Below are positions 1-64,000 of a DNA stretch of 64,000 bases, one piece after another; the stretch's first letter is position 1, and each line of letters starts with the position of its first letter. Both the position numbers and the translations under genes were made by a program. The stretch comes from Aerococcus sp. Lineage in GTDB: Bacteria > Bacillota > Bacilli > Lactobacillales > Aerococcaceae. Below the pieces are notes generated by a model that ran no database searches, was not told the origin of the DNA, and saw only the letters and a program-made list of their open reading frames with translations. The stretch covers positions 248,001 through 312,000 of the forward strand of contig JAUMZE010000001.1 of NCBI GenBank assembly GCA_030528285.1. Reading direction: 5' to 3'.

Positions 1-1
1 C

Positions 2-550
2 TACACCATGGCGAGCTATCTCCCCACCAAACATAAAACGCTCGACGCAACGGATCATCTCTATGTGCCTTATATTGCCGGCCTCTATGACCATACACCG
101 ACCGAACCTTACCTCGTCCCCAACTTGCTAGCACAGACGGATTTTTATTTCCATCAAGATGTCGGGGAAGATGAGGTAATTTTCTACGAGGATCATGACC
201 GTGTGTTGACCTTCGATTATACGGGACTGGCAGGCTCTAACCAACCGCGCATTATCTACCATGAGTTCTCAACGGACGTGCATTTTGCGGTAGCTGCCAC
301 CTTCCAGCATTTCCTAGACCAATTGTGCAATCACCCGGACGTCCTGCCACATCATTCCCTGGATTCATATCACCGGGCGAATGCGGCATTCCTGCATGTG
401 GAGTCTCCGCGAGAACTGAGTCGTCTTCTCACTCATTATGCAGATCCTGCCTTGGCAGCTGACCACAAATGGTATCAGGCGTGGATTCACTATTTTTCCC
501 ACCACGAACAAACCCTCTACCAACACATCGCAACGAACAGCCTTGACTAA
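2..550 (+). CDS. SMI1/KNR4 (SUKH) family protein, 5'-truncated by the window edge
   Basis: The frame is already open at base 2, so the ATG at position 8 is probably internal and only the C-terminal part is present. About 180 residues are visible. They contain features typical of the C-terminal half of SUKH domains: the YIAGLYDHTPTEPY segment, DFYFHQDVGEDEVIFYED, and a final hydrophobic/aromatic helix ending in FQHFLDQL. SUKH proteins are best known as immunity proteins against polymorphic toxins, but many solitary bacterial copies have no assigned role. No toxin is visible in the bases available. The family call is from recalled sequence pattern; the function is inference. Confidence 0.7.
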   Translation, partial: YTMASYLPTKHKTLDATDHLYVPYIAGLYDHTPTEPYLVPNLLAQTDFYFHQDVGEDEVIFYEDHDRVLTFDYTGLAGSNQPRIIYHEFSTDVHFAVAATFQHFLDQLCNHPDVLPHHSLDSYHRANAAFLHVESPRELSRLLTHYADPALAADHKWYQAWIHYFSHHEQTLYQHIATNSLD

Positions 551-553
551 ACA

Positions 554-612
554 AAAGCCCACATCCCTGTGATTCAATCTCTTTGATCACAAGGATGCGG
601 GTTATTTTTTTA
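554..612. terminator. Bidirectional Rho-independent terminator
   Basis: A long imperfect inverted repeat (AGCCCACATCCCTGTGAT against ATCACAAGGATGCGGGTT) is followed by seven T residues on the plus strand and preceded by A residues. It sits between the convergent SUKH and sortase genes and can serve both. Confidence 0.8.
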
Positions 613-615
613 GGA

Positions 616-1341
616 TTAGGCTTTATTGAAACCATCAATAATTTTCTTTTCAGCCTTGTCATAAGGGAAGGTCTTAACAAGTTTGCCTTGGACAATGTAA
701 CGACTGACATCTGCCCCGGTCGGTGGGCACGTCTGGAGAGTAATAATCGCCTTGTCATCTTTCTTGAGGGATTCATCGACCAGATCGAGTCGCGTTGCTG
801 GGACGAGATCCGCAAAGTAGGTCTCATATTCATAGACGGTATTCAGATCGGTGAGATAGATTTTATCACCTTTCTTGGTGTTATTCACCATATCCGTGAG
901 CAACAGATTGGGGGCGACCGTCGACATATTGTGGAATGCGAGCGGATAATTATTCTCGCCCATTTTCTGATCAGGGTAGAACGTCCCCACCCCTGAAAGC
1001 AAGGCACTCTGACTCAAGCCTGCGATCACGGATGCCGAGGATTTCTGTTCTGGCATGTAGACCGCACCGAGGACCGTCAATTGATCCTTCCCGCTTTTGA
1101 TCCGTTCCCTCGATGCAGCGACCTCTTCTGGCGTAGCGGTTTTCACATCATTGGTTTCATACTGCTCGGTTTTGGCTTTGGCGGTATTATCCTTGATTTG
1201 ATTAGCATTATAGGCTGAAATCGACACGTCTTGCTGATTGAGCCATACTTGAACGCCGGGCACATAATGGTAAATAATCAGGGCAATCCCCACGATCATC
1301 AACACGATGCCAAACCAGCGCTTCCAATCCCATTTCTTCAT
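616..1341 (-). CDS. srtA: Class A sortase
   Basis: Membrane-anchored transpeptidase that would attach LPXTG-type surface proteins to the cell wall. The 241 residues begin with a short basic tail and one hydrophobic segment (about residues 10-27, signal anchor), typical of class A. The catalytic triad is visible: His in NYPLAFHNM, Cys in ITLQTCPP and Arg in DVSRYIVQG. The residue before the catalytic His is Phe where Gly or Ser is more usual. No pilin or LPXTG substrate lies beside it, so it is likely the housekeeping enzyme. Monocistronic, with a terminator on its 3' side. The family call is firm; the substrate set is unknown. Confidence 0.9.
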   Translation of the reverse strand: MKKWDWKRWFGIVLMIVGIALIIYHYVPGVQVWLNQQDVSISAYNANQIKDNTAKAKTEQYETNDVKTATPEEVAASRERIKSGKDQLTVLGAVYMPEQKSSASVIAGLSQSALLSGVGTFYPDQKMGENNYPLAFHNMSTVAPNLLLTDMVNNTKKGDKIYLTDLNTVYEYETYFADLVPATRLDLVDESLKKDDKAIITLQTCPPTGADVSRYIVQGKLVKTFPYDKAEKKIIDGFNKA

Positions 1342-1453
1342 AGTTTTAACCTCCGTTATCCGTTGAGGTTATTATGCCTGGATGAACGCTTAATTACAAG
1401 TATAACTATCTCGCTGAAATCATCAGTGATTGATTACACACCCGCCTCACAAT

Positions 1454-1491
1454 AAAAGGACTCTCCCCTATTTAGGAAGAGCCCCTCCGCA
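1454..1491 (-). terminator. Terminator downstream of the hrtBA-like operon
   Basis: On the minus strand an imperfect stem (GGGGCTCTTCC with GGGGAGAGTCC, six-base loop) is followed by TTTTATT. It lies about 50 bases past the ATPase stop codon. Confidence 0.6.
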
Positions 1492-1538
1492 TTCGATCCA
1501 TCCAGCTACAAGATTATTTCATGTGGCTCGGACCACCT

Positions 1539-2207
1539 TTATTTCTTTTCTTCCAATGCGCCATCCTTCATGACAAGGACGCGATCGCAATCCTCAATCA
1601 AACGCGTATCATGAGTCACCATAATCGTGGATTTTTGTTTTTCCTTCGTTTCCTTGGCGAGGATTTTCACTACCTCAATTGCACGATGAGAGTCCAAGCT
1701 CGCAGTCGGTTCGTCCGCTAAAATAATGGTTGGATCGGTATATAATGCACGCGCAATCGCTACTCGCTGCCGCTCCCCACCTGAGAGTTCTTCCGGATAT
1801 TTGTTCGCAAGCTTCGTAATATCCAGTTGATCAAACAGACTCTCTATCGATTGCGGGCGTTCTCCCTGTTGGAATCGATCTGCCAAGGTGAGCTGATCCT
1901 TCACCGTGAGGAACGGTACAAGGTTAGATGCCTGAAGAATGAACCCAATCTCCTTGAAACGCCGGGCTGCGCGTTCTTTTTCTTTCTGTTCACTGAACGG
2001 TTGATCGTTAATATAAACGGCCCCCTCTGACGGCGATTGCAAGCCACCCGCAATCGTTAGGAAGGTGCTCTTGCCGGAACCAGACGGCCCGATAATCGCC
2101 ACAAACTCGCCCTTATCTACGGAAAAATTGGTTTCCTTGAGTGCTTCGATCGTTTCGTCTCCATCTTGGTAGAATTTCTTTACGTTCTTAAATTCAATGG
2201 CTGTCAT
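1539..2207 (-). CDS. ABC transporter ATP-binding protein, HrtA/MacB-like
   Basis: ATPase subunit of a two-gene MacB/LolD-type exporter. The 222 residues carry Walker A GPSGSGKST (near 40-48), signature LSGGERQRVAIARAL and Walker B IILADEPTASLDS followed by the switch His in MVTHD. It is encoded 11 bases after its FtsX-type permease partner. The pair resembles HrtBA, the haem-regulated efflux pump of staphylococci and lactic acid bacteria, but closely related pairs export other amphiphiles or antibiotics. No HrtR- or HssRS-like regulator is present here to settle the substrate. ABC exporter ATPase is firm; haem export is only a possibility. Confidence 0.85.
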   Translation of the reverse strand: MTAIEFKNVKKFYQDGDETIEALKETNFSVDKGEFVAIIGPSGSGKSTFLTIAGGLQSPSEGAVYINDQPFSEQKEKERAARRFKEIGFILQASNLVPFLTVKDQLTLADRFQQGERPQSIESLFDQLDITKLANKYPEELSGGERQRVAIARALYTDPTIILADEPTASLDSHRAIEVVKILAKETKEKQKSTIMVTHDTRLIEDCDRVLVMKDGALEEKK

Positions 2208-2218
2208 GTTGTTTCCTC

Positions 2219-3277
2219 CTATCCAATAGCTTTCAGTGGATCGATTTTAACAATTGTTCGAACGGAGAAGAGTGCTCCGATCACCGCAATCACAATCATT
2301 GCCACACTAATCCCACCGAAGAACAACCCATTCACGGTAAATGGGACGGCTACCGGCAGAATGGCTGAGGTTCCAAGCGTTAATAATAATCCCAAAATGA
2401 CGCCGGTCGCTGATAAGAGGAAGGTCTGAGCAATCACAGAACGTGCGATGAAGCCACTCGAAATCCCCTGTGCCTTCATCACACCAAAGATTTCTGATTT
2501 CTGCATCGTTAAGACATACACGAAGATCCCAATCACAATTGCTGCAATCACAATTAAAAAGCCAATCATGAGCCCAAATGTCATCACCTGTGCACTATAA
2601 CCCGGTAAGTCATTAATGAAATCCTTGATGTTAGATGCCTTGAAGTCCTCAGGCACTGAATCAATGTCGCCACGTACAACCACCGCATTAATCCGTGCAT
2701 GATCACCATCCGTTGCTTGATTGTACCTTAGATCTTCATAGGTTTTGAGCGAGGTGAAGAGGACCGGTGACACTCTGAAACGTTCATCCTTTGTGAGGCC
2801 GACAATCTTCAGAGTATGATCACCTACTTTGATCGTGTCATTCAGTCCAATCCCATATTGTTTCACGAGGCTTTCATCGGCGACCACTTCATTTTCTGAT
2901 GTGAATGAACGCCCTTCTGTGACTTTCGGCATTAGGAATTGGTTTGGATCAATCCCGAAGAAATTCACTTTGATTTTATCTGAACTATTTTCCTTGGAAA
3001 TTGCTTCAAATCCGGTAGCAAGGAGCGCTTTGTCGTCTGCTTTGATCTTGTTTGCGTCCCCCTTGGTAAATATGGACATATCCAAACTATTATCAGCATC
3101 CTCCGTCATGACGATCTGGTCCGCCTGCCACTGATCAACTGCGAGCCTACCATCTTCCGCGAGTCCATACGCTAGCCCCGTCAAGAAGAAGACCAAGTAG
3201 GCAATCAGAAACATGACCCCCGTCACGAGCACGTAACGTAATTTCGAATGGCGAATTTCATTAATGGCCAAAAACAT
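2219..3277 (-). CDS. ABC transporter permease, FtsX/HrtB-like
   Basis: Permease of the exporter formed with the downstream ATPase. The start is the ATG at 3277, preceded by TAGGAGGAATCATC; this gives 352 residues with the N-terminus MFLAINEIRHSKLRY, which is characteristic of HrtB/DevC-type FtsX permeases. One membrane segment lies at about residues 15-37. A large extracytoplasmic MacB-like periplasmic domain follows, then three membrane segments in the last 130 residues. An upstream in-frame ATG at 3322 would add 15 residues but has no ribosome-binding site. The haem-efflux role is unproven. Confidence 0.85.
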   Translation of the reverse strand: MFLAINEIRHSKLRYVLVTGVMFLIAYLVFFLTGLAYGLAEDGRLAVDQWQADQIVMTEDADNSLDMSIFTKGDANKIKADDKALLATGFEAISKENSSDKIKVNFFGIDPNQFLMPKVTEGRSFTSENEVVADESLVKQYGIGLNDTIKVGDHTLKIVGLTKDERFRVSPVLFTSLKTYEDLRYNQATDGDHARINAVVVRGDIDSVPEDFKASNIKDFINDLPGYSAQVMTFGLMIGFLIVIAAIVIGIFVYVLTMQKSEIFGVMKAQGISSGFIARSVIAQTFLLSATGVILGLLLTLGTSAILPVAVPFTVNGLFFGGISVAMIVIAVIGALFSVRTIVKIDPLKAIG

Positions 3278-3512
3278 GATGATTCCTCCTATTTTTTCAC
3301 TTAACGCGCTCAAGTATACCACCCGCTCTCCATGAACAAAAAATGATAACTTTTGATTTTAGCGATTAAATTTGAGGAATCAACCTCATTAACAGAACAG
3401 CGGTTTCATCCGCTAAAATGGTGATTTCTCGCATTCTAGGTTGTACAATGATTGTTTCAAAAGAATCCCAGGAGTTACAGGTAGCTCCCGTTTTATCATT
3501 GCTTTCAGGCAA
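3278..3512. other. Intergenic region upstream of the hrtBA-like operon
   Basis: No gene is visible. The region holds two short hairpins, AGCGG-N6-CCGCT near 3400 and a GAGG/CCTC hairpin near 3380, in the presumed leader or promoter of the exporter operon. They could be operators or leader structures. I did not find the GTGTCAT-type palindrome expected for an HrtR site. Confidence 0.3.
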
Positions 3513-3550
3513 AGAAAAAAGGCCTCACACTCCGAAGAATGTAAAGCCTT
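3513..3550 (-). terminator. Terminator of rpmE2
   Basis: On the minus strand AAGGCTTTACATTC pairs along 14 positions (some G-U) with GAGTGTGAGGCCTT around a TTCG tetraloop, followed by TTTTTT. A textbook intrinsic terminator about 60 bases after the rpmE2 stop. Confidence 0.9.
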
Positions 3551-3608
3551 ATTCATCAAATGGATCCTAGTGGCTAAATGGACATCGCTGTCAACGCCAC
3601 CGGATAGA

Positions 3609-3860
3609 TTATTTGTTGGTAAAACCGTATTTCTTGTTGAAGCGGTCAACCACACCATCTGCTTGGGTGAATTTCTGACGACCGGTGTAGAATGGATGAG
3701 AGTCAGAAGTTACTTCCATACGAATTAATGGATAGCTGTTTCCATCTTCCCATTCAACGGTTTCTGCAGACGTTTGGGTTGAACCAGATAAGAATTTGTA
3801 ACCTGTTGTGGTGTCCATGAAGACAACCTTGTGATAATCTGGATGAATGCCTTGTTTCAT
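3609..3860 (-). CDS. rpmE2: 50S ribosomal protein L31 type B
   Basis: Structural protein of the large ribosomal subunit. The ATG at 3860 follows AAAGGAGAG and gives 83 residues starting [16 protein letters not shown], the typical L31 opening. The central [10 protein letters not shown] segment is characteristic of L31. The zinc-binding cysteines of the A form are absent, which defines the zinc-independent type B. In many Lactobacillales rpmE2 lies directly beside rho; here it is about 5 kb from rho, with luxS and other genes between. It has its own terminator. Confidence 0.95.
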
Positions 3861-4010
3861 TACGATACTCTCCTTTTCGCCCTGAATATCTTTCACTTCA
3901 GAGATTATTTTGCATAACAAAAGGATCTTATCATATCTAAACACTCCACGCAAGCAACAGCCTAAGAAAACAGGAAAATTTAGGGGATCTAGAGCGGATA
4001 TACGACGGCC

Positions 4011-4673
4011 TTAATCCTCTAAATTAATTAAACGGTTCAATGGGTGTAGGTGTCCTCGAATAGCACTCACTACGACGCCCGTAAACATGGCCGTAATCAG
4101 TGTTCCCTCGCGAATCCCGATGAATTTACCGGTTGCTAAGAAAGAGATCAACCCCGCCGCAATCACCATGGCACAATCATTATAGATCTTGGCGCGCCCA
4201 AATGGCAGGTTGAACCGTAGCGCAATCGCCCGGGCCACACCTTCACCAGTCATGAGAATGGTTTGGGAACCGACTTCAAAATAAACACCGATCCCGAGAA
4301 TAATAACAGATAAAACCATCCATCCAAATTCAGCCCAGTAACTCGGCATCGGGAGGGTGTGCTTGAAGATCCCCATGAAAATATCAATAAAGAAACCAAA
4401 AATAAAAGCGGGGATGAGCTGGATCACGATCTTAAACGAGCGGTCCCGCCCCAATAAAAACCATTCAATGATGAGTAAGATCACCTGAAAGATATTACTC
4501 ATTCGTCCTAAAGGCTGATTGAGTAGGATGCTCACGACATTCGGGACACTGGAAATCGGAGACGTCCCAAGCATCGCCAATCGTGCCATGGCTACACTCG
4601 CCCCCATTAGGGCCATCCCGATTAAGAGAATAAAATAATGCTTGATTTGATATGTCACTGCTTGTTTGTTCAT
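4011..4673 (-). CDS. YczE/YitT-like integral membrane protein
   Basis: A 220-residue polytopic membrane protein of the YczE/YyaS group. About five membrane segments are visible, together with the family-like pieces GTSPISSVP near the N-terminus and GEGVARAIA followed by FGRAKIYNDC in the second half. I chose the ATG at 4673 because AAGGAGG lies seven bases upstream; the TTG two codons earlier would be too close to it. Molecular function is unknown: members have been linked to lipopeptide production or left uncharacterised. It stands alone. Confidence 0.7.
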   Translation of the reverse strand: MNKQAVTYQIKHYFILLIGMALMGASVAMARLAMLGTSPISSVPNVVSILLNQPLGRMSNIFQVILLIIEWFLLGRDRSFKIVIQLIPAFIFGFFIDIFMGIFKHTLPMPSYWAEFGWMVLSVIILGIGVYFEVGSQTILMTGEGVARAIALRFNLPFGRAKIYNDCAMVIAAGLISFLATGKFIGIREGTLITAMFTGVVVSAIRGHLHPLNRLINLED

Positions 4674-5147
4674 AAGCAAACCTCCTTTTTAGTAGTGATG
4701 TCATTCGTTCCCATTTCGTTCACAAGTGAACAATATCACTCTACTATATTTACTCTTATTTCGCCTGCTTGTCTATCATTTTCCATTCGTCGAAAAGAAA
4801 ATATTGGTAGATAGTGATTGAGTCGCAGTTTCTCAACAGAATGCCCCCTCTTATTAAAAGGGGATAAGGGATAGGAGTGTCTTTTTACATCACTAAATAC
4901 TTACTAATAACAAGCTTTATTCGAATAAAAAAGAGGGTGAAATTTGAGAAAAAAAGGGGTATGCTATTGGTTGATGTTTTTGAGGCCTTCCTTTTTTGGA
5001 TGAAGAGAAGCATGGGAGAATGAGAGGATGGTTTGATACCAAAGTAATTCCTCTTGTTTTTGTTATTTCCATTTCCCATTCATCCTAAAACTGAAGGTTC
5101 TCTTGGTAATGTGACATCCACAAAATGATTAAGGGGGCCCACTCACT
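4674..5147. other. Long intergenic region between divergent genes
   Basis: This separates the YczE-like gene from the DUF1846 gene. It contains the ribosome-binding site TTAAGGGGG of the plus-strand gene and a modest CCCCT/AGGGG hairpin near 4843-4862. The rest is AT-rich with no convincing ORF: the 64-codon minus-strand frame here is low-complexity Lys/Asn/Phe sequence. Promoters for both genes presumably lie here, but none stands out. Confidence 0.4.
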
Positions 5148-6653
5148 ATGCAAATTGGTTTTGATACTGACAAATATCTGGCAAATCAATCCAAGCAGAT
5201 TCTCGATCGCGTCAAAGGCAAGGATAAGCTCTATCTCGAATTTGGCGGGAAACTCGTTGGAGATAAACATGCCAAGCGCGTACTGCCGGGATTTGATGAG
5301 AACGCCAAAATGAAATTACTCCAAACCATCAAGGACAAGGTGGAAATCATTATCTGTATCTACGCAGGTGATATCGAAAATAACAAGGTGCGTGGCGACT
5401 ATGGGATTACCTATAACGAAGATGTACTCCGCTTGATTGATGAGTATCATTCTTATGGCATTCCTGTTAACAGCGTCCTCGTGACCCGCTACAATCATCA
5501 ACCGAACGCAAAATCCTTCATGCTCAACCTCAAGAACCGTGGCATTAAAGTCTACCACCATGAAGCTATCGACGGCTACCCTACTGATATGGACACCATC
5601 TTCGGTCCAGACGGTTTTGACAAGAATGCCTACATTGAAACCACAAAACCCGTTGTTGTTGTCTCTGCACCAGGAGCGAACAGCGGGAAACTCTCCACTT
5701 GCCTCAGCCAAATCTATCACGAAAACAAACGCGGCGTAAAAGCCAGCTATGCGAAATTTGAAACCTTCCCTGTCTGGAATTTACCACTCAAACATCCTGT
5801 CAATGTCGCTTACGAAGCAGCCACCGTAGATATTAACGACGCCAACATGATCGATAGCTACCACTACGATGCATATGACAAGGTAGCAGTCAACTACAAC
5901 CGTGACTTGAACATCTTCCCGGTTATTCGCCGGATCCTGGAAAACATCCTGCCTGAAGAGGACGTCTACCAGTCCCCAACCGACATGGGTGTGAACTGTG
6001 TCGCAGACGGAATTATTGATGATGCAGTCTGCCAGGAAGCTGCCAAACAAGAAATCATCCGCCGTTACTTCTCCGTTCATAATGACGTCAAGAAGGGACA
6101 ACTCCCTGAAGAAGCCAAAAACCGGATTGGCATTATTATGGAAGAAAGTGGCCTCAAAGTGACCGATCGCGCTGTCGTGGCCCCTGCCCGTGAATATGCG
6201 AATGAAGTGAAAGCACGCGTGGACGAAAGCGAACCGTCCCCAGTCATTGCCCTGCAGTTGGATGACGGCCGCATTGTAACCGGTCGTTCCAGCGATGTGA
6301 TGGATGCAAGTGGGGCTGTCATTATGAACAGCTTGAAGGTACTCGCTGGAATCAATGATGAGATTGATCTCCTCGCTCCGATAATACTCAACGCTATCCA
6401 AGAACTTAAAGAAGATGGTTTGAGCGAACATACCTCGACGTTGAGCGCCCATGAATTATTGATTGCCCTCTCCGTCAGTGCCTTCACGAACCCAACCGCA
6501 AAACTCGCCTACAGCCAATTGAATAAACTCCAAAATACCGAAGCCCATGCGACCTTCATCCTCACACATGAGAATGAACAAACGCTCAAACAGCTTGGAA
6601 TCAACATCACTAATGACCCTGTCTACGCAAATGGAAAACTCTACTACAATTAA
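5148..6653 (+). CDS. DUF1846 domain-containing protein
   Basis: A 501-residue cytoplasmic protein of the DUF1846 family, widespread in Streptococcus, Enterococcus and Clostridia. It begins MQIGFDTDKYLANQS behind TTAAGGGGG. The N-terminal half includes the conserved pieces YLEFGGKL and PGFDENAKM, then APGANSGKLSTCLSQ (a glycine-rich, P-loop-like segment near 175-190), and the C-terminal third is helical. Length is normal for the family. Structures exist for homologues, but I know of no confirmed reaction; a nucleotide-binding role is only suggested by the glycine-rich loop. It is monocistronic, with a terminator just downstream. The codon choice (many C-ending codons) suggests high expression. 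Confidence 0.85.
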   Translation: MQIGFDTDKYLANQSKQILDRVKGKDKLYLEFGGKLVGDKHAKRVLPGFDENAKMKLLQTIKDKVEIIICIYAGDIENNKVRGDYGITYNEDVLRLIDEYHSYGIPVNSVLVTRYNHQPNAKSFMLNLKNRGIKVYHHEAIDGYPTDMDTIFGPDGFDKNAYIETTKPVVVVSAPGANSGKLSTCLSQIYHENKRGVKASYAKFETFPVWNLPLKHPVNVAYEAATVDINDANMIDSYHYDAYDKVAVNYNRDLNIFPVIRRILENILPEEDVYQSPTDMGVNCVADGIIDDAVCQEAAKQEIIRRYFSVHNDVKKGQLPEEAKNRIGIIMEESGLKVTDRAVVAPAREYANEVKARVDESEPSPVIALQLDDGRIVTGRSSDVMDASGAVIMNSLKVLAGINDEIDLLAPIILNAIQELKEDGLSEHTSTLSAHELLIALSVSAFTNPTAKLAYSQLNKLQNTEAHATFILTHENEQTLKQLGINITNDPVYANGKLYYN

Positions 6654-6673
6654 TCATGCTTAAATAAGTACAC

Positions 6674-6727
6674 AAAAGCAACTCGTTTCATGACCCAATA
6701 TCGATCATGGCGCGAGCTGCTTTTTAT
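6674..6727. terminator. Bidirectional terminator between DUF1846 gene and luxS
   Basis: AAAAGCA-A-CTCG pairs with CGAG-C-TGCTTTT across a 27-base loop, followed by T residues on the plus strand and flanked by A residues for the reverse direction. It separates two convergent genes. Confidence 0.7.
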
Positions 6728-6748
6728 GCATATTAATTTATGAAGCTG

Positions 6749-7237
6749 TTATTCTACCTCAGGAACATCCACAATCTGGCGTTCAAATGGATCGGAGGAG
6801 AATTGTTGGTTGAGGATGTATTTTGCCCATTCCTGCGCACCGAAGAGAGAATGATCGCGGTAGTTTCCGCAACTCTTCCGCTCTACACCCTGAACATCGG
6901 ACCATTGACTCTTCACAATGTCTCGTAATACCCGAGTATAAGCGATCGCCACCTCTTCTGTGGTAGGTTCCCCCCACGTCGAGAGATAGAATCCCGTTCG
7001 ACAACCCATTGGCGAGAGATCAATCACATTCTTCAGATGATCGCGGATGTAGCCGGCTGAGAGATGTTCAATGGTGTGGAGGGCGGCAGTTGGGATGGCT
7101 TCTTGATTCGGTTGGGTGAGACGAATATCAAACTTGGAGACGACATCACCTTTAGGGCCTATCGTTTGCCCTGCCAAACGTACATACGGCGCTTTGACTT
7201 TATCATGATCGAGGGTAAAACTTTCTACTTCTGCCAT
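6749..7237 (-). CDS. luxS: S-ribosylhomocysteine lyase (LuxS)
   Basis: Cleaves S-ribosylhomocysteine to homocysteine and the AI-2 precursor DPD in the activated methyl cycle. The 162 residues hold the metal-binding H54-TI-E57-H58 motif (within [11 protein letters not shown]), the catalytic Cys79 in SPMGCRTGF and the third metal ligand Cys123 in [10 protein letters not shown], all in their expected order. Length is standard. A small uncharacterised gene lies 30 bases upstream on the same strand and may be cotranscribed. No mtn/pfs is visible in the window, so the rest of the cycle is encoded elsewhere. Confidence 0.97.
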
Positions 7238-7267
7238 TACTATGATCCCTTCTCAAAAAATCGTCAT

Positions 7268-7489
7268 CTAGAATTTACGTCCTAAAATCCGCTCTAAATC
7301 GTTCATATCATTATCCTTCGCTGGTTGAATTGGGCTCATGTCCTTCATCAATTTCTCAGCTGCGGAGGTCTCTTCATCGGTTTCATCATCTACATCGATC
7401 TGCCAACTCGCCAATAATTGTTCAATAATCGTGAGCTGCTGGTCATTGAGTTGCTTCAATCCTTCAGTAATTCGTTCGAGTGGTGTCAT
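7268..7489 (-). CDS. Small acidic protein of unknown function upstream of luxS
   Basis: The 73-codon frame starts MTPLERITEGLKQ behind AAAGGAGCTTTTCC, so it has a good ribosome-binding site and is probably real. The first 30 residues look helical and amphipathic, followed by an acidic DVDDETDEETS stretch and a C-terminus ending LERILGRKF. It is probably soluble. I do not recognise a family. The 30-base gap to luxS suggests cotranscription. Confidence 0.55.
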   Translation of the reverse strand: MTPLERITEGLKQLNDQQLTIIEQLLASWQIDVDDETDEETSAAEKLMKDMSPIQPAKDNDMNDLERILGRKF

Positions 7490-7576
7490 GGAAAAGCTCC
7501 TTTGTGATGGTTCTGTTTATACTTCATGTGTGGTTAATTTCATACCACACGATCAGTCCTATCCTACCACATAATA

Positions 7577-7613
7577 AAACCTCCAACCACCAGACTAGCT
7601 GATGATGGGAGGT
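7577..7613 (-). terminator. Terminator after the glycoside-hydrolase remnant
   Basis: On the minus strand ACCTCC...GGAGGT encloses an additional CATCA/TGGTG pairing and is followed by TTTATT. It lies immediately 3' of the GH remnant stop codon. Confidence 0.6.
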
Positions 7614-7624
7614 CGATTAGTGTG

Positions 7625-7954
7625 TTAGAGGGACACCCAGCCTTTTAAGAGACAGCGACTCATATCCCAAGAGTCCCATCCGTACCAGGCAGGTTCATTG
7701 ATCGTATCGATATTGAGCTTGTACGTCCAATAAATGTAGCCTTCTCCTTGATTCCACGCATCCACCGAACTCTGCCACAATGCTTGGTAGGTTCTTTTGA
7801 GTTCTTCTTGGGTGAGTGATTGATCCGCTTCAAAGGCTGCCTGAGTGGGATTAATGCCGCCCTGAGTATCGACACCCGCTGTATAGGAATTAAACAGCGA
7901 CCATTCGCCCACAAAAACCGCCAGCCGCAAAACAGCTTCTCTGCCCTGTTTTTT
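7625..7954 (-). pseudogene. C-terminal remnant of a GH5-type glycoside hydrolase
   Basis: About 100 codons read VFVGEWSLFNS...TYQALWQSSVDAW...GYIYWTYKLNID...WYGWDSW. This resembles the C-terminal end of GH5 exo-1,3-beta-glucanase-like enzymes, where GEW carries the nucleophile Glu. Everything upstream of the last beta-strands, including the acid/base Glu domain, is missing. The frame continues upstream as unrelated sequence into the neighbouring deacylase gene without a plausible start, apart from a TTG at 7930 with no ribosome-binding site. I read it as the surviving 3' end of a deleted gene that kept its terminator. Exact 5' limit uncertain. Confidence 0.65.
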
Positions 7955-7992
7955 GGTTGACGGTTTTACTTTTGTATTGAATGATCTAAGTT

Positions 7993-8442
7993 TTATTCCG
8001 TCGTTCTGACCTCCGCAAATTGAAAATCAATCACCTTTTCAACATCGCGCGGATTGAGTTCGACGGCTTTTCCTACTTCACCAGCACTGAAACTGACGGT
8101 CTCATATTGAAGCATTGAATCATCGAAGGTCGTGACAAACTCCTTCTTCATGCCAATGGGGGAACAACCGCCGTGAATGTAGCCGGTCAGAGGGAGGAGA
8201 TCCTTCTGCTTCAACATATGGATGTTCTTTTCTCCTACTGCTTTGGCGGCTTTCTTCAGATCAAGTTCCGCTTGACTCGGCACCACGAAAACATAATGAT
8301 CTCCGGATTTGCCGGTCGTGACGAGAGTTTTGTAGTTGTGATATTGATCCATATCCCTCATCTCCTGCCACAGATGCGGGGTATAATCGATCTGATGTTG
8401 CTCTAATAAACGCATGACGTTGGTTTTCTTATTCTTAGCCAA
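7993..8442 (-). CDS. EbsC/YbaK-type aminoacyl-tRNA deacylase
   Basis: A 149-residue protein of the YbaK/EbsC family that hydrolyses mischarged tRNA (typically Cys-tRNA-Pro) in the cytoplasm. The start is a TTG at 8442, preceded by AAAGGAAGGA. Family features are KTLVTTGKSGDHYVFVVPSQAELDLKKAAKA in the middle, the substrate-pocket segment GYIHGGCSPIGMKK and the C-terminal AGEVGKAVELNP. The basic first residues MAKNKKTNVMRLLE are typical of EbsC. Known enterococcal homologues are annotated ebsC. Reaction specificity is inferred from the family. Confidence 0.88.
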   Translation of the reverse strand: MAKNKKTNVMRLLEQHQIDYTPHLWQEMRDMDQYHNYKTLVTTGKSGDHYVFVVPSQAELDLKKAAKAVGEKNIHMLKQKDLLPLTGYIHGGCSPIGMKKEFVTTFDDSMLQYETVSFSAGEVGKAVELNPRDVEKVIDFQFAEVRTTE

Positions 8443-8487
8443 GAGTATCCTTCCTTTGATTGGTTAGCGTGCGTTATTGGTGTGTGT

Positions 8488-9852
8488 TTAATTTTCGGGG
8501 GTCTCTGGGGGTTGAGGCATTTTCTCGTTGTTTGCCTTCTGACGTTTGGCATTATCCAAAAAAGTTGTGACATGTTCCACCAGTTTATCGTTTGTTTTCA
8601 CCCGACGCAGCTCCTGCAAGAGCTGCTGGGTATTGGCGGTGGTATCGTCTGTCATGGCTTTCCGGAGTTCCCACATGACCCGTTCCGTCTCCTCATTCAA
8701 CAGGAGATCATCGCGACGGGTGCTGGAACGTTTAATATCCACGGCTGGGAAGATGCGGCGTTCTGAGAGTTCGCGGCTGAGAATGAGTTCCATATTCCCG
8801 GTGCCTTTGAATTCCTCATAGATCATGTCATCCATGCGCGAACCGGTATCAATGAGGGCAGTAGCGAGAATGGTGAGACTCCCGCCATCCTCAATATTCC
8901 GGGCTGACCCAAAGAACCGTTTCGGCCCATAAAAGGCAGATGGATCTAACCCACCTGAGAGCGTCCGACCAGATGGGGGTTCCACCAAGTTATATGCCCG
9001 CGTGAGTCGTGTGATCGAGTCCATCAAGATAATGACATCCCGTTTGTCTTCTACCAAGCGCCGCGCCCGCTCTAACACGAGTTCAGAGACGCGCACATGA
9101 TTTTCGGGTCTCTGATCGAAGGTAGAGGAGACCACCTCGGCTTTGACATTGCGCTCGAGATCCGTCACTTCTTCAGGACGTTCATCGATAAGAAGAATGA
9201 TCAGTTCCGCCTCCGGATAATTATGCGCAATCCCGTTCGCAATCGCCTTGATTAGCATGGTTTTGCCTGCTTTTGGAGGAGCTGCAATCAATCCACGCTG
9301 GCCAAATCCCACCGGCACCATCAAATCGATCAGGCGCGTGGCAATGTCATTCGGGGTATATTCCAGTTGGATCTGTTCGTCCGGATAGATTGGCGTGAGT
9401 GCAGGAAAATGATCGCGTTCCGTTGCTTCTTCGGGATCCTTTCCATTAACCTTGTAGACATGCATGAGCCCCAGGTAACGTTCATTACTCTTCGGTTGGC
9501 GCGCCGTCCCTGAGATGAGGTCCCCATTGCGGAGGCCGAACCGCCGCATCTGAGACGTTGAGATATAGATATCTTCTTGACTCGGAGAATAATTGATCGG
9601 CCTTAGGAAACCAAACTCGCTCCCTGTAATATCTAAGACCCCTTCGACCGAGACATAGCCCTGCGCATTTTCTTGTTGGCGCATCACAGCCATAATGAGC
9701 TCTTTCTTGTTCATCTTGCTGTAGTACGGGATCTTATATTTTTTAGCATAATTATAGATATCCTTGAGATGCATATTCTGGAGCGCCTCAAAGCTCACAT
9801 AGGGATCCTTTTGTTGGTTCTTCTTTTTGGTTTCTGATTCTTTTTCCGTCAT
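8488..9852 (-). CDS. rho: Transcription termination factor Rho
   Basis: Hexameric RNA-dependent ATPase that terminates transcription. The ATG at 9852 sits behind GGGAAAGGACG; the upstream in-frame ATG at 9873 has no such signal. 454 residues: an N-terminal Rho-N helical domain (about 15-55, containing [25 protein letters not shown]), the cold-shock RNA-binding fold (about 60-125, with GFLRP and [15 protein letters not shown]), Walker [11 protein letters not shown], Walker [13 protein letters not shown] and the R-loop/arginine finger region [13 protein letters not shown]. Full length. It lies 60 bases downstream of murA, from which a terminator partly separates it. Confidence 0.97.
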
Positions 9853-9868
9853 TAAAACGTCCTTTCCC

Positions 9869-9902
9869 GACAAAAAAACAGCACAAAATGGCTGTTTTTT
9901 AA
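9869..9902 (-). terminator. Attenuator/terminator between murA and rho
   Basis: On the minus strand AAAAACAGC and GCTGTTTTTTT form a perfect short stem with an eight-base loop and a U-tract, directly 3' of murA and just upstream of the rho ribosome-binding site. It could terminate murA transcripts or attenuate read-through into rho. Confidence 0.75.
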
Positions 9903-9911
9903 CGCAGGTGA

Positions 9912-11180
9912 TTAGTCCTCGTCGTCAATAATGAGTTGGATATCCCCGCCGAGCGCATTAAATTTCTCTGCAATATGATCATACCCACGCAGAATATGGT
10001 CCGCCCCGTAAAGTACGGTCGCTCCCTCGGCCATCAATGCTGCATTCACTAAGCACGCACCGGCTCTCAGATCAGAAGCTGTCACTTCTGCTCCGTGGAG
10101 TTGGTTTGGTCCCTTGATATGAATATCGTCATTGTGAACTTCAATAGCTGCCCCCATACGCTGCAGTTCTGGGACATGCTTCACACGTTTTGGATAAATG
10201 GTATCGCGGATCGTTCCATGCCCCTCTGCCAATAGCAAGAGAGGCGTGATGGGTTGCTGGAGGTCTGTGGCAAAACCGGGATACGGCATGGTTTTGATGT
10301 TAACCATCTTGAGCGGAGAGGTGGCTGGATGCACATAGATGGAATCGGGATAGACGTCCATCTTTACGCCCATCTCACCCATCTTCGCAATCAAGCCATC
10401 AATATGTTCCGCAATCACATTATGAATAGTAACCCCCTGTCCGATCGCTGCTGCTGCCGTTAAATAGGTCCCAGCTTCAATGCGGTCCGGAATAATTTGG
10501 TGGATCACCCCGTGGAGTTCCTCGACCCCTTCCACACGAATCGTCGAGGTCCCAACACCACGGATCTTAGCACCCATTTTGTTCAGGAGCGTGGCCACGT
10601 CGATAATTTCTGGCTCCCGCGCTGCATTATCAATCACGGTTTCTCCCTTGGCGCGAACAGCTGCTAACATAATGTTGATCGTCGCACCAACACTCACGAC
10701 ATCGAGATAAATATCTGTTCCAACGAGACCGTGCGGGGCATCGAGACCCACCGCTCCGAACCGCGTCTCTACGTCAGATCCGAGCAACTCAAAACCTTTG
10801 ATGTGAAGATCAATCGGACGGGGCCCAATCGAACATCCCCCCGGTAACCCCACTGTTGCGGTCCCATATTTTGCGAGCAGAGCCCCCATGAAGTAATAAG
10901 ACGCCCGTAAACTCTGTATTTTTCCTTCTGGCATTGGCACATTGATCATCTCAGTGGGATCAATCATGAGGGTTCCCTGGTTAAAGGTCGCTTTTACGTT
11001 GAAGTCATGCAGGATTGCGATCAAGGAATGGACATCCTGAATGTCTGGTACTCCCTCCAAAACAACGGGGGAGTCTGCCAAAATAGCAGCTGGGATCAAT
11101 GCGACTGTACTATTCTTCGCCCCACTGAGGGTCACCTCACCATGGAGTGGTCGCCCTCCATTAATGACAAATCTTTTCAT
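9912..11180 (-). CDS. murA: UDP-N-acetylglucosamine 1-carboxyvinyltransferase
   Basis: First committed step of peptidoglycan synthesis: transfer of enolpyruvate from PEP to UDP-GlcNAc. The ATG at 11180 gives 422 residues starting [16 protein letters not shown], the usual MurA N-terminus. The frame's upstream 41 codons lack a start signal. The PEP-binding Cys116 is in [14 protein letters not shown] (the fosfomycin target), [14 protein letters not shown] is the substrate loop and [15 protein letters not shown] lies near the end. The murA-rho order is typical of the MurA2/MurZ paralogue of Lactobacillales, which usually have a second murA elsewhere. Confidence 0.95.
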
Positions 11181-11454
11181 TTCTCGTTCCTTTCGCTGAT
11201 TTGTATTGGGTGGCTGTGAACAAGTAGCTAGCCTCTTTCGGCCACACGTGATATAGAGCATGATGAAATCCATCCATAGACGAATCATCACTCTGCCTTC
11301 CAACTAGTAAAAAGAGGATCTTCAGAAGACAAAAATGCTCTATCCAAAATTACTTGCATTTTATCACACCGCTTGAATGCTTGACAAATGAGAGGGCGCT
11401 TTCACATGGAAATTTAGTAAATCCGTAAAAGGCATAGATCCCCGACCTTACAAG
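11181..11454. other. Intergenic region upstream of murA
   Basis: It contains the murA ribosome-binding site (GAAAGGAACGAG) and presumably its promoter. I see no second gene and no recognisable riboswitch. Confidence 0.4.
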
Positions 11455-11506
11455 AAAAAACCAGCACGTCACTCCCCTCTATCAGTGAAAATAAACGCAC
11501 TGGTTT
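11455..11506 (-). terminator. Terminator after the ulaF-like gene
   Basis: On the minus strand AACCAGTGCGT pairs over 11 positions with ACGTGCTGGTT and is followed by TTTTTTCTTG. It lies about 50 bases past the stop codon. Confidence 0.8.
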
Positions 11507-11553
11507 GAAATAATTTTCATTTGGTTTTTGTATGATGATGCTCAGTTAATGGT

Positions 11554-12282
11554 CTAAGCGTGCGCAATCGTGTTCATGGATTTGGCATTGTCCTGTCCAT
11601 AGTAAGCAATTTTGCCGTGCTTACGATAATAATGTTTATCTAATAAGTACTGTGGCACATGCACATCTTGGCGAGTCAAATTCAGAGCATGATAATCGAT
11701 CTCTGCGACGACTTCCAGCACTTTGGCGTTATAGACAGCTTTAGCGGGCGTTGGTCCCCACGTGAATGGCCCATGCTGACTGACGATAACAGCCGGCACC
11801 GCATTGTAGTCAATCCCGCGGTCCTGGAAGGTCTTCACGATGACTTTCCCGGTATTTTCTTCGTAGGCCTCCTCAATCTCAGCTTGTGTCAGTTCCTCAG
11901 AGATTGGAATATCCCCATAGAACGTATCGGCGGCCGTGGTATTCAAATTTGGGATATCCATGTGCGCAGAGGCAAAGGCAACGGCCCATGGTGAATGCGT
12001 ATGAACAATCCCCCCAATTTCTGGAAAGGCATTGTAGAGAACGGTGTGGGTCGGGGTATCGCTGGACGGATTCAAATCGCCTTCCACGACCTCGCCTTTG
12101 AGGTTAATGACCACCATATCATCCGGCGTTAAATCCTCATAATCCACACCAGAGGGTTTAATGACAAAGAGCCCTTTTTCACGATCAATTCCGGACACAT
12201 TCCCCCAGGTAAAGGTCACTAAATCGAGCTTGGGCAGCTGCATATTGGCTTCATAGACTTCTTGTTTTAATTTTTCTAGAAC
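11554..12282 (-). pseudogene. L-ribulose-5-phosphate 4-epimerase (AraD/UlaF family), start codon lost
   Basis: Interconverts L-ribulose 5-phosphate and D-xylulose 5-phosphate. The body is intact: TWGNVSGIDREKGL, KPSGVDYEDLTPDDMV, HTHSPWA (zinc ligands), SQHGPFTWG and the C-terminal LDKHYYRKHGKIAYYGQ. The conserved N-terminal extension LEKLKQEVYEAN is present in frame, but the codon eight bases after the strong AGGAGG (12291-12296) is GTT (12280-12282) instead of ATG or GTG. An in-frame TAG lies just upstream. The first ATG (12243) is at residue 14 and has no ribosome-binding site. It is either a start-codon pseudogene or is initiated weakly inside. Its partner ulaE is clearly broken. Confidence 0.75.
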
Positions 12283-12355
12283 CTGTATTCCCTCCTATTT
12301 TTAGATAGCGCTGTCATTTATTGAATGCACCAGCGCAAGGTTGCTTGATTTTCCC

Positions 12356-13225
12356 TTATTTCACAGGTTCTTGGATGAGCCCTACCTGTTCAAATAAATC
12401 ATCAAAATAAGACTTGGCTTTTTTTACTTCACTCAGTGGATCTGCGGCTTTTCGGTCCGCATTTCAATCGTGAACGCCCCGCCGTAATAGAGCCGTTTCA
12501 ACGTTCTGAGACCCCCTTCAAAGTCCACGATCCCTGCCCCAAATGGTACATCGCGGAATTGCCCGCTGCTCTCTGCCGTCACAGGGGTGGTGTCCTTGAG
12601 ATGAACGGATACGATCTGATCAATCCCCTGTTCCAATTCGTACCCCCACATTATTCTCCGGCCAGGCGGTGAGATTGCCGAGGTCCGGATATGCTTGGAG
12701 CCACGGACTGTGAATTTGACTTTTGATGGTGTTGATCTTGGTCAAGGCATTCAGGAAAGGATCATCCATGGTTTCGATTGCCAAGACGACTTCTTTCGCC
12801 GCCGCATATTGGACCCCACGCTGTAAGTTCTCAATGAAATATCCCCGTGAAGTTGCGGTTTTTGGCTCATAGTACACATCGTAACCCGCGAGCTGGATGT
12901 TATGAATACCGAGATCCACCGCTAAATCAACGGCCTTGTAGAGCATATCGAGGCTTTTCTCACGAATAGCTGGATCCGCGGACCCTAATGGATAGCGGCG
13001 ATGGCCACTAAGCATGAGAGTATGAATCCGAACCCCCATTTCCCAACTGGCATCTCGGACCTCGGCGCGTTCCTCTTTCGCCCAATCCAGACGTTTCAAC
13101 CGCTCATCGCTCTCATCCACCGATAATTCCAGGAAATTAAAACCTAAATCGTGCACCTGCTGCAAGCGTTCGTGCCACGAATCCGTTTTTGGGAGTGCCT
13201 TCTCATAGATTCCCAGTGAGTTCAA
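12356..13225 (-). pseudogene. L-ribulose-5-phosphate 3-epimerase (UlaE/SgaU-like), two frameshifts
   Basis: Would convert L-xylulose 5-phosphate to L-ribulose 5-phosphate. Translation would begin at a TTG at 13225 behind AAGGAGGAAACAGA, giving LNSLGIYEKALPK. The TIM-barrel sequence runs through AYPDLGNLTAWPENNV; one extra G in a run of five (12643-12647) then shifts the frame. The rest, GYELEQGIDQIVSVHLKDTTPV and VPFGAGIVDFEGGL, is in the next frame. A second slip near 12440, in an A-run, moves the last 30 codons (DPLSEVKKAKSYFDDLF) to a third frame ending at 12356. Restored length would be about 290 residues, the family norm. Confidence 0.88.
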
Positions 13226-13406
13226 TCTGTTTCCTCCTTTTTGAATGAAAAAAGCGGCCTCCCCATTCAACTGATCTCAAACAACGACTGGCATTCATAA
13301 AAGAGCAATGCACACCCATCTTTTCTGTCCATTTTGGGCGGTGGTAAATCCTGCCACATCCACATACCAAAGAACCTGCTTTCACCGACCATAAGCGCTC
13401 TTTCCA
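13226..13406. other. Intergenic region upstream of ulaE
   Basis: No gene or clear promoter was found. It holds the ulaE ribosome-binding site; the purB terminator follows. Confidence 0.35.
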
Positions 13407-13455
13407 AAAGAAAAAACAGAAGTAGGAATTTTAGGATGAAAACTCCTGCTTCTGT
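13407..13455 (-). terminator. Terminator of purB
   Basis: On the minus strand ACAGAAGCAGGA pairs with TCCTACTTCTGT (one mismatch), followed by TTTTTTCTTTT. Confidence 0.85.
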
Positions 13456-13528
13456 CTCACGATCGTTTAACGTATTTTCAGGCGTCAAAAAAACTAGTGA
13501 TATGATCTAATGCGAAATATACACTTGG

Positions 13529-14830
13529 CTATGCGTCTAACAAGCCGACGCGGCGGAACACCTCATCGACGCGGCGCAAGTGATAGGACGGGTCAAAGGC
13601 GTCGTCGATTTCTTCAGGTGTGAGTAGTTGTTTGATCTCGTCGTTCTCCTCTACTAGGGCTTTGAAATCGCGCTGTTCATCCCAACTGATGGCAGTGAGC
13701 GGTTGAACGAGGTCATATGCCTTTTCACGGGAGAGGCCCTTATCCACGAGTTTCAACAGGACGCGCTGACTGAAGATCAACCCGTGCGTCGCCTGCATGT
13801 TTCGTTTCATATTCTCTGGAAAAACTGTCAGCTGTTCCACAATCCGGCTGAAACGGTGCAGCATATAATCCACCAAGATGGTCGTGTCCGCCAAAATGAT
13901 CCGTTCTGCCGATGAATGGGAAATATCCCGCTCATGCCAAAGAGAAATATTTTCATAGGCAGTGACTACATGACCGCGGCAGACACGTGCTAACCCCGTC
14001 ACATTCTCAGAGCCAATTGGATTTCGTTTGTGTGGCATCGCACTGGAGCCCTTCTGTCCTTCTGCGAAGTATTCCTCGACCTCGCGCACTTCTGATTTCT
14101 GGAGGCCGCGGATTTCGGTTGCGATATTTTCAATGGTCGTCGCAATCAATGCCAAGGTCGCAATATATTCCGCATGGAGGTCGCGTGGCAAAACCTGGGT
14201 GGAGATTTCTTGCGGACGAGTGCCGAGATGTTCACAGACATATTGCTCAACAAACGGAGGGACATTTGCAAAAGTTCCCACTGCTCCTGAGATTTTCCCG
14301 GCTTCTACGCCACGTGCCGCATGTTCGAAACGCTCAATATCCCGTTTAATTTCAGAGTACCAGCGCGCACATTTCATCCCAAATGTGGTCGGTTCTGCGT
14401 GCACACCATGCGTCCGGCCGATGCAGACGGTATCCTTGTATTGGAGAGCTTTCTCTTTCATCACCTGGAGGAAATGCTCGAGATCTTTGCGGATCAGATC
14501 ATTCGCCTGTTTTAATTGATAGCCCTGTGCCGTGTCCACCACATCGGTACTGGTCAAGCCGTAGTGAATCCATTTCTTCTCTTCACCGAGGGATTCCGAG
14601 ACCGTCCGGGTGAAGGCCACCATGTCGTGACGCGTTTCCTGCTCAATCTCTTGAGCGCGTTCCACTGTGAAGCTTGCATCTTTACGGATCTTTTGGGCGT
14701 CTGATGCGGGAATTTCTCCGAGTTCAGTCCAGGCTTCCACTGTAAGGATTTCAACTTCAAGCCAGGTTTGGTACTTATTCTGTAAGGACCAAATGTGCCC
14801 CATTTCGGGACGGGTGTAGCGATCAATCAT
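13529..14830 (-). CDS. purB: Adenylosuccinate lyase
   Basis: Catalyses two fumarate eliminations in purine synthesis: SAICAR to AICAR and adenylosuccinate to AMP. 433 residues, standard length, beginning [14 protein letters not shown]. The lyase signature [16 protein letters not shown] (near 262-277) carries the catalytic loop serine; the [13 protein letters not shown] and [13 protein letters not shown] segments supply the other active-site residues. It begins only three bases after the stop of the upstream phosphoesterase, so the two are probably cotranscribed, which joins nucleotide breakdown with purine salvage and synthesis. No purine box is visible directly upstream because the genes abut. 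Confidence 0.97.
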
Positions 14831-14833
14831 TCG

Positions 14834-16432
14834 TTAATTTTCATCCTTTCCACTGTCACTGGAGTCTTTTTTAGAGTTCACCAAGGTCCAGCCTTTGTAG
14901 GAGTTTGGTTTCACTGGGGAGTGTTTAGCAATGTAGTCTGCGATGACTTCTGGCATTTCGATGTCCCATTTCTCAACCACATGCTCTTGATCCAGAACTG
15001 GGAAATCGCCACCTCCACCCGCGCGGTAGTTGTTGTAGACGATCTTGAGTGCTTGGTCAGGTTGGATTGGTTCATCGTGATAGGTCACATGGCTGATTCG
15101 TTCGCCCACAGGTTTGGCGATATCTACTTGGTAGCTGATACCTGTGTAGAAATCGTAATTATAGGCTTGGTATTTCGGTGCAATGTAAGCCGGATTAATC
15201 GTAATCTCGCCTTGTTCATCGAGTACGAAATACTCCACGTTCTTCTCGAGGATTTCTTTGAGCTCTTTTCCAGTCACTTGTACCATGGTTGGTTTATTCG
15301 GGAATGGATAGTTATCCATCACATCCCGGTAAGAAATATCACCAGCGAATCCTTTGATGTCATCACTAAAGGCAGAGGTCGCGGAAATATCTGCATCACT
15401 CACAGACATCTGAATTTCATTAATCAAATCAAAGTACGGATGCCCCTCCATCTGCGCTGTGTGGAGGTCTGAAACAGTGAGGTCCATCGCTGTCTCTCCC
15501 AGTGGCTGATCCAACCATTTTTGGACTTCCGAAACGTCTGCTTTCACGAGATTCAGGATTTCCTCATCCTCGCGCAGCTGGCGGCAATCGATCAATTCGG
15601 CTTGGCTATCCGTGACGGCGTAGTGAGTCCCTTTTGCTTCGATGGTGAGATCCACACGCCCTAACACCATCCCTTTCGATCCCGGTTGAATCACTGGAAT
15701 ACCATCCACACGTCCAACAATTTCTCGGTGCTGATGACCTGTGAGGAGCACATCGATTGGCAAACCACTCGTCGCCAAATCATAGGCTTCATTCTCCCCG
15801 GTTTCTTCCTCAATCCGTTCACCGGTCTCAATGTAGCGCGCAAAACCACCGTGGTAGCTCACGATGATGATGTCACATTGGCGCTGTTCTTTGAGATATG
15901 GCACCCAACGTTTAGCAGTCTCAACAGCTGATTCGAAATGAAGCCCCTCAATATGTTCGGGTTCCTCCCAATGTGGAATGTACATAGTGGTCAAACCGAG
16001 AATGGCAACCTTCACGCCCTGGTAGTCACGAATCACATAGGGTTGCCCAAGTGCAGGCGTCCCCTCATCATCTACAATGTTGGCGCAGAGCAGGGGACAA
16101 TTGAGTAATTTCTTGGCTTGGAAGAGATACTCCTGTCCAAAATTAAACTCGTGATTGCCCGGAATCCAATAATCCACATCCATCGCGTTGTAGACCTTAG
16201 TGATGGATTCTGGGGTGTGTTTGTAGCCATGTTGATAGGCAGCGAGCGGGGAGCCAAGGATCGAATCGCCATTATCAATATAGAGTACGGGATGATCCAA
16301 TTCCTGGCGCAGGCGTTTGATCATGGTAGCCGTTCGCGTATAACCATATGCCTCTACCGCATCGATATCCTTATCACTTTGAGCAGTGAGGTAGCCGTGT
16401 ACATCACTCGTCTCCAAAATCGTTAGTTTCAT
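14834..16432 (-). CDS. Bifunctional metallophosphatase/5'-nucleotidase family protein
   Basis: A 532-residue UshA-like enzyme: a calcineurin-type metallophosphoesterase domain (ILETSDVHGYL, DNGDSILGSP, GNHEFNFG, SYHGGFARY and TGHQHRE metal-ligand motifs) followed by a 5'-nucleotidase C-terminal domain (about 340-500, with DISYRDVMDNYPFPN and NNYRAGGGGDFP). It has no signal peptide, unlike classical UshA, so it should act in the cytoplasm, like the Bacillus YunD type. The likely start is the ATG at 16432 (MKLTILET). It lies between a Ugp-like binding-protein gene and purB, and may dephosphorylate nucleotides or imported organophosphates. Confidence 0.88.
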   Translation of the reverse strand: MKLTILETSDVHGYLTAQSDKDIDAVEAYGYTRTATMIKRLRQELDHPVLYIDNGDSILGSPLAAYQHGYKHTPESITKVYNAMDVDYWIPGNHEFNFGQEYLFQAKKLLNCPLLCANIVDDEGTPALGQPYVIRDYQGVKVAILGLTTMYIPHWEEPEHIEGLHFESAVETAKRWVPYLKEQRQCDIIIVSYHGGFARYIETGERIEEETGENEAYDLATSGLPIDVLLTGHQHREIVGRVDGIPVIQPGSKGMVLGRVDLTIEAKGTHYAVTDSQAELIDCRQLREDEEILNLVKADVSEVQKWLDQPLGETAMDLTVSDLHTAQMEGHPYFDLINEIQMSVSDADISATSAFSDDIKGFAGDISYRDVMDNYPFPNKPTMVQVTGKELKEILEKNVEYFVLDEQGEITINPAYIAPKYQAYNYDFYTGISYQVDIAKPVGERISHVTYHDEPIQPDQALKIVYNNYRAGGGGDFPVLDQEHVVEKWDIEMPEVIADYIAKHSPVKPNSYKGWTLVNSKKDSSDSGKDEN

Positions 16433-16504
16433 TGCACCACATCCTACTTTCATCTTTAGTATCTATTATTAAGGGAGTTCACAGCTCTGAACACATGGGC
16501 TGTT

Positions 16505-17818
16505 CTATTTATTCTTTTTGATAATGTCCTTCGCGTTCTGTTCAAGCTGTTCCATCGTTGTTTTAATATCTTTACCTTCCAGAAGCATCTGATCCTGTGC
16601 TTTCTTCCAGTCATCGCGGTATTCACCGGAGCCCACATATTTCGTCTGTGCCTGGGCATACTCGGCTTCTTTGGTCGCTGCTTTGGCTTCAGGATGTTCC
16701 TTGAGGTAGTTTTGATAGGTTTCAGTATTCATGCCGGCATGGTTGACAGGAAGGTATCCAGATGCCACCGCCCATTTTACGGTATTTTCCGGCTGCAGTA
16801 AGAAATGCATAAAGGCAACGGCACCACGTTTTTGATCATCGCTGGCGTCTTTGAACACAGTCAGATCATTCCCTGCTAAGAGTGTCAGTGGATCGCCCTC
16901 ATTAAAGGTTGGGAGTTCCACGGCTGTCCAGTGAATCCCGCTGTCCTTAGCAATAGGCGGGATGTAGGCGAGTCCGGTCGATGAACTCGCAAAGGTTGCT
17001 ACTTCCCCGCGCCCAAATGGTGTCGACATGTAGTCATCTTCTCCAGGGAGACGTGCCCAACCAGCATCGAGTGCCTGTTTGATGTATTGGATCGGTTCAA
17101 TCGCCTTGTCGCTCGCAATGTCGACGGTGGAGAGGTCACTTTTAATCCAGGCCGCCCCATTTTGACGCGCCATGGTTTCAACTTCCATTTCCACACCAGA
17201 TTCAAATCCTAAGGCATAACGACTATCGCCATTCGCTTTCATCTTTTCACCAAACGCTTTGACATCCTCCCAGGTCTTTGGCACATCAACATTGTATTCC
17301 TTCAAGATATCTGTATTGACGAAGAAGACCCGTACCGATTTAGCGAATGGCATTCCCATCAGCTTACCTTGATATTTCACGCCATCCATGAATCCTGGAT
17401 AAATATCATCCAATTCCTTATCAGTGAAACCGTCCTTGCCCTTGATCCAGTCATCTAATGGAGTGAGGAGGTTGTTATGCGTCCAGTCCGCAATATTGGA
17501 CGGGGTGGCTTGGGCGAGGGTCGGTAATTCCTTCGAGACACCGGCTGCCATCACCTTTTGCGACAGGGTATCATAATCCCCCTGACTCTGTTCTTTCACA
17601 TGATAGGTCTTTTGCGACTGGTTGAACGCCTTCACGAGATCGCTCAACGCCTCTTGTTGGGGACCATTCATCGCATGCCAAAAGGTGATCTCCACTGGCG
17701 TATCTGTTGTTTTCTCTGCTGTCGATGATTCCTGCGCAGGTTTATCAGTATTTACGCAGGCGCTCAATAACAAAACACTGGCAAGCGCTAACAATCCGCG
17801 CTTTAGTTGTTGTTTCAT
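16505..17818 (-). CDS. ABC transporter extracellular solute-binding lipoprotein, second UgpB-like copy
   Basis: Family 1 extracellular solute-binding protein. The N-terminus MKQQLKRGLLALASVLLLSAC is a lipoprotein signal with lipobox LSAC, so it is tethered outside the membrane. 437 residues. The mature part, with PVEITFWHAMNGPQQEAL, matches its neighbour at 18114-19439 nearly throughout, so the two are paralogues from a tandem duplication. This copy follows a terminator and has its own leader, so it can be expressed apart from the transporter. The Ugp-type transporter suggests glycerol 3-phosphate or a related phosphodiester, but sugar ligands are not excluded. Confidence 0.88.
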   Translation of the reverse strand: MKQQLKRGLLALASVLLLSACVNTDKPAQESSTAEKTTDTPVEITFWHAMNGPQQEALSDLVKAFNQSQKTYHVKEQSQGDYDTLSQKVMAAGVSKELPTLAQATPSNIADWTHNNLLTPLDDWIKGKDGFTDKELDDIYPGFMDGVKYQGKLMGMPFAKSVRVFFVNTDILKEYNVDVPKTWEDVKAFGEKMKANGDSRYALGFESGVEMEVETMARQNGAAWIKSDLSTVDIASDKAIEPIQYIKQALDAGWARLPGEDDYMSTPFGRGEVATFASSSTGLAYIPPIAKDSGIHWTAVELPTFNEGDPLTLLAGNDLTVFKDASDDQKRGAVAFMHFLLQPENTVKWAVASGYLPVNHAGMNTETYQNYLKEHPEAKAATKEAEYAQAQTKYVGSGEYRDDWKKAQDQMLLEGKDIKTTMEQLEQNAKDIIKKNK

Positions 17819-17939
17819 GATGATTAATTTTCTTTCCTTTCCTCGGGTGGTTTCATTGAACCACTCGTACGTGATGTCGATCTATCTAATCATGTTCTCT
17901 GAATCTGCCACGTCGATTATCTACCCTCTCTACATCCAT

Positions 17940-17980
17940 TGACATGCACAATACGTATACAATTAAATTTTATCATATCC
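17940..17980 (-). promoter_or_regulatory. Putative promoter and palindromic operator of the second ugpB-like gene
   Basis: On the minus strand a TATGATAAAAT -10 region (17967-17977) is followed by overlapping palindromes, GTATAC (17955-17960) and ATACGTAT (17951-17958), where transcription should begin. The -35 element is weak, which is compatible with an activated or repressed promoter. The palindrome resembles GntR- or LacI-type operators, but no regulator is encoded nearby. Confidence 0.4.
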
Positions 17981-18045
17981 TGTTCCCATTGGCTGTATCA
18001 GAAGCGAAAATCATGATTTTCTATCGGAGCCAAAATAAAAGTTAT

Positions 18046-18084
18046 ACAAAAAGCCGCACACTCATTTACTTGAGCGTGCGACTT
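18046..18084 (-). terminator. Terminator after the ugpCAEB-like operon
   Basis: On the minus strand AAGTCGCACGCTCA pairs along 14 positions with TGAGTGTGCGGCTT around AGTAAA, followed by T residues. It separates the two binding-protein genes. Confidence 0.88.
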
Positions 18085-18113
18085 GGTGCGTGTGCTTAAA
18101 CACTTAGAAAAGG

Positions 18114-19439
18114 TTATTTATTGTTGTCTTCAATAATTTTCTTCGTGTCTGTCTGGAATTGTTCCATCGTTTGTTTCAGATCTTGGTTTTCAACCAACAT
18201 CTTGTCTTGGATCTTAGACCAGTTATCACGATATTCACCGGAGCCAACAAATTGAGCTTGGGAAGTCGCATATTCATTTTCTTTCGTTGCGGCTTCTGCT
18301 TGTGGGGTTTCCTTCAAGTAGTCTTGGTAAGATTTTTCAGCAACCCCTTTACGGTTAACAGGTACATAACCGGTCTTCGTTGCCCATTTTGCGGTGTTTT
18401 CAGGTTTCAAGAGGAAGTGCATGAACGCAACGGCACCCTTCTTCTGCTCATCAGAAGCAGATTTGAAGACTGCGAGGTCATTCCCAGCTAAGAGGGTCAT
18501 CTTTTCACCCTTGTTGTAAACTGGTAATTCTTGAGCAGACCAGTTCACATTATTTTCTTTAGCGGTTGGTGTGATATGTGCGAGCCCTGCGGAAGAACCG
18601 ATGTAGAGTGCGACTTCGCCACGACCAAATGGCCCTGACATGTAGCCGTCTTCACCAGCTGTCCGTGCCCAACCAGCGTCAATACCGTCTTTGATGAATT
18701 TCAATGGTTCCAAGGCTTTGTCACTCGCAAAGTCAACGTTCGAGAGGTCTTTCTTGATCCAATCTGCGCCATTTTGACGTGCCATGGTTTCTAATTCCAT
18801 GTCAATCGTCTTTTCCAAGCCCATTGCATAACGTTTGTCGCCTTTTGCTTTCATCTTTTCGCCAAGTGCTTTTACGTCATCCCAGGTCTTTGGTACATCC
18901 ACACCGTATTCTTTGAGGATATCGTCATTCACAAACATTACCCGAACCGATTTAGAGAAAGGCATAGCCATGGTCTTCCCTTTGTATTCCACACTCTGCA
19001 TGAAACCTGGGTAGATATCATCCAATTCTTCTTGGGTAAAACCATCGTCGCCTTTGAGAATGTCATCGAGCGGTGCGAGGAGTTGATTCTTCGTCCAATC
19101 AGGAATGTTGGATTGGGTAGCTTGAGACATGGTTGGTAAATCCTTCGACACACCCGCTGCCATGACTTTCTTGGTCAAGTCTGCGTAACTTCCTTGGTTC
19201 TGTTCGGTCACATGATATTTATTCTGTGATTCATTGAACTCTTTGGTGAGCTCGGTCAATGCTTCTTGGTGTGGGCCATTCATTGCATGCCAGAAAGTGA
19301 TTTCAACCGGTTTATTTGATTGGTTGTCACTTGATTTGGTTTGTTCACTGCTGTTCCCACTCCCGGAATTCGCACCACATGCAGTTAACATCAATCCACT
19401 GACTAACGCCACTAAACTCTTCTTGAATGTTTTGTTCAT
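18114..19439 (-). CDS. ABC transporter extracellular solute-binding lipoprotein, UgpB-like
   Basis: Substrate-binding lipoprotein of the importer encoded immediately upstream. The signal MNKTFKKSLVALVSGLMLTAC carries lipobox LTAC and is followed by a Ser/Asn-rich linker. 441 residues with EITFWHAMNGPHQEAL and the C-terminal QFVGSGEYRDNWSKIQDKML. It begins five bases after ugpE, in the same operon. The ligand is probably a glycerophospho compound by analogy with UgpB. The paralogue next door differs mainly in the linker and scattered positions, which could alter affinity or specificity. Confidence 0.9.
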   Translation of the reverse strand: MNKTFKKSLVALVSGLMLTACGANSGSGNSSEQTKSSDNQSNKPVEITFWHAMNGPHQEALTELTKEFNESQNKYHVTEQNQGSYADLTKKVMAAGVSKDLPTMSQATQSNIPDWTKNQLLAPLDDILKGDDGFTQEELDDIYPGFMQSVEYKGKTMAMPFSKSVRVMFVNDDILKEYGVDVPKTWDDVKALGEKMKAKGDKRYAMGLEKTIDMELETMARQNGADWIKKDLSNVDFASDKALEPLKFIKDGIDAGWARTAGEDGYMSGPFGRGEVALYIGSSAGLAHITPTAKENNVNWSAQELPVYNKGEKMTLLAGNDLAVFKSASDEQKKGAVAFMHFLLKPENTAKWATKTGYVPVNRKGVAEKSYQDYLKETPQAEAATKENEYATSQAQFVGSGEYRDNWSKIQDKMLVENQDLKQTMEQFQTDTKKIIEDNNK

Positions 19440-19444
19440 TATTG

Positions 19445-20266
19445 CTATCCTTTCGTACCTGTATTCGCAATGCCTTTTTTGATATTGTTTTGGAACACTA
19501 AATAGAAAATAATCATTGGAACAATCACAATGGTTGACGCGGCCATGAGTAACTCATAACGGGTCCCTGCTTCGGTGGTGAAGGCCTGCAGCCCTACTGG
19601 AAGGGTCCGCATGCTGGTATCGTTGGTGACTAACAATGGCCAGAGGAAGGCATTCCATGACCCAATCACCTTGAGGATCACCATCGTTACAATGGTTGAG
19701 CGACTCATCGGCACTAAAATCTGCCACAAAAACTTAAAATCACTACTGCCGTCGATCTTGGCTGCATAATACAACTCATCCGAAATGGACTGGAACCGTT
19801 GCCGGATCTGGAACACCGAGAAAGCACTCGCTAACCAAGGCACGATTAACGCCATGTAGGTATTAATCCAGCCTAACTGCGACAATGTTTCGAAGTTAGG
19901 AATCAATAATAATTCACCTGGCACCATCATCGTCCCTAAGATCGCCGTGAACAGGACATTCTTGCCATAGAAATTAAGCCGTGCAAAAGCAAAGGCCGCA
20001 AGAATCGCTGTCAAGGTCTCTCCGGTCGTACTTAAACCCGTTACGATCAAACTGTTCAGGAAGTATCTCCCAAACGGTGCTGCCTGCAGCGCCTCAAAGT
20101 AGTTCGAGATTTTTGGAGGAACCGGGAACCACACAGGAGGCATTGCCACTGCTTGACCAGCCGTCTTCAGAGAAGTTGCGATCATCCAATAGAACGGCAA
20201 AATCATTGTCAATGCACCAATCGTCAACAGTACATAGAATAGTATGGTCGTTTTTTTCACTCGCAT
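19445..20266 (-). CDS. Carbohydrate/glycerol-3-phosphate ABC transporter permease, UgpE-like
   Basis: One of two inner-membrane permeases of a CUT1-family importer. 273 residues, six predicted membrane segments, with the ATPase-contacting EAA loop YYAAKIDGSSDFKFLWQILVPMSRS near 185-210. It starts 11 bases after the partner permease gene. The UgpE type is judged from operon order (ATPase, UgpA-like, UgpE-like, binding protein) and sequence feel. Confidence 0.88.
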   Translation of the reverse strand: MRVKKTTILFYVLLTIGALTMILPFYWMIATSLKTAGQAVAMPPVWFPVPPKISNYFEALQAAPFGRYFLNSLIVTGLSTTGETLTAILAAFAFARLNFYGKNVLFTAILGTMMVPGELLLIPNFETLSQLGWINTYMALIVPWLASAFSVFQIRQRFQSISDELYYAAKIDGSSDFKFLWQILVPMSRSTIVTMVILKVIGSWNAFLWPLLVTNDTSMRTLPVGLQAFTTEAGTRYELLMAASTIVIVPMIIFYLVFQNNIKKGIANTGTKG

Positions 20267-20277
20267 CCAAACACCCC

Positions 20278-21174
20278 CTACTTGTAATGAATAAAGCGAC
20301 GGTTAAGCCAGAGCTGGATCAGGGTAAAGAGTAATACAATCCCAAAGAGGACGATCCCTGCCGCTGAGGCCGCGCCATAATCATATTCGGTGTAGAACTT
20401 CTGATAGAGGTAATACACCATCGTCACCATACTATTCGACGGTCCTGGTTGACCATTGAACAAAGCAAAGATTTCATCGAAAACTTTAAAGTTGCCGATT
20501 ACAGAGTTAACCCCAACTAAGAGGAGCGTTGGCCCTAATAGTGGGAGGGTGATGTTGGTAAAGCTCTGCCAGCGATTGGCCCCATCAATTTGGGCTGCTT
20601 TATAGTAGGTTTTATTGATGTTGTTAATGCCCACCAAGAAGAGTAAAATATTAAACCCTAAACTCTTCCAGATCGCCATAATAATCGCAGCAGGCATGGC
20701 CCAATGTGGATCCGTCAGCCATTGAATACCGTGGATCCCGAATAGGCCGAGAAAATAATTGATTAAACCGTAATTAGAGTGGTAGAGCCAGCGCCACACA
20801 ATTGAAATGGCCACCGTACTCGTTACGAAAGGTAGAAAATAAATGGATTGCAAAAATGATTGTAAGCGTCCAATCCCATTGATCAGTACCGCTAGTGCCA
20901 AGGAGAGCACGATCGATACTGGGGTCACGATGAACACATAAGTAAAGGTATTCTTCAGTGCTAAATAGAATTCAGGATCACTAAAGATCGTTTGAAAGTT
21001 TCCAAAGCCATAGCTCTGAGCCTGACCGGTAAAAATATCGTAGTTCTCATAGAAAGCCATTGCCAAGGATTTAACGATCGGATAGAAATTAAACACAACA
21101 ACGATGACTAGCATCGGAATCAAATAGAGAAAGGCTTGTCCGGTACGACGCCACGTGGGTGTTTCATTCATCAT
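20278..21174 (-). CDS. Carbohydrate/glycerol-3-phosphate ABC transporter permease, UgpA-like
   Basis: Second permease of the importer: 298 residues, six membrane segments, EAA loop YYKAAQIDGANRWQSFTNITLP near 195-216. Its start codon overlaps the ATPase stop in an ATGA arrangement (21171-21174), which indicates translational coupling. A second ATG follows immediately; the first is used here because of that overlap. Confidence 0.88.
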   Translation of the reverse strand: MMNETPTWRRTGQAFLYLIPMLVIVVVFNFYPIVKSLAMAFYENYDIFTGQAQSYGFGNFQTIFSDPEFYLALKNTFTYVFIVTPVSIVLSLALAVLINGIGRLQSFLQSIYFLPFVTSTVAISIVWRWLYHSNYGLINYFLGLFGIHGIQWLTDPHWAMPAAIIMAIWKSLGFNILLFLVGINNINKTYYKAAQIDGANRWQSFTNITLPLLGPTLLLVGVNSVIGNFKVFDEIFALFNGQPGPSNSMVTMVYYLYQKFYTEYDYGAASAAGIVLFGIVLLFTLIQLWLNRRFIHYK

Positions 21175-22217
21175 ACTAGTTTCACCCGCCGTCCTGCTTG
21201 ATCAAAACAAAGAAATTGTGCAGTGTCAACACCGAGATGGAGAGTATCTCCTACTTGGAAATCAACCGGCAAATCCGCAAGCCGTACGCGTTGACCGTCT
21301 TGGCGTTCGACTTCAACGTTACGTTCCTTACCAACAATCTCAATTTGTTTCACCAAACCACTGACCAAAGCCGTGTTCATATCGGTGCGTTCCCATACTT
21401 CTGGGCGAATACCGACCTGCGTCACTGCTTGATCCACCATTTGTTGATAGAGATCATTTGGCAAGGTGTCCTTCAAGGAGTCTAAGGCGAAAATATTGAT
21501 CTCTGGCGTGCCGAGGAACTGCGCCACGAAGAGATTTTCTGGATCTTCATAGAGGTGTTGTGGGTGGCTGGCTTGTTGGATCTTGCCGCTGTCTAATACC
21601 AACACCTTATCCGAAATCGATAGGGCTTCCGTTTGGTCGTGAGTCACGAAAACAGTGGTAATCCCGGTTTTCTGCTGGATCCGGCGAATTTCTTCACGCA
21701 TCTCCACCCGCAATTTGGCATCAAGGTTAGAGAGTGGTTCATCCATCAACAAGACGCTCGGTTTCTTAGCCAACGCACGCGCAATCGCGACACGTTGCTG
21801 CTGACCACCAGACAGCTGGCTTGGCTGTTTGTCCAGATGCTCACTCACCTGTACAAGATCAGCGAGTTCTTCCGCCCGTTTGTAGTGTTCTTCTTTCTTC
21901 ATCCCCGCCATCTTTAATGGAAAGCTGATATTATCGCGAACATTTAAATGCGGATAGAGCGCGTAGTTCTGGAAAACCATACCGACTTTACGTTTTACCG
22001 CATCCCAATTTGTCACCTCTTCATCATCGAAGAAAATCTGCCCACCTGTTGGAAAAATCAAGCCGGAAATAAGCATTAAAGTTGTTGATTTCCCACTTCC
22101 TGACGGTCCTAGAATCGATACAAGCTGATGGTCATCGATTTTGAAGTTGATATCATCCAAAATCATGCGCTCACCTTTCGCATATTGCATCGATACATTC
22201 TTAAACTGTACTTCCAC
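21171..22217 (-). CDS. ABC transporter ATP-binding protein, UgpC/MsmK-like
   Basis: Energises the CUT1 importer. 348 residues: Walker A GPSGSGKST (36-44), Q-loop VFQNYALYPH, signature LSGGQQQRVAIARAL, Walker B VLLMDEPLSNLD, switch His in VTHDQTEA and a C-terminal OB-fold regulatory domain (about 235-348, with IGIRPEVW). First gene of the operon, preceded by a leader of several hundred bases. Such ATPases can serve several CUT1 systems in lactic acid bacteria. Confidence 0.92.
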   Translation of the reverse strand: MEVQFKNVSMQYAKGERMILDDINFKIDDHQLVSILGPSGSGKSTTLMLISGLIFPTGGQIFFDDEEVTNWDAVKRKVGMVFQNYALYPHLNVRDNISFPLKMAGMKKEEHYKRAEELADLVQVSEHLDKQPSQLSGGQQQRVAIARALAKKPSVLLMDEPLSNLDAKLRVEMREEIRRIQQKTGITTVFVTHDQTEALSISDKVLVLDSGKIQQASHPQHLYEDPENLFVAQFLGTPEINIFALDSLKDTLPNDLYQQMVDQAVTQVGIRPEVWERTDMNTALVSGLVKQIEIVGKERNVEVERQDGQRVRLADLPVDFQVGDTLHLGVDTAQFLCFDQAGRRVKLV

Positions 22218-22766
22218 TATTTCCCTCCTCGGTCATTCATACGAAAACTCACAGTCATCACCAGTTTAACGTATTCCCCCGCGTTACGGTAGCTATTAAT
22301 CACGCTTTTAGCATGAAAACGCGCCTAATCTACGTCTTTCCTTCACTCAGATGGTTGATGGGAACGTCCGTGTTCGTTCTTGCTTTCGATTACAAGTGAA
22401 AACAGTACATTCTTGTTTATAAATGCTGTTGCTTTTTTGCAAAAGACGAACGCTGTGAAGATAGAGGTAAAACGTTTAACACCCGATATCACCACTGATT
22501 TACCAATGTGCGCTTTGCTAAATGTATGGGCTTTCTAGTGCCTTTATCAAGAAATAAACGCTACATTTTGTGGTGCGACTGTTTTTATTCATCACTCAAT
22601 CCCCAGATGTAGATATTTACCATTGCCTCCATTATAAACCTACTGCCACAAAAATTGCCATGAAAAAATAGCTTTTATTAAGATTGATTTCCCGAACATT
22701 ACCGATAGTGGGTACTCATTACTTTTAGCTTTTACTAAATCAACCATCTGCTGATTGCTACACACA
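22218..22766. promoter_or_regulatory. Long leader/promoter region of the ugpCAEB-like operon with a LacI-type palindrome
   Basis: About 550 bases without a gene. On the minus strand a possible promoter (TTTTGC, 17 bases, TATAAA) lies near 22410-22440. The palindrome GTAAAACGTTTAAC (22467-22480) is centred upstream of it and resembles the ACGT-centred operators of LacI-family regulators; it does not fit a full CcpA cre site. The rest shows nothing I can name. Confidence 0.4.
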
Positions 22767-22802
22767 AAAAAGACGCCCCAGCAATCACTGAGTCGCCTCT
22801 CA
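22767..22802 (-). terminator. Terminator of rpoE
   Basis: On the minus strand GAGGCGACTC pairs imperfectly with GGGGCGTCTT, followed by TTTTTT. Located about 25 bases past rpoE. Confidence 0.65.
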
Positions 22803-22828
22803 TTGGTTGTTAGGATGGCTGACGTTCG

Positions 22829-23515
22829 CTATTCGTCTTCGTCCTCATCGTCGTCGGTATCAATCCCATAATCATCGTCATCATCATTGATCACGGCTAA
22901 ATCTCCCTCTAGGCCATCTTCTAACCCGTCTTCTGGGAGATCATCATCATCACTATCACCGAGTTCTTCGAGATCTTGCTTGTAAGAACGCAATTCATCT
23001 TCATCCTCATCATCACTGTCATGATCATTGTCATCACGATCATTATCGAGGTCTTCGTTTTCTTCGTCTTCGTAATCGTCCTCGTCCAGATCCTCTTCAT
23101 CTTCGTATTCATCGTAGTCTTCGGGATCGTCCGCATTGTAGTCGATCATTTCATCTTCCCCATCTGCGAAGACATTGGTTTTACGACGGCGGGCCTTATG
23201 CTTGGATTTTAAATCATCATCATCCAGCGTCCCAACAATCGCTTCATTGATAGAGTCTACCGCATACCAGGAACGCAACCCCCACCGATTCTCACCGAGT
23301 GAGATAAAACTTCCATCACTGTTCAACTCTGTATAGAAGTCTGCCATGCGTTCTTCTAATTGCTGGTCACTCATCCCTAAGTAATCCTGAATCTCTTCCA
23401 ATAATTTGGTAAAGTCATGAACTTGATTTGTTTCAGCTAGGATTTCGTGAGCGACTTCGATCATAGAGAGCTCACTTTTATTTTGGTGATCTAAACGCTG
23501 TAAATTCACTGACAC
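22829..23515 (-). CDS. rpoE: DNA-directed RNA polymerase delta subunit
   Basis: Gram-positive RNA polymerase accessory subunit that reduces nonspecific DNA binding and increases recycling. The N-terminal folded HARE-HTH domain (about 1-95) includes MIEVAHEILAETNQVHDF and GSFISLGENRWGLRSWY. Beyond residue 110 is a long Asp/Glu-rich disordered tail that gives the protein a strongly negative charge. 228 residues is a little longer than many because of the tail. It is followed by its own terminator and preceded by DUF1934, a common neighbour in Lactobacillales. Confidence 0.95.
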   Translation of the reverse strand: MSVNLQRLDHQNKSELSMIEVAHEILAETNQVHDFTKLLEEIQDYLGMSDQQLEERMADFYTELNSDGSFISLGENRWGLRSWYAVDSINEAIVGTLDDDDLKSKHKARRRKTNVFADGEDEMIDYNADDPEDYDEYEDEEDLDEDDYEDEENEDLDNDRDDNDHDSDDEDEDELRSYKQDLEELGDSDDDDLPEDGLEDGLEGDLAVINDDDDDYGIDTDDDEDEDE

Positions 23516-23566
23516 AGCCTTCCTTTCCGCATTCGTCTAATTAAACTCCCTACCATTCTACACTAG

Positions 23567-24010
23567 TCACGACTGATATTTCAATTCTAATCCGTATTCT
23601 CCTAACACCTCGCCCGCGGGATTAGTGAGGGTATAGACACAGTGAATGCTCCCCTCACCTGGCTGGTCCTCCACATGGTTGAACTGATTCACCTGAGCCA
23701 CCAGTTCAATCTGATAACCCTCACTCAACTGGTAATGCACCTGATTCTCGCCACTTGTGAGGAGGGGCAGCTGACTGACGAGGGCTTTACTCTTGCGCCG
23801 AATCACGAGACCGTCCCCCGGGATAATCTTCACCCGAACAGAGACGGCTTCTCCTTCTTGTTCTTCCTCATATTCAAGGTAGAGGGCTTTTTGCATCTGG
23901 TAATATTGCCCACTGACTTCAAAATCAATGGTGTTCTTTTCCCCATCCTGCGTGATTTCATTATGTCCCTGGATGGTGATCGGCTGGGGCTTCATGAATT
24001 CTCTTGACAC
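23567..24010 (-). CDS. DUF1934 (YwiB-like) beta-barrel protein
   Basis: A small cytoplasmic protein of the calycin-like DUF1934 family, function unknown. Recognisable pieces are ITIQGHNEITQDGEKNTIDFEVSG at the start, a central YLEYEEEQEGE and a C-terminus GEVLGEYGLELKYQS. I prefer a GTG start at 24010: AGAGAGG lies eight bases before it, while the ATG at 24019 is part of the same ribosome-binding sequence (AGAGGATG) and is too close. A further ATG at 23995 (MKPQPITIQG) is possible. About 147 residues. It lies between the rpoE and lipL-ywfO genes, a conserved neighbourhood. Confidence 0.82.
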   Translation of the reverse strand: MSREFMKPQPITIQGHNEITQDGEKNTIDFEVSGQYYQMQKALYLEYEEEQEGEAVSVRVKIIPGDGLVIRRKSKALVSQLPLLTSGENQVHYQLSEGYQIELVAQVNQFNHVEDQPGEGSIHCVYTLTNPAGEVLGEYGLELKYQS

Positions 24011-24058
24011 TGAATTCATCCTCTCTGTGGTATTTAACTGCTTTTAATAGTTATCTGC

Positions 24059-24110
24059 TCATTTTGATTAGTAAGTGGTGTTTCCTTGCTTCATTTTGAT
24101 TGGTGAGCGG
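24059..24110. repeat. Two 20-bp direct repeats 32 bp apart
   Basis: TCATTTTGATTAGTAAGTGG (24059-24078) and TCATTTTGATTGGTGAGCGG (24091-24110) differ at three positions, all transitions. They lie in the 230-base divergent region between the DUF1934 and lipL-like genes. The spacing of about three helical turns could suit a dimeric regulator, or the repeat may be a chance local duplication. Confidence 0.5.
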
Positions 24111-24240
24111 CCTTCTCTTTGATTCGCTGCGTGGGTTATGTGATTCGTTACTTTTAGCATAAAATCAGTCACATTCGTTCAGTTCCACGCCTCATCTATG
24201 CTATACTAAACGCGCTTAATATGGAAAGGATTACAATCGA

Positions 24241-25083
24241 ATGTTACTGGAAGACTATATCGACACCAACAACGACGAGTATGCCTTTGGGGTGATGACT
24301 CATTTTGAAACCACGGATACCATCCAATCAACCTTTGCGAAAGATGATACGATTCTCCACCAGATGAATACGGGGGAATTCCCGTTCCCAGCAGCACTTC
24401 ATTTCTGGCCCACTGATCCGGTCGTTTTTCTCGGGATGCAAGATACCCGCCTCCCCTATTTCGAAGCCGGGGTTGATGAACTCGAGCAGTCGGGATATAC
24501 GCCGGTTGTTCGTCCTGCGGGGGGGCTCGCAGTGGTGGGCGACCCGCTCGTCATCAATTTTACTCTGTTGTTTCATGCAACTGAGCAGAAACCGAGCATC
24601 AATGCCGCCTACCAAATCATCGTGGACCTCCTCAATGCTCTCGTCAAACCCTATCACGAAGAATTTATAGCAGGTGAGGTCGAGACATCCTACTGCCCAG
24701 GCAAGTACGATCTGAGCCTCCACGGTAAGAAAATCGCGGGACTCGCTCAACGTCGGGTAGGAGATGCCATTGGGTTGTATGTATATCTCTCACTGAGTGG
24801 CGATCAACAAAAGCGGGGCCATTTGATCCGCCAGTTCTACCAAACCGGGCTCCAAGGTGAAGAAACTAAAATTCACTATCCAGATGTGGATCCCTCCAGT
24901 ATGGCGAATCTCAGTTTTACCCTGCCCCATTTAGGCACGGTGGAAAATTTCTCTTCAGCACTCTTAGCCACCTACCAAGCACTCGATGATGTCACACTCA
25001 TTCCGTTCCAATTAACACCGGAAATGATGACGCCCCATCTCGAAGCCATGAAACGCCGCAATGAACGCCTCAGCCATGAATGA
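24241..25083 (+). CDS. Lipoate/octanoyl transferase, LipL-like
   Basis: A 280-residue protein of the biotin/lipoate ligase fold. The family motifs RPAGGLAVVGDPLVINFTL (substrate loop, near 96-114), SYCPGKYDLSLHGKKIAGLAQRR (catalytic Cys and Lys, near 142-165) and the C-terminal TPEMMTPHLEAMKRRN match the LipL/YwfL type, which transfers octanoyl or lipoyl groups from GcvH to E2 subunits. A LipM- or LplA-like activity cannot be excluded. The preceding bases GAAAGGATTACAATCG supply a ribosome-binding site. It is followed directly by the YwfO-like gene. Its presence implies that lipoylated proteins exist elsewhere, since the E2 in this window is broken. Confidence 0.82.
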   Translation: MLLEDYIDTNNDEYAFGVMTHFETTDTIQSTFAKDDTILHQMNTGEFPFPAALHFWPTDPVVFLGMQDTRLPYFEAGVDELEQSGYTPVVRPAGGLAVVGDPLVINFTLLFHATEQKPSINAAYQIIVDLLNALVKPYHEEFIAGEVETSYCPGKYDLSLHGKKIAGLAQRRVGDAIGLYVYLSLSGDQQKRGHLIRQFYQTGLQGEETKIHYPDVDPSSMANLSFTLPHLGTVENFSSALLATYQALDDVTLIPFQLTPEMMTPHLEAMKRRNERLSHE

Positions 25084-25123
25084 TCAACCTCTCACTGTCG
25101 GGAGGTTTAGAAAGGAACTGTTG

Positions 25124-26488
25124 ATGTTAATTGATCCAAACTATGGTCGTATCCCTGAAAAGGTCTTTCGCGACCCCGTCCATAACTACATCCATATTGA
25201 ACATCAAACCATTCTCGATTTGATTAATACCAAGGAATTTCAGCGTTTGCGCCGGGTGAAACAGCTCGGGCCCAACAGTTTTTCCTTCCACGGAGCCGTT
25301 CACAATCGGTTTGGACACTGCCTCGGTGTTTATGAAGTGGCGCGCCGAATTTCTGATAATTTCCAGCGCAATTATCCTTCCCAAGCACCGAATGACGGAC
25401 TCTGGGATGATCATGAACGGCTCGTCACGCTCTGTGCGGCCCTCCTCCATGATATTGGACACGGAGCTTTTTCACATACATTCGAGAAGATTTTCGATAC
25501 GGACCACGAGGCGATTACGCGTGAAATTATTTTAAATGAAGCGACTGAAGTTCACAAGGTACTCGCTCAGGTCAACGCACAATTTCCCAATGACGTAGCT
25601 GCAGTGATCAATCACACCTATCCGAACCTTCAAGTGGTGCAATTAATCTCTAGCCAATGCGATGCGGATCGAATGGATTACCTCCTGCGCGATTCCTATT
25701 ACACGGGGGTTAACTATGGAACCTTTGATATGACACGGATCCTGCGCACCATGCGGCCGTACCAAGGCGGGATTATCTTCCGTTATGCGGGGATGCATGC
25801 GGTCGAGGACTACATTGTGAGCCGCTACCAGATGTACATGCAAGTTTACTTCCATCCTGCGTCCCGTGCGATGGAAGTCATTCTCAACCGCCTCCTCGCT
25901 CGTGCTCGCGACCTCTTCAGTGCCCATCCGGAATTCTTTGAGCGTTATTCCCCATTCTTGGTGCCGTTCTTCGAGAATGAGTGGACACTTATGGATTATC
26001 TCAAACTAGACGACGGTGTGATGGAGACGTATTTCCAGCAGTGGATCAGCGAGAGTGACGATGCGATTCTCATTGACCTGGCGAACCGCTTCATCAACCG
26101 TAAACCGTTCAAATCAGTTATTTATGACCGTGAAAAGCAACAATCAACCGTCCAGTTGCTCAAGGAAAAGATCGCTGAACTGGGGTATGATATTCGCTAT
26201 TATGTCGCGGATAACAGTAGCTATGATCTCCCATATGACCTCTACCGACCAACTCAGGAGAAACCGCGCACGCAGATCGAACTCATTGAAAAAGATGGCA
26301 CCTGTAACGAACTCTCCAAAGCCAGTCCCCTGATTCAAGCTTTCACCGGGCAGGAACTCGGAGACGAACGGATTTTCTTCCCGAACGAGTTGTATCCAGG
26401 CAAGAACCACGACCATATCAGTCTGTTTGAGCCCGTACTCCAGGACATCCACAAAATGACCCGTGCTGGTAAATTGCGGGAGCACTAA
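25124..26488 (+). CDS. HD-domain phosphohydrolase, YwfO/EF1143-like dNTP triphosphohydrolase
   Basis: A 454-residue HD-superfamily metal-dependent hydrolase. The start is the ATG at 25124 (MLIDPNYGRIPEKVF) behind GAAAGGAACTG; the longer frame beginning at 25061 overlaps lipL. Motifs: VHNRFGHCLGVYEVARRI, the HD pair HDIGHGAFSHTFEK, and SSQCDADRMDYLLRDSYYTGVNYG, all typical of dGTPase-like proteins. The enterococcal homologue EF1143 is a dNTP triphosphohydrolase, so a role in nucleotide-pool control is likely. The C-terminal 150 residues are specific to the YwfO group. Linked to lipL, DUF1934 and rpoE. Confidence 0.88.
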   Translation: MLIDPNYGRIPEKVFRDPVHNYIHIEHQTILDLINTKEFQRLRRVKQLGPNSFSFHGAVHNRFGHCLGVYEVARRISDNFQRNYPSQAPNDGLWDDHERLVTLCAALLHDIGHGAFSHTFEKIFDTDHEAITREIILNEATEVHKVLAQVNAQFPNDVAAVINHTYPNLQVVQLISSQCDADRMDYLLRDSYYTGVNYGTFDMTRILRTMRPYQGGIIFRYAGMHAVEDYIVSRYQMYMQVYFHPASRAMEVILNRLLARARDLFSAHPEFFERYSPFLVPFFENEWTLMDYLKLDDGVMETYFQQWISESDDAILIDLANRFINRKPFKSVIYDREKQQSTVQLLKEKIAELGYDIRYYVADNSSYDLPYDLYRPTQEKPRTQIELIEKDGTCNELSKASPLIQAFTGQELGDERIFFPNELYPGKNHDHISLFEPVLQDIHKMTRAGKLREH

Positions 26489-26497
26489 GCACACCAC

Positions 26498-26545
26498 AAA
26501 ATACCCGTCAGTCTGCATTTGTAATGGCGACTGACGGGCTCTTTG
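26498..26545. terminator. Bidirectional terminator
   Basis: A perfect ten-base stem (CCCGTCAGTC with GACTGACGGG) with a 15-base loop lies between the convergent HD-hydrolase gene and the gene at 26556. Short T-runs lie on both sides. Confidence 0.75.
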
Positions 26546-26555
26546 TACCTACCTT

Positions 26556-27005
26556 TTATTTTGTTTGGTTGAGATAATCCTGATAGAGAGCACTTAACCG
26601 TTCTTGGCTTTCGGGAAATGCCTCATTAATACGCGTTACCAATGTTTCATATTGAGCAGGGAGGGTTTTCTGCATCCGTTTCAGGGTGAGTTTTCCAAAC
26701 ATATAAAAGACACTATCCACCACCAAATAATGGAAACCCCCGAGCACATGGAGATCTTTTGTTAATAATAAATCTAGGATCTCTCGTTTGCGTCGGTCAT
26801 TCAGATTACCGGTGGGATCTTCGCCAAAGAGGGTGAGCGCGAGACGCAATCCCAATTCCTGTTGGTCATCCCCGATCCATTCACTCACTTCCGCTGCAGT
26901 AATCCCCTTCTCCTTCAACTGCAGGGCAAACTGGAGCTGGCGATCGGGATCGTCCATCCCTTGGAAAATAAATTGCGCATCCATACGATCTTCTAAGGAA
27001 ATCAT
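26556..27005 (-). CDS. Uncharacterised helical protein downstream of the MoxR-VWA pair
   Basis: 149 residues, starting MISLEDRMDAQFIFQG behind AAGGATATGAGAGGTA. Largely alpha-helical by composition, with no membrane segment and no recognisable catalytic motif; the QLQFALQLKEKGITAAEVSEWIG stretch resembles a small helical-bundle domain. I do not recognise the family. It lies 40 bases after the VWA gene in the same direction and probably belongs to that operon, which suggests a role as an adaptor or substrate of the MoxR-VWA module. Confidence 0.65.
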   Translation of the reverse strand: MISLEDRMDAQFIFQGMDDPDRQLQFALQLKEKGITAAEVSEWIGDDQQELGLRLALTLFGEDPTGNLNDRRKREILDLLLTKDLHVLGGFHYLVVDSVFYMFGKLTLKRMQKTLPAQYETLVTRINEAFPESQERLSALYQDYLNQTK

Positions 27006-27044
27006 TACCTCTCATATCCTTTCTTACAGAGCCTCTGTTTCAGC

Positions 27045-28670
27045 TTACAAGCCACCCTTCCATTTGTCATTCGGTTTGGCGAGCCCAGACTGTACATATT
27101 TCGGGTCATTAATGAGGAGATAGGCGCGTCCGTACGATTCCACCGATAGATCATTCACACTGTCGCCCACGAGCACCCAATACATATTGCGATAACCATA
27201 GCGATTGAGGCTCCCCTCGCTCTCACCGAATCCGTCCGTGAAGTAGACCGCGAGCGAATTATGGTTGTTGTATCCCTCTTCGTGGAGCCACTGAAAGGCG
27301 GGCGTAAAGAGCGTTCCCCCACGTCCCTTGTACATGATATTGGCCATATCAACCTTCCCTAATTCATCGACGCGTTTGATCTCGTTGTCGGTTTGAATCA
27401 CTTTGACCTTAGCGGCGAGCTGATGAGCGATATTCTGGAGTTCACCGAGAATATAGGCCAATTCCTCCTCACTCATTGAAGCAGAGGTATCAACAAATAC
27501 TAATAATGTCACTTGATGGTCCACCTGGCGTCCAGAGAGATCAATCCGCTCCGGTTGCCGTCGATTCATATGCTTCTTCGTCGGGTGATAGCCCCGCGGT
27601 AACCGCCCAAATCCTTGTTTCACGAGTCTTCGCCAATCGAGGGCCGGCTCATGTTGAAAGGCATTGACAGCTTGCTCAATGCGACTCGTGAATGACCCGC
27701 GTTGTCGTTCTGTCAGCTGGTTGAGGGCCTCCTTGACAGCTTGTCTAACCGTATTTTCCTGCAGTTGACGGTGGTCACTGTCCGATTGAAAAGCATCGTG
27801 GCGTTTGGAATTTTGGAGATCGGAGGAGCGAATCAGTTGCGGAGAGGTTGGTGCCTTCGTATTTGTATTTGCTCGGTCTTCTGTGGGATTAGGATTAAAT
27901 TCTCCCGCTTGTTTGGCCACTCCCTGTTTATCCGCACTGTCGACGCCTTCATTCCCTAAACCAGCCCCGTGTTCACTGCCTCCGCCCTCTTGCTTTTTTT
28001 GGGCTTTGTCCTGTTCACGGCTCTTCTCGCGTTCTTCGCTGGCTTTTTTAAGTGCTTGGTAATAATAAGCAGACCCTTCAAATGGATCGAGAGCGTGCTC
28101 AACAATTTCCTCCACCTCTTCTAAGGTGACACTCCCCACTGGCATATGATTGAGATTTTGATTGATCTGCACATCCGTTGCCAAGTTCGCCCATTCACGC
28201 TGATTCGGGTCATTCAGTGCCGACTGATACATGGTCAGATGCTCAAACAACAGATGAAAACACTCATGGCGAATCAGATCGCGCGCTTCGAGAACAGACT
28301 GCACCAATCCGATGAAACGAAGCGGATGGATCCAGAGTACCAGTTGATCGCTCTCATCGAACCCGATCGTGGTGGGCGTTGGAATCGTAAAATCCATCAC
28401 CCGCTGACAATGAGCGAGTAAATGTGCAAACAATGGATCCGTTCCACTCCCCAGGTGGTGATTATCGTGGCGAAAGTTAAAAATCAAACTCCCAATCAGT
28501 CGCTCCACAAAATCCTGGGCCTGACGCGAAAAGGCCTCCTGTTCCAATGGTGAGAGGGAGCGAATCACTTCTACGGTCTCGCCATCTTCCTGGTACTGGT
28601 CCGTCACATAGGTTGAGTAGATATTTTTAAGTTCTTGAAATAAAGCAGGGAGTGTTTGTGAATCTGCCAT
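27045..28670 (-). CDS. VWA-like domain protein with an N-terminal metallopeptidase-like region (DUF2201-type)
   Basis: 541 residues. The N-terminal region (about 1-210) contains HECFH at 135-139, matching the HExxH zinc motif, as in the putative metallopeptidase domain found with VWA-like proteins. The middle (210-300) is a low-complexity charged linker rich in Lys, Gln, Glu and Gly. The C-terminal von Willebrand A-like domain (about 385-541) has the MIDAS motif D394-x-S-x-S and later TDGFGES. Such proteins work with MoxR-type AAA ATPases, encoded here 15 bases upstream, in maturation or disassembly of protein complexes. The target is unknown. Confidence 0.82.
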   Translation of the reverse strand: MADSQTLPALFQELKNIYSTYVTDQYQEDGETVEVIRSLSPLEQEAFSRQAQDFVERLIGSLIFNFRHDNHHLGSGTDPLFAHLLAHCQRVMDFTIPTPTTIGFDESDQLVLWIHPLRFIGLVQSVLEARDLIRHECFHLLFEHLTMYQSALNDPNQREWANLATDVQINQNLNHMPVGSVTLEEVEEIVEHALDPFEGSAYYYQALKKASEEREKSREQDKAQKKQEGGGSEHGAGLGNEGVDSADKQGVAKQAGEFNPNPTEDRANTNTKAPTSPQLIRSSDLQNSKRHDAFQSDSDHRQLQENTVRQAVKEALNQLTERQRGSFTSRIEQAVNAFQHEPALDWRRLVKQGFGRLPRGYHPTKKHMNRRQPERIDLSGRQVDHQVTLLVFVDTSASMSEEELAYILGELQNIAHQLAAKVKVIQTDNEIKRVDELGKVDMANIMYKGRGGTLFTPAFQWLHEEGYNNHNSLAVYFTDGFGESEGSLNRYGYRNMYWVLVGDSVNDLSVESYGRAYLLINDPKYVQSGLAKPNDKWKGGL

Positions 28671-28685
28671 ATTAACGCCCCCTCG

Positions 28686-29894
28686 TTAGATTTGACTGAG
28701 ATAACTTTGATTGGTGTCCTGAACCATCTGATAGAGTCCGGTAATGGAGTTGCCCGCTTCATCTTCTTGGTACAAAGTGTGGCTAAATGCTTCATAGCCT
28801 TCCTTTTCTGAGGTGTCATCTTCCGCAAATTTTTGATTCATCAAGCGATACAGGAAGGTCGCAAAGGTCTCCTTATTGATATGTTTCAATAATTCCACGT
28901 AGCGGGTTGCGACATCAATGTCAATACGCGCCTGAGGATCTTTTACAATCGCATTCAAGAGATCCATAATGACCTGTTTACGGCGGATCTCACTCATTTC
29001 ATCGAAGGTTGTGAGGAGTTCTGCTGAATTTTTGTTGCCTGATTGATTTAGAAATGCAGCTGGCGTGATGTAGGCGTAGTCGCCGGTGATCCGTTCAAAT
29101 AGGGCTTCTCCATAATGTTCCCCGATTGACCCTTGAATTCCTTCCAAGAGATAGGGTGCAAGCGCTGGATCATGAATATCCAGTCCCTGATCGATTAATT
29201 GATAAATGAAAGTGGATACCCGCTCATAAGCACGGGGCGTTGGATTCTTGTCCCGGGAATCATCCACCACTAGGAAGGCTTCCTCGCCATTCTCCCGCAA
29301 GAAATCACTGATGCCTGGATAGATCCGTGTCCGTTCATCTACCATTTGATTGGCGTAGTTATCCAGCCAGTCCGTTAGATCGGCCCGCATCCGAATCCGC
29401 ATCGTTCGATCATTAATCGCCGCATCCCCAGCCGTCGTCGCATAGTCGCTCGTTTCAAATCCTTCGACGTCACTGCTCGGGTTCATGGCCAAAACGAGAT
29501 AGCAGTGTTCAGGCAGCGTGGTCCCCATAACCTCTCGCTGCAACACGAGATTCATCAGTTCGGCCTGGACCTGCACACTCGCCCGGTTAAATTCATCAAG
29601 GAAGAGCACCGCACCCGCCCCTGGATGTGCCTCGCAATAATCAATAATATCAACCAGCGCCTCATTGAGAATGTAAATCACGCGATCCCCCGCAATTCGA
29701 GGAAAAGCGAGATCCCCCTCCTGCAGTAAGGAACATATCAATTCCCGATAAAAAAATCCCTTCTCTTCGGCCACGCCACGGACTAATTGCGATTTTCCGA
29801 TTCCAGCATGCCCCACAATACAGGTGACCAACTGCGTATTTTCAATGGTTTTTAATAATCCTTGTTGAACGGTACTGAACTTCAAACCCTTCAT
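28686..29894 (-). CDS. MoxR-family AAA ATPase
   Basis: 402-residue AAA+ ATPase. Walker A GHAGIGKS (28-35), Walker B VLFLDE (96-101), sensor-1 region LVLAMNPSSD and the arginine-rich DRTMRIRMRADL segment (arginine-finger area) are visible. First gene of the minus-strand MoxR-VWA-149aa operon, behind GAGAGGATATGAAGGG (ATG at 29894). MoxR/VWA pairs act as chaperone-like remodelers for metal insertion or complex assembly; no obvious client lies in the operon. Cytoplasmic. Confidence 0.88.
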   Translation of the reverse strand: MKGLKFSTVQQGLLKTIENTQLVTCIVGHAGIGKSQLVRGVAEEKGFFYRELICSLLQEGDLAFPRIAGDRVIYILNEALVDIIDYCEAHPGAGAVLFLDEFNRASVQVQAELMNLVLQREVMGTTLPEHCYLVLAMNPSSDVEGFETSDYATTAGDAAINDRTMRIRMRADLTDWLDNYANQMVDERTRIYPGISDFLRENGEEAFLVVDDSRDKNPTPRAYERVSTFIYQLIDQGLDIHDPALAPYLLEGIQGSIGEHYGEALFERITGDYAYITPAAFLNQSGNKNSAELLTTFDEMSEIRRKQVIMDLLNAIVKDPQARIDIDVATRYVELLKHINKETFATFLYRLMNQKFAEDDTSEKEGYEAFSHTLYQEDEAGNSITGLYQMVQDTNQSYLSQI

Positions 29895-30086
29895 ATCCTC
29901 TCCACTCCTCTATAAAGCGCATTCATATCCATCTATTATAATATGCGTGCTAGCTTTTGAAAAGTACGAGTGCTTGAAGCCAACAATTGTAGGTTTTCTT
30001 CTCATTCACTGTGTCTTCCCTACTGCCTTTTATCCGGGGTTAATGATAAAATAGGCCTAACAATCACCATGAAGGAGGATGCTTTC

Positions 30087-31115
30087 TTGGACACACACAC
30101 GACCAACCGTGAAGCAGCCTGGCGGGTCGCACGGGAGAATCAACAGCGCGCACGCCAACTGAAACAGCCGTGGCAGCATTATTTCTTCCAATGCCAGGCC
30201 TATCTCTATGTAGAAGCGGATTTAACCTATGAAAATGAAAAATATCTCAAACGCCTCATCGATCATCTCGAGGATGCCCAAGCCTTCGATAGTCATCCAG
30301 ATTTCTATCTGAATGCAGATCCTGATGCTTATGCGCGTTTCATTCTGAGAAAAACCAAGGCCCCGCGCTTCGATGAAAAACTCGAAAGCTCTGGGTCCAC
30401 GTTGATGCTGTTTGTCGGTGTGATGCTATTTATGTATGCCTGTTTCATTGCGATTCGTGGTTGGCAGGCGCATCAAACGCTCGTAGCTGCGATCAATATG
30501 CCGGTGCCGATCAGTTTATTGGGGCTCCCCCTGGAGATCGTCCTGGCTGCAGTATTGATCTTTCTCATTATGCAATTTATCCATCGCTCCGCATATGGAA
30601 CTGAATGGCGCCAACCAAAGAATTTACTGATGCTGGTGGGGATTATCTTCATGAGCGTATTATTTATCGCAGTCCCGTATTTATCCTTGTCTTACCAGGT
30701 CTTTATCTTCAATGTGCCGGTCTGGTTGATCTGGTTATGTGCGCTCTTGTACAGCTTGACTCAGTTCCTGCAGCGCCATCTAAATATTACTGAACGTTTG
30801 GAGCACGCGATTGCGGCCCGTGCCAAACGCCAGAACACGCATGCTGATAAAAAAGGCAAAGCTGTTGCTGAAAATCAAACAGATAAACGCCCCTCTCATT
30901 GCCACAAACGAAAACACAGGAAAGCAAACAGCACATCATTGTCAAAAGCCGAAGATCCTAAAGTAGCGGAACATACCGGAGACGCCATCAATCATCTTAA
31001 CGAAGCAAACACACACGCCAAAACGAAACAGTCAGATACAGAACTGATCGCTTCAGCCGATACCTCTTCAACCGATGCTTCCACTGATCACACGACCGCA
31101 TCCGATAACGAGTAA
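30087..31115 (+). CDS. DUF1129 family membrane protein
   Basis: I place the start at a TTG at 30087, because AAGGAGG lies nine bases upstream (30071-30077); the longer frame begins in non-coding sequence. About 342 residues: a charged N-terminal domain (1-105) with NREAAWRVARENQQRARQLKQPWQHYFF, at least four membrane segments (about 115-245), then a long Lys/Thr/Ser/Asp-rich tail (about 255-342). DUF1129 proteins are common in Lactobacillales and functionally uncharacterised. The low-complexity tail, with many ACA/GAT codons, is unusual and probably disordered. It precedes the FAD oxidoreductase by 23 bases. Confidence 0.75.
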   Translation: MDTHTTNREAAWRVARENQQRARQLKQPWQHYFFQCQAYLYVEADLTYENEKYLKRLIDHLEDAQAFDSHPDFYLNADPDAYARFILRKTKAPRFDEKLESSGSTLMLFVGVMLFMYACFIAIRGWQAHQTLVAAINMPVPISLLGLPLEIVLAAVLIFLIMQFIHRSAYGTEWRQPKNLLMLVGIIFMSVLFIAVPYLSLSYQVFIFNVPVWLIWLCALLYSLTQFLQRHLNITERLEHAIAARAKRQNTHADKKGKAVAENQTDKRPSHCHKRKHRKANSTSLSKAEDPKVAEHTGDAINHLNEANTHAKTKQSDTELIASADTSSTDASTDHTTASDNE

Positions 31116-31138
31116 GTGACGCAAAGGAGACGAACACA

Positions 31139-32236
31139 ATGAAAATAGCCATTATTGGTGGTGGCATTGTTGGCTCTGTCACCGCCTTTTACCTAAGTCA
31201 AACCATCCACCAAGTGACCTTGTTCGATGACGGGGAGGGCCAAGCCACCAAAGCCGCAGCAGGCATCATTTGCCCGTGGTTTTCTAAACGGCGTAATCAG
31301 GCGTGGTATCGCTTGGCAGACCGGGGTGCCCATTTCTTCCTGACACTGATGGAGGACATGAAACAACAAGGGATTAACGTCCAGTCCTACCAGCCTCGCG
31401 AAACCTGGCTGGTGAAGAAACGCCCAGATCAGATTGAATCGCTCTATACGCTCGTCAAACAGCGCCAAAAACAATCTCCCCTGATTCATCACGTGGAGGT
31501 GCTCTCTCCCACCATGCAGCAAGAACGCTTCCCTCTGTTTCACTATGATCATGAGGTGTTATCCGTTGCGGGCGGTGCGGTGATTGATGGCGGGCTGTTT
31601 TGTTCGGAGTTACTCCAAGCAGCCACGCAATTAAATCTTACTATCCACCGTCACAAAGCCACTTTAAGGCGATCAAACGACTCGCTCTTGGTGAATGAGG
31701 AACCGTTCGATCGCGTGGTAGTCGCTGCGGGTGCCTGGTTACCGAGTGTTTTAGCTAATTTCCCGTGCCAGGTGGATATCACCCCACAGAAAGGCCAACT
31801 TGCACTCTACCAATTGCCGAATGCTACTAATAATTGGCCACTGATTATGCCTGAGGGCGCAGTGGACATCATCCCTCATCAGAATGGCACATTGTATCTC
31901 GGGGCCACCCACGAGAAAGGTGTTGGCTATAATCTAGATGTGGATCCAACACCCCTAGAAAACCTATTAAAAAACGTCCAACCCCTCTTACCGGCGTTAG
32001 ACGTCCTCCACTACCAACAGATCAAGGTCGGGACGCGTGCGTATACAAGTGATTTTAGTCCGTTCTTCGGGGCGATTAAGGAAATCCCCGATCTCTATGT
32101 AGCCAGTGGACTTGGGGCAAGTGGACTCACTACAGGGCCATTGATTGGTGCTGAGCTCGCCAAAATGGTGCTGGAGGAACCGACAACTCTTCCAGGCGCG
32201 GATTATCGCCCAGACCCTTATATTATTTTTGATTAA
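31139..32236 (+). CDS. FAD-dependent amine/amino-acid oxidoreductase (DAO family)
   Basis: 365 residues. The N-terminus MKIAIIGGGIVGSVTAFYL is a Rossmann FAD-binding motif (GxGxxG), followed by KAAAGIICPWFSKRRN; the C-terminal ASGLGASGLTTGPLIGAELA closes the FAD site. Overall layout matches DadA/glycine-oxidase-like deaminating oxidoreductases, but the substrate cannot be read from sequence. Preceded by CGCAAAGGAGACGAACACA and probably cotranscribed with the DUF1129 gene. Cytoplasmic. Confidence 0.85.
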   Translation: MKIAIIGGGIVGSVTAFYLSQTIHQVTLFDDGEGQATKAAAGIICPWFSKRRNQAWYRLADRGAHFFLTLMEDMKQQGINVQSYQPRETWLVKKRPDQIESLYTLVKQRQKQSPLIHHVEVLSPTMQQERFPLFHYDHEVLSVAGGAVIDGGLFCSELLQAATQLNLTIHRHKATLRRSNDSLLVNEEPFDRVVVAAGAWLPSVLANFPCQVDITPQKGQLALYQLPNATNNWPLIMPEGAVDIIPHQNGTLYLGATHEKGVGYNLDVDPTPLENLLKNVQPLLPALDVLHYQQIKVGTRAYTSDFSPFFGAIKEIPDLYVASGLGASGLTTGPLIGAELAKMVLEEPTTLPGADYRPDPYIIFD

Positions 32237-32239
32237 TAG

Positions 32240-32277
32240 AAAACGACCGCAAACAGTGGGCTGGTTGCGGTCGTTTT
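32240..32277. terminator. Bidirectional terminator
   Basis: AAACGACCGCAA and TTGCGGTCGTTT form a perfect stem around an 11-base loop, flanked by A residues and TTTTAT. It separates the FAD oxidoreductase gene from mscL. Confidence 0.92.
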
Positions 32278-32294
32278 TATATGCTTTCAAGTGA

Positions 32295-32690
32295 CTATTG
32301 CTTTTGTTCTTTTAAGAGGTCTCGAATTTCGGTTAAGAGTAATTCTTCTTTCGTTGGAGGCGTGACTTTCTCAATGGCCTCTTCTGCGTCTTTCTTCGCG
32401 AGGGATTTCTCCACTGCTGCTAGACTCTTCACGACGAAGAAGAGCACCAAGGAAATAATCAAGAATGAAATAATAGCATTCACAAAATTACCGATTCCAA
32501 ATGTCGCCCCGAGTAATTGAACCTTATATCCTGATAAATCAATATTACCAAGAATAATCCCGATTCCAGGTGTGATAATATCCTTAACCAGGGAATTCAC
32601 GATGGCTGTGAAGGCAGACCCCATCACAACCCCAATCGCCATATCAAATACATTCCCCTTCGCAATAAATGCTTTAAATTCGTTCCACAT
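32295..32690 (-). CDS. mscL: Large-conductance mechanosensitive channel
   Basis: Homopentameric channel that opens under extreme membrane tension to release osmolytes. 131 residues, family length. The N-terminus MWNEFKAFIAKGNVFDMAIGVVMGSAFTAIVNSLVKD is the amphipathic helix plus TM1, with the conserved GNVxDxAxGVxxG pore motif; TM2 lies at about 65-90, and a charged C-terminal bundle ends in EIRDLLKEQKQ. Monocistronic, preceded by AGAGGAGG. Confidence 0.97.
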   Translation of the reverse strand: MWNEFKAFIAKGNVFDMAIGVVMGSAFTAIVNSLVKDIITPGIGIILGNIDLSGYKVQLLGATFGIGNFVNAIISFLIISLVLFFVVKSLAAVEKSLAKKDAEEAIEKVTPPTKEELLLTEIRDLLKEQKQ

Positions 32691-32757
32691 CGAACTATGA
32701 TTCCTCCTCTAACACTGTCGCTTTCTGTTCCCTCACCATTATTCAACAATCCGTCTA

Positions 32758-33792
32758 TTAGATCCAGCGATAACTAAAGTACCGTAGCCCCAGCAAGATC
32801 AGACTCATGAAAAAATGAAATTTGCGGTGCATGAAGATGAGCGCCACAAATTCGCGAAATCCGTTCTCTAACCACTGTCTCAATGTGGATGGTGCCCCGA
32901 GCCCACTGAACTGGTACAAACCTTCCATATTGCTGTAGATTTCACTGCGGTACAGATGAAAGGCATTCGTCACATAGATCGCATGCACCGTCTCCAGATT
33001 GACATGGCGAGATTTTAGTATTTCTTTGGTGTAAATAAAATTATCGTGGGTATTCTGCGCACGTTCCTCCAAAATCAATTTATCACGCGGGATCCCACGT
33101 TCCATTAAATAATAGGCCATCACCTCTGCCTCGGTGATATCCACACCTTTGATTGTATCGGCGCCAGACACAATCACAGTCGGTGTATGTTGGTAGAGGT
33201 AGCGTTGGCGATTGAGATAGCTAAGCGCCGTATCCAAGCGGTTCGATACTAAGTCGCTGGGCGTCCCATTCGGATAAATTTTCCCGCCGAGAACAATCAC
33301 ATAATTCTGCCTCGATTCATCCTCCAACAAGGAAAGGCGAACTGTGTTAATCAGGAAGTTTATCAACAGTAAGAAATAATACACGACCAGATAATCCGGT
33401 ATGCGTAGCCACTTGAGCTGTTCAACATAATTCCCAAAGAATGCCAGATAGTAAATAAATAGCCCTACCGCAACGAGTAATACCGCGATCCCAAGCCCAA
33501 TCGTCAGCTGCAGGCGATTGGCTTCTGAACGATAGAGGGTGATCGCATACACAATCATAAACACCCCCACGATCAATGCAAAAAGCGGGGCAACATATTG
33601 CACCAAGAGATCGATCAACTGAAAGAGAACATCCACGACGCGATAATGCGCAAAAAATGGATTCCTAGATACTGCAATAAATAATACGATCAATCCCGCC
33701 GTCCCAATCCACGTGTCCCATAAATTACGTGGTGCCATAATGGCTAGGGAGAGCGCGATGATGATCAATAACACCCCAATCAGATATAACAT
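32758..33792 (-). CDS. YdcF/SanA-like DUF218 membrane protein
   Basis: 344 residues from the ATG at 33792 (MLYLIGVLLIIIALSL). About five membrane segments occupy the first 180 residues. A DUF218 domain follows (about 185-320), with VIVLGGKIYPNGTPSD, SGADTIKGVDITEAEVMAYYL, ILEERAQNTHDNF and VTNAFHLYRS. YdcF-type proteins are linked to envelope biogenesis and can bind S-adenosylmethionine, but the reaction is unknown. It begins four bases after rsmI and is probably cotranscribed with it. Confidence 0.85.
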   Translation of the reverse strand: MLYLIGVLLIIIALSLAIMAPRNLWDTWIGTAGLIVLFIAVSRNPFFAHYRVVDVLFQLIDLLVQYVAPLFALIVGVFMIVYAITLYRSEANRLQLTIGLGIAVLLVAVGLFIYYLAFFGNYVEQLKWLRIPDYLVVYYFLLLINFLINTVRLSLLEDESRQNYVIVLGGKIYPNGTPSDLVSNRLDTALSYLNRQRYLYQHTPTVIVSGADTIKGVDITEAEVMAYYLMERGIPRDKLILEERAQNTHDNFIYTKEILKSRHVNLETVHAIYVTNAFHLYRSEIYSNMEGLYQFSGLGAPSTLRQWLENGFREFVALIFMHRKFHFFMSLILLGLRYFSYRWI

Positions 33793-33796
33793 AGCT

Positions 33797-34690
33797 TCAC
33801 CGTCCCTCGATCTCATGATACGCCTTATAAACGTCCTGTTTCGCTAGGTCGTTTAATTTTGCGACTTTCTTAATCGCTGGTTTTACCGCGATTTGATCAT
33901 GGTCCATCCACCAAGTGACCTGTTCCTTCAGTGAGAGGATTTGAAGTTGATCATTGAGCTGTTCATTTTCCGTTTTGGGATGAGGGTTGCCATTCACAAG
34001 GAAACAAATCTCCCCTTTCACCTCCGAATGGGCGGTGTAATAATCGACCAACTCCTCCAAAGTGCCACGGTTAAATTCCTCATGTTGCTTAGTTAATTCC
34101 CGAACCACGCAGGCTTTTCTGGTAGAGCCGAATACCTTCAAACAGTCCTGAAGCGCTGATTTCAAGCGATGCGGCGACTCATAGAACATCAAGGTATCTG
34201 CGTGATTTTGGTACTGGTTGAGTTGTTCCATCCGCGCTTTGGATTGGCGGGGCAAGAAACCAATGAAGGTAAACGAGTCCGCCTCTAATCCGCTCGCCAC
34301 CAACCCCGTCAAGGCTGCATTTGCACCGGGTAGTGGAATCACTGGGATCTGTGCTTTGACACATTCCTGAACGAGGGCAGACCCCGGATCCGAAATCACC
34401 GGCATCCCGGCATCACTCACCTCAGCGATCATCCGCCCCTGTTCTAGCTCCTCAATAATTTCTGGAATGCGTTCCTGCGTATTGAACTTGTGGAAACTCT
34501 TCTGTGGGGTCGTGATCTCAAAATGATTGAGTAATTTCTGGGTGTGGCGTGTATCTTCCGCAAGAATCAGGTCGCTTTGTTTTAGAACCTCCACCGCACG
34601 AAAGGTCATATCCCCTAAATTTCCGATCGGTGTCGGCACGAGATAGAGTGCCCCTTGTTGGTTGTTTTGATAGCTTTTTTGGATCGTCAT
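33797..34690 (-). CDS. rsmI: 16S rRNA (cytidine(1402)-2'-O)-methyltransferase
   Basis: SAM-dependent enzyme that 2'-O-methylates C1402 in the decoding centre of 16S rRNA. 297 residues from the ATG at 34690 (MTIQKSYQNN), with GALYLVPTPIGNLGDMTFRAVEVL, LAEDTRHTQKLLNHF, SDAGMPVISDPG and PGANAALTGLVASGL, all hallmarks of the YraL/RsmI tetrapyrrole-methylase fold. It lies at the end of the yabA-trmN6-GIY-YIG-rsmI run, the same order as in Bacillus. Confidence 0.96.
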   Translation of the reverse strand: MTIQKSYQNNQQGALYLVPTPIGNLGDMTFRAVEVLKQSDLILAEDTRHTQKLLNHFEITTPQKSFHKFNTQERIPEIIEELEQGRMIAEVSDAGMPVISDPGSALVQECVKAQIPVIPLPGANAALTGLVASGLEADSFTFIGFLPRQSKARMEQLNQYQNHADTLMFYESPHRLKSALQDCLKVFGSTRKACVVRELTKQHEEFNRGTLEELVDYYTAHSEVKGEICFLVNGNPHPKTENEQLNDQLQILSLKEQVTWWMDHDQIAVKPAIKKVAKLNDLAKQDVYKAYHEIEGR

Positions 34691-34695
34691 GCTGT

Positions 34696-35043
34696 CTAAC
34701 CTCTCTCCTGTAGGGATTTCCATGTGTCAGCGGTGATATCGATGCGATGAGGGGCGTTCGGTGTAAAGATCTTCACCCCGCACTGTTTGAGCAGGGCCTC
34801 TTTTTGAGCACGGGTATGTTGTTTAAAATGATATTCGGCGGACATGGCCTCCTGTTTAGTCGAAAAGGCAACTGAAAAAATCATTTTTAATGGATGGCGA
34901 AAAGGAGGACGCGTGTATTTCGCCCCGCGTCCTGCCTGATGTGCTCGTTCTCGCGCCTGTAAATGCGTGGTGTAGCCTGTGTAGAGGGTCCCATCCGCAC
35001 ATGCGAGTACATACATATAGTAATTAGTGGTTGTCGTGACCAT
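34696..35043 (-). CDS. GIY-YIG domain protein (YazA/UPF0213 type)
   Basis: 115 residues from the ATG at 35043 (MVTTTTNYYMYVLACADGTLYTGYTT). The GIY-YIG nuclease fold is shown by YMYVLACADGTLYTGYT, the catalytic Arg in HLQARERAHQAGRGAKYT and the downstream SAEYHFKQHTRAQKEAL. Small solitary proteins of this type are conserved next to trmN6 and rsmI; their nucleic-acid substrate is not settled. The start overlaps the 3' end of the methyltransferase gene by 20 bases. Confidence 0.9.
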   Translation of the reverse strand: MVTTTTNYYMYVLACADGTLYTGYTTHLQARERAHQAGRGAKYTRPPFRHPLKMIFSVAFSTKQEAMSAEYHFKQHTRAQKEALLKQCGVKIFTPNAPHRIDITADTWKSLQERG

Positions 35044-35773
35044 AAAAAATCGCCTGCGTCTGCTCGGTATATTGTGTCCCCTCGTCATAAACAATGATCG
35101 GCGGGAGAATCTTGAGTCCGTTATCTTTACCATGCTTCATGAATTCCACCAGAATCGTATTCGCATCAGCCCCGCTTCTTGGATAGATGATTTGGAGGCG
35201 TTTCAGGCTAAATCCATTTGCTTGGGCCAGAGACTGCATTTCACTCAGCCGTTCTGGACGATGGACCAGACATAATTTCCCTTTGTCCCGCAACAATACT
35301 TTCGCCTGATCGAACACATCCGCTAAAGTCATCATAATCTCATGTCTAGCGAGGGCCTTTTGACTGTTAGGATTCACCGTGGAATTCGGATAGCGTTTGA
35401 AATACGGTGGATTACAGGTGATCACATCAATGCTATTAATGGGATACCAATCCTTCGCCTCAGTGATATTACCCGTTTTAATCTCTATTTGATCGGTCAA
35501 GTGATTGAGTGCGATGGAGCGTCTGGCCATCTCTGCTAGTTTCGGCTGGATCTCAATACCTTCAATGTGCCCGCGTGTTTTCGTACTCAACAGGAGCGGT
35601 AAGGCCCCCGTCCCCGTACAAAAATCGAGCACGCGCTGATTTTCGGGCACGCGCACATGTGTAAAATGCCCTAAAAACATGGTATCTGTGGATAGGGCGA
35701 AGGTATCATCACTTTGAATAATTTTCAGTTCTAATCCTGGGAGATAATCGATTCGTTCCTGTTTCTCTGTCAT
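35024..35773 (-). CDS. tRNA1(Val) (adenine(37)-N6)-methyltransferase-like protein (YabB/TrmN6)
   Basis: 249-residue class I SAM-dependent methyltransferase. Motif I is VLDFCTGTGALPLLL, IEGIEIQPKLAEMARRS is the acidic ribose-binding segment and the N6-adenine catalytic motif is NPPYFKR (near 126-132). In E. coli TrmN6 methylates A37 of tRNA-Val; the Gram-positive YabB is a homologue in a conserved cluster. It follows yabA by three bases. RNA specificity is inferred. Confidence 0.9.
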   Translation of the reverse strand: MTEKQERIDYLPGLELKIIQSDDTFALSTDTMFLGHFTHVRVPENQRVLDFCTGTGALPLLLSTKTRGHIEGIEIQPKLAEMARRSIALNHLTDQIEIKTGNITEAKDWYPINSIDVITCNPPYFKRYPNSTVNPNSQKALARHEIMMTLADVFDQAKVLLRDKGKLCLVHRPERLSEMQSLAQANGFSLKRLQIIYPRSGADANTILVEFMKHGKDNGLKILPPIIVYDEGTQYTEQTQAIFYGHDNH

Positions 35774-35776
35774 AAA

Positions 35777-36163
35777 TTACCTCATACCTGCTGTGGAGCG
35801 GTCCCCGTGTAAAATCTCGAGGCAGAACATACACTGCTCCTCATTCTGGCGACGCTGACCATATGAGATATTACAGATATGGTAGCCATCCTCATAGATG
35901 TTGAGTAAATTTTGGAGTGCCGGAGACAGTCCCGTGGTTTCGTTATTTTTGGCTGCAGTGGCTTTGGAGGACTGCTCTAATTCCTCACTCAAGGTCTGCA
36001 CCCGTTCTCTCAGATAGTGATTCTCTGTCTGTAGGTCCTGGTTTTCAATCACTAACTCACTCCACGCCGCACTCAATGTCTCTATTTGAGAGAGCATCGT
36101 TTGCATTTGATCATGCATCTGATCGATTTTCTGTGACATTTCTTTTGCCTGATTGGGTTTCAT
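35777..36163 (-). CDS. yabA: Replication-initiation control protein YabA
   Basis: Negative regulator that tethers DnaA to the sliding clamp. 128 residues from the ATG at 36163 behind AAAGGAAGAGAGG. The N-terminal half is a leucine-zipper-like coiled coil (about 5-65), which forms the tetramer. The C-terminal zinc-binding domain contains YHICNISYGQRR and EEQCMFCLEILHG, matching the expected His/Cys ligands. The position before trmN6 is standard. Confidence 0.93.
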   Translation of the reverse strand: MKPNQAKEMSQKIDQMHDQMQTMLSQIETLSAAWSELVIENQDLQTENHYLRERVQTLSEELEQSSKATAAKNNETTGLSPALQNLLNIYEDGYHICNISYGQRRQNEEQCMFCLEILHGDRSTAGMR

Positions 36164-36250
36164 GCGATCCTCTCTTCCTTTCTCTTCTGGGGAAAATTCC
36201 CTCACTTGCTGGTTATCATTCTACCATACTGTCACCGTGCGAACGATGAT

Positions 36251-36362
36251 TCCGCTAGAAAGAACTTTAAAATCCATTGTTAACAGGTCCAATCGTGCTA
36301 CACTAAATCTAAATAAAAAGATAGCGCCAATCCCGCTAGAAAGGGGACTTTCTCCATTGTTA
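36251..36362 (+). promoter_or_regulatory. Promoter and duplicated segment upstream of the GNAT gene
   Basis: TTGTTA (36277-36282) and TACACT (36299-36304) are separated by 16 bases and form a good sigma-A promoter. The block CCGCTAGAAAG...ACTTT...CCATTGTTA occurs twice, starting near 36252 and 36333. In the first copy TTGTTA is the -35 element; in the second AAAGGGG and TTG act as ribosome-binding site and start codon. Confidence 0.55.
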
Positions 36363-37160
36363 CTGACATTTCGCGATCTCTTCGTCGGCGCGAGTGATTA
36401 TGACGACACCGACGCTTTTTCCGCTTATTTCAATCGCTATACACCTAAGGACCCAAACGTGAATGCACTCTGGCTCGATTTCTCACCCCGCCTTGATGAA
36501 TGGGAGATGCTACTCAGTTATTTCGAAGACTACGCATTCGATTTAGCGGAGCAGGGGACTCTCATTACCAATTACAGTTTTCGCTGGCCGGATAATGTCG
36601 GGGTTCATTCAAAGACGCTGGATGAGATGGCTGTGGATGGTTTCCAGTTGGGGCAATATGCGCTTCTCCAACAGCCGGCTTCTCGTACGCTCCCACAGCC
36701 CGATCACCCTCTCACAATCCAACCCGTCACAGAATCCAACTGGGAGGATTATAACGCACTCCAACAAACCGGAAATGCTGCATATGGTACGCGCTACCAA
36801 GCAGCCAAGGCCCCGTATTATGCCTTTACGAGGGAGTGGCCGAGTATACGTCAATACGGTCTCTATCAGGATCAGACCTTAGCAGGGGCCTTTGAACTCA
36901 TTGAGGGTATTAACCATGTGGAACTGGATCAACTCCTCATTAGACCGGACTACCAGGGACAAGGGATTGGAACCGTCCTCCTCACCCAACTGATGACAAC
37001 ACTACCGCACCCCCTAGTAATGAAGGTCGATCGAGAGGATGAAGCGGTGATGCATTTCTATCAGCAGCTGAACTGCCAGGAAATCGCCACTCAGATCATG
37101 GCCATGGCTCCATTCAGCGATGAGTTTATTTCGGAACTAGCGGATTATCTGCCTGATTAA
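36357..37160 (+). CDS. GNAT family N-acetyltransferase (two-domain)
   Basis: I choose a TTG start at 36357 because it follows AGAAAGGGGACTTTCTCCA and lies about 50 bases after a good promoter; the longer frame to 36153 runs through the yabA promoter region. 267 residues. The C-terminal half (about 120-255) is a GNAT domain with LDQLLIRPDYQGQGIGTVLLTQLM (acetyl-CoA motif Q/RxxGxG/A) and EDEAVMHFYQQLNCQEI. The N-terminal half is a degenerate partner domain. Substrate unknown. Together with the next gene it interrupts the usual holB-yabA linkage. Confidence 0.8.
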   Translation: MLLTFRDLFVGASDYDDTDAFSAYFNRYTPKDPNVNALWLDFSPRLDEWEMLLSYFEDYAFDLAEQGTLITNYSFRWPDNVGVHSKTLDEMAVDGFQLGQYALLQQPASRTLPQPDHPLTIQPVTESNWEDYNALQQTGNAAYGTRYQAAKAPYYAFTREWPSIRQYGLYQDQTLAGAFELIEGINHVELDQLLIRPDYQGQGIGTVLLTQLMTTLPHPLVMKVDREDEAVMHFYQQLNCQEIATQIMAMAPFSDEFISELADYLPD

Positions 37161-37226
37161 CATCACAGCGTCTCCCTAGCCAATCCCCTCCTCCAATCAT
37201 TATCATAGAGAATGAAAAGAGGTTTT

Positions 37227-38096
37227 ATGATGAAACAACAGTGGTTTAACCAACTCTCCCTCCCACACATCACTCGGATTCAACCGGTCAGTGGTGGTGA
37301 CGTCAATCAGGCCTATCATTTAGTCACGGAAGCCGGGGATTATTTTCTCCTCACCCAACCTCGCGTTACGAAAGAGTTCTATGCGGGTGAAATAGCAGGA
37401 TTAAAAGCATTCCAGGAGGCGGGAATTACGGCTCCTCGTGTGATTGCTAATGGAGAAATCGATCATATCGCTTATCTCATCCTCTCCTATCTAGAAGAAG
37501 GAACAGGACAGAATCAATATGCTTTGGGGCAGCTTGTAGCCAAATTGCACCAGGCGACGTCTCCCACCGGCCAATTTGGATTCGATTATTCCTATCAAGG
37601 TACCGCTATCCAGTTTCCAAACCAGTGGCGTGATTCCTGGATTCAATTATTCGTGAATGAACGCATGGATACCCTGAGCCAAGTCCTCCTCAAACAGGGA
37701 TTGTGGCAAGATGTGGATAATGAACGTTATCAGGAGGTGCGTGCCATCATTGTGGACGTCCTCAATCACCACCCAAGCCAACCGTCCCTCCTCCATGGTG
37801 ATTTATGGTTCGGGAATGTGATGTTTCTAACAGACGGGCAGCCTGCACTGTTCGATCCCTCGCCACTTTACGGGGACCGCGAATTTGATTTAGGGGTCAC
37901 CCGAACATTTGGCGGTTTCTCTGGCGATTTCTACTGTGGTTATGAGGACACCCTCCCCACTGCCAAGGGATCCCGCTATCGTCAAGAATTCTACCGGTTG
38001 TATCTATTGATGATCCACCTACTGAAATTCGGCCCAACCTATGCAATGAGTGTCGATCACGCAATGGAGCAGATTCTAGCGAGGCCCCACGAATAA
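37227..38096 (+). CDS. Fructosamine kinase family protein
   Basis: 289 residues from the ATG pair at 37227/37230 behind AAAGAGG. Aminoglycoside-phosphotransferase-like kinase fold: GGDVNQAYHLVTEAGDYFLLTQPR (nucleotide-binding lobe), YLILSYLEEGTG hinge, catalytic SLLHGDLWFGNVMF (near 190-203) and metal-binding ALFDPSPLYGDREFDLG. Such enzymes phosphorylate ketoamines (ribulosamines or fructosamines) for repair of glycated amines or proteins. It probably follows the GNAT gene in one transcript and ends at a strong terminator. Confidence 0.9.
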   Translation: MMKQQWFNQLSLPHITRIQPVSGGDVNQAYHLVTEAGDYFLLTQPRVTKEFYAGEIAGLKAFQEAGITAPRVIANGEIDHIAYLILSYLEEGTGQNQYALGQLVAKLHQATSPTGQFGFDYSYQGTAIQFPNQWRDSWIQLFVNERMDTLSQVLLKQGLWQDVDNERYQEVRAIIVDVLNHHPSQPSLLHGDLWFGNVMFLTDGQPALFDPSPLYGDREFDLGVTRTFGGFSGDFYCGYEDTLPTAKGSRYRQEFYRLYLLMIHLLKFGPTYAMSVDHAMEQILARPHE

Positions 38097-38107
38097 ATGA
38101 TTATATA

Positions 38108-38144
38108 TAAAAATGTCTCCGTGTGATTCGCGGAGACATTTTTG
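38108..38144. terminator. Bidirectional terminator between the fructosamine kinase gene and holB
   Basis: AAAATGTCTCCG and CGGAGACATTTTT form a strong stem around GTGTGATTCG, with A- and T-runs on both sides between convergent genes. Confidence 0.92.
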
Positions 38145-38155
38145 TCACTTATCAA

Positions 38156-39142
38156 TTAGAGCGCACCCCAACACTGGAGCACGAAATACTCCAATGCGGC
38201 CTGTACTGTCACATTGTGTTCAATCATCGCTTGTGTTTTAGCAATCGATTGCATGATTTGAAGCAGGCTCTCGAGGGCAATCGTTTGAACGAACGGATAG
38301 TAACTTTTCGTAAGTGTTGGTTGGATTAGCCTGTCTTCTCCTTCGCCCTGTTTCAGTTTGAGGAGATCCGAACAATAGAGGAGAACTAGTGCCAACAACC
38401 GTTTTGTTTCTTGGCGATCCTTCGTCAACTTGACCCATTCGCTACCCACCAAGATGAAGGAGCGGATGTCTTTTTTTAGAATCAGTTGCGTCCAGGACCA
38501 GACCTTTTCAATCTGCTGGCTAAAAATCTCCTGCTCATTGAGGGTCTCTGCCAGCGCAATATCACTCGTCAATGCGCTGAGTAATTGGGCGCGCTCCTCC
38601 CCCATGCCACGTTCTATGAGCATTTGAATGACCTGCTGGCGCTCCAATGCTGGAAAATGAATGATCTGGCAACGCGATTGAATCGTAGGGAGAATGCGGT
38701 CTCGATTAGTGGTGAGCAGCAAGAGATGAACATTTGCATTCGGTTCTTCCAGAAATTTCAGCAGACTATTAGCAGCGGCTGTTGTCATTAATTCCGCATG
38801 ATTAATCACAAAAACCTTGCTATGGCTCTCAATCGCAGAGAGGGAGAGATCCTGTTTCACCGCACGCATCTGGTCGATCTTCATGCTGCCCTCAGTCGGT
38901 TCCACCCAAAGCACATCTCCGTAGTCGTGGTTTAATATACGCCGGCAATGCTCGCACTCCCCACACGGCTTTTCTTCCTTCGTGCAGAACACCATCGCTG
39001 CTATGAATGTCGCCATCTCTTCTTGCCCAGCTCCAGAATCGCCCTCGAATAGATAGGCATGGCTGATGCGGCGATGCTTCCCGACGATCTTCATAGCGTT
39101 GGCTAATGCGGGTTGCTTCTCCTCAATCTTAAAAGCAGGCAT
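38156..39142 (-). CDS. holB: DNA polymerase III delta' subunit
   Basis: Clamp-loader stator subunit. 328 residues from the ATG at 39142 (MPAFKIEEKQPALANAM) behind AAAGGAGGAGATGAG. AAA+ fold with HAYLFEGDSGAGQEEMA in place of a canonical P-loop (no GKS/T, as expected for delta'), a four-Cys zinc module C-x7-C-x2-C-x2-C in CTKEEKPCGECEHC, the KVFVINHAE box and the SRC motif in TIQSRCQIIHFP. It follows tmk directly: the darA (yaaQ) gene that usually lies between them is missing. Confidence 0.93.
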   Translation of the reverse strand: MPAFKIEEKQPALANAMKIVGKHRRISHAYLFEGDSGAGQEEMATFIAAMVFCTKEEKPCGECEHCRRILNHDYGDVLWVEPTEGSMKIDQMRAVKQDLSLSAIESHSKVFVINHAELMTTAAANSLLKFLEEPNANVHLLLLTTNRDRILPTIQSRCQIIHFPALERQQVIQMLIERGMGEERAQLLSALTSDIALAETLNEQEIFSQQIEKVWSWTQLILKKDIRSFILVGSEWVKLTKDRQETKRLLALVLLYCSDLLKLKQGEGEDRLIQPTLTKSYYPFVQTIALESLLQIMQSIAKTQAMIEHNVTVQAALEYFVLQCWGAL

Positions 39143-39189
39143 CTCATCTCCTCCTTTCTGCATACTGTCTGTCATTATGATCCCTTTCT

Positions 39190-39867
39190 TTATTTATTAA
39201 CAGTTTGAGTAAACAACGCTGGAAAACGCTCCTGTAGCTGACTTAGAGCAGATTGTTTCATAGCCTCCTCAGACATCGACGCGTCCACAATCAGGAACCG
39301 ATCGCCCGCGGTCTGTTTAAGATCTGCGTAACCCGAAACAACCGCGCGATGGAATGCGATATCTTCTTGATCGAGACGATTCTGTTCTGCTTCTTCGCGA
39401 TGTTTTCGGATCCGTTCCAGCCCGATTTCTGCGCTCAGATCACAATAAATCGTGGCATCCGGTTCTAATCCCTCGGTCGCAAACTGATTAATCGAAAGGA
39501 TTGCCTCACTGCCTAATTGGCGTCCATATCCTTGATAAGCCACGGAACTATCCACAAAGCGGTCACACAAGACCACCTCGCCTCGATTCAAAGCCGGCAA
39601 TACCTTCTCCACCAGATGTTGACGCCGACTCGCTGCATACAATAACGCCTCCGTTCGCGCATCCAGAGTGGTGTGCGTTTTATCGAGGATCATTTGACGG
39701 ATCTCCTCAGCGATTGGGACGCCCCCTGGTTCACGCGTGGTAATGAGTGGGCGGGACAATTGATCACTGAGATGTGGAATCAAATGGTTTAACAGTGTCG
39801 TTTTCCCTGCGCCATCCGGGCCTTCTACCGTGATAAAATACCCCGGATATTGTTCATGTGCTCTCAC
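39190..39867 (-). CDS. tmk: Thymidylate kinase
   Basis: Phosphorylates dTMP to dTDP. 225 residues starting at GTG 39867, which overlaps the recR stop (ATGTGA). P-loop [16 protein letters not shown] (near 14-29), the DR(F/Y) motif [16 protein letters not shown] and the TREPGG segment identify the enzyme. The lid region [18 protein letters not shown] is normal. The extension before the P-loop ([11 protein letters not shown]) is slightly longer than usual. Confidence 0.95.
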
Positions 39868-40460
39868 ATTTCTCGCCGCCCCTCTAATGCACGATGGAGT
39901 GTGACTTCATCGGTGTATTCAATGTCACTACCGACGGATAATCCATAAGCAATCCGTGTCACTTTGATACCAGCAGGCGTAATCAGACGGGCAAGATAGG
40001 TCGCCGTGGCTTCTCCTTCTGCGGTGGCGTTGGTAGCAATAATGACTTCTTTGATCGTTTCATCCTGAAGACGCGTCAACAAACTGGTCATATTTAAATC
40101 TTCCGGTCCGGTCCCTTCCATGGGAGAGAGTACACCATGCAGCACGTGGTATTTGCCGTTGTAGTCCTGCATCCGCTCCATTGCCATAATGTCCCTAGAC
40201 TCCTCAACCACCATAATCTGGCTATCATCGCGGTCAGGGTCACTGCAGATATCACAGGGATCATGCTCTGTAATCATGCCACAGACCGAACAATGCACGA
40301 GTTCACGCTTCACGTCGACCAGCGCATTCGCAAAATCTAATACATCACTCTCTGTCATTTCCAGCGTAAAAAAAGCCAGCCTGGCAGCCGTTTTACTGCC
40401 GATGCCTGGCAATTTTTGGAAACTCGCCATCAACCGTGCAATCGGTTCAGGATATTGCAT
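39864..40460 (-). CDS. recR: Recombination protein RecR
   Basis: Component of the RecFOR pathway that loads RecA. 198 residues from the ATG at 40460 ([28 protein letters not shown]); the ATG four codons earlier touches the ribosome-binding site AAAGGAGG. The helix-hairpin-helix, the four-cysteine zinc finger [16 protein letters not shown] (near 54-69) and a TOPRIM domain (about 78-170, with [13 protein letters not shown] and [16 protein letters not shown]) are all present. Confidence 0.96.
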
Positions 40461-40508
40461 CGATCTTTCCATCCTCCTTTGCTATGAACGTGATTGGCTA
40501 CTTTCCGT

Positions 40509-40823
40509 TTAGAATCCTGGAATGCCCTTTGTGAAGGCGCCTAATTGCTGTTTAGTGGCCGCATCGACCTTACCAAGTGCGTTATTGACAGCTGTTAACA
40601 CCAAATCCTCCAACATATCTGGATCATCTGGGTCAATCGCTTCGGGTTTAATCTTGATTGCCGTAATTTTCTTGTTGCCGGTTGCCGTGACTTCGATCAT
40701 CCCACTTGGTTCAGTACCGGTGAAGGTTTGTTTCTTCAAGTCATTCTGCGTTGCTTCCATTTGTTTTTGCATCTTCTGTGCTTGCTTCATCAGTTGTTGC
40801 ATGTTCATCATGTTATTTGCCAT
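40509..40823 (-). CDS. YbaB/EbfC family nucleoid-associated protein
   Basis: 104-residue DNA-binding protein conserved between dnaX and recR. Met/Gln-rich N-terminus MANNMMNMQQLMKQAQKMQKQMEATQNDL, then the central TFTGTEPSGMIEVTATGNKKI and the acidic DPDDPDMLEDLVLTAVNNAL that typify YbaB. Forms tweezer-like dimers on DNA in homologues. Probably in an operon with dnaX (upstream) and recR (downstream). Confidence 0.95.
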   Translation of the reverse strand: MANNMMNMQQLMKQAQKMQKQMEATQNDLKKQTFTGTEPSGMIEVTATGNKKITAIKIKPEAIDPDDPDMLEDLVLTAVNNALGKVDAATKQQLGAFTKGIPGF

Positions 40824-40860
40824 GGTTATTGCCTCACTTTGCTATTTTATTTGTTAACTA

Positions 40861-42720
40861 TTAATCATCAGTAATTGTGACATTCTCCTTGCCGAAGAGA
40901 TCGATCAAAGGATTCGCCACTTGTTCTTCCTGTGTGGTGATTGTTTCTGCTACTGAATCAGCAGTTGATTCGTTCGAAGTAATATCGGGCGTCGCAATAG
41001 TCGCAGTAGAAGTTACCTCCGCTGCTTCACTCGCTGGCGTATCCTCTGCCTTTGATTCAGTATCATGTGGGAGGAGGGTCTCCTGTTTTCCCTCACGATA
41101 GGCCTTAACGTAGGTTTGGCGCGCCTGGTGCCACTGATCATCCGTTAACACCAACATCTTCCCGGGATGCCCAGTCTCTTGATGGATCTTATCAGCGACA
41201 GCTTGCTGGATTTGGGAGTTTGCTGCCACCTGCTGGCAGAGCGTCTGATACTGGAAGGATACCACAAAATGCGTACTGCTGGCGGCAACAGGCTCGGTCT
41301 GTTCGAGGAGCGCCTTTTGCATGGTCGGTAATTGCTCCACCACACTATTCCAGACAGAAACAATTTGATTCCTATCCGTATTCGTCGCCTGGGAGAGCGT
41401 TTGGTAGATCAGTCCCATCTTCGGTTCAAAGGTGTGATTGGTTCGCACTTGGCCCTTTGTCTCTGGACGTGCACTGATTGTGGACTGTGCCGTGGTCTGG
41501 GTATCACTGATGGTTTGTCCTTGCTTCAGGGCTTGTTTGAGCTGCTCAACCTCTTGTTGGAGGGCTTGGACCGTCTGCTGAAGCGGTTGGGTGGCAACAG
41601 ATTGGTTTTCTACTTGCTTCGTCTGTTGGGTGGACATGACACGCTGGGAGAGGCGGATAGTGGCCACTTCTAGGTAGATCGCTGGCTGCATGCTGAAACG
41701 AATCTCTGTTTGCGTATCCTTGAACACCTGCATCACCTGATAGAGAAAGTCGAAATCAACCTCCTCCACTAAATCAGAGAAATTTTCTGTGTAATCGCCC
41801 ATCAGTTCCGCTACTTTTTTCGCTGTGACTTCCTTGGCCATCATCACGTCGCGCGTAAAGAGGAGGATTTCCTCAATGAACCGACTGGCTTCCTTACCAT
41901 CCGCGAGAATCGCACGCAAGATTTTCAAAGCTTGGGCAGTCTCTTGTTGGTACAGGGCGGTTTCGTAGCTGATTTTCTGTTCATTACTGAGGGTACCAGT
42001 CAGTTGGCGTGCGGTGTCAGCTGTTAATGTGTCCTCGGAAAAAGAGAGTACCTGATCCAAAACACTCAGTGCATCTCGCATCCCACCATTAGCCGTCCGT
42101 GCGATAATATCGAGAGCTTCCGGTTCGTAGGTGACGCCCTCCTGCTCTAAAATATCGGCCATCCGCTGAATCAAATCTGACGCGCTGATCCGTTTGAAAT
42201 CAAAACGCTGTGTCCGAGAAATCACCGTCGCAGGGATTTTGTGAACCTCCGTTGTTGCCAGAATGAAAATCACATGCTCTGGGGGTTCCTCCAACGTCTT
42301 CAAGAGCGCATTGAACGCCCCTGTTGAAAGCATGTGCACCTCATCGATAATATAGACCTTGTTCCTGGCTTCTGTTGGGGCATAGCGCACCTTATCACGG
42401 ATATCCCGAATCTCCTCCACCCCGTTATTTGAGGCCGCATCGATCTCGATCACATCCGCGAGTGTCCCTGCCGTAATCGCCTGGCAGATATCACAGTGGT
42501 TGCACGGCTCACCATCTGTTTGGTTCGGGCAGTTCACCGCTTTCGCAAAAATCTTGGCAGCACTCGTCTTGCCTGTTCCCCGCGGTCCGGTGAAGAGATA
42601 GGCGTGGCTCGTTTTATCTTCTTTGATCGCGTTTCGCAAGGTCCGAGACACCGCTTTTTGTCCCACGATATCTGCGAACTGCTGCGGGCGCCATTTTCGA
42701 TAGAGGGCCTGGTAACTCAT
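40861..42720 (-). CDS. dnaX: DNA polymerase III gamma/tau subunit
   Basis: Clamp-loader ATPase and replisome organiser. 619 residues: Walker A GPRGTGKTSAAK (near 45-56), a four-Cys zinc module (CPNQTDGEPCNHCDIC), Walker B VYIIDEVHML, arginine finger SRTQRFDFKRIS, gamma domain III to about 370, then a Gln/Thr/Ala-rich linker and tau C-terminal region. No obvious slippery heptamer for a programmed frameshift was seen, so a single tau-type product is likely. First gene of the dnaX-ybaB-recR-tmk-holB run. Confidence 0.95.
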   Translation of the reverse strand: MSYQALYRKWRPQQFADIVGQKAVSRTLRNAIKEDKTSHAYLFTGPRGTGKTSAAKIFAKAVNCPNQTDGEPCNHCDICQAITAGTLADVIEIDAASNNGVEEIRDIRDKVRYAPTEARNKVYIIDEVHMLSTGAFNALLKTLEEPPEHVIFILATTEVHKIPATVISRTQRFDFKRISASDLIQRMADILEQEGVTYEPEALDIIARTANGGMRDALSVLDQVLSFSEDTLTADTARQLTGTLSNEQKISYETALYQQETAQALKILRAILADGKEASRFIEEILLFTRDVMMAKEVTAKKVAELMGDYTENFSDLVEEVDFDFLYQVMQVFKDTQTEIRFSMQPAIYLEVATIRLSQRVMSTQQTKQVENQSVATQPLQQTVQALQQEVEQLKQALKQGQTISDTQTTAQSTISARPETKGQVRTNHTFEPKMGLIYQTLSQATNTDRNQIVSVWNSVVEQLPTMQKALLEQTEPVAASSTHFVVSFQYQTLCQQVAANSQIQQAVADKIHQETGHPGKMLVLTDDQWHQARQTYVKAYREGKQETLLPHDTESKAEDTPASEAAEVTSTATIATPDITSNESTADSVAETITTQEEQVANPLIDLFGKENVTITDD

Positions 42721-42991
42721 TTGTGCTGCTCCTTTCCATTAATAATCCTAAATCTCGTTATTGTCATTCTGCTCCATTATAACAGACCGCATTGCTTTTT
42801 CCCGAAGATTTGCTAGGAAATAAAAGGGACGGATCAATGACAAACGCCGATTGCCTATGTTGACGCGTTTTTGGTCATTGGGTTCTCTTTATCCTGCTTC
42901 GAAACAATTAGGCACTGATTCTTGATATCATTTGTTTACTTTATATTTTAAAGAACATTAATCAAAATTTAAAAGAGCGATCCTGATCACC
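42721..42991. other. Divergent intergenic region with an imperfect inverted repeat
   Basis: Between dnaX and the YkvI-like gene. CAATGACAAACGC (near 42837) and GCGTTTTTGGTCATTG (near 42865) form an imperfect hairpin with a 15-base loop. I looked for the SRP RNA often found near dnaX in Firmicutes and did not see it. The dnaX promoter is not obvious. Confidence 0.4.
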
Positions 42992-43025
42992 TTGACAAGT
43001 AAACGCTCACAATCTAAAATTGTGA
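42992..43025 (+). promoter_or_regulatory. Strong promoter with overlapping palindromic operator for the YkvI-like gene
   Basis: TTGACA (42992-42997), a 17-base spacer and TAAAAT (43015-43020) make a near-consensus sigma-A promoter. A perfect palindrome, TCACAAT-CTAAA-ATTGTGA (43007-43025), covers the -10 element, the usual arrangement for repression. The arm order is the reverse of the Rex and CRP half-site layout. The regulator is unknown. Confidence 0.75.
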
Positions 43026-43101
43026 ATGATAGCACATAGTTTCATTTTTTACTTAGCGGATGACTTTGTTTATCATGTCAGAAATAGAAAGGATTTGACT
43101 T

Positions 43102-44214
43102 ATGAATAAACAAACATCAGCAAGTGTCGACTGGTCGCGCGTCCTAATTATGGCGGGAGCGATGATTGCGACGATCATCGGTTCTGGTTTTGCGACCGGT
43201 CAAAAAATTGTCCAGTACTTTGTTTCCTGGGGATGGTGGGGTGTTCTCGGTGTCATCGCCGCATTTATCGGATTCGCCTTTATCGGTCATACCTTTCTCA
43301 CGGTAGGATATGATCGCGCGGACGATCTCAAGAAGCCCAATGACATCTATAAAGTATTCTGTGGAAAATATTTAGGGACTTTCTATAACTATTTCTCAGT
43401 ATTTTTCCTGTTTCTGTCCTACTCGATTATGATTTCTGGTGCAGGAACGACCATCCAGCAACAGTTTGGGCTCTCCTATTATGTAGGAGCGGTTATCATG
43501 CTCGTTGTGGTTGTGACTACTGTCGCATTGGGGCTGAATAAATTAACCAATGTCTTAGGTAGCTTAGGACCTTTCATTACGATCGCAACCATTCTCTTAG
43601 GCATCTATTCCCTGGTCACTAACTGGAGCTCGCTCAGTGAGGCGCCCGCATTGATTCAGAGTGCTGTGTCACAAGGATCCATCAAAGTCGCGTCCGAGAC
43701 ATGGTGGCTGGCGGCTTTGAATTATGTTGGCTTCAATATGATCTGGGTGGCGGCTTTCCTCAGTCAGAATGGCCGTTTGGAACCTAACCGCAAACAAGCC
43801 GGTTTTGGTGGGATGTTCGGCGCTTTAGGTTTATGTAGTGCTGTGTTGGTGATGATGTTTGCCTTCACCGCCGCCTTCGCTAAAATCCAAGGTTCCCAAG
43901 TGCCAACCCTGATCTTGGCGAATAATGTTCATCCATTTATTGGGAACTTCTTCTCCTTGATTATTTGCCTGGGGATCTTTACGTCTGCTGTTCCTCTGCT
44001 CTGGTCATCCGTAGCACCCTTTGCACAAGACGGCACCACCCGCCATAAGATCTTCGCGGTCGTTTTAGGGATTATCGGTTTCATCATCGGTTCTTCCCTG
44101 AAATTCGATGAGTTAGTGAACAAGGTGTACGTGCTTAATGGCTATGTTGGGATCTTACTGATTGTGATTATGATCGTCTATGTCATTCGCCATCGTCATG
44201 ATCACCATGCCTAA
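43102..44214 (+). CDS. YkvI-like integral membrane protein (LeuT/APC-fold transporter-like)
   Basis: 370 residues with about ten membrane segments. The first, ALI MAGAMIATIIGSGFATGQ-like region (around residues 15-30), has the unwound GSGFATGQ motif typical of YkvI and related APC-fold transporters, where substrate and sodium bind. The C-terminus ends RHRHDHHA. Preceded by GAAAGGATTTGACTT. Function unknown; uptake of an amino acid or similar small molecule is inferred from fold. Its promoter carries a clear operator, so expression is regulated. Confidence 0.8.
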   Translation: MNKQTSASVDWSRVLIMAGAMIATIIGSGFATGQKIVQYFVSWGWWGVLGVIAAFIGFAFIGHTFLTVGYDRADDLKKPNDIYKVFCGKYLGTFYNYFSVFFLFLSYSIMISGAGTTIQQQFGLSYYVGAVIMLVVVVTTVALGLNKLTNVLGSLGPFITIATILLGIYSLVTNWSSLSEAPALIQSAVSQGSIKVASETWWLAALNYVGFNMIWVAAFLSQNGRLEPNRKQAGFGGMFGALGLCSAVLVMMFAFTAAFAKIQGSQVPTLILANNVHPFIGNFFSLIICLGIFTSAVPLLWSSVAPFAQDGTTRHKIFAVVLGIIGFIIGSSLKFDELVNKVYVLNGYVGILLIVIMIVYVIRHRHDHHA

Positions 44215-44235
44215 ACACACATACCACCTTTTAGT

Positions 44236-44267
44236 GAAAGCTAGGCCCACGGTGGCTTAGCTTTTTT
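44236..44267 (+). terminator. Terminator of the YkvI-like gene
   Basis: AAGCTA-G-GCC pairs with GGC-T-TAGCTT around CACGGT and is followed by TTTT. Confidence 0.8.
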
Positions 44268-44420
44268 GGCAAATAGAAGGCCTGTAACTGCGGACATCCA
44301 TTCATGAGTCCCCTTACACAATCTTTTTGCTTATCAAAAGTAATTAAATTTGACTTTACTTCTGATTTTGTGAACAATAATACTATCAAGTAATCAGTTA
44401 CATTAAAATGGAGGTTCGTA

Positions 44421-45497
44421 ATGAAGAAAAATCCACATATCTTACCAACTATTGATATAAGTGAGGGGATGCAGTTTGGGATTTATACCCTGGGCGACCA
44501 TATGACTGATCCTACCACCAACGAACGATTGAGTGCTAAGGAGCGGCTGGAGCAGATCCTCACCATGGCAGTGGCAGCTGAACAGGCGGGGCTGGATATC
44601 TTCCATGTGGGGGAATCGCATCAGGAGAATTTTGTGAGCCAGGCACATATGGTGATCCTCAGCGCCATTGCTCAGCAAACAAAACATATTCGCATTGGTT
44701 CTGCAACGACAATTGTGAGCACCACTGACCCTGTGCGTACCTTCGAGGATGCCGCAACAATCGATCTCCTTTCCAATGGCCGGATGGAAATCGTCGCCGG
44801 TCGTGCCTCCAGACTCGGGTTGTTCAACCTCCTCGGGTACGACACGAAGGATTACGGTCCCCTATTTGAGGAGCGGTTTCATTTGCTGCTTCAAATTAAT
44901 GAACAAGAAACAGTGAATTGGGAGGGGCAATACCGCGCCCCACTCCACAACGCTCATGTGATCCCACGCCCTGATCATCCTGCGCACGCACTCCCAATCT
45001 GGCGGGCAGTTGGTGGCCGTGCAGATTCCGCTATCAAAGCCGGGCAAGCAGGCGTTCCAATGTATATCACCACACTCGGCGGCAAGCTCAATAATTTCAC
45101 CTATGCCGTGGAACAATACCGAAAGAGTGCAACAGATGCCGGTTATGACACTAGCGAACTTCCCCTCACAACGGCGGGCTTCCTATATGCTGATGAGAAC
45201 CGTCAAAAAGCGATCGACAGCTTCTTTCCATATGTGGATCATGCAATGAGACGAGCGAATGGCGTCGGCTTCTCACGCCTGCAATACAATCAGATTCCAG
45301 ACATCGATAGTGCCATTAATGTCGGCGATCCAGAATTAATTATTGATAAACTCCTCGCCCAGCATGAGGCATTCGAGATGCAGCGCTATGTCGCTCAGAT
45401 CGATTTTGGCGGGCAATCTACCAAGCAAATCATGCATACTTTGGAATTACTAGCGACTAAAATCATACCGACTGTGAAGAAATATACGAAAGCCTAG
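44421..45497 (+). CDS. LLM-class flavin-dependent oxidoreductase
   Basis: 358-residue TIM-barrel flavoprotein of the bacterial-luciferase family. Recognisable segments are GMQFGIYTLGDH, IFHVGESHQENFVS, RIGSATTIVSTTDPVRTFEDAATIDLLSNGRMEIVAGRASRLG and LPIWRAVGGRADSAIKAGQAG. It would use FMNH2 or F420-like chemistry on an unknown substrate, as a monooxygenase or reductase. The start has a good AATGGAGG site. Stands alone, with a terminator downstream. Confidence 0.88.
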   Translation: MKKNPHILPTIDISEGMQFGIYTLGDHMTDPTTNERLSAKERLEQILTMAVAAEQAGLDIFHVGESHQENFVSQAHMVILSAIAQQTKHIRIGSATTIVSTTDPVRTFEDAATIDLLSNGRMEIVAGRASRLGLFNLLGYDTKDYGPLFEERFHLLLQINEQETVNWEGQYRAPLHNAHVIPRPDHPAHALPIWRAVGGRADSAIKAGQAGVPMYITTLGGKLNNFTYAVEQYRKSATDAGYDTSELPLTTAGFLYADENRQKAIDSFFPYVDHAMRRANGVGFSRLQYNQIPDIDSAINVGDPELIIDKLLAQHEAFEMQRYVAQIDFGGQSTKQIMHTLELLATKIIPTVKKYTKA

Positions 45498-45504
45498 CGC
45501 AGAA

Positions 45505-45573
45505 AAAAGAACCTCCATCCCAAACTGTACGACTGATGATTGCTCAGCAGCTGTTTGGATGGAGGTTTTTGGT
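45505..45573. terminator. Bidirectional long-stem terminator
   Basis: AACCTCCATCC-C-AAAC pairs with GTTTGGATGGAGGTT around a loop of about 29 bases, with AAAAAAG before and TTTTTGG after. It lies between the plus-strand LLM gene and the minus-strand MBL gene. Confidence 0.85.
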
Positions 45574-45667
45574 TGCTGTCCCTGAATGGTAGTTATGTGT
45601 TCTGGAACGGATCTACTGTGCGTGAACGAGCGATTTTTGTCTCGGAACAGAGCCACCGCCCAATCAT

Positions 45668-46294
45668 TTAGCGAAAGAAAGGATTGGTTGCCCGCTCCTG
45701 GCCAATCGTAGTAGGTAATCCGTGCCCCGGATAAACCACATAATCGTCCGGTAAGGTAAAGAGCTGCTTTCTGATACTATTGAGCAGTGCCGTCTCGCTC
45801 CCCTCTGGAAAGTCAAAACGCCCAATCGCATGTTTAAACAGCGCATCTCCAGAGAAGACTAAGCGTTCAGACGCAAACACATAGCTCGTACTCCCCGGCG
45901 TATGCCCTGGGGTGGGACGGGCTTCAATCTGGAAAGACCCAATTTGAAAATTGACTACTGGTGATAACACATGTTCAGCAGGTTGACAGGTAAAAGCATA
46001 GCGATAGGAACTCGAGAGATTCTTATCTGGATCTTGTAACCACGCTTGCTCGATCTGATTAATATAAACCGGAATCTGATAAGTCGTTCGGATCACTTCC
46101 AATGCGCCAATATGGTCAAAGTGTGCATGTGTGATCAGGATGGCATGCGGTGTCACCTGTAATGCGCTGATGGCTTTAACGATCTCTTCACTATCATTTC
46201 CGGGATCGATAATCAGTGCATCCTGATGATCACTAATGATATAACAATTTTCTTTGATGGTGTCCGTTTCAACGGTCACAACCTGGCTCATCAT
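45668..46294 (-). CDS. MBL-fold metallo-hydrolase (glyoxalase II-like)
   Basis: 208 residues with the metallo-beta-lactamase motif THAHFDHIGAL (HxHxDH, near 57-62) and further metal ligands in RPTPGHTPGSTSY and FSGDALF; YPGHGLPTTIGQE supplies the last His. Resembles the YqgX/GloB-like hydrolases of Firmicutes that act on thioesters. It lies 11 bases after the cysteine-desulfurase-like gene, so the two probably form an operon, perhaps for persulfide or thiol metabolism. Substrate unknown. Confidence 0.85.
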   Translation of the reverse strand: MMSQVVTVETDTIKENCYIISDHQDALIIDPGNDSEEIVKAISALQVTPHAILITHAHFDHIGALEVIRTTYQIPVYINQIEQAWLQDPDKNLSSSYRYAFTCQPAEHVLSPVVNFQIGSFQIEARPTPGHTPGSTSYVFASERLVFSGDALFKHAIGRFDFPEGSETALLNSIRKQLFTLPDDYVVYPGHGLPTTIGQERATNPFFR

Positions 46295-46305
46295 TGACTC
46301 CTCTC

Positions 46306-47448
46306 TTACAATGCTTCCTGGGATAGGGTTCGAATGGCACTAATAGCGGTGTCGATCTCTTCTACCGTCGTATAATGGGACAGACTGAACCGCACGGCCC
46401 CCTGACGCTCAGTGTGGAAGGTCTGATGCATCAGTGGCGCACAATGCCCCCCTGTCCGCACAATGATGCCATAACGATCCGCCAGCGCTAAACCAATGTC
46501 TGCGGAGTCCTCCTCACCGATATTGATCGTGACAATCGGCACATGTTCCTCTTCCTCCATGTCGCCATAGATCGTAACATTGGGGAGGTCCTTGATGCCG
46601 TCCACCAAATATTTTCTTAGAGAGGCCTCCTCTTGTTCGATCCGTTCGACCCCGTAATCGAGGAGGTACCCCAATGCGGCGTTCAGTCCCGCTAACCCGT
46701 GACCGTTCATCGTCCCCGCTTCCAGATGGGTCGGATATTCCTCTGGTTGCGTATGAGAAAAGGTATCGATCCCTGTCCCCCCCAATTTCAGTGGCGGAAT
46801 CATTACACCCGGACGAATGTACATACCACCTGTCCCTTGGGGGCCCATCAGACTCTTGTGCCCGGTAAAGCAGAGCACATCAATCTTTAGTTTTTGAACA
46901 TCGATTGAACGCGCGCCACAGGTTTGGGCAGCATCGACAATGAGTAATAAGCCATGTCGATGCGCGATTTCACTCACCTGATCCAGTGACGTCACATTTC
47001 CCGTTAAATTCGAAGCATGGGTAATCACGATACCTTTTGTATTGGGTTGAATGGCAGATTCAAGATCTGATAAGTGGATATTACCCTGGTGATCGGCAGG
47101 GAGGATCGTCAATTCAACGCCTCGCTCCGCCATCAGGTAACACGGCCGGAGCACCGAATTGTGTTCCATTGTCGTTGTAATCAGATGATCGCCCGGTTGG
47201 AATAACCCTTGGATTGCGATATTCAAGCTCTCCGTCACGTTCGACGTAAATACCACCTGCGCAGAGCCCTCACCATGAAGCAGTTGATTCATCCGCTCCC
47301 GTGCCTCAAAAATCACGCGGGACGTGGAAAGAGCAGTCGGCGTCCCCCCGCGCCCAGCATTTCCTAGATGATCCAATGCATCGATCATTGCTTCCTTTAC
47401 AACAGCTGGTTTTCTGAGAGTTGTCGCCCCATTATCTAAATAAATCAT
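46306..47448 (-). CDS. Class V aminotransferase, cysteine desulfurase/selenocysteine lyase-like (EF2568 type)
   Basis: 380-residue PLP enzyme. It begins MIYLDNGATTLRKPAVVKEAM; PLP Lys198 lies in FTGHKSLMGPQGTGG and the catalytic Cys336 in RTGGHCAPLMHQTF. The EHNSVLRP and LNLTG-like substrate segments and the overall layout match the TIGR01977/EF2568 subfamily rather than SufS or IscS. Members mobilise S or Se from cysteine or selenocysteine. The E. faecalis EF2568 gene sits beside selD in a selenium-dependent molybdenum-hydroxylase cluster. With a probable selenoprotein 16 kb away, a role in selenium delivery is plausible but unproven. Confidence 0.85.
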   Translation of the reverse strand: MIYLDNGATTLRKPAVVKEAMIDALDHLGNAGRGGTPTALSTSRVIFEARERMNQLLHGEGSAQVVFTSNVTESLNIAIQGLFQPGDHLITTTMEHNSVLRPCYLMAERGVELTILPADHQGNIHLSDLESAIQPNTKGIVITHASNLTGNVTSLDQVSEIAHRHGLLLIVDAAQTCGARSIDVQKLKIDVLCFTGHKSLMGPQGTGGMYIRPGVMIPPLKLGGTGIDTFSHTQPEEYPTHLEAGTMNGHGLAGLNAALGYLLDYGVERIEQEEASLRKYLVDGIKDLPNVTIYGDMEEEEHVPIVTINIGEEDSADIGLALADRYGIIVRTGGHCAPLMHQTFHTERQGAVRFSLSHYTTVEEIDTAISAIRTLSQEAL

Positions 47449-47477
47449 GATCTAACCCTTCTTCATTCGTTTGTGAT

Positions 47478-48227
47478 TTAATCAATGGACGCTAAAAATG
47501 CTTGGAGGTCACGGCTAAGTGCTGAGAGTATCGCTCCCTGTGTCAGGAGATGATCAGACGTAGGATAGACATGATAATCAATGACCTGTTCCGTGCTAAA
47601 TGGGAGATCGCGCCCATACCGACACGCCGCGACCTGATCTTCCTCGCCCTGAGCAATAAACAGCGGTGGGGGTAATTGAGGAGTTGCTGTTTGTATCTCC
47701 TCGGGTGATTGGTTCATCTCCACTAGGAACTGATGGAGACGCTCCTGGACTTTTTTGTGGGCTGTCTGGGAGAATGCTGCCTGACGCCCCCATTGTTCAT
47801 GGAAGAAATGGGTGAGGAGTGCCTGTTCGAGTCGTTCTATCTGCCAACCGCCTTGAAATAGGATAGAGAGCAGGATCCCCGCAGAAATTTCCATGTGTTC
47901 CCATAACAACTGCCATGCCATCAATGCACCCAAAGAACTGCCACCCACAACGATTTGTTCGGCCCCCGTCGATTGAATGTGCTTCAATGCGACTTCTACC
48001 TCATTATACCAAGTTTCACTATCGTAGCGGGCAATTTTATCAAAATATACCGCTCGTTGTTCTGAGAAATCAGGACAATAAATACTGTAACCCTGCTGAT
48101 GGAAGCGACGCGCCAAACTGAAAAAGACAGTAGGCGTGGTCATGAGCGGATGAAAAAGCAAGATGGCTGTTTTGTTCGTGCCTGGATACCAAATTTCAGA
48201 CGCCTGTGTTTGTCTAAAATAAACCAT
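47478..48227 (-). CDS. Alpha/beta-hydrolase fold protein
   Basis: 249 residues from the ATG at 48227 (MVYFRQTQASEIWYPG), with TAGAGGTG seven bases upstream; a GTG three codons earlier is an alternative. The nucleophile elbow is VVGGSSLGALMAW (GxSxG, Ser near 100); the acid lies in AQGEEDQVAACRYG and the catalytic His in YPTSDHLLTQGA. Esterase or thioesterase-like; the substrate is unknown. It starts 11 bases after the broken E2 gene and may once have been its operon partner. Confidence 0.82.
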   Translation of the reverse strand: MVYFRQTQASEIWYPGTNKTAILLFHPLMTTPTVFFSLARRFHQQGYSIYCPDFSEQRAVYFDKIARYDSETWYNEVEVALKHIQSTGAEQIVVGGSSLGALMAWQLLWEHMEISAGILLSILFQGGWQIERLEQALLTHFFHEQWGRQAAFSQTAHKKVQERLHQFLVEMNQSPEEIQTATPQLPPPLFIAQGEEDQVAACRYGRDLPFSTEQVIDYHVYPTSDHLLTQGAILSALSRDLQAFLASID

Positions 48228-48238
48228 ATTAAACACCT

Positions 48239-49510
48239 CTAGCCCTGATAGAATAAGTGGTTCGGATGTTCAATCAGCTGTTTGAGGTCATTCATCGCCT
48301 CCACTGCTACCCCACGGTCCACAACCCGAAAATCAACGGTTAAGGAGAGTGGCAGCATCGGCCGGACGATAACTTCTTGATCCACGGCGACGGGTTGATT
48401 CGTGATCTTCACCGCCAAGGCAAGTGGCTTGTGGATAATGAACGAGTGGGACGAAGAAATGCTCGCCCCCATTCAGTGAACTGATATCTGAAATCGTGAT
48501 CGTGCCGTCTTTTAAATGCTCATAGTCAAAAGTCTTTTCCTTGATTTCAGCACTTCGCTATCTCCTGTTGAATCTCTGCCAAGGATTTTTGATCAGCGTG
48601 GGCAATCACCGGTGTAAACATCCCCTGTACGGTATTCATCTCAAATCCAACATTGATGCGTTCCTTGAAGAAAAATTGAGCCACCGTATCATCCAACCCA
48701 GCGTTTAGTTTGGGATGTTTCTTGGTCAGTGTTACTAAACATTTCACAAGATACGGCAAAAAATCAGCCGTCTCATTCATCTCTGCATCCTGCTATTCCT
48801 GATAGAGCGTACGAAGAGCCTTCACGTCCACCTCATCAAATAAAGTGAATGGCGGAACTTTCTTATGGGACTGCTCGGCCGTGGAGGAATCGAATTGACG
48901 GATATAGGTCAATTCCCGACGTGCTTCGTCCTCACGTGGATATTGGAAGTAATCCGGATTCCATTGATCCACCAGCGTAAAATCATGCTGTTTGTGGGCG
49001 AGTGCTCGATTGAATACAGCATCGATCTCTTTGGGCGTGACATAGCCCTCTTCATTGGGGAGCACCTGATCAATGTCGACTCCGCGTTCTTTTGCATATT
49101 GGCGTGTTTTTGGCATTGTTTTTACAGGACGATCCAATCGTGGCGTAATAAAAGTCGCCAGCGTTTCCTTCGCTTCAAGTTCCTCTACTGGGGTGGCAGC
49201 AAGAGCCTGTTTAAGGACAGGAGCTGCAGGCATGGGGATTGGCGTTGCTGTAGCTGGTTGTTCAGCCGTATAAAAGCCATTGAGCGCAATAATAGGGTCG
49301 TCTGGATTCACGATATCCCCCTCTTCAACGAGTACCTCGCTGATGGTCCCCTGATACTGACTCATCAATTCACCCATCGCCTTATCCGTCTGCATCTCTG
49401 AAACAACAGCTTCTTTCTCTATCACATCCCCCTGGTTTCACGAGGATATTCACCACTTCTGCTTCGAACAATCCCTCCCCTAACTCCGGCAAGCGAATCG
49501 CATCTGCCAT
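48239..49510 (-). pseudogene. 2-oxoacid dehydrogenase E2 (dihydrolipoyl acyltransferase), multiply disrupted
   Basis: It starts with a good AATTGGAGGG site at MADAIRLPELGEG. An extra G in a five-G run (49428-49432) shifts the frame inside the lipoyl domain, just before the lipoyl-lysine motif EMQTDKAM. The E3-binding domain (MPKTRQYAKERGVDI) and early catalytic domain follow until an in-frame TAG at 48793-48795. Further frameshifts occur near 48555 and 48450. The catalytic motif that should read DHRxxDG reads DFRVVDRG, so the active His is lost as well. Total span fits a normal E2 of about 420 residues. No E1 or E3 genes are nearby. Specificity (pyruvate, acetoin or branched chain) cannot be judged. 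Confidence 0.92.
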
Positions 49511-49648
49511 TTGTTTCCCTCCAATTTTTTTATTTTGGTCTTTGAATTTTCGATTACAATTGTATACTAAAAATGTACCATAAACATAATACGTTAAGTA
49601 AGCTCTTTCTATAAGGCGTATACTAAGGATAAAGGAGAGTGACCTAGA
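49511..49648. promoter_or_regulatory. Divergent promoter region with a TACAATTGTA palindrome
   Basis: Between the E2 pseudogene and the SDR gene. TACAATTGTA (near 49555-49564) overlaps the minus-strand -10 region (TATACAAT) of the pseudogene. On the plus strand TATACT near 49620 could be the SDR -10 element. No regulator gene is adjacent. Confidence 0.45.
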
Positions 49649-50365
49649 ATGAAAGATTTAGCGAAGAAAGTGACCGTTGTGACTGGTGGCTCATCCGGGA
49701 TTGGGCTGGCTACCATTCAAAAATTCATGGAAGAAGGAGCAACTGCGATTTCCGCGGACATCAGCGCTCCCGAAGACGAGGCAATTCCGTTCATTAAAAC
49801 CGATGTAACGAGTGAAGCGTCTCTGGAAGCCATGGTAAAAGAAGTCGTTGATAACTATGGCAAGCTTGATATTCTCGTGGCAAACGCCGGTATTGCCGAG
49901 AAGAAAGGCGGCGTGGCAGATCTAGACGTCGACAATTGGGAGAAAGTCATTGCGATCGATCTCACGGGCGTTGTTCTCACCAACAAAGCCGTTGTGAAAC
50001 AGATGCTTAAACAAGGGCATGGCAGTGTGATTAATATGAGTTCCATTCTCGGGGTGGTAGGAGCTGCGAACTCCCAAGCCTATTCTGCTGCCAAAGCCGG
50101 CGTCGCAAACTACACCAAATCCCAAGCCGTCACCTACGCCAAACAGGGAATTCGCTTCAATGCAATTGCTCCGGGCTACGTTGCCACTCCGCTCCTCAAA
50201 ACTTTGCCAGATGATGTCACACAGAGCATGGTCTCAAAGATGCCAATCGGTCGCTTAGCCGAACCAGCAGAAATTGCGAACGTCATCGCCTTTATTGCGA
50301 GTGACGAAGCCTCCTTTGTGACCGGCGCAATCATCAATGTCGACGGTGGTTATACATCACTGTAA
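49649..50365 (+). CDS. SDR-family oxidoreductase
   Basis: 238-residue short-chain dehydrogenase/reductase. Cofactor motif VTGGSSGIGLAT (TGxxxGIG, near 12-22), NAG motif LVANAGIAEK and catalytic SSILGVVGAANSQAYSAAKAG (Ser, YxxxK). The Asp after beta-2 (SADIS) suggests NAD(H) preference. The C-terminus VTGAIINVDGGYTSL is typical of the 3-oxoacyl-ACP-reductase/acetoin-reductase-like classical SDRs. Substrate unknown. Well-placed AAAGGAGAG site. Its divergent neighbour is the E2 pseudogene. Confidence 0.92.
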   Translation: MKDLAKKVTVVTGGSSGIGLATIQKFMEEGATAISADISAPEDEAIPFIKTDVTSEASLEAMVKEVVDNYGKLDILVANAGIAEKKGGVADLDVDNWEKVIAIDLTGVVLTNKAVVKQMLKQGHGSVINMSSILGVVGAANSQAYSAAKAGVANYTKSQAVTYAKQGIRFNAIAPGYVATPLLKTLPDDVTQSMVSKMPIGRLAEPAEIANVIAFIASDEASFVTGAIINVDGGYTSL

Positions 50366-50385
50366 TCGATGTTAATATCTAATCA

Positions 50386-50459
50386 ATGAAAATGATCCGT
50401 CATGATCAACGACGAGGCAACTGCTTCTCCTCGATCGTTGAAGGCGGATCATTTTTTTC
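50386..50459 (+). terminator. Terminator of the SDR gene
   Basis: A two-part stem (AAATGATCCG with CGGATCATTT, then TCAACGACGAGG with CCTCGATCGTTGA) followed by TTTTTTT. Confidence 0.92.
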
Positions 50460-50461
50460 TA

Positions 50462-50498
50462 TAAAAAAGCGACCATGTCTAGTGCACAGCCGCTTTCC
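50462..50498 (-). terminator. Terminator of the nupC-like gene
   Basis: On the minus strand AAAGCGGC pairs with GTCGCTTT across a loop containing GTGCAC, followed by TTTTTTAT. Confidence 0.8.
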
Positions 50499-50528
50499 TT
50501 AAAAGATTTATAGTCTGTTAGTTATTAT

Positions 50529-51719
50529 CTAGAAGTACATCCCAACAATCGTTCCGGTTAAGATCGAAGCGAGGGTCGCTCCCAGCAATAATTTCATGGA
50601 GAACTTCGCTACATAGGATCCTTGTTTTTCGCTGATGGCTTTAAGAGAACCAGTGATAATGCCGACTGTCCCGAAGTTCGCGAAAGATACCAGATAAACA
50701 GAAATAATGGCTTGAGTTTTCTCGGTAAGGCCACTCGCTAAATCGTGAAGCTGCCCCATCGCTACAAATTCGTTAGTGAGTAATTTCGTTGCCATCAAAC
50801 TCCCGGCTTTGACGATATCTTCTGCAGGAACGCCCATCAACCAGGCGATTGGTGCGAACACGTAGCCGATCAAGGTCGTGAAGGAAACATTAAAGATCGC
50901 TAAGAATGAGTTATTCAGGAAGGTAATCAGGGCCATGAACCCGATCAACATTGCGCCCACCGTGATCGCTAATTGGAAACCGTCCACAATGTACGTTCCC
51001 AACATCTGGAAGAAGGATTCGTCTTTCGTGTCATCCTCTAAAATCAGTTGCTCGTCTTCAGCAGAAACATCATAAGGATTGATGATACAAGAAATAATGA
51101 GTGCTGATAAGATGTTCAAGAAGACCGCAACTACCACGTACTTGCCTTCGATCATTTCCATATAGGAGGCTAACATCGCTGCCGATACCGCGCTCATCGC
51201 AGAGGCACAGATCGTGTAGAGACGCTTTTCATCGAGTTTAGGGATTTGTTCCTTGATCGTCAAGAAAACTTCTGGTTGCCCGAGCACAGCCGTTGAAACC
51301 GCAAAGTAACTCTCTAATTCTCCCATGTGAGCGACCTTGTTCAGGGCGAACCCGATCCATTTAATCACAAATGGTAATACCTTGATGTAGTTCAAAATCC
51401 CAATCAACGCGGAGATAAACACAATTGGCATTAACACGTTCAGGAAGAAGACACTGCCGCCCTCTTGGATCATCAAGCCACCGAAGACGAAATCCACTCC
51501 GCCAGCTGCCTGTTCCATCAACCAATTAAAGAAATAAGAAATTTGGGTCAAAACGCTGATCCCACCTGATGTATGTAAACACAGGAATGAAATCACCAAT
51601 TGCAAGGCGAACAGGATCCCCATTTTTTGGTACTTCACTTGTGAACGCCCATTGCTGAAGAGCCAGCTCACGCCAAATACAAACGCTAAGCCTGTAAGTA
51701 AAAAGACAAAATTCATCAT
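50529..51719 (-). CDS. NupC-type concentrative nucleoside transporter
   Basis: 396-residue CNT-family cation/nucleoside symporter. Multiple membrane segments, with the conserved VLGQPEVFLTIKEQIPKL region (loop between TM3 and TM4, carrying Gly-Gln-xx-Glu substrate contacts) and SFANFGTVGIITGSLKAI near the C-terminus. The central MASYMEMIEGKYVVVAVFLNI segment is typical. Preceded by AAAAGGAGCG and a leader with several possible helices. It would import pyrimidine and/or purine nucleosides, which the nucleoside hydrolase encoded 2 kb upstream could cleave. Confidence 0.92.
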   Translation of the reverse strand: MMNFVFLLTGLAFVFGVSWLFSNGRSQVKYQKMGILFALQLVISFLCLHTSGGISVLTQISYFFNWLMEQAAGGVDFVFGGLMIQEGGSVFFLNVLMPIVFISALIGILNYIKVLPFVIKWIGFALNKVAHMGELESYFAVSTAVLGQPEVFLTIKEQIPKLDEKRLYTICASAMSAVSAAMLASYMEMIEGKYVVVAVFLNILSALIISCIINPYDVSAEDEQLILEDDTKDESFFQMLGTYIVDGFQLAITVGAMLIGFMALITFLNNSFLAIFNVSFTTLIGYVFAPIAWLMGVPAEDIVKAGSLMATKLLTNEFVAMGQLHDLASGLTEKTQAIISVYLVSFANFGTVGIITGSLKAISEKQGSYVAKFSMKLLLGATLASILTGTIVGMYF

Positions 51720-51781
51720 TCGCTCCTTTTCATCAATTCACTGCTACGACGATATCCACTAAATTGAATCGTTCCTTCTCC

Positions 51782-51904
51782 CATTGCCTCCTATCCTTCA
51801 TTCAAAAGTTGCAGCCTTCCCGAAAAAACGGCAATGATCCGTCTAACCTTTCGGGTTGCCCGCCAACCTCGCTATATTTTACCTTTATTGGACAAAACAC
51901 TCAA
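51782..51904 (-). promoter_or_regulatory. Promoter and structured 5' leader of the nupC-like gene
   Basis: TTGAGT (51899-51904), a 17-base spacer and TAAAAT (51876-51881) form a promoter. The transcript can form GGTTG/CAACC (51864-51868 with 51854-51858), CCCGAAA/TTTCGGG (51849-51855 with 51819-51825) and CATTGCC/GGCAATG (51830-51836 with 51782-51788). The first two overlap and exclude each other, and the last approaches the ribosome-binding region. I found none of the purine-riboswitch core sequence. It may be a novel cis-regulatory RNA or chance pairing. Confidence 0.5.
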
Positions 51905-51950
51905 ATGAATATTGAGGATTTCGAGGGAGGAATGTAAGAAAAGTCTATAA

Positions 51951-51990
51951 TACCCTCACGCCAACTGCCAAGCAGCGGACATGAGGGTAC
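51951..51990 (-). terminator. Possible terminator of the TDT permease pseudogene
   Basis: On the minus strand TACCCTCATG pairs with CGTGAGGGTA around a loop of about 20 bases, followed by TTATAG. The T-tract is weak. Confidence 0.55.
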
Positions 51991-51998
51991 ACGTCGCA

Positions 51999-52913
51999 TT
52001 AAGCTTTAATGACTTCTATCCAGTGCAGGGCATAGCGCACGAGCACATAAAAGACCGCAGCCGTTGCAATGGCCTCCTCAATCAATACGAGTGGCATCAA
52101 CCCGGACAAGTTGAACGCCGGATTGGTGACGACGAGTTTCAAACTGGTGGCTGTAATCACCAATGGGAAGGTAAAGGCCGAATAACTCGGTCTAAATCCG
52201 CCACGATGCCACCCTGGGAGGTTGAACATCACAATCACATATAATAATTGTGAGAGGCACATCATCCCAAGTGAGAACGCAGAAAGTGGGGTAAGAAAAC
52301 TACTCATGTAACCGGCTAATAACAGAGACGTCGGTGCACAGAGAATGGTAGATGATGGTTTTGCAGAGAACAGCACCTCGCCAATTTTTACCAAGCGATA
52401 AATAATCAACGGAATCACAATAATCCCCATTACAAAGCCTCCGTAAAACACCCACTGACCGATCATTTTCAGCTGGAAGGCGCCGGATGTGACACTCGCA
52501 ACAACGGGCCCCACGTAGACGACCGCCCAACTCGCAAAGACCTGTTTGATCTGGAATTTCTAAACGAACCGCCACGTGAATAAAAGCAGCAAATAGAGAT
52601 GCAGCCCTAATCCAAAGAACCAAATTCAGCGCGCATCCATCCCGAGATATGGCTTCAGATAGGTCGCCAAAAGCATCGTACTCATACTATACGTAGGGAA
52701 GACCGATGCCATCAAAACCTGCTTGCGCTCCCGTTGAAGTTGATCCCAGTTTAAGAGAATCCGTAGCGTAATCAGGATAAAAATCCCAATACCGATAATC
52801 CCACATCCCATTCGAATCAGTGGATGGTGGGATTGTAGGAGATTCCCCAAAGCAAACGTGCCGAGCATCAGCCCCGTAATCGGGAGTGGTAAGTGACTCA
52901 ATTTATCTTTCAT
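51999..52913 (-). pseudogene. TDT-family (tellurite-resistance/dicarboxylate) permease with two in-frame stop codons
   Basis: The start MKDKLSHLPLPITGLMLGTFALGNLL is typical of the SLAC1/TehA/TDT family and lies within the last 11 bases of the sseA-like gene. A single frame runs to 51999 and would encode about 304 residues with ten membrane segments (PTYSMSTMLLATYLKP, then WFFGLGLHLYLLLLF, then VGPVVASVTSG and FNLPGWHRGG). It is interrupted by TGA at 52626-52628 and TAG at 52560-52562, with no frameshift. Two nonsense codons without other damage suggest recent inactivation. Neither position resembles a selenocysteine site. Homologues export sulfite, tellurite-related or dicarboxylate anions. 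Confidence 0.88.
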
Positions 52914-53817
52914 TCACATCCTCCTTAGCGAGTGGTTCATTCGTCTCAAGGGCCCATTCCTGTAGTGACCCATCATAGACTGCTACATGATGATAACCAA
53001 TAACCTCCAATATCTGGGCGAGATAGGCAGCCGCAATTCCAAACCCGCAGTAGGTAATGAGCGGTTGGGATGAATCGGTGAATCCGAGCGCCTCCATTTT
53101 CTTCTTGAGTATATCTACCGGTAACAAAGCCCCTGTGTTAGGATCCGTCAATGACCCAAAGAAACAGTTCTTGGCGTTGGGAATGTGCCCCGCTCGTTCC
53201 TCCTCGAAGGGACACACCTGGCCTAGATACTGGTCTGGACTGAGGGCATCGATCACCCCCGCTGTGTCTCGTTGGCTCGCTACTCGTACATCCTCAACGG
53301 TGGCGTAACGTTCTACTTGCTCGCTTTGTTCAGTGAGTTGGCCTGGCGTCACAGTTGACACTTCATCCGTCACTGGGCGCTTCTCCAGCTGCCACTTAGA
53401 GAGTCCACCATCCAAAATGTGAACGTTAGTGATGCCCTCTAACTGACACTGCCAGCGAAAACGCGCCGCCCACATATCCGCATGTAACGTCGGCGCATCC
53501 CCCATTGCGCCACGATCGTACACCACAATCTGCGTGTCATCCGTCGCGCCCGCTGCCTCGAGTGCAGCTTTCATACGGCGATGTTTTCTATCCACCGTAA
53601 AGAGAATAGCCCCGTCCATCTTATTCACATCCATTAAATCGATGAAATGAGCGCCAGGAATATGGGCTTGTTGATAGGCAGCCTTTGCGGACTGAAGAGT
53701 GGGTGCACTCGATCTATTAAATAAGACGGACGCCTCCACAATCATCAAATTTTCATCCTCTAAATGCTCCGCCAGCCATTTCGTACTCACAAAAATGGGC
53801 ATTGGTGTTTGTGACAT
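52903..53817 (-). CDS. SseA-like two-domain sulfurtransferase (rhodanese)
   Basis: 304 residues behind AGAAAGGAGTGAGAGAAG. Two rhodanese domains: the inactive N-terminal one (about 8-135, with SAKAAYQQAHIPGAHFIDLMDV and VVYDRGAMGDAPTLHADMWAARF) and a catalytic one (about 165-295) with the persulfide Cys257 in ITYCGFGIAAAYLA. The active loop reads CGFGIA, where 3-mercaptopyruvate sulfurtransferases usually have CGSGVT/S. No signal peptide, so cytoplasmic. Third rhodanese-type gene of the 52-64 kb run; its partner acceptor is unknown. Confidence 0.92.
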   Translation of the reverse strand: MSQTPMPIFVSTKWLAEHLEDENLMIVEASVLFNRSSAPTLQSAKAAYQQAHIPGAHFIDLMDVNKMDGAILFTVDRKHRRMKAALEAAGATDDTQIVVYDRGAMGDAPTLHADMWAARFRWQCQLEGITNVHILDGGLSKWQLEKRPVTDEVSTVTPGQLTEQSEQVERYATVEDVRVASQRDTAGVIDALSPDQYLGQVCPFEEERAGHIPNAKNCFFGSLTDPNTGALLPVDILKKKMEALGFTDSSQPLITYCGFGIAAAYLAQILEVIGYHHVAVYDGSLQEWALETNEPLAKEDVNER

Positions 53818-53837
53818 CTTCTCTCACTCCTTTCTCA

Positions 53838-54719
53838 TTAAAAATCAACCTGTAACCATGTGTTATAAATATGACCCCGCAATGTCTCTGCCTCCTTGAC
53901 ACGCGGTAGATTCAGAGAGACTGATTGCTGCAAGCCGTTCGCGCCTACCTCTGTGGTGAGCCACCCGTGAGTCAGTCCCTCGACGCTCAAGGTACTGTGG
54001 AGCCACTCCTCCTGGAAGTACTCGAGATGAACGAGATAACTCGCAGCGAGCGTATCCCAATTGTAGAAGCCATCAATTCCATAAATATCACGATTATCTT
54101 GGAACCACCCCTCTGAATAGCGTTCAATCAGCTGAACGACATGACGATTTTGATACCGCCCGAAATGTGCCTCGTAATGATCCTCTGTGAACGGCAGATC
54201 GAGGCAATGATTGCCCGTCATAATCGCTAAGTTGGGTGTTTCTGTGAGGACATGAAAACTCGCGACAGGATCACACGAGAAATTTAGCTCCTGCATTTCC
54301 TGTTTCTGGAACTGGAGCGGCGCTGTTTTTCCACCCATGAGAACAATTTGTTTCACCTGCGAGAAAAATGTGGGATCCATGAGCCCCGCGCCCCAGAGAT
54401 TCGTCAATGAGCCTGTCGCTACAATTGCTAATTCCCCCGGATAGGTTCTCACCCACTGAACGAGTTGGTGACTAGCGGGATTGTCATAGTCCCCGATCAT
54501 CCGTCCCCCTGCAAAATAAGGAATCTCCTCGCGCCCTAATGTTTGGAGGAGGCGATGGGTATTTTGAGTGACGATATCAATCAGACTGTTGCCATATGTC
54601 CCAGTAATCCCGATTACTTCTACCTCTGGGGAACCTAAAAGATACAGGAGCGCTAATCCATCGTCAATGTCTCTTTGTGGCGTGAAAAAGGTATTATCAA
54701 AATCAATCACGACTTTCAT
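53838..54719 (-). CDS. Inosine-uridine nucleoside hydrolase family protein
   Basis: 293 residues from the ATG at 54719, directly after AAGGAGGATCCT and overlapping the upstream ATPase gene by 17 bases. The calcium-binding aspartate cluster near the N-terminus is modified: IDFDNTFFTPQRDIDDGLALLYLL has an eight-residue insertion compared with the usual DTDPGxDDAxA. LVLMGG-like IVLMGGKTAP, the MTGNHCLDLPFT region and DGFYNWDTLAASYL (the late catalytic Asp) are present. It would release bases from ribonucleosides or nicotinamide riboside. Its place inside an ABC importer/rhodanese operon suggests that the importer's cargo may be nucleoside-like. Confidence 0.87.
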   Translation of the reverse strand: MKVVIDFDNTFFTPQRDIDDGLALLYLLGSPEVEVIGITGTYGNSLIDIVTQNTHRLLQTLGREEIPYFAGGRMIGDYDNPASHQLVQWVRTYPGELAIVATGSLTNLWGAGLMDPTFFSQVKQIVLMGGKTAPLQFQKQEMQELNFSCDPVASFHVLTETPNLAIMTGNHCLDLPFTEDHYEAHFGRYQNRHVVQLIERYSEGWFQDNRDIYGIDGFYNWDTLAASYLVHLEYFQEEWLHSTLSVEGLTHGWLTTEVGANGLQQSVSLNLPRVKEAETLRGHIYNTWLQVDF

Positions 54720-55788
54720 AGGATCCTCCTTGATATTGTTGTTCACTGAGACACCATAATTGATCCGTGGCAAAGTCAATAGCAACCTGATGCCCGATTT
54801 GGTAGTGTGAGGACATTTGTTTTTGGTTAGAGATATGCGCATACCACACAATCCCACGATCATGCGTCAGCTCTATTCGTGTATAAGCAAGATAAGTCCA
54901 GACACCTGTGACGGTCCAATCCCGTTTCGATTCTCTTTGATTTGACGCCTCCGACAGCGTGAGGGCATTGGGCGAGAGGATTCCCACGTATTCCCTATCT
55001 GGCAGTGTTTGCGTCGTGAGTTTGCGCCTAAAAAGTGAGGTTTCAAATACTTGGTCATGTACTTCGCCATGAATCACATTTCCTTTTGAAAAATACCGGT
55101 TTACGATGGCGTTTTGCGGGTGATTCATGAGTATTTCCGGCGTATCAAATTGCTGCAAGCGATGGTCATGGAGGAAGGCCACCCGTGAACTGAGGGTGAT
55201 CGCCTCGTTCGCATCATGGGTGATCAGGAGGGTTTTGAGTTGGTACTGTGCTTGAATCCGGCGAATGAAATCATGCATCTCTAGCCGTAATGTCTCATCT
55301 AACCCAGAGAACGGTTCATCTAGCAGTAACAGGCGCGGTTTCGTTGCCAGAGCGCGCGCAATGGCGACCCGCTGCTGTTGCCCACCTGATAGTGAGGAGA
55401 TACGCCTAGATGCAAAACCTGCCAGCTTCACATCCGCCAACAATTGCTGAATCTGCGCGTCCCATTCTGAACGGGGAATCCCCGCCATCTTCATCGGAAA
55501 GGCAATATTCTCTTTGACATTCAAATGTGGAAAGAGGCGCAGATCCTGAAAAACTAACGCAATCCCACGCTCTTGAGGAGATTTCTGATTGAGGTCTTCG
55601 CCATCTAATAGCATCTCTCCCTGATCGCTCTCAATCAGTCCCGCAATGGTTTTGATCAAGGTAGTCTTCCCACTGCCGGACTGCCCTAAGAGCGATACCA
55701 CCTCACCGTCGCTGATATCGAGATTGATCTCTGTTAAGATTTCCTTGTGGTCGAGGGTGACACTCAGTTGTTTAATCGTTAAGCTCAT
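54703..55788 (-). CDS. ABC transporter ATP-binding protein, YnjD/PotA-like
   Basis: 361 residues from the ATG at 55788 (MSLTIKQLSVTLDHKEI). AGGAGG lies 12 bases upstream, slightly far, and the reading frame open further upstream lacks a better start. Walker A GQSGSGKTT, Q-loop VFQDLRLFPH, signature LSGGQQQRVAIARAL, Walker B LLLLDEPFSGLD and switch His in ITHDANEA, then a C-terminal TOBE-like domain (about 245-361). With the two permeases and the lipoprotein upstream it forms a complete importer resembling E. coli YnjBCD, whose substrate is not established. Confidence 0.9.
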   Translation of the reverse strand: MSLTIKQLSVTLDHKEILTEINLDISDGEVVSLLGQSGSGKTTLIKTIAGLIESDQGEMLLDGEDLNQKSPQERGIALVFQDLRLFPHLNVKENIAFPMKMAGIPRSEWDAQIQQLLADVKLAGFASRRISSLSGGQQQRVAIARALATKPRLLLLDEPFSGLDETLRLEMHDFIRRIQAQYQLKTLLITHDANEAITLSSRVAFLHDHRLQQFDTPEILMNHPQNAIVNRYFSKGNVIHGEVHDQVFETSLFRRKLTTQTLPDREYVGILSPNALTLSEASNQRESKRDWTVTGVWTYLAYTRIELTHDRGIVWYAHISNQKQMSSHYQIGHQVAIDFATDQLWCLSEQQYQGGSYESRD

Positions 55789-55807
55789 ATTTGTTGCTGT
55801 CCTCCTA

Positions 55808-56611
55808 TCATGCGTGTCGCTGTTGATATCTCTTAACGCCCATTTCAACGAGGGCAAATAATGCCACCGTCAATATGAGAAAGACGAGGCTGTACACACT
55901 CGCAATAGTGCGGTCGTTCGCCTGTAAATACGGAAAGATTTTTGTAGCGAGTGTTTGTACCATCCCTCCACCAATCAGTTGCGTTAAGAAATATTGACTG
56001 AAGGACACAATGTAACTCATCACAAACGCCACCAGTAACACCGGTGACAATAACGGCAGCGTGATTGTGACGGTTGTTCGCCATGCGGATGCCCCGAGCA
56101 CATGGGCCTCCTCCTCGAGTTTGGGGATTTGTCCACTGTATGCATTCAGTATGAGGAGTGCCGCATAAGGCAGTGAGTAAATCAAATGTGACAGGATCAC
56201 ACCCACACTCGTATTCGCAAATCCTAAACGAATAAAAGCGGGATGAATCCCCATCCCAAAGACCGTCGCAGGAATCAGTAATGGTAACACCACCAGAAAG
56301 CGAATGAGTTTCTGGATGCTTTTGGACTGCCCTACGTATACTTTGGCGGTTAAGAGTGCGATCACGATTGACAAGAAGCTCACACTCAAGGAAATAAAGA
56401 TATTATTTCTAAGAACTGCTAAGAGCGAGGTGGATTCCATCTGGAGCTGCTGCCACCCGCGTAAACTGAAACGCTCCGGTAAGAGGTTCGGCCAGGGCCA
56501 CCGCGCAGTGAAACTCCACACCAGTAATAGGCAGAGTGGAAAGAGAATCACCACTAAGAGGATCCCAATGACGAGGCGTTCACTGATTGAGCTCGATTTA
56601 ACTCCCTTCAT
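55808..56611 (-). CDS. ABC transporter permease, second YnjC-like half
   Basis: 267 residues with six membrane segments and the ATPase-contact loop EEEAHVLGASAWRTTVTITLPLLSP (near 170-195). The start overlaps the preceding permease stop (TAATG) with GAGGAGG upstream. E. coli YnjC is one polypeptide with two permease domains; here the halves are separate genes. Membrane component of the importer. Confidence 0.87.
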   Translation of the reverse strand: MKGVKSSSISERLVIGILLVVILFPLCLLLVWSFTARWPWPNLLPERFSLRGWQQLQMESTSLLAVLRNNIFISLSVSFLSIVIALLTAKVYVGQSKSIQKLIRFLVVLPLLIPATVFGMGIHPAFIRLGFANTSVGVILSHLIYSLPYAALLILNAYSGQIPKLEEEAHVLGASAWRTTVTITLPLLSPVLLVAFVMSYIVSFSQYFLTQLIGGGMVQTLATKIFPYLQANDRTIASVYSLVFLILTVALFALVEMGVKRYQQRHA

Positions 56612-57471
56612 TAGCCGTGATCCTCCTCTCTAGACATGGACAACAGATAACCGACAACACATATAATCCCGATCAACGCCATCACGACATTCATCACCAT
56701 CGCATACGGCCTGTGCCTGAGATCCGGATAGGTATAAGCCACATACGCTAATTCAGGGAGCGTCTGTGGCACAGTGGGGCCCAGCAGTTTCGGGAGTTCA
56801 TACGCCCCCACCGCATAAGCAAAAATAATACAGAAACTAGACGCCAAGGTGTGCCAGCAGTTAGGGAGCGTCACCTGCCAGAATGTCTGCCAGCGTGTCG
56901 CCCCGAGTGTCAGTGCTACCGGGGTGAAACGCTCCGTATATTCCTTCATCAAAGGATAGCAGAAGAAGACAATGAATGGTACTTCCTTCCAAAGATAAGC
57001 AAGAGTAATGCCAATCGCATTCTCGTGGAACACCCACTGTGACATCCCATCTGAGAGTTTTTGGCCTCCCATTGCCATTAAGAGGCGTGCGATGAGTCCA
57101 GCCTTCGTAAACAGGAGTAAGACAAACAGTGCCACTATCAGATGTGGCACCACAATTGGGAGCTGGAAGAGATGCAATAATCGTTCAGACTGAGATGCTT
57201 TGTTCAACATCCAATAACAAATCAGGAGGGCAATGAGGAGGGAGAGCCCTGCACTCAAAAATCCAACTTTGAGTGTAAACCAGAGTCCCTGAATAAAACT
57301 CGGGTTCGAAAAAACTTCTTGGTAATATTGTCCCGTAATGGTCGTTAAATGAACGGCCGGGATCCAGCCCACACTCTGAAGGACACTGTTGACTAATCCA
57401 TAAACAAGTACCCCAGCTAGTACTAACTGGGGTAAGAATAAACAAATAGTGATAAACCGTTTGGATATCAT
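56611..57471 (-). CDS. ABC transporter permease, first YnjC-like half
   Basis: 286 residues, six membrane segments, EAA loop near 175-200 (FTPVALTLGATRWQTFWQVTLPN). Its ATG overlaps the stop of the binding-protein gene (ATGA at 57468-57471), so translation is coupled. Pairs with the next permease. Confidence 0.87.
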   Translation of the reverse strand: MISKRFITICLFLPQLVLAGVLVYGLVNSVLQSVGWIPAVHLTTITGQYYQEVFSNPSFIQGLWFTLKVGFLSAGLSLLIALLICYWMLNKASQSERLLHLFQLPIVVPHLIVALFVLLLFTKAGLIARLLMAMGGQKLSDGMSQWVFHENAIGITLAYLWKEVPFIVFFCYPLMKEYTERFTPVALTLGATRWQTFWQVTLPNCWHTLASSFCIIFAYAVGAYELPKLLGPTVPQTLPELAYVAYTYPDLRHRPYAMVMNVVMALIGIICVVGYLLSMSREEDHG

Positions 57472-58742
57472 TTGCCAACAACCTCTTCTTGCCAGATTTC
57501 TTCAATCAATGGCACAAAGGCAGATGGTGGTTCTGGTAAGCGATGTTTCAATAAGTCTTCTTGAGAAATAATCCCTTCGCCGAGTTTCACCTCACTGAAA
57601 TCCTGCTGCTGGTCTTTCGATAATTTGTCATTATCAACAACCGGGATATTCTTCAGTTCTTTGTAGCGGGAGAGCTGCATTTCCGGAGACATCATCTCGT
57701 TAATGGCAACCATCGCACCTGGAATATTGCCGGAGTTCTTCGCAATGCCCATGTAGTTGGTGTTACCGATCGTTCCCTTATCGAAAATAAAGGTTTCACT
57801 CTTTTCAGGGTAGCGCCCTTCTTCCAATCCGGTCGCATTATCGAAGGAACCATAAGACACATGGAAGATGAGTTCCCCATTTTCATACATCTTCTCCTGT
57901 TCCGTGGAGGATGATGGGAAGGATTTGCCTTGATTCCAGAGATAGGGATTGAGTTCTCTCAGATAAGCGAGGGCTGGTTCAATCAATTTCTTGACATTTT
58001 CCTTATTGATATCTTTCATCTCGGTGAATTTCTTAGGATCGACAAATTCATAGATAATGTTGCGGACGAATGCACTCCCGGTGAAATCTGGTAAAGCTGG
58101 ATAGGTCACTTGGCCCGGATGTGCTTTCGCAAATTCAAGGAACTCTTGGGCATTCTTTGGCGTTTCTGGGGCTTTCGCGCTGTCCTTCATCATGACTAAT
58201 TGAGCTTTCCCATACGGTGCTTCATAGCCGTCTATCGGATAACCAAAGTCTTGCTTCACTTCGTTATCGTCCTGATTAATATACTGTTTGAAGTTTGGCA
58301 GCGCGCTGGTGAATGGTCCATAGAGGAGATCATTTTCTTTAGCTGTTTTGAAGTTCTCCCCATTGATCCAAATCATATCAATATCGGAGTCTTTCTTATC
58401 GGCTTGTTTCTCGTTGGTCATTTGATTGAGGATGTCCTCAATATCCATGCCGACGATATTCATCTTGATATTGTATTTTTCCTTCATGTGAGGCGCATAT
58501 ACGTTTTTGAGCCAGTTATTGAGCTGTTCATCGCCACCCCAACCGTAGAAAGTGACCTCGGTGCCTTCTGCTTTTTTCTTGAGGTCGTCAAAACTCATAT
58601 CACTGTAGTTTTCAGTTTTGACTTCACTGGAACTTTGGCTCTGTGCGGTTTTATCATTGGATGATTGGCATCCAAATAAGAAGACAAAACAGAGCAAAAA
58701 GAGTGATAGGAGTGTCTTGGCTTTCTTATGCTGATTCATCAT
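57468..58742 (-). CDS. ABC transporter substrate-binding lipoprotein, YnjB-like
   Basis: 424 residues. Signal peptide MMNQHKKAKTLLSLFLLCFVFLFGC with lipobox LFGC anchors it to the outer face of the membrane. The mature protein includes VTFYGWGGDEQLNNWLKNVYAPHMKEKYNI, DIDMIWINGENFKTAKENDLLYGPFTSALPNFKQYI and YPIDGYEAPYGKAQLV. This layout (WGG near the start, WINGENF, Y-Q-rich middle) is characteristic of YnjB rather than of thiamine or spermidine binding proteins. The start overlaps the stop of the small membrane-protein gene upstream. Ligand unknown. Confidence 0.87.
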   Translation of the reverse strand: MMNQHKKAKTLLSLFLLCFVFLFGCQSSNDKTAQSQSSSEVKTENYSDMSFDDLKKKAEGTEVTFYGWGGDEQLNNWLKNVYAPHMKEKYNIKMNIVGMDIEDILNQMTNEKQADKKDSDIDMIWINGENFKTAKENDLLYGPFTSALPNFKQYINQDDNEVKQDFGYPIDGYEAPYGKAQLVMMKDSAKAPETPKNAQEFLEFAKAHPGQVTYPALPDFTGSAFVRNIIYEFVDPKKFTEMKDINKENVKKLIEPALAYLRELNPYLWNQGKSFPSSSTEQEKMYENGELIFHVSYGSFDNATGLEEGRYPEKSETFIFDKGTIGNTNYMGIAKNSGNIPGAMVAINEMMSPEMQLSRYKELKNIPVVDNDKLSKDQQQDFSEVKLGEGIISQEDLLKHRLPEPPSAFVPLIEEIWQEEVVGK

Positions 58743-59167
58743 TTCACCTCTCTAATATTATTACATGCTTTACAACCCATTCGACTCATCAATACTTGTA
58801 CAATCTGAAGAATGACCACCACCAGCAATAACAGGAGAATCACAAAGTAGCTCGGAATCACACTCCGCGAGAATCCCCACGTTAATCCCGCATAACTGAT
58901 CGATAGAATGAGTGCGAGCCAACCGTGAAGCGTCCGTTTCCGCCACAGTAGGCGCCCAACAATCACTAGGAGAATAGGTGGGAGAAGTTGGATTATCCAC
59001 AGATAATTCTCCTCAATCAGGTGCGAGCGATAGAGGACGGAGCGCATAAAGTTCAAGTGATTCCCATAGAAGTGGGGTGTTTGTGTCATCAGATAGAGTA
59101 GCACGACCTCCACCACATAGAGGAAGCCTTGCACGCCTTTTTTAATCGTCATTCCTAAACATTCCAT
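58739..59167 (-). CDS. Small membrane protein of unknown function between ynjE- and ynjB-like genes
   Basis: 142 residues starting at the ATG two bases after the rhodanese stop; a second ATG five codons later (MTIKKGVQG) has AGGA just before it and is an alternative. Four membrane segments (about 10-30, 55-75, 82-100, 105-130) and a cytoplasmic Cys pair (MGCKACNN) near the C-terminus that could carry sulfur, bind metal or be redox-active. I do not recognise the family. Tight spacing on both sides ties it to the YnjE-like rhodanese and the importer. Confidence 0.75.
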   Translation of the reverse strand: MECLGMTIKKGVQGFLYVVEVVLLYLMTQTPHFYGNHLNFMRSVLYRSHLIEENYLWIIQLLPPILLVIVGRLLWRKRTLHGWLALILSISYAGLTWGFSRSVIPSYFVILLLLLVVVILQIVQVLMSRMGCKACNNIREVK

Positions 59168-59169
59168 AT

Positions 59170-60309
59170 TTAGCTGCGTTCGATCTTGTAGTCGTCACTC
59201 AGGGGATTACCGATTTGGACTTGGTAGCGGACTGGATCTTTCTTGTGTTTGAGATTCCATTCGTACCAACCGCCATCTTGAACCGACGTCTTATCCCAGC
59301 CTGCCTGACGGGTAATGAAGAAGACGGCAGTGTTGCGCCAACCTGTTCCACAGTAGAAGGTGACGTCTTTGTCCTTGGTGATGCCCCAGTCTTTCCACAT
59401 GTTGAAAATTGGGGTTGGATCCTTCAATGTGCCATCTTCATTCGTAAAGTAGTTGAGGTCATACGCGGTTTCACTGGCAGCTGCCCAAACCGCCCCGAAG
59501 ATCTCACCCGCTTTATCGATGTAGTCGTAACCACTCGTCTTGCCCATGAATTCTGGCCAACTGCGCACAGAAGCAACCACTAAGTCAGGATTTGATTCTT
59601 GCGCTTTCAACAGATCATCTGAGGTCTTGATATAAATATCTGGACGTGCAGGATATTTCACACCGAAGTCCTTAGCCACAGTCACAGTTGGGGCATCCTT
59701 GGTCAGCTCTTGACCGAGACTTTCCCAAGCTTTGCGTCCACCATCGAGGATTTTTACCTTGTCAACACCTAGGTAGTAAGCCGCAAAAGCCACGCGGGAA
59801 GCTGCATTAACGTCATCCGCATACACCACTAATTCGGTATCATGAGTAATGCCACGATCGAGGAAGGTCTTCGCTAATTTGTCCGGTTCAAACAAATTCC
59901 AATCGCTGTCTTCCGATTCGACGTCCATAGTATCGATGTGGATGGCACCTGGAATGTGGCCCTTGTTATAGGCCTCATCCCCATATGTTGCCTCTACTAC
60001 TTTGAGGTTCTGTTGATCCTTATTTTGGTCTAATTTACCCTTCAGCCATTGTGCATCTACGAAGAAATCATTATCCGTGATCTTGTCGTGATTGACAAAA
60101 TGCGTCACGTCCTGCGTTGGTGCAGGTGGTTGATAATCCGCACTGTGTACATCCGTTGTTTGACTCTTAGATGTTTGAGTCGATGCCATTTGACTCGACG
60201 CACTCTCACTGGCCTGCGACGAGGAGGCGTTTTGGCTATTATTAGTGCCACAACCTGCAAGTAACACGAATGCAAGCCCTGTTGTTAAACATATCCGTTT
60301 GAGTTTCAT
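59170..60309 (-). CDS. YnjE-like rhodanese lipoprotein (thiosulfate sulfurtransferase)
   Basis: 379 residues. Lipoprotein signal MKLKRICLTTGLAFVLLAGC, then a Ser/Gln/Thr linker. A non-catalytic rhodanese domain (about 85-215, with FFVDAQWLKGKLDQN, NKGHIPGAIHIDTMDV and ELVVYADDVNAASRVAFAAYYLG) is followed by a catalytic one with Cys320 in FYCGTGWRNTAVFFI. The CGTGWR loop is the feature of E. coli YnjE, which is periplasmic. Here a lipid anchor puts it outside the membrane, beside a YnjBCD-like importer, the same gene set as in the E. coli ynj operon. Sulfur (or selenium) donor and acceptor unknown. Confidence 0.92.
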   Translation of the reverse strand: MKLKRICLTTGLAFVLLAGCGTNNSQNASSSQASESASSQMASTQTSKSQTTDVHSADYQPPAPTQDVTHFVNHDKITDNDFFVDAQWLKGKLDQNKDQQNLKVVEATYGDEAYNKGHIPGAIHIDTMDVESEDSDWNLFEPDKLAKTFLDRGITHDTELVVYADDVNAASRVAFAAYYLGVDKVKILDGGRKAWESLGQELTKDAPTVTVAKDFGVKYPARPDIYIKTSDDLLKAQESNPDLVVASVRSWPEFMGKTSGYDYIDKAGEIFGAVWAAASETAYDLNYFTNEDGTLKDPTPIFNMWKDWGITKDKDVTFYCGTGWRNTAVFFITRQAGWDKTSVQDGGWYEWNLKHKKDPVRYQVQIGNPLSDDYKIERS

Positions 60310-60370
60310 ATATTTTCCATCCTTCTATTGATTGATACCCATTATATTGTATGAGGAGCATTCCTCACTG
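60310..60370 (-). promoter_or_regulatory. Possible internal promoter and hairpin before the ynjE-like gene
   Basis: On the minus strand TGAGGA-ATGC-TCCTCA forms a small perfect hairpin, followed by ATACAATATAATGG with a consensus TATAAT. No matching -35 is seen. A ribosome-binding site, GAAGGATGG, precedes the start. Confidence 0.4.
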
Positions 60371-61045
60371 CTAGCGCTGATACTCCGCTTGAATCCGTTC
60401 GATCGCTGCCCCGTGACGAAACAGCCACTGACATTTCTGCATGCGGTAGAGTGAACACAGGGCTCCGTGCTGCTCGAAATAACGCGTGGAGCTAGTAATT
60501 GTTTGCTCCACTAACTGGCAATGAATCCCTGAATCACGCGCCCTTAACGACAGATCATAGTCCTCCATCAATGGGAGGGAGTGGAACCCGCCAACCCTTT
60601 TATAGGCCTCACGAGTCATGAACATCCCCTGATCGCCAAATGCAATGTGACGATAACGCACCCGCCAGTTGGCTCCCCAACTGATGGCTTTGAGGACGGG
60701 ATTTGTCGTCTCATAATGCAGGCGAAAACACCCGAATGCCTCAGTCTGACAGGTCCGTTCAATCAGTGGGAGAGGGGACTCTTGGAACTGGCTATCCGCA
60801 TACAGGAAAAACAATCGCTCCCCCTGACTTTGCTGTACGCCATATTGGAGCTGCGAGCCACGTCCCGGCATCGTATGATAAATAGCATATCCCGCCACTT
60901 GAACGAACGACACGGTTTCATCTTGACTACCTCCATCGACAAAAATCACTTCATGCTGAGGGCCATCTTCCCACGACCGCAATTGCTCCAATAGCTGAGG
61001 CAGGCGCTGGGCTTCATTTTTAACAGGAATGATGATGCTGATCAT
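60371..61045 (-). CDS. Family 2 glycosyltransferase, TIGR04283-like
   Basis: 224 residues. GT-A fold with SIIIPVKNEAQRLPQLLEQL, VIFVDGGSQDET, GRGSQLQYGVQQSQGERLFFLYADSQF (the conserved Asp region) and FGDQGMFMTREAYKRVGGFHSLPLMEDYDLSLRAR. This pattern matches the TIGR04283 group, which databases label arsenosugar-associated because some members lie near arsS. No arsS or arsM is present here. It overlaps the upstream TVP38-like gene by four bases. Acceptor and donor are unknown. Confidence 0.87.
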   Translation of the reverse strand: MISIIIPVKNEAQRLPQLLEQLRSWEDGPQHEVIFVDGGSQDETVSFVQVAGYAIYHTMPGRGSQLQYGVQQSQGERLFFLYADSQFQESPLPLIERTCQTEAFGCFRLHYETTNPVLKAISWGANWRVRYRHIAFGDQGMFMTREAYKRVGGFHSLPLMEDYDLSLRARDSGIHCQLVEQTITSSTRYFEQHGALCSLYRMQKCQWLFRHGAAIERIQAEYQR

Positions 61046-61707
61046 TCAATCGGTCCCCTATTCCCCTGGCGTTTCTTCCAGAAGTAAACCACTACACTCG
61101 TCGTCACCACAAATAACCCAAAGTAAATGAGCGAGCGGACGAACTCAGGGGATGATGGATCGAGGGATTTGTCGCCGATATTGACGTATGCCAATCCTCC
61201 CGGCATAATGCCCAAGGTCGATGCGATTAAGAAGTCGCGGGTTTTGATATCGGTCAACCCACTCACATAATTGATGAGATTATAGGAGATCGCCGGCAAA
61301 ATCCGCAAAATAAAAATCGTCTGCGGCAATTTATCTGTCTGCTGGTAGAGCCACTGGAAGAGCTTGGGATGATTGTTTCTCACATAGTTGCGCACGAGAT
61401 CTCGAGCCAAGTAGCGGGAGATCCAAAACATCGTACACATATTCAAAGCAGCACCAATCAGTACCAAAAACGATCCAAACCACAATCCATAACCAATCCC
61501 ACCGACAATCGCCAACACCAACACTGGAAAGAGAAAAATCGGTAGGAAGATCCACATCAATTCAAAGATCACAATTCCGAGTGGTCCACTATCCACCACA
61601 GCTCGCCGAATCGTTTCAATGCTCATGCCGCGAAATAGGAAGAATCCCACCAGAACAATCACCAAGAACACGACAATCTGTAACAGCCTCTGTTGTTGTT
61701 TGGACAT
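61042..61707 (-). CDS. TVP38/TMEM64 (DedA-superfamily) membrane protein, second copy
   Basis: 221 residues, about five membrane segments. Core motif pieces are FLFPVLVLAIVGGIGYGLWFGSFLVLIGAALN, FWISRYLARDLVRNYV and LRILPAISYNLINYVSGLTDIKTRDFLIASTLGIMPG, which form the VTT-domain re-entrant loops. Likely a lipid scramblase-like or anion-coupled transporter; the substrate is unknown. Its stop overlaps the glycosyltransferase start and it begins 15 bases after the first TVP38-like gene. Confidence 0.88.
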   Translation of the reverse strand: MSKQQQRLLQIVVFLVIVLVGFFLFRGMSIETIRRAVVDSGPLGIVIFELMWIFLPIFLFPVLVLAIVGGIGYGLWFGSFLVLIGAALNMCTMFWISRYLARDLVRNYVRNNHPKLFQWLYQQTDKLPQTIFILRILPAISYNLINYVSGLTDIKTRDFLIASTLGIMPGGLAYVNIGDKSLDPSSPEFVRSLIYFGLFVVTTSVVVYFWKKRQGNRGPIE

Positions 61708-61721
61708 GTTCCCCTCCTATC

Positions 61722-62453
61722 CTATTGTTGGTGTTTGTGACGTTCCTGCCACAGCATCCGCAATACGGAAATCAAAATCGCAACTGCAAATAAAATCAAT
61801 AACCCAGTCACTAAGGCCTGTGCACCTCCGGTCAATTTTCCTCCCGCGTAGGAGTAAATGACGGTGGCGGGCAATTGTCCAATCCCGGTAGCAACCACAA
61901 ATTCCACCACACTCATCGGCATTAATCCAGCTGCAAAACTCACGATATCAAATGGCATAAATGGCAACAAACGTGCGATCAAAATCGTGTGTGTCCCATA
62001 ATGATCGAAGAAGTTCTCGATATTATTAAGTCCTTTTTCACTCGTGATTTTCACAACGAGATCGCGTCCTAGAATCCGCGCTAGATAAAAGCACAAGCAC
62101 GCTGCTACCATGGCACTGAACCAGGATAATAACGCCCCTTGCCACCAGCCGAAGAGATTCGCATTCGCAATCGTAATCAGAAAAGCGGGCAGTGGCGCGA
62201 TGATCGATTGCATAATCATTAATAAGAATGAAATAAGGGCCGCATAAGCACCGTACGAACCAATAAAATCATGCACCGCTTGGAAGTTCCCGGTGGTAAA
62301 CATATAGATGATATGATTCATCATATTACGCAGTGGAGGCACTACCCCGTAGAGAATCAATAATACGACCACCACACCGATTAAGACCCAGCGCTTTTTA
62401 CGGTAGTTTTCGGTGTTCGCTGCTTGTTGCTGTCTGTTCGGTGGCATTGCTTT
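61722..62453 (-). CDS. TVP38/TMEM64 (DedA-superfamily) membrane protein, first copy
   Basis: 243 residues from the ATG at 62453, which follows TTGGAGGAGGA; the ATG three codons later (62444) is nearly as good. A hydrophilic N-terminus, then about six membrane segments with PLPAFLITIANANLFGWWQGALLSWFSAMVAACLCFYLARILGRDLV and RLLPFMPFDIVSFAAGLMPMSVVEFVVATGIGQLPA. DedA-superfamily proteins have been connected with selenite uptake or resistance in Cupriavidus, which fits the setting but is not evidence for this copy. Confidence 0.88.
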   Translation of the reverse strand, partial: KAMPPNRQQQAANTENYRKKRWVLIGVVVVLLILYGVVPPLRNMMNHIIYMFTTGNFQAVHDFIGSYGAYAALISFLLMIMQSIIAPLPAFLITIANANLFGWWQGALLSWFSAMVAACLCFYLARILGRDLVVKITSEKGLNNIENFFDHYGTHTILIARLLPFMPFDIVSFAAGLMPMSVVEFVVATGIGQLPATVIYSYAGGKLTGGAQALVTGLLILFAVAILISVLRMLWQERHKHQQ

Positions 62454-62574
62454 CATTCCTCCTCCAATCAACAAAAATAGGGATGAACGATCTATCCGTC
62501 ACTATCATCAGTTAAAAAGTGCGTGACTGCCTCATTTCATCGGATGATCACTTCATCCCCATTCATTATTTCAT

Positions 62575-63312
62575 TTAATCTTTTACTAATTCGAAGTCGT
62601 GTTCTTTCGTTCCATCATTGGAGTTATAGACGTTACTCCAGCCTTCATCGACCAATTTTTGAGCCGCTTTGTAGGATTTATTTCCGGAGTAGCAATATGT
62701 CATCACCGGTTTATCTTTTGGCACCTGTTTAATTTCTTCATCGAGATTCTTCACATCGATGCGTTTAGCGCCCATCAAGTGGCCCGCTTCATAATCTTTT
62801 TCATCACGAGCATCTAAGATTGTATAGTCACCGGAGTCAGCTGCTTTTTGGAGCGCATCCCCAATCACAAATTGAACTTTGGTGGTGACGGTATATTGAT
62901 GATCTTTGATACCTTCTGCGTTCGATACTTTGTTGAAGCCTTTATCTACGAGTTTCTTCGCTACTACTTCACTCTTATCTTTGGAGTCCGCAATCGTTAC
63001 GATGTCTTTATCCTTGTAGTCGTTTAAGGTATCAGCTTTTGAATCAATATCCGCTTCAGGAATATTAACTGCATATTTCACGGTGCCTTCCTTGTATTCG
63101 TCGCTTGGGCGGACATCAATCACGAGATAGTTCTCTTTTTGCTTCGTGTCTTCCAAAATCTTATCGAGATTCTCACCCGTCATTTCAGAAACAGTGCCCG
63201 GTTTCGCATCACTCTGCGTCGTATTTTGGCCGCAAGCACTCAGCGTAAAAATGGTCAGTGCACTCAATGCTGCTGTCGCTAAACGTTTCATCATACTCGA
63301 TTGCTTTGTCAT
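62575..63312 (-). CDS. Double-rhodanese-domain lipoprotein translationally coupled to the selenoprotein gene
   Basis: 245 residues. The ATG at 63312 overlaps the upstream stop as ATGA; another ATG lies two codons earlier. Signal MTKQSSMMKRLATAALSALTIFTLSAC with lipobox LSAC. Rhodanese domain 1 (about 45-135) has YLVIDVRPSDEYKEGTVKYAVNIP but its active-site loop reads IADSKDKS, without cysteine. Domain 2 (about 150-240) has YTILDARDEKDYEAGHLMGAKRIDV and Cys207 in MTYCYSGNKS. An extracytoplasmic persulfide or selenopersulfide carrier is plausible. Coupling to the selenoprotein gene implies matched expression. Confidence 0.9.
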   Translation of the reverse strand: MTKQSSMMKRLATAALSALTIFTLSACGQNTTQSDAKPGTVSEMTGENLDKILEDTKQKENYLVIDVRPSDEYKEGTVKYAVNIPEADIDSKADTLNDYKDKDIVTIADSKDKSEVVAKKLVDKGFNKVSNAEGIKDHQYTVTTKVQFVIGDALQKAADSGDYTILDARDEKDYEAGHLMGAKRIDVKNLDEEIKQVPKDKPVMTYCYSGNKSYKAAQKLVDEGWSNVYNSNDGTKEHDFELVKD

Positions 63313-63998
63313 TTCCATTTTACAACCTCTTCCTTTCCTCCATTAACAGCCAACGCTAATAATTTTTTAACTGCTTCCGTTTGCATACGACGATCGTGGG
63401 GTTCCTCTGAGAAGGTTTGCCCCAATGGATATGGTGTCACCATGACACGAGGGGGACGTACTTTCTTGATAACATTGGTTAAATGAATCATCGCGGCGGT
63501 ACGAATCCCACGACTCTCAATCTTTCTTTGCATTAATCCCACGGACTGATGACAAATATATCAGCCAGGTGATAATAAAACGATATCGACATGATCTTCT
63601 AATAACATATCCGCCATCATTGGAGCGGTTTTCTTCATTAATTTTGCCGTGCGTGGAATATAACCCATCCAGCCAAAATGTCGGGGTGCGACACTGCCAA
63701 TGACGCCCTCACTTTGAAGTTCTCTCAGTCTTTCGAGCGGGAAGACGATATTAATATCTTCTTTCGCACGTTTCGTATTATAATGATCGTGGTTCACCAC
63801 CAACGTTTGAAAGTCGACATCCCCATCGATCACACGAAAGGTCGGATCCCCCTTCTTCGTATCAAAGGGAGGATCCGTTGCATTGCGAATCCCCGCTGTT
63901 GTCACGAGGGCCACTCTGGCTTCATTCAGAGGCTTTTCCAGCGTCGCAACAGGTGGTTCCTCATCAATCGTAATCACCATATGCTCGGCTACTTTTCC
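63309..63998 (-). CDS. Probable selenoprotein: glycine/betaine/sarcosine/D-proline reductase family, selenoprotein B-like, 5'-partial
   Basis: One frame runs from the window edge to the TGA at 63309-63311 with a single internal TGA at 63561-63563. Upstream reads EKPLNEARVALVTTAG, DPTFRVIDGDVDFQTL and IGSVAPRHFGWMGYI. After the internal TGA the same frame continues with YICHQSVGLMQRKIE and KVRPPRVMVTPYPLGQTF. The TGA therefore stands in SPG-U-YIC-HQSVG, the place where this family carries Sec or Cys in a U/CxxC redox motif (Sec140/Cys143 counting from the ATG at 63980). A SECIS-like hairpin follows. The family usually has about 20 more N-terminal residues, so the true start lies beyond the window. 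Reaction unknown; redox activity on a thiol or C-N/Se substrate is inference. Confidence 0.88.
63531..63563 (-). promoter_or_regulatory. Bacterial SECIS-like element at the in-frame UGA
   Basis: The UGA is at 63561-63563. Nine bases after it CATCAGTCC (63543-63551) pairs with GGATTAATG (63531-63539): eight of nine positions pair, one of them a G-U, around a GTG loop (63540-63542). The loop begins 18 bases after the UGA, inside the 16-37-base window accepted for bacterial SECIS elements, and has G at its first position as SelB recognition usually requires. Confidence 0.75.
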
Positions 63999-64000
63999 GA

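Follow-up and report, generated by a model that had tools for sequence, protein, structure and literature searches.

The sequence comparisons favour, with a probability of about 0.9, the reading of this locus as the gene of a predicted selenoprotein of 241 residues, which would belong to a clade apart from PrdB and GrdB and would be encoded in the context of a ydj/ynj-type module; the gene is most probably that of a selenoprotein and no pseudogene. The window, which is the whole stretch of 64,000 nucleotides analysed here, corresponds to bases 248001-312000 of contig C12, which belongs to a draft genome (1.62 Mb, 85% complete). On its minus strand, the PrdB-like gene occupies positions 63309-64000 and continues beyond the window to 64034 (L009:3309-4034), where an ATG preceded by GGAGG is found 34 bases past the window end (L009:4034). 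The translation from 64034 to 63309 is interrupted solely by the TGA at 63561-63563, which corresponds to the putative selenocysteine (Sec) residue 158 in the U-x-x-C motif SPG-U-YIC-HQSVG and is followed by 83 residues. This frame and its single TGA had been recognised in the preliminary description, which omitted that they lie on the minus strand and counted about 230 codons, the start being outside the window. It was also pointed out there that the real stop is joined to the next start, and indeed the terminal TGA shares an ATGA with the ATG of the next gene at 63312-63309, an alternative ATG for that gene being present at 63318, six bases upstream of this junction. The PrdB-like gene overlaps the preceding gene by 22 bases and the following one, which encodes a rhodanese, by 10 bases (4 if the ATG within the junction is used), and these overlaps suggest a single transcript.

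A scan of species genomes, in which the query was an alignment of ten relatives, revealed 31 named loci in Aerococcus, Facklamia, Atopobacter, Atopococcus, Tissierella, Neobacillus, Calidifontibacillus, Bacillus, Chloroflexota, Nitrospirota and others. The Sec column was occupied by TGA in all 31 of them and by Cys in none; since one of the two search patterns had Cys at this place, the scan was able to detect Cys variants of the motif.

Gene neighbourhood and proposed role

The genes that accompany the selenoprotein gene are also placed on the minus strand. Adjoining it is the gene of a rhodanese-domain protein with an N-terminus that looks lipoprotein-like by eye (62575-63318), whose start overlaps the selenoprotein stop, and beyond it are two genes for TVP38/DedA-type membrane proteins, the first with 50% identity to E. 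coli YdjZ (61722-62474) and the second with a VTT domain and YdjX as its best E. coli match, at 29% (61042-61707). These are accompanied by a TIGR04283 glycosyltransferase (60371-61045; 220 bits, cut-off 182), a YnjE-like rhodanese-family protein of 379 residues with 41% identity to E. coli YnjE (59170-60309), and a YnjB-like ABC transporter substrate-binding protein (57468-58742), which scored 439 bits with NF008633 (cut-off 203) and shares 34% with YnjB. Comparison with E. coli proteins further identified two YnjC-like ABC permeases (56611-57471 and 55808-56611) and a YnjD-like ABC ATPase (54703-55857), while a nucleoside hydrolase family protein (53838-54863) was assigned by profile match and another rhodanese-like protein (52903-53817) showed 25% identity to YnjE. 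A TDT/TehA-like transporter frame, recognised by eye, is split in two in the window (51999-52514 and 52626-52913) and is in one piece in L042 and L049.

Homologues of YdjX/Z, YnjB, YnjC, YnjD and YnjE are thus found together at 54703-62474 by BLAST against E. coli, and YdjY and YnjF had no match among the window proteins compared. In other genomes, BLAST gave 53% between a Facklamia-type cluster protein and YdjY, and 38%, 39% and 29% between Neobacillus proteins and YdjY, YnjB and YnjF, respectively. The likeness to the E. coli ydjXYZ-ynjABCDEF cluster consists of these matches to YdjZ, YnjE, YnjB, YdjX, YnjC and YnjD, whereas the E. coli cluster includes an AhpD-like protein, YnjA, and no PrdB-like gene is annotated there. 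In E. coli K-12, selD is located about 5.6 kb beyond ynjF, with other genes between.

When flanks of 10 kb were compared, a TVP38 homologue was present in 21 and YnjB in 17 of 22 Bacillota loci (L056-L077), against no TVP38 homologue in six control loci of true PrdB. Neither was detected in the flanks of nine non-Bacillota loci, and the ydj/ynj link was also absent in the Tissierella locus. Among the nine named loci of the order, all matched the TIGR04283 protein of the source locus, eight matched its TIGR04282 protein and four matched ArsS. A second copy in genome G076 (L042) and the copy in G092 (L049) were located away from the module, and two Sec-decoding relatives with a true PrdB (L118 and L119) harbored a ydj/ynj and glycosyltransferase cluster without the PrdB-like selenoprotein. 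A DsrE-like gene, judged by eye, adjoins the cluster in L119. Moreover, a YnjB match was obtained in 19 genomes of the order, and seven of these had no tRNA-Sec match.

The role of the PrdB-like protein is most likely that of a selenol reductase of an uptake and redox module. Its gene has no adjoining PrdA and, as the conserved gene context shows, lies in a Gram-positive version of ydjXYZ-ynjABCDEF composed of a YnjBCD-type importer, TVP38 membrane proteins and rhodaneses, to which the order adds TIGR04282 and TIGR04283 glycosyltransferases and a nucleoside hydrolase. The module would import a small compound containing sulfur, selenium or arsenic and pass the substrate on through rhodanese-type carriers, as part of anaerobic metabolism, and the selenol/thiol pair would reduce or reductively cleave it. 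This chemistry is proposed tentatively. Similarly, it is conceivable, at somewhat less than even odds, that the non-PrdB clade of the GRDB type supplies the redox enzyme to a still uncharacterised module for anaerobic uptake, common to Gram-positives and E. coli. The available part of one study (PMC3688515) describes E. coli ydjXYZ-ynjABCD and ynjE as FNR-activated and as coding for predicted proteins and a predicted transporter, and such activation fits an anaerobic role. If the clade did have this role, given that the module is found near selenium genes in both Gram-positives and E. coli, the selenoprotein would be a catalytic handle on the sulfur, selenium or arsenic substrate.

A more specific chemistry would be an arsenosugar or arsenolipid pathway, in which ArsS would generate an adenosyl-arsenical, the nucleoside hydrolase would remove its adenine, the TIGR04282 and TIGR04283 enzymes would extend the sugar, and the selenoprotein would reduce the arsenical or a thio-arsenical. 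NCBIfam calls both glycosyltransferases arsenosugar enzymes, G076, G122 and G182 encode an ArsS over the cut-off within about 5 kb of the selenoprotein gene, an ArsS match was obtained in Facklamia lactis, and frames of the arsenite methyltransferase family that contain an in-frame TGA occur in G225, G138 and G249 (over the cut-off) and in G182 (under it). However, such a pathway is unlikely, since neither ArsS nor ArsM had a match in the source genome (85% complete), the cluster-bearing genomes G138, G195, G209 and G249 showed no ArsS, and the twelve Bacillus/Neobacillus-type loci had no match to either of the two glycosyltransferases. For some relatives, the arsenosugar reading is the best guess at the chemistry, but the source genome has no ArsS or ArsM matches. 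Besides the methyltransferase-family frames, the ArsS frame of G122 also carries a TGA, and these frames are possible further selenoproteins in the order; the frame of G138 has a TAG besides its TGA.

Relationship to PrdB and GrdB

The selenol reductase proposed above is a member of the GRDB superfamily, as indicated by its score of 42.3 bits with Pfam GRDB (PF07355; gathering score 22), and its best NCBIfam match is the PrdB family TIGR04483, with 156.6 bits, under the cut-off of 300. The term GrdB-like reductase used in the preliminary description is adequate at the superfamily level, but the nearest family is PrdB and the genome has a distinct GrdB-type gene. An assignment as true GrdB was rejected, because the GrdB profile TIGR01917 reached only 48.2 bits against a cut-off of 602, covering positions 219-417 of 431 only. 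GrdB shares with the PrdB-like protein the PF07355 domain and the U-x-x-C motif, whereas the product of the GrdB-type gene of the source genome has 431 aa and the motif TST-U-GTCTRCG.

In the tree, 38 PrdB-like rows were placed apart from 12 true PrdB rows, two of which are the same gene, with support of 97/96, in a topology with long branches and an outgroup that does not form one clean side. The PrdB-like protein of Tissierella pigra (L059) grouped with its counterparts from Aerococcus and Atopobacter (99/81), and this placement may be due to horizontal transfer.

It is very improbable that the gene encodes a genuine D-proline reductase PrdB of the proline-reducing Stickland pathway. The kinship is evident from TIGR04483 being the best NCBIfam match, from a similar length and from Sec at the same place of U-x-x-C; nevertheless, besides the sub-cut-off score and the separate clade, the motif SPG-U-YICHQSVG differs from the TAG-U-GTCHR of true PrdB, and the search of 10-kb flanks found PrdA near none of 31 PrdB-like loci against six of six true PrdB loci, a weak PrdA match at L049 being taken as its GrdE. 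The low score, the separate clade and the lack of PrdA nearby altogether indicate that this is no proper D-proline reductase PrdB. From the tree and the kinship with PrdB, the protein should act by relationship like a GRDB-type selenol reductase, yet it is not to be filed as PrdB. A sequence search for relatives of solved structure returned no matches up to an E value of 1.

Sec-containing PrdB and GrdB proteins were already known, according to the accessible portions of two reports (PMC13188914 and PMC2398784). As far as the available text of the latter shows, the PrdB set of marine metagenomes, assigned to pfam07355, sharing U-x-x-C and filed as proline reductase, comprised 235 selenoproteins, besides 110 Cys homologues; this set may include the PrdB-like clade. 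In the titles and abstracts searched, the gene and its context were not described; coverage of subscription papers was thin and the queries combining Aerococcus or Facklamia with selenium were weakly informative, and the newness of clade and context is stated with reserve.

Predicted decoding of the in-frame TGA and its distribution

The preliminary description had named the absence of selA, selB and selC as a refutation of its selenoprotein claim, but these three and selD are all found on the same contig as the PrdB-like gene, where selA (592 bits), selB (369), yedF (218) and selD (386), all above their cut-offs, and tRNA-Sec (67 bits, cut-off 47; called tRNA-SeC with anticodon tca by ARAGORN) are located about 2-26 kb away. 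Past the window end, in the reverse of transcription order, there are a TIGR04282 glycosyltransferase, selA, selB, yedF and selD, and after selD come grdB, grdE, grdX, grdD, grdC, thioredoxin, thioredoxin reductase, grdA and tRNA-Sec. The grd, trx and trxB names were given from sequence and gene order, except for GrdA (PF04723) and GrdB (retrieved as related to the query), and GrdC was read as an open frame only. The gene of the 431-aa GrdB-type protein has one in-frame TGA, at TST-U-GTCTRCG, and the GrdA gene has one at CFV-U, so that, together with the PrdB-like gene, the genome contains three or more candidate genes for selenoproteins.

The glycine reductase locus (grdE, grdB, grdD, grdC, grdA, grdX and the thioredoxin system; L009:13160-19998 and L010:1-2800) is itself an observation for the lactic acid bacteria order. 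Two genes of this part of the contig appear to be broken, one between selD and grdB (L009:11430-12300; binding protein-like, judged by eye) and the other between grdX and grdD (L009:16820-18000; MetE-like, judged by eye). Within the window, a cysteine desulfurase-family protein (46306-47448) scored 413.8 bits with TIGR01977, above the cut-off, and 351.8 bits with selenocysteine lyase SclA, below the cut-off of 525; it is a possible selenium donor, and several relatives have homologues close to their PrdB-like gene.

The preliminary description had proposed an alignment with Sec and Cys homologues, and in the wider comparison Cys appeared in a single true PrdB. In the phylum, the 398 genomes searched gave 32 match rows, of which 31 had one TGA, and the remaining one was the true PrdB L092 of G498, with TGT, a PrdA adjoining it and a tRNA-Sec in the same genome. 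In the order, all 55 match rows listed carry one TGA. In comparison with the closest relative (L056), pN and pS were 0.122 and 0.733 before the TGA and 0.123 and 0.613 after it, and such near-equal values indicate that purifying selection acts to a similar degree on the two parts; the earlier description had remarked that the 83 codons after the TGA keep strong family similarity. An interrupted frame in a draft assembly might suggest that the TGA arose through faulty sequencing, or through a recent nonsense mutation while the gene is decaying, but this is hardly credible given the same codon at every named locus in several phyla, the purifying selection past it and the Sec machinery of the genome. 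A reassigned genetic code was also rejected, because TGA serves as an ordinary stop in nine of the 51 window ORFs of at least 200 aa. The comparisons favour the PrdB-like gene as a selenoprotein gene, in which SelB with Sec-tRNA-Sec would decode the UGA at codon 158, aided by a downstream hairpin, and selenocysteine would be put into the U-x-x-C redox motif.

Bacterial SECIS elements have their loop at about 18 nucleotides from the UGA, and a G is among the first loop bases. The SECIS-like hairpin reported earlier at 18 bases past the UGA is placed there (minus strand, 63532-63550): counting from the T of the TGA, nucleotides 14-21 would pair with 25-32, and the three-base apical loop, nucleotides 22-24 (63542-63540), starts 18 nt past the UGA. 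In the source gene alone, this hairpin was no better than shuffles (z of -0.79, with 32 of 200 shuffles folding equally well; p of 0.29 for energy and 0.20 for paired bases against synonymous shuffles). For the family, 49 hairpin contexts were collected and the counts use 34 rows (27 distinct sequences), leaving out 11 true PrdB rows and four divergent PrdB-like rows (L088, L089, L090 and L096, in which the Ser codon is TCC in three and TCG in one), as well as L057, L058 and L061-L065, which come from repeat genomes already included. In these rows, which are related and hence not independent although drawn from several phyla, the Ser codon of the stem was TCC in 29 of 34 loci, where 4.8 were expected from local codon usage, and 27 of 34 folded better than 95% of synonymous shuffles. 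The seven with p above 0.05 (L009, L056, L043, L060, L044, L046 and L048) all belong to the source order, and L048 keeps four of eight pairs. Clear covariation was observed for pair 18-28 only, between base 3 of the Gln codon and base 1 of the Leu codon, which was G-C, G-U or A-U in every one of the 27 distinct sequences, a conservation reached by none of 5000 shuffles; pair 15-31 was reached by 306 of 5000, pair 16-30 was kept in 18 of 27, and pairs 17-29 and 14-32 were uninformative. The predicted hairpin is therefore supported at the family level and not in the source gene alone.

As the preliminary description had proposed, the genome is Lactobacillales-like, its nearest named relatives being Aerococcus, Facklamia and Atopobacter. 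Its statement that Sec decoding is rare in this order holds insofar as the trait is patchy, as shown by tRNA-Sec in only two of the 11 sampled genomes of the genus, the source genome included; it is not exceptional, since 34 of the 295 genomes sampled in the order, from 16 of 74 genera, have a tRNA-Sec above the cut-off. A PrdB-, PrdB-like or GrdB-type match was found in 31 of the 295, all 31 with tRNA-Sec, against three with tRNA-Sec among the 264 without such a match, and the PrdB-like clade proper (matches above 180 bits) was present in nine. In the part of PMC2432076 that is available, the organism discussed in PMC1794560 is mentioned as being without known Sec genes.

Roughly every ninth genome sampled in the GTDB order encodes a tRNA-Sec, and 31 of those 34 have TGA-containing genes of the glycine/proline reductase type, whose proteins would be split in two by gene callers that halt at TGA. 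Moreover, the conserved context ties the selenoprotein to an E. coli operon that the available text of PMC3688515 describes as FNR-activated and as encoding predicted proteins and a predicted transporter.
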